Assembly: GCA_030616165.1 (NCBI GenBank)
Contig: JAUWXV010000240.1
Coordinates: 1 to 5,563 of the forward strand
Direction of reading: 5' to 3'
Length of the DNA stretch: 5,563 nt
Origin: a bacterium
GTDB taxonomy: Bacteria > SM23-31 > JAUVVT01
In this document: positions 1-5,563 of the stretch, piece by piece
How positions within the stretch are numbered: the stretch's first letter is position 1
Layout: each line of letters opens with the position of its first letter
Notes under the pieces: model-generated
The model's input: the letters and a program-made list of their open reading frames with translations, nothing else
Database searches by the model: none
Told to the model about the DNA's origin: nothing
Program-made: the position numbers and the translations under genes

Positions 1-135
1 ATAAACAAAGAGAGTATAACACTTTATTCTCCTGATAATGTACCCAAAATAATAAAAGATATTTCTGTTAATGGTAAAAAAATAGAATTTACCATACCTG
101 GATTGGAAATTTACGATGTTGTTGTGATTAATTAA
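1..135 (+). CDS. 3' end of a probable glycan-active enzyme (partial)
   Basis: An open frame enters from the left edge and runs for 44 codons to a TAA stop at 133-135, so only the C-terminus is present. The residues include LYSPDN near the start and KIEFTIPGLEIYDVVVIN at the end. Alternating hydrophobic strands closing on an 'F-x-I-P-x-L-x-x-Y-x-V-V-V-I' tail are typical of the all-beta C-terminal domain of many glycoside hydrolases (GH66- and alpha-galactosidase-like enzymes end this way). That assignment rests on general resemblance, and the catalytic domain lies outside the window. Coding is supported by the sharp change at the stop codon to nearly pure A/T sequence. It lies 861 nt upstream of the next gene on the same strand and is separated from it by the tRNA-fragment region, so co-transcription is unlikely. 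Confidence 0.6.
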   Translation: MNKESITLYSPDNVPKIIKDISVNGKKIEFTIPGLEIYDVVVIN

Positions 136-240
136 ATTTAATTTTATTAGAAAAAAAATTAGAAAAAATTTATTATTAAGAATAAAAAAAATACATTACT
201 AATATAAAAAATATTTTAGTTTACATAACACCGACCTTGC

Positions 241-298
241 CAATTCTTGCCACTTTTGGTGTTAAATGGTGGCTTTCGTGACTTTGGTAGCACTATAA
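241..298 (+). repeat. Left copy of inverted repeat with 10-bp periodic GGTG units
   Basis: This stretch falls into about 10-bp units: TTGCCAATTC (237-246), TTGCCACTTT (247-256), TGGTGTTAAA (257-266), TGGTGGCTTT (267-276), CGTGACTTT (277-285) and GGTAGCACTA (286-295). It aligns with the reverse complement of 789-847. The best block is GGTGTTAAATGGTGGC (258-273) against GGTGCTAAATGGTGTC on the minus strand, 14 of 16 identical. Similarity extends outward through CAATnnTTGyCA and inward to a shared TATAA. Overall identity by eye is about 70%. Repeats phased near one helical turn suggest a row of protein-binding sites such as recombinase arm sites, but that is inference. Confidence 0.55.
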
Positions 299-370
299 GG
301 AAAGTGATGTAAGTTCAGCAGCCATACGCAGTTAAGTTGATTATTATAGAGTTACAATATTGTTTAAAAA

Positions 371-418
371 TGGTAGAGCATCTGACTCTTAATCAGATGG
401 TCTGAGTTAGACTTTAAC
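371..418 (+). pseudogene. Degenerate tRNA-Lys(CTT) fragment
   Basis: GGTAGAGCA (372-380) matches the 3' side of a tRNA D arm. It is followed by a perfect anticodon stem, TCTGA (381-385) with TCAGA (393-397), around loop CTCTTAA with anticodon CTT at 388-390, as in bacterial tRNA-Lys. A variable loop TGGT and a T-loop-like TTAGACT (407-413) follow, but the T stem no longer pairs. The 5' acceptor strand, the GCTC half of the D stem, the 3' acceptor strand and CCA are all missing, so this cannot be a working tRNA. It lies about 70 nt downstream of the 241-298 repeat. Confidence 0.7.
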
Positions 419-568
419 TTATAAGTAAATTGATGAATAATCTAAAATTGGAAATATAAAATAGAAATTACGTAAAGTAAAAAGAGGAAATAAAAAAATA
501 AATTATTTATTAAGATTGTTTTCAAAATTGCCAACAATTTTTCATGTTACCATTATGTAACTAAACAG

Positions 569-608
569 ATACAAAAATATACAAAAATTGACCAAGATTG
601 ACTCAAGT
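569..608 (+). repeat. Short tandem array of 10-bp units
   Basis: Four consecutive 10-mers sit in phase. ATACAAAAAT occurs at 569-578 and again exactly at 579-588. TGACCAAGAT (589-598) and TGACTCAAGT (599-608) follow, differing from each other at a few positions. The spacing matches the ~10-bp phasing of the repeats at 241-298 and 789-847, but the unit sequence differs. This could be a further degraded binding-site array or simple slippage in AT-rich DNA. Confidence 0.4.
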
Positions 609-669
609 AATTAAGATTTAAAAATGGGGATAAATAGAAGATTATTAAGGTAATTATAATGTTTACAAA

Positions 670-719
670 TGGTGGGCGATATTGGACTCGAACCAGTGAC
701 CTCCTGCTTGTAAGACAGG
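670..719 (-). pseudogene. 3' half of tRNA-Val(TAC), including CCA
   Basis: Read on the minus strand from 719 down to 670, the sequence gives an anticodon stem CCTGT pairing with GCAGG (one G-T wobble) around loop CTTACAA, whose anticodon TAC is that of tRNA-Val. It continues with variable loop AGGTC, a T arm with TTCGAGT loop, acceptor strand ATCGCCC, discriminator A and encoded CCA. The T stem carries one mismatch (ACTGG against CCAAT). Homology stops exactly at the 5' edge of the anticodon stem: no D arm or GGGCGAT acceptor strand follows, only AT-rich DNA. It is therefore a truncated, non-functional remnant. A tRNA 3' half ending in CCA is the usual footprint of a tRNA-targeting integrase (established knowledge; its application here is inference). 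Confidence 0.85.
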
Positions 720-788
720 GAGGATATTTCAAAATAATTTTCGTAAATTATTAAAAAACAATCATAATAACTACATGGCCTCCACACT

Positions 789-847
789 TTATATTGCCAC
801 TAATTGGCACAATTGACACCATTTAGCACCACTGCTGACAAATATTG
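789..847 (-). repeat. Right copy of inverted repeat with 10-bp periodic GGTG units
   Basis: Read on the minus strand, this shows the consecutive units GGTGCTAAAT, GGTGTCAATT, GTGCCAATT and AGTGGCAATA, consensus roughly GGTGCCAATT, each 9 to 10 bp. It aligns with 241-298 in the opposite orientation over about 58 bp, allowing one gap. The shared outer CAATnTTTGnCA-type segment and inner TATAA then AGTG support one common origin rather than chance. It lies about 70 nt upstream of the tRNA-Val fragment on the same strand, mirroring the left copy and the tRNA-Lys fragment. Confidence 0.55.
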
Positions 848-899
848 ATAACATTTATTTTTAGCTAATTTATATCATAACTAAATATTCAATCAAAAG

Positions 900-931
900 T
901 TGCAAAAATTGCAAATAAAAAATTTTATTTG
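900..931. promoter_or_regulatory. Palindrome and direct repeat upstream of the oxidoreductase gene
   Basis: CAAATAAAA (912-920) is the exact reverse complement of TTTTATTTG (923-931), with two bases between them. Just upstream, TTGCAAA occurs at 900-906 and again at 909-915. The right arm of the palindrome overlaps the predicted -35 hexamer at 929-934, where a repressor would block RNA polymerase. The sequence is almost all A/T, so a chance palindrome is possible. Being an operator is inference. Confidence 0.35.
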
Positions 932-957
932 AAAAAATGAGATTTAGACTATATATT
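929..957 (+). promoter_or_regulatory. Sigma-70-type promoter for the oxidoreductase gene
   Basis: TTGAAA (929-934) matches the TTGACA -35 consensus at 5 of 6 positions. TATATT (952-957) matches the TATAAT -10 at 5 of 6. The spacer is the ideal 17 bp. Transcription would start near 964, leaving a leader of about 32 nt before the ATG at 996. In this AT-rich DNA -10-like hexamers are common, but the combined match and spacing stand out. Confidence 0.5.
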
Positions 958-982
958 TAGTGTTAGTTGATCATAAAGAAAG

Positions 983-987
983 AGGAG
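983..987 (+). promoter_or_regulatory. Ribosome binding site fixing the start at 996
   Basis: AGGAG lies 8 nt before ATG 996-998. It supports this start over the in-frame GTG at 960, which has no Shine-Dalgarno sequence and lies upstream of the predicted transcription start. It resembles the sites before the other two genes (AGGAG at 2370-2374 and 4344-4348). Confidence 0.8.
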
Positions 988-995
988 AAACTCAT

Positions 996-2306
996 ATGTA
1001 TAAAAATTGTAACCGCCGGGATGTCTTAAAATTCCTCACAGCAGCAGGAGCCGGTATAGTTTTGACTAAAACGGAGTCATCAAAGTCAGTTCCCCTTACC
1101 AATAAACCGGTACGTGTTGGATTTGTCGGCGTAGGAGACCGTGGGTCTTATAACCTCGATATCTGCTTAGGTATGGAAGGTGTAGAGGTCGTTGCACTTT
1201 GCGATATTAAAGACTCATATTTATATCGTGCAAAACGCTGGGTTGAGGAATCGGAACAGCCAACGCCGAAACTTTATGGAGAGAGCAGGACAGATTTTGA
1301 GCGGATGTGTGATAATGAGGATTTAGACCTTGTTGTCACTGCAACACCGTGGGAATGGCACACGCCTGTTTGTGTTGCTGCGATGAGGACCGGCAAGAAT
1401 GCTGCAAGTGAACAGCCAATTGCGATAACGGTTGATGAGTGCTGGGAATTAGTGGAGACATCTGAAAAAACTGGTAAGTTTTGTACTGTATTGAAAGAAA
1501 TAGGTGACCTTACTATTACAAATATGATACGGCAAGGTTTATTTGGTGAAATTTTGCATTGTGAAAAAGGATATGTACATGACCTCAGGCTTGTCAAGTT
1601 CGATCCTGAAAGGGAACCGTGGAGATTAAAGCATTCCGAAAACCGAAACAGCATGTTATATCCGTCAATGTATCAATTTACAACATATTTGGAACTTGGT
1701 CACGGTGACAGAATGGACTACCTGGTATCAATGAGTTCGAAATCACTGTCGATTAACGAATTTGCGGCTTTAAACTACGGTGATGACCATCCATATGCTA
1801 CAAAAAAGATGGCTTTGGGTGACTATGTAGGTACTCTCATTCATACTGCAAACGGGAAAGTGATAACTTTTCATTTTGATACAAGTACTCCCCACCCGCG
1901 ACATATTTTTCGAATGCAGGGCACCAAAGGATGTTTTATGCAAGATAGAGCAACCGGGGAACAGAGGATTTATATCGACGGGCGAAGTCCAGAACCACAC
2001 AGCTGGGAACCTGCCGATGAGTATTTTAAAGAATATGAGCACTCGTATTTGAAGACTTATAGACCAGAACCGCGCAAAGCAATACGCGGCCATGGCAGCG
2101 GCAATACTACACCTATAATGTGGCACCGGATGATTAGAGCAATCAGGGAAGGAAAGCCTATAGACCGTGATGTTTACGATTCTGTTAACTTTGCAGTCAT
2201 TCCTCCCATTTCAGAAATATCAGTAGCTAACAATAGTAAACCTGTCGAGATTCCCGATTTTACCCAAGGCAAATGGAAGACTAAACAACCTGTTGAAATT
2301 AGTTAG
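996..2306 (+). CDS. Tat-exported Gfo/Idh/MocA protein, GH109-like
   Basis: This is a 436-residue protein with an NAD(P)-binding Rossmann fold followed by an alpha/beta C-terminal domain. The N-terminus has a twin-arginine signal (NRRDVLK, residues 6-12, then hydrophobic 13-23), implying folded export with cofactor. GVGDRG (45-50) is the dinucleotide loop and CDI (69-71) ends the second strand. The usual EKP lysine of sugar dehydrogenases is Gln in EQP (139-141). RQGLFGEILHCEKGYVHDLR (179-198), DYLVSMSS (241-248), DVYDS (392-396) and PDFTQGKW (420-427) closely resemble GH109, whose alpha-N-acetylgalactosaminidases use NAD+ in an oxidation-elimination mechanism. The GGHGG loop appears as RGHGS (364-368), keeping His366. 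However, the GH109-style YPTHG segment is YPSMY (222-226), and the 'LEN..YG' region after Cys163 is shortened and changed. The activity may therefore differ; a Gfo/Idh/MocA oxidoreductase of unknown substrate is the cautious call. It starts a possible two-gene unit with the gene 75 nt downstream. Confidence 0.85.
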   Translation: MYKNCNRRDVLKFLTAAGAGIVLTKTESSKSVPLTNKPVRVGFVGVGDRGSYNLDICLGMEGVEVVALCDIKDSYLYRAKRWVEESEQPTPKLYGESRTDFERMCDNEDLDLVVTATPWEWHTPVCVAAMRTGKNAASEQPIAITVDECWELVETSEKTGKFCTVLKEIGDLTITNMIRQGLFGEILHCEKGYVHDLRLVKFDPEREPWRLKHSENRNSMLYPSMYQFTTYLELGHGDRMDYLVSMSSKSLSINEFAALNYGDDHPYATKKMALGDYVGTLIHTANGKVITFHFDTSTPHPRHIFRMQGTKGCFMQDRATGEQRIYIDGRSPEPHSWEPADEYFKEYEHSYLKTYRPEPRKAIRGHGSGNTTPIMWHRMIRAIREGKPIDRDVYDSVNFAVIPPISEISVANNSKPVEIPDFTQGKWKTKQPVEIS

Positions 2307-2381
2307 ACATCAGAATGATTTTTTTATATATGAAAATAAACTACAATAAGCATTTTGCTTTAATAATATAGGAGAATAAAG

Positions 2382-4151
2382 ATGAAAAAAAGAATATTTT
2401 TGATTTCATTTATCATATTCTTCCTTTACTTTTTAACAGTACCGCTGCTCTTGGCACAGGAACCCGAGATTCCTTATGCTGGTGAGGTACCCCTGACACC
2501 AAATGTTAGACCGATGATTATTGTTAGCGGCTCAGATTATGATATGGGTTATCAATGGTATCAACAGATTGTTCAGATTTACGGAAAAAAGCCGTGCGAG
2601 GAACTTTCACACCAAAAATTTACGGAAGACGAGCTTTCTGCTCTGAAGGCATACCAATGGTACATTAGAAAATATACGCCTGAAATGATAGAGTTACTAA
2701 AGGGTATGGTTGACGGTGCAAAAGATGCGGGCATTTTCCTGACTTATGAGCAGGTCCTGGCAAAATGGTCAGGTACAACAAAATATCCTTTTCCTGCTGG
2801 AAGTGAAAATGAGAAACTACCACCAGAGGAAGACTGTAGCGGTTGGGCTGCCTGGGGAAGAATGACAAAAGATGGAAAACTATATTGTGGTGGAAGTGGA
2901 GATCATCAAATCATAATGGGAGATAATGAGATTAGAAGTTTCGAATATTGCGTGGCTATGTTTCCAGAAAAGGGGAATAACTTTGTGTTTTCTACTTCAA
3001 CGGGATGTTGCTGGCACGTAAGTATGAATAATAAAGGCTGTGCAATGTTTCACCACGGTACCACTGGTTACTATGGGCGTTACTTGCCACCGGAAGAACA
3101 AAATTACGGTTATGGCGTGCCAAATGTTATGATAACGATACATACTCTTCGATTTGCTCAGTCTGCTAATGATGCACAAAGAATAGTGTTATCTTTGCCA
3201 AGCGGAGATGGGAGAGTCGGTGGCGCCTGGGCAGACGTAAATGGGACTGCTTTTGTTATTGAGAATAGAGATAATCCAAGAGCTATTAGAAAATCCGGTG
3301 ATTATGGTGAGAGAGATTTCATTTATAGTACAAATAATTTATTCTCAGAAGAATTGAAGGATTGTTATAAACCGCCACCCGGACAAAAGGTTATTTTTTT
3401 CCCACACGTGGGTTATTTGGGTACAGAGGGAAGTTTGGGCAGCATAGGTCGGAACTTTGAATTATGGAACTTATTCCATAACTACCCAGGTGAAGTAGAC
3501 ATAAATTTTGCTAAGATGATTTGGCGTTTTCCCGGTCCCCCACCTCCTTATGCCACCATAGACGAGGCTGTTGAAGATTATGACAGGTCTCAAGCAAGGC
3601 TTTGGAATGCACATGTTAGTCAGACAGGGAATGCAATGGTAGGTATTATGGTGCCTGACAATGGAGAGGAGGGATTATATTACGTATCTCAGGGATGCGC
3701 TGTAAGAGGTAATGACTCTCCGACTTATCCGGGTGGTGTCGTCATCCGTATTGCTCCTACTTATTCTTTTTATCAGTTAAAGCTTGATTCTAACGTTAGG
3801 AATGTTGCACGTGCAGCCAGAACTCGTACTCAATATGATTTATATAATGCATATCAGGAATTGAGTAAGCTAAGCTATGAAGATGTTCCTTATGCACCGC
3901 TAAATGCAATATTAGACCAGGCAACAACTGAGTGGCAAAAAGGTGAATATTATAGTAGAATTGCCGGAAGAAAGCAAGGAAATGAGAACATTAACTGCCT
4001 GGCAAAATCAGCAAGATCTTATTTTAGGGCTCAGGCACTTGCACTACAAGCTTATAATTCCTTAGTTCCTCCCGCGAAGTGTCCGGAAGACCTTGGTCTT
4101 AGAGAATGGTTTGGCGCATGGGGTGATTGGGATACAAGGGGTGATAATTAG
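2382..4151 (+). CDS. Secreted C45-like Ntn-hydrolase
   Basis: This is a 589-residue protein with a classic Sec signal peptide: MKKR, a hydrophobic core at residues 5-24, and likely cleavage after LLLA (25|26). The body resembles peptidase family C45 (acyl-CoA:6-APA acyltransferase-like Ntn-hydrolases). GSDYDMGYQ (50-58) fits the early 'G.....G' segment. YTPEMIELLKGMVDGAKDAGI (98-118) fits the helical 'E..G.A.gaG' segment. DCSGWAAWGRMTKDG (151-165) fits the nucleophile strand, followed by GGSGDH (170-175) and MNNKG (215-219). By family precedent Cys152 would become the N-terminal nucleophile after autocleavage at Asp151-Cys152, leaving a propeptide of about 126 residues. It would hydrolyse or transfer an amide or ester acyl group outside the cytoplasm. 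The final ~120 residues look helical and have no recognised role. About a dozen cysteines suggest possible disulfides. AGGAG (2370-2374) is 7 nt before ATG. The substrate is unknown; the family call is moderate. Confidence 0.7.
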   Translation: MKKRIFLISFIIFFLYFLTVPLLLAQEPEIPYAGEVPLTPNVRPMIIVSGSDYDMGYQWYQQIVQIYGKKPCEELSHQKFTEDELSALKAYQWYIRKYTPEMIELLKGMVDGAKDAGIFLTYEQVLAKWSGTTKYPFPAGSENEKLPPEEDCSGWAAWGRMTKDGKLYCGGSGDHQIIMGDNEIRSFEYCVAMFPEKGNNFVFSTSTGCCWHVSMNNKGCAMFHHGTTGYYGRYLPPEEQNYGYGVPNVMITIHTLRFAQSANDAQRIVLSLPSGDGRVGGAWADVNGTAFVIENRDNPRAIRKSGDYGERDFIYSTNNLFSEELKDCYKPPPGQKVIFFPHVGYLGTEGSLGSIGRNFELWNLFHNYPGEVDINFAKMIWRFPGPPPPYATIDEAVEDYDRSQARLWNAHVSQTGNAMVGIMVPDNGEEGLYYVSQGCAVRGNDSPTYPGGVVIRIAPTYSFYQLKLDSNVRNVARAARTRTQYDLYNAYQELSKLSYEDVPYAPLNAILDQATTEWQKGEYYSRIAGRKQGNENINCLAKSARSYFRAQALALQAYNSLVPPAKCPEDLGLREWFGAWGDWDTRGDN

Positions 4152-4354
4152 CTTAAGATATATTATTTTTATATAGAAATAAGAAACTTTGTAAACATAG
4201 TAGTCAGCTATTTTTTAAATTAAACATTATTAAGAAGTATATTTTTTAACTATAGTAATATTTACTTTTTTAAAAAATAAACAATATATGTTTTCCATAT
4301 AATTGAATATAAATCAATTAAAATTTAATCAATTAAAAGTAAGAGGAGAATAAT
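4152..4354 (+). promoter_or_regulatory. AT-rich spacer with -10-like box and 12-bp direct repeat
   Basis: This gap of about 200 nt between the two hydrolase genes contains no gene. A perfect TATAAT lies at 4298-4303, without a convincing -35, so a separate promoter for the downstream gene is possible but weak. AATCAATTAAAA occurs twice, at 4312-4323 and 4327-4338, a 15-bp period in the leader just ahead of the AGGAG at 4344-4348. Near its start, ATAG and CTAT flank a 7-nt loop and run into a T tract (about 4197-4217), at best a very weak terminator. Confidence 0.35.
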
Positions 4355-5485
4355 ATGAGACTGTATATTAAGAAGCCAAGTTTTATGATTATCTTTGGGG
4401 TAATATTTTCTGTCGTATTTTTTTGCACTAAAAAGGCACAGGAGAGTTCATTAAAAGATATTCGTTTGCTTGATTTTAAGCCTAAAACAATGCTTGTAGT
4501 AAAAGAAACAAAGGTTGAAAAAGCAAAGTTTCCTGTTATAGATTGTCACAATCATCTAAGAAGAGTAATTAATGCGGGTGCGGATATTGAAGAGCTGATT
4601 AAAATTATGGATGAGTGTAATGTTCAAATGGTTGTGGACCTTGACGGATATCCGGGGGGACAGTTTGAAAAGAGTTTAAGAACATTAAAGGAACCGTATT
4701 CTGATAGATTTTTGGTTTATACGAGAATTGATTGGACAAATCTTGATGACCCAGGTTTTGCTGAACAGATGGCAAAGAAAATCGAAGAAGACGTAAAGAA
4801 GGGTGCTCAGGCATTAAAAATAAGAAAAGAGTTAGGTCTTGAGATTCAGTTAGCGAATGGCACATATCTTCCTGTTGATTCTCCAAAACTGGATCCAACC
4901 TGGGAAATGTGCGGGAAACTTGGGATTCCTGTGACTATTCATGTTGCTGACCCCGTGGCATTTTTTACTCCTCTTGACAGGTTTAATGAGCGTCTTGAAG
5001 AAGTGATTGACCATCCGGACTGGATGTGGAACAGACCTGAATTATACAATGTAGAAGAAATAATGGAACAGAGAAACCGTATGTTAGCAAAACATCCTAA
5101 TACAAACTTCATTGGTGCTCATGTTGGCGGCATGTCTGAAAATCTTGCATTAGCTGCAGAATGGCTTGATACATATCCTAATCTTTATTATGATACTTCA
5201 GCGAGGATTCATGAAATTGGAAGACAACCTTATACTGCAAGAAAATTTTTAATTAAGTATCAAGATAGAATTGTTTTTGGTTCAGATGGATGTGATGCCG
5301 GTCCGATAAATGCAGAAATGTACCGACTTAATTGGAGATGGTTTGAAACTGATGATGAATACTTTGACGTCTCAAAAGCCCATCATTATCAGGGAAGGTG
5401 GATGGTTTACGGTGTTCATCTTCCTGATGAAGTCCTAAAAAAGATATATTATCAGAACGCAAAGAAATTATATCCTGGATTATAG
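4355..5485 (+). CDS. Exported amidohydrolase-family (PF04909-type) metal-dependent hydrolase
   Basis: This 376-residue protein has the TIM-barrel metal-hydrolase signature in order: IDCHNHL (62-68, HxH metal ligands His65 and His67), VTIHVADP (193-200, His196), FIGAHVGG (252-259, His256) and FGSDG (308-312, Asp311). By analogy with ACMSD-like enzymes, His65, His67, His196 and Asp311 would bind a metal such as zinc, and His256 would act in catalysis. The family covers decarboxylases and hydrolases of carboxylic or aromatic compounds, lactones and amides, so the reaction cannot be stated. The N-terminus (residues 6-23) is a hydrophobic export signal followed by Cys24-Thr-Lys-Lys. This could be a lipoprotein, but the lipobox VFFC is atypical with Phe at -1; an uncleaved anchor is the alternative. 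A linker of about 35 residues precedes the barrel. AGGAG lies 6 nt before ATG. A TAG stop ends the gene. Confidence 0.85.
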   Translation: MRLYIKKPSFMIIFGVIFSVVFFCTKKAQESSLKDIRLLDFKPKTMLVVKETKVEKAKFPVIDCHNHLRRVINAGADIEELIKIMDECNVQMVVDLDGYPGGQFEKSLRTLKEPYSDRFLVYTRIDWTNLDDPGFAEQMAKKIEEDVKKGAQALKIRKELGLEIQLANGTYLPVDSPKLDPTWEMCGKLGIPVTIHVADPVAFFTPLDRFNERLEEVIDHPDWMWNRPELYNVEEIMEQRNRMLAKHPNTNFIGAHVGGMSENLALAAEWLDTYPNLYYDTSARIHEIGRQPYTARKFLIKYQDRIVFGSDGCDAGPINAEMYRLNWRWFETDDEYFDVSKAHHYQGRWMVYGVHLPDEVLKKIYYQNAKKLYPGL

Positions 5486-5501
5486 AAAATATTATAAAGA
5501 A

Positions 5502-5553
5502 GAGTATTTATATTATTGAAATTATTTTTTATATTATTATTTATAAATATCTC
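5502..5553. repeat. AT-rich inverted repeat after the last gene
   Basis: GAGTATTTATA (5502-5512) pairs with TATAAATATCTC (5542-5553) with a single bulged base, around a 29-nt loop that is almost all A/T. It begins 16 nt after the stop codon and could form a transcript-end stem. It lacks a GC-rich stem and a following T tract, so it is not a standard intrinsic terminator. Confidence 0.3.
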
Positions 5554-5563
5554 TGAATTGATA

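Follow-up and report, generated by a model that had tools for sequence, protein, structure and literature searches.

Constant arm-like modules beside changing tRNA fragments point to two decayed ends of tRNA-targeting integrative elements

Islands of the Islander class combine a tyrosine integrase, an intact tRNA gene, a displaced tRNA fragment and a crossover at the anticodon; the fragments are mostly 3′ ones, with 5′ fragments in 159 of 3919, tandem arrays are known, and genomes that have any such island carry 3.0 on average (PMC4383910). The tycheposons of Prochlorococcus are described in outline as cargo elements that have tRNA genes at their borders, encode a tyrosine recombinase and make use of several tRNA genes (PMC10872708), and some archaeal integrases use anticodon-loop attachment sites in which the attachment DNA overlaps the integrase gene, in some cases with the site inside the gene itself (PMC8371274). 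The family described here resembles the Islander class in its tyrosine integrases beside intact tRNAs, its displaced tRNA fragments and a probable crossover at the anticodon, and its features match those of tRNA-gene islands with anticodon-centred sites, a kind of element that is already known. It differs from the Islander class in that one genome holds many more ends than 3.0, most of them without an integrase nearby, and in that a single integrase clade serves many tRNA types in both orientations. Unlike the archaeal case, only an arm-like motif overlaps the last codons of the integrase gene (in contigs C127 and C150 and in a gene of a second genome, G001), and insertion leaves the gene unsplit.

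The window is the whole 5,563-nucleotide stretch analysed, contig C69 of the source genome G000 (3.74 Mb in 343 contigs). The original prediction described two periodic arrays in inverted orientation, each followed by a tRNA fragment about 70 nt away, and the arrays do lie where it placed them, at 241–298 on the plus strand and 789–847 on the minus strand. Array A aligns almost gap-free with the reverse complement of 789–847 in a local alignment that scores 22, against a mean of 7.9 and a maximum of 16 for dinucleotide shuffles, and none of 2000 shuffles reaches that score. A repeat search of the window returns a 40-nt pair with 70% complementarity between the arrays, and their 10-bp periodicity stands above that of shuffled sequence, being matched by 34 of 2000 shuffles for array A and by 1 of 2000 for array B. 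The tRNA fragments start about 71–72 nt beyond the array ends on both sides, close to the predicted spacing. The homology is wider than was first described, extending over 185–370 on the A side and at least 731–851 on the B side, and the arrays are part of a module of ~137 bp whose 3′ edge meets a tRNA fragment that begins near the anticodon arm. By blastn, module A is 89% identical to a copy in C4 and 88% identical to one in C25, and module B has relatives in C237, C17, C134 and C260. Judged from its sequence, the array of module A is a probable set of integrase arm sites.

The tRNA-Lys-like sequence on the plus strand and the tRNA-Val sequence on the minus strand are both present as predicted; coordinates are collected in Table 1. 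The Lys-like fragment contains the anticodon arm CTGACTCTTAATCAG at 382–396 (plus strand) and is degenerate beyond it, and its tRNA score is 20, compared with 11.5 for the 95th percentile of random windows. Searches with ARAGORN and Rfam turned up neither an intact tRNA nor any Rfam RNA in the window, and a relaxed ARAGORN run returned only noise. The Val fragment starts at a known subsite and reaches the tRNA end, as the displaced fragments of tRNA islands do. Positions 553–719 are 93% identical over 167 nt to the intact tRNA-Val locus of C112, where the gene beside the tRNA matches PDC-S02 at 8e-76; no open frame remains in 553–618 of the window. The similarity sets in at the anticodon arm and covers the rest of the tRNA plus ~115 bp of flank, where it reaches the last codons of that gene; ahead of the arm the two loci are unlike. 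Because the similarity extends outward from the anticodon arm only, the comparison resembles that of an attR end with an unoccupied site. C112 and C69 may be two loci of one strain or may represent two strains within the assembly.

Table 1. Features of the window, with related tRNA fragments, palindromes and integrase genes (C numbers are contigs of G000 unless G001 is given)
Feature	Position or contig	Strand	Basis
AT-rich leader of module A, common to several other copies	185–233	+	blast matches to C4, C293, C86 and C45 begin at 185–186; alignment of upstream regions
P-arm-like module A, periodic array about 234–300	234–370	+	model R1, 116 bits, E 3e-33 (training-set copy)
Degenerate tRNA-Lys-like fragment	371–411	+	80% over 41 nt to tRNA-Lys-CTT of C326
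tRNA-Val flank with remnants of last codons of PDC-S02-type defence gene	553–669		matches flank of intact tRNA-Val, C112
tRNA-Val(TAC) 3′ fragment, from anticodon arm (704–718) to tRNA 3′ end	670–718	−	92% over 50 nt to tRNA-Val of C112
P-arm-like module B, periodic array 789–847	731–851	−	model R1, 59.5 bits, E 1.3e-15 (training-set copy)
Three genes right of module B: GH109-like Gfo/Idh/MocA oxidoreductase, 589-aa protein, amidohydrolase	960–5485	+	
Val fragments	C4, C86, C237, window B		
Ala fragments	C25, G001:C166		
Arg fragment	C327		
Lys-like fragments	window A, C90, C17, C260, G001:C273		
Lys/Met-like hybrid fragment	C4		
Met fragment, antisense	C293		
T-arm palindrome sites	C4:261, C86:23019, C17:1328, C260:13218, C145:15738, C312:7833, C8:12163, C319:12018		
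Integrase/tRNA pairs	C106 Ala-GGC, C127 Arg-CCT, C150 Met-CAT, C94 Pro-CGG		

Recurrence of the repeat next to tRNA sequence, which the prediction entailed, is found. A query covering 225–372, which ends at the tRNA junction, was searched in the source genome and in others; copies are present in G000 and in G001, which is from a different genus within the family of G000, and the 39 further genomes that were searched gave none. Besides those of the window, eight matches are near full length (six in G000 and two in G001), and all eight run into a tRNA fragment at a nearly constant distance. From 13 aligned modules we built a sequence-only model, R1, that leaves out the tRNA part, and with it searched six genomes of the phylum, obtaining about 12 module copies in G000 and 3 in G001. 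Every one of the 12 matches above 52 bits (10 in G000, 2 in G001) runs into a tRNA fragment; all were training copies, so that their scores are not independent, but the sequence after them lay outside the model. That sequence gives tRNA scores of 17–47 against the random-window 95th percentile of 11.5, a conservative comparison since the null windows may hold real tRNA pieces that inflate the upper percentiles. Two weaker matches, in C237 and, outside the training set, in C260, also run into tRNA fragments; a third, G001:C340, likewise held out of training, scores 11.5, just at the 95th percentile, and by eye resembles a worn Val fragment. In the remaining weak or partial matches that were tested, no tRNA follows. 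A module of G001 shows 94% identity to that of C25 over 145 nt, against 72% protein identity for the most similar amidohydrolases of the two genomes; such high module identity between genera fits either recent movement or strong constraint on the module sequence.

What follows the module changes from copy to copy: tRNAs of the Lys, Val, Ala, Arg and Met types are represented, and the module itself is unchanged. When the fragments are matched to intact tRNAs, the similarity mostly starts within tRNA positions 19–31 and in many cases goes on to the 3′ end. We also note that eight tRNA fragments or copies contain a GC-rich palindrome of ~30 bp (TCCGCCnnAGGCGGATCCGCC...) in their T arm, flanked by GGTT and a CGAGTCC-like sequence; a few other copies of it (C21, C140 and C274) lie outside tRNAs, and it may be a short palindromic insertion with a preference for the T loop. 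Separately, extra tRNA 5′ halves that end at the anticodon loop are seen just upstream of the intact tRNA for Gly (C145:15215–15344), Lys (C326:31624–31665) and Pro (C94:4212–4248), with a terminator-like hairpin after each of those in C145 and C326.

A recombinase was expected to neighbour some copies, and one integrase family does contain the motif with which the module opens, CTTGCCAATTCTTGCCA: it lies at the 3′ end of four related genes, all of them next to intact tRNAs. In C106 and C127 the motif lies between the integrase and the tRNA 3′ end, and in C150 and C94 it is on the 5′ side of the tRNA, Met-CAT and Pro-CGG respectively, that the integrase lies. The motif falls within the last codons of the integrase genes of C127, C150 and G001. 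The three full-length integrases are 55–65% identical to one another and only about 25% identical over their length to known phage and plasmid integrases. A gene for a small HTH-type protein precedes each integrase; two of these proteins were tested and gave matches to HTH_17 and weak ones to excisionase families. Relatives in G001 and G002 adjoin tRNA-Met-CAT and tRNA-Asn-GTT. No integrase relatives were confirmed in viral contigs and module A was found in no phage record; two matches to the 18-mer in viral contigs resemble chance, and no intact tRNA was found there. Both this group of integrases and its distribution across many tRNAs seem to be new.

Two pairs of contigs fit the two ends of single islands. 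C127 has an intact tRNA-Arg-CCT and an integrase, and C327 has a module and a 3′ fragment of tRNA-Arg-CCT with full identity over 47 nt. C150 has an integrase and an intact tRNA-Met, and C293 has a module and, in antisense, the 5′ part of the same tRNA, shortened by a small internal deletion. The pairing of C127 with C327 (Arg-CCT) and of C150 with C293 (Met-CAT) is suggested by tRNA identity, not physical linkage, and no contig was found to hold a complete element with module, integrase and intact tRNA. A TATAAT-like sequence lies just past the tRNA 5′ part of C293, as if a native promoter had been displaced. Two points refine the original reading: the junction is at the anticodon arm, and some family members are inserted in reverse and displace the 5′ half. 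A candidate for the empty tRNA-Arg site, traced through the genes flanking C127 and C327, was set aside as weak support: in G002 a CRP-like gene adjoins tRNA-Arg-CCT and the next gene follows after ~28 bp, and the far side mismatches C327.

Together, the constant module, the varying tRNA, the motif at the integrases, the split pairs and the match between the window's Val fragment and C112 lead us to interpret the window, with high confidence, as the decayed remains of two integrative elements that belong to one family and target tRNA genes, each represented by its distal (attR-side) end. That two ends of one family had landed in different tRNA genes and then decayed was among the readings originally offered, and it is the one best supported by the recurrence, the nearly fixed tRNA distance, the integrase motif and the shuffle test. 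In the mechanism we propose, each element end would consist of a P-arm-like module, whose ~10-bp repeats are probably bound by integrase, and the displaced 3′ part of the target tRNA ~70 nt further on. A tyrosine integrase of the C106/C127/C150/C94 lineage would bind arm sites on both sides of attP, the shared one being TTGCCAATTCTTGCCA, and strand exchange would take place in the anticodon loop, presumably with the anticodon stem as the core inverted repeat. The element would bring a replacement tRNA half and the original half would stay at the far end. Element A, on the left, would have occupied a tRNA-Lys-like site and element B, on the right, tRNA-Val(TAC), both having once moved as complete islands.

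The same data can be read, as the original prediction also allowed, in terms of small non-autonomous elements that consist of an attachment site, cargo and little more and are moved in trans by integrases elsewhere in the genome. G000 holds at least ten modules with tRNA fragments and only four clade integrases, so that many of these ten or more distal ends have no partner, and the module-bearing contigs C237 (30,950 bases) and C4 (15,759 bases) lack both a clade integrase and an intact tRNA. Decayed autonomous islands would look alike, however, the contigs are too short to bound elements, and C127/C327 and C150/C293 fit autonomous islands; we regard such elements as an unlikely explanation of the window. 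A broader proposal is advanced tentatively, as a rather unlikely conjecture: a single integrase family specific to the lineage would use the anticodon loops of many tRNA genes in both orientations, restoring either tRNA half (3′ or 5′), and would also mobilise in trans a more numerous group of islands that have its attachment module and no integrase.

It is very improbable that the modules are transposon- or SINE-like repeats in which the tRNA piece is part of a fixed unit. Non-coding sequence is indeed dispersed in copies with a tRNA piece attached, but the tRNA part varies while the module stays, the fragments begin near the anticodon and many reach the tRNA 3′ end, and integrases with the same motif sit at intact tRNAs. 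Nor do the copies behave as a MITE or transposon-like unit copied whole, as they share one side only and the tRNA side changes. Chance similarity of AT-rich sequence, to which arms only about 70% complementary in the window might be ascribed, is scarcely credible given the shuffle result, and the recurrence with tRNA fragments already refutes it.

With the window read as two decayed distal ends, the genes to the right of module B are possible cargo of element B, as their position suggests. The 589-aa protein (2382–4151) matches nothing in Pfam; the single relative found among the collected genomes (61%) is on an Acidobacteria MAG contig, where a second copy is encoded next to it. On the other side, the last 115 bases of C31 are identical to the window start and a C31 reading frame continues into the window, so C31 very probably lies to its left. 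The window has no integrase of the clade, and C31 carries a 189-aa tyrosine recombinase of a different type that comprises the catalytic domain only. At C173:23477–23950 (L144) an intact tRNA-Leu-CAG is followed by a short open frame, presumably that of a GIY-YIG-like endonuclease, and then by a 98% tRNA-Leu 3′ fragment, a possible tRNA-associated element of ~400 bp. At C21:13227–17411 (L137) a single contig holds a complete tRNA island of ~4.1 kb that lacks the present module; it consists of an intact tRNA-Met, three genes, what remains of an integrase and a 3′ fragment of tRNA-Met (98%).

On this reading the symmetric layout of the window calls for no new mechanism. The sites form a natural series within one small phylum, with one integrase lineage at Ala, Arg, Met, Pro and Asn tRNAs and modules of the same family at Lys and Val fragments, in both orientations, and this series bears on how tRNA-targeting integrases change targets. 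A conserved module next to a tRNA fragment can also expose old island ends that have no integrase.
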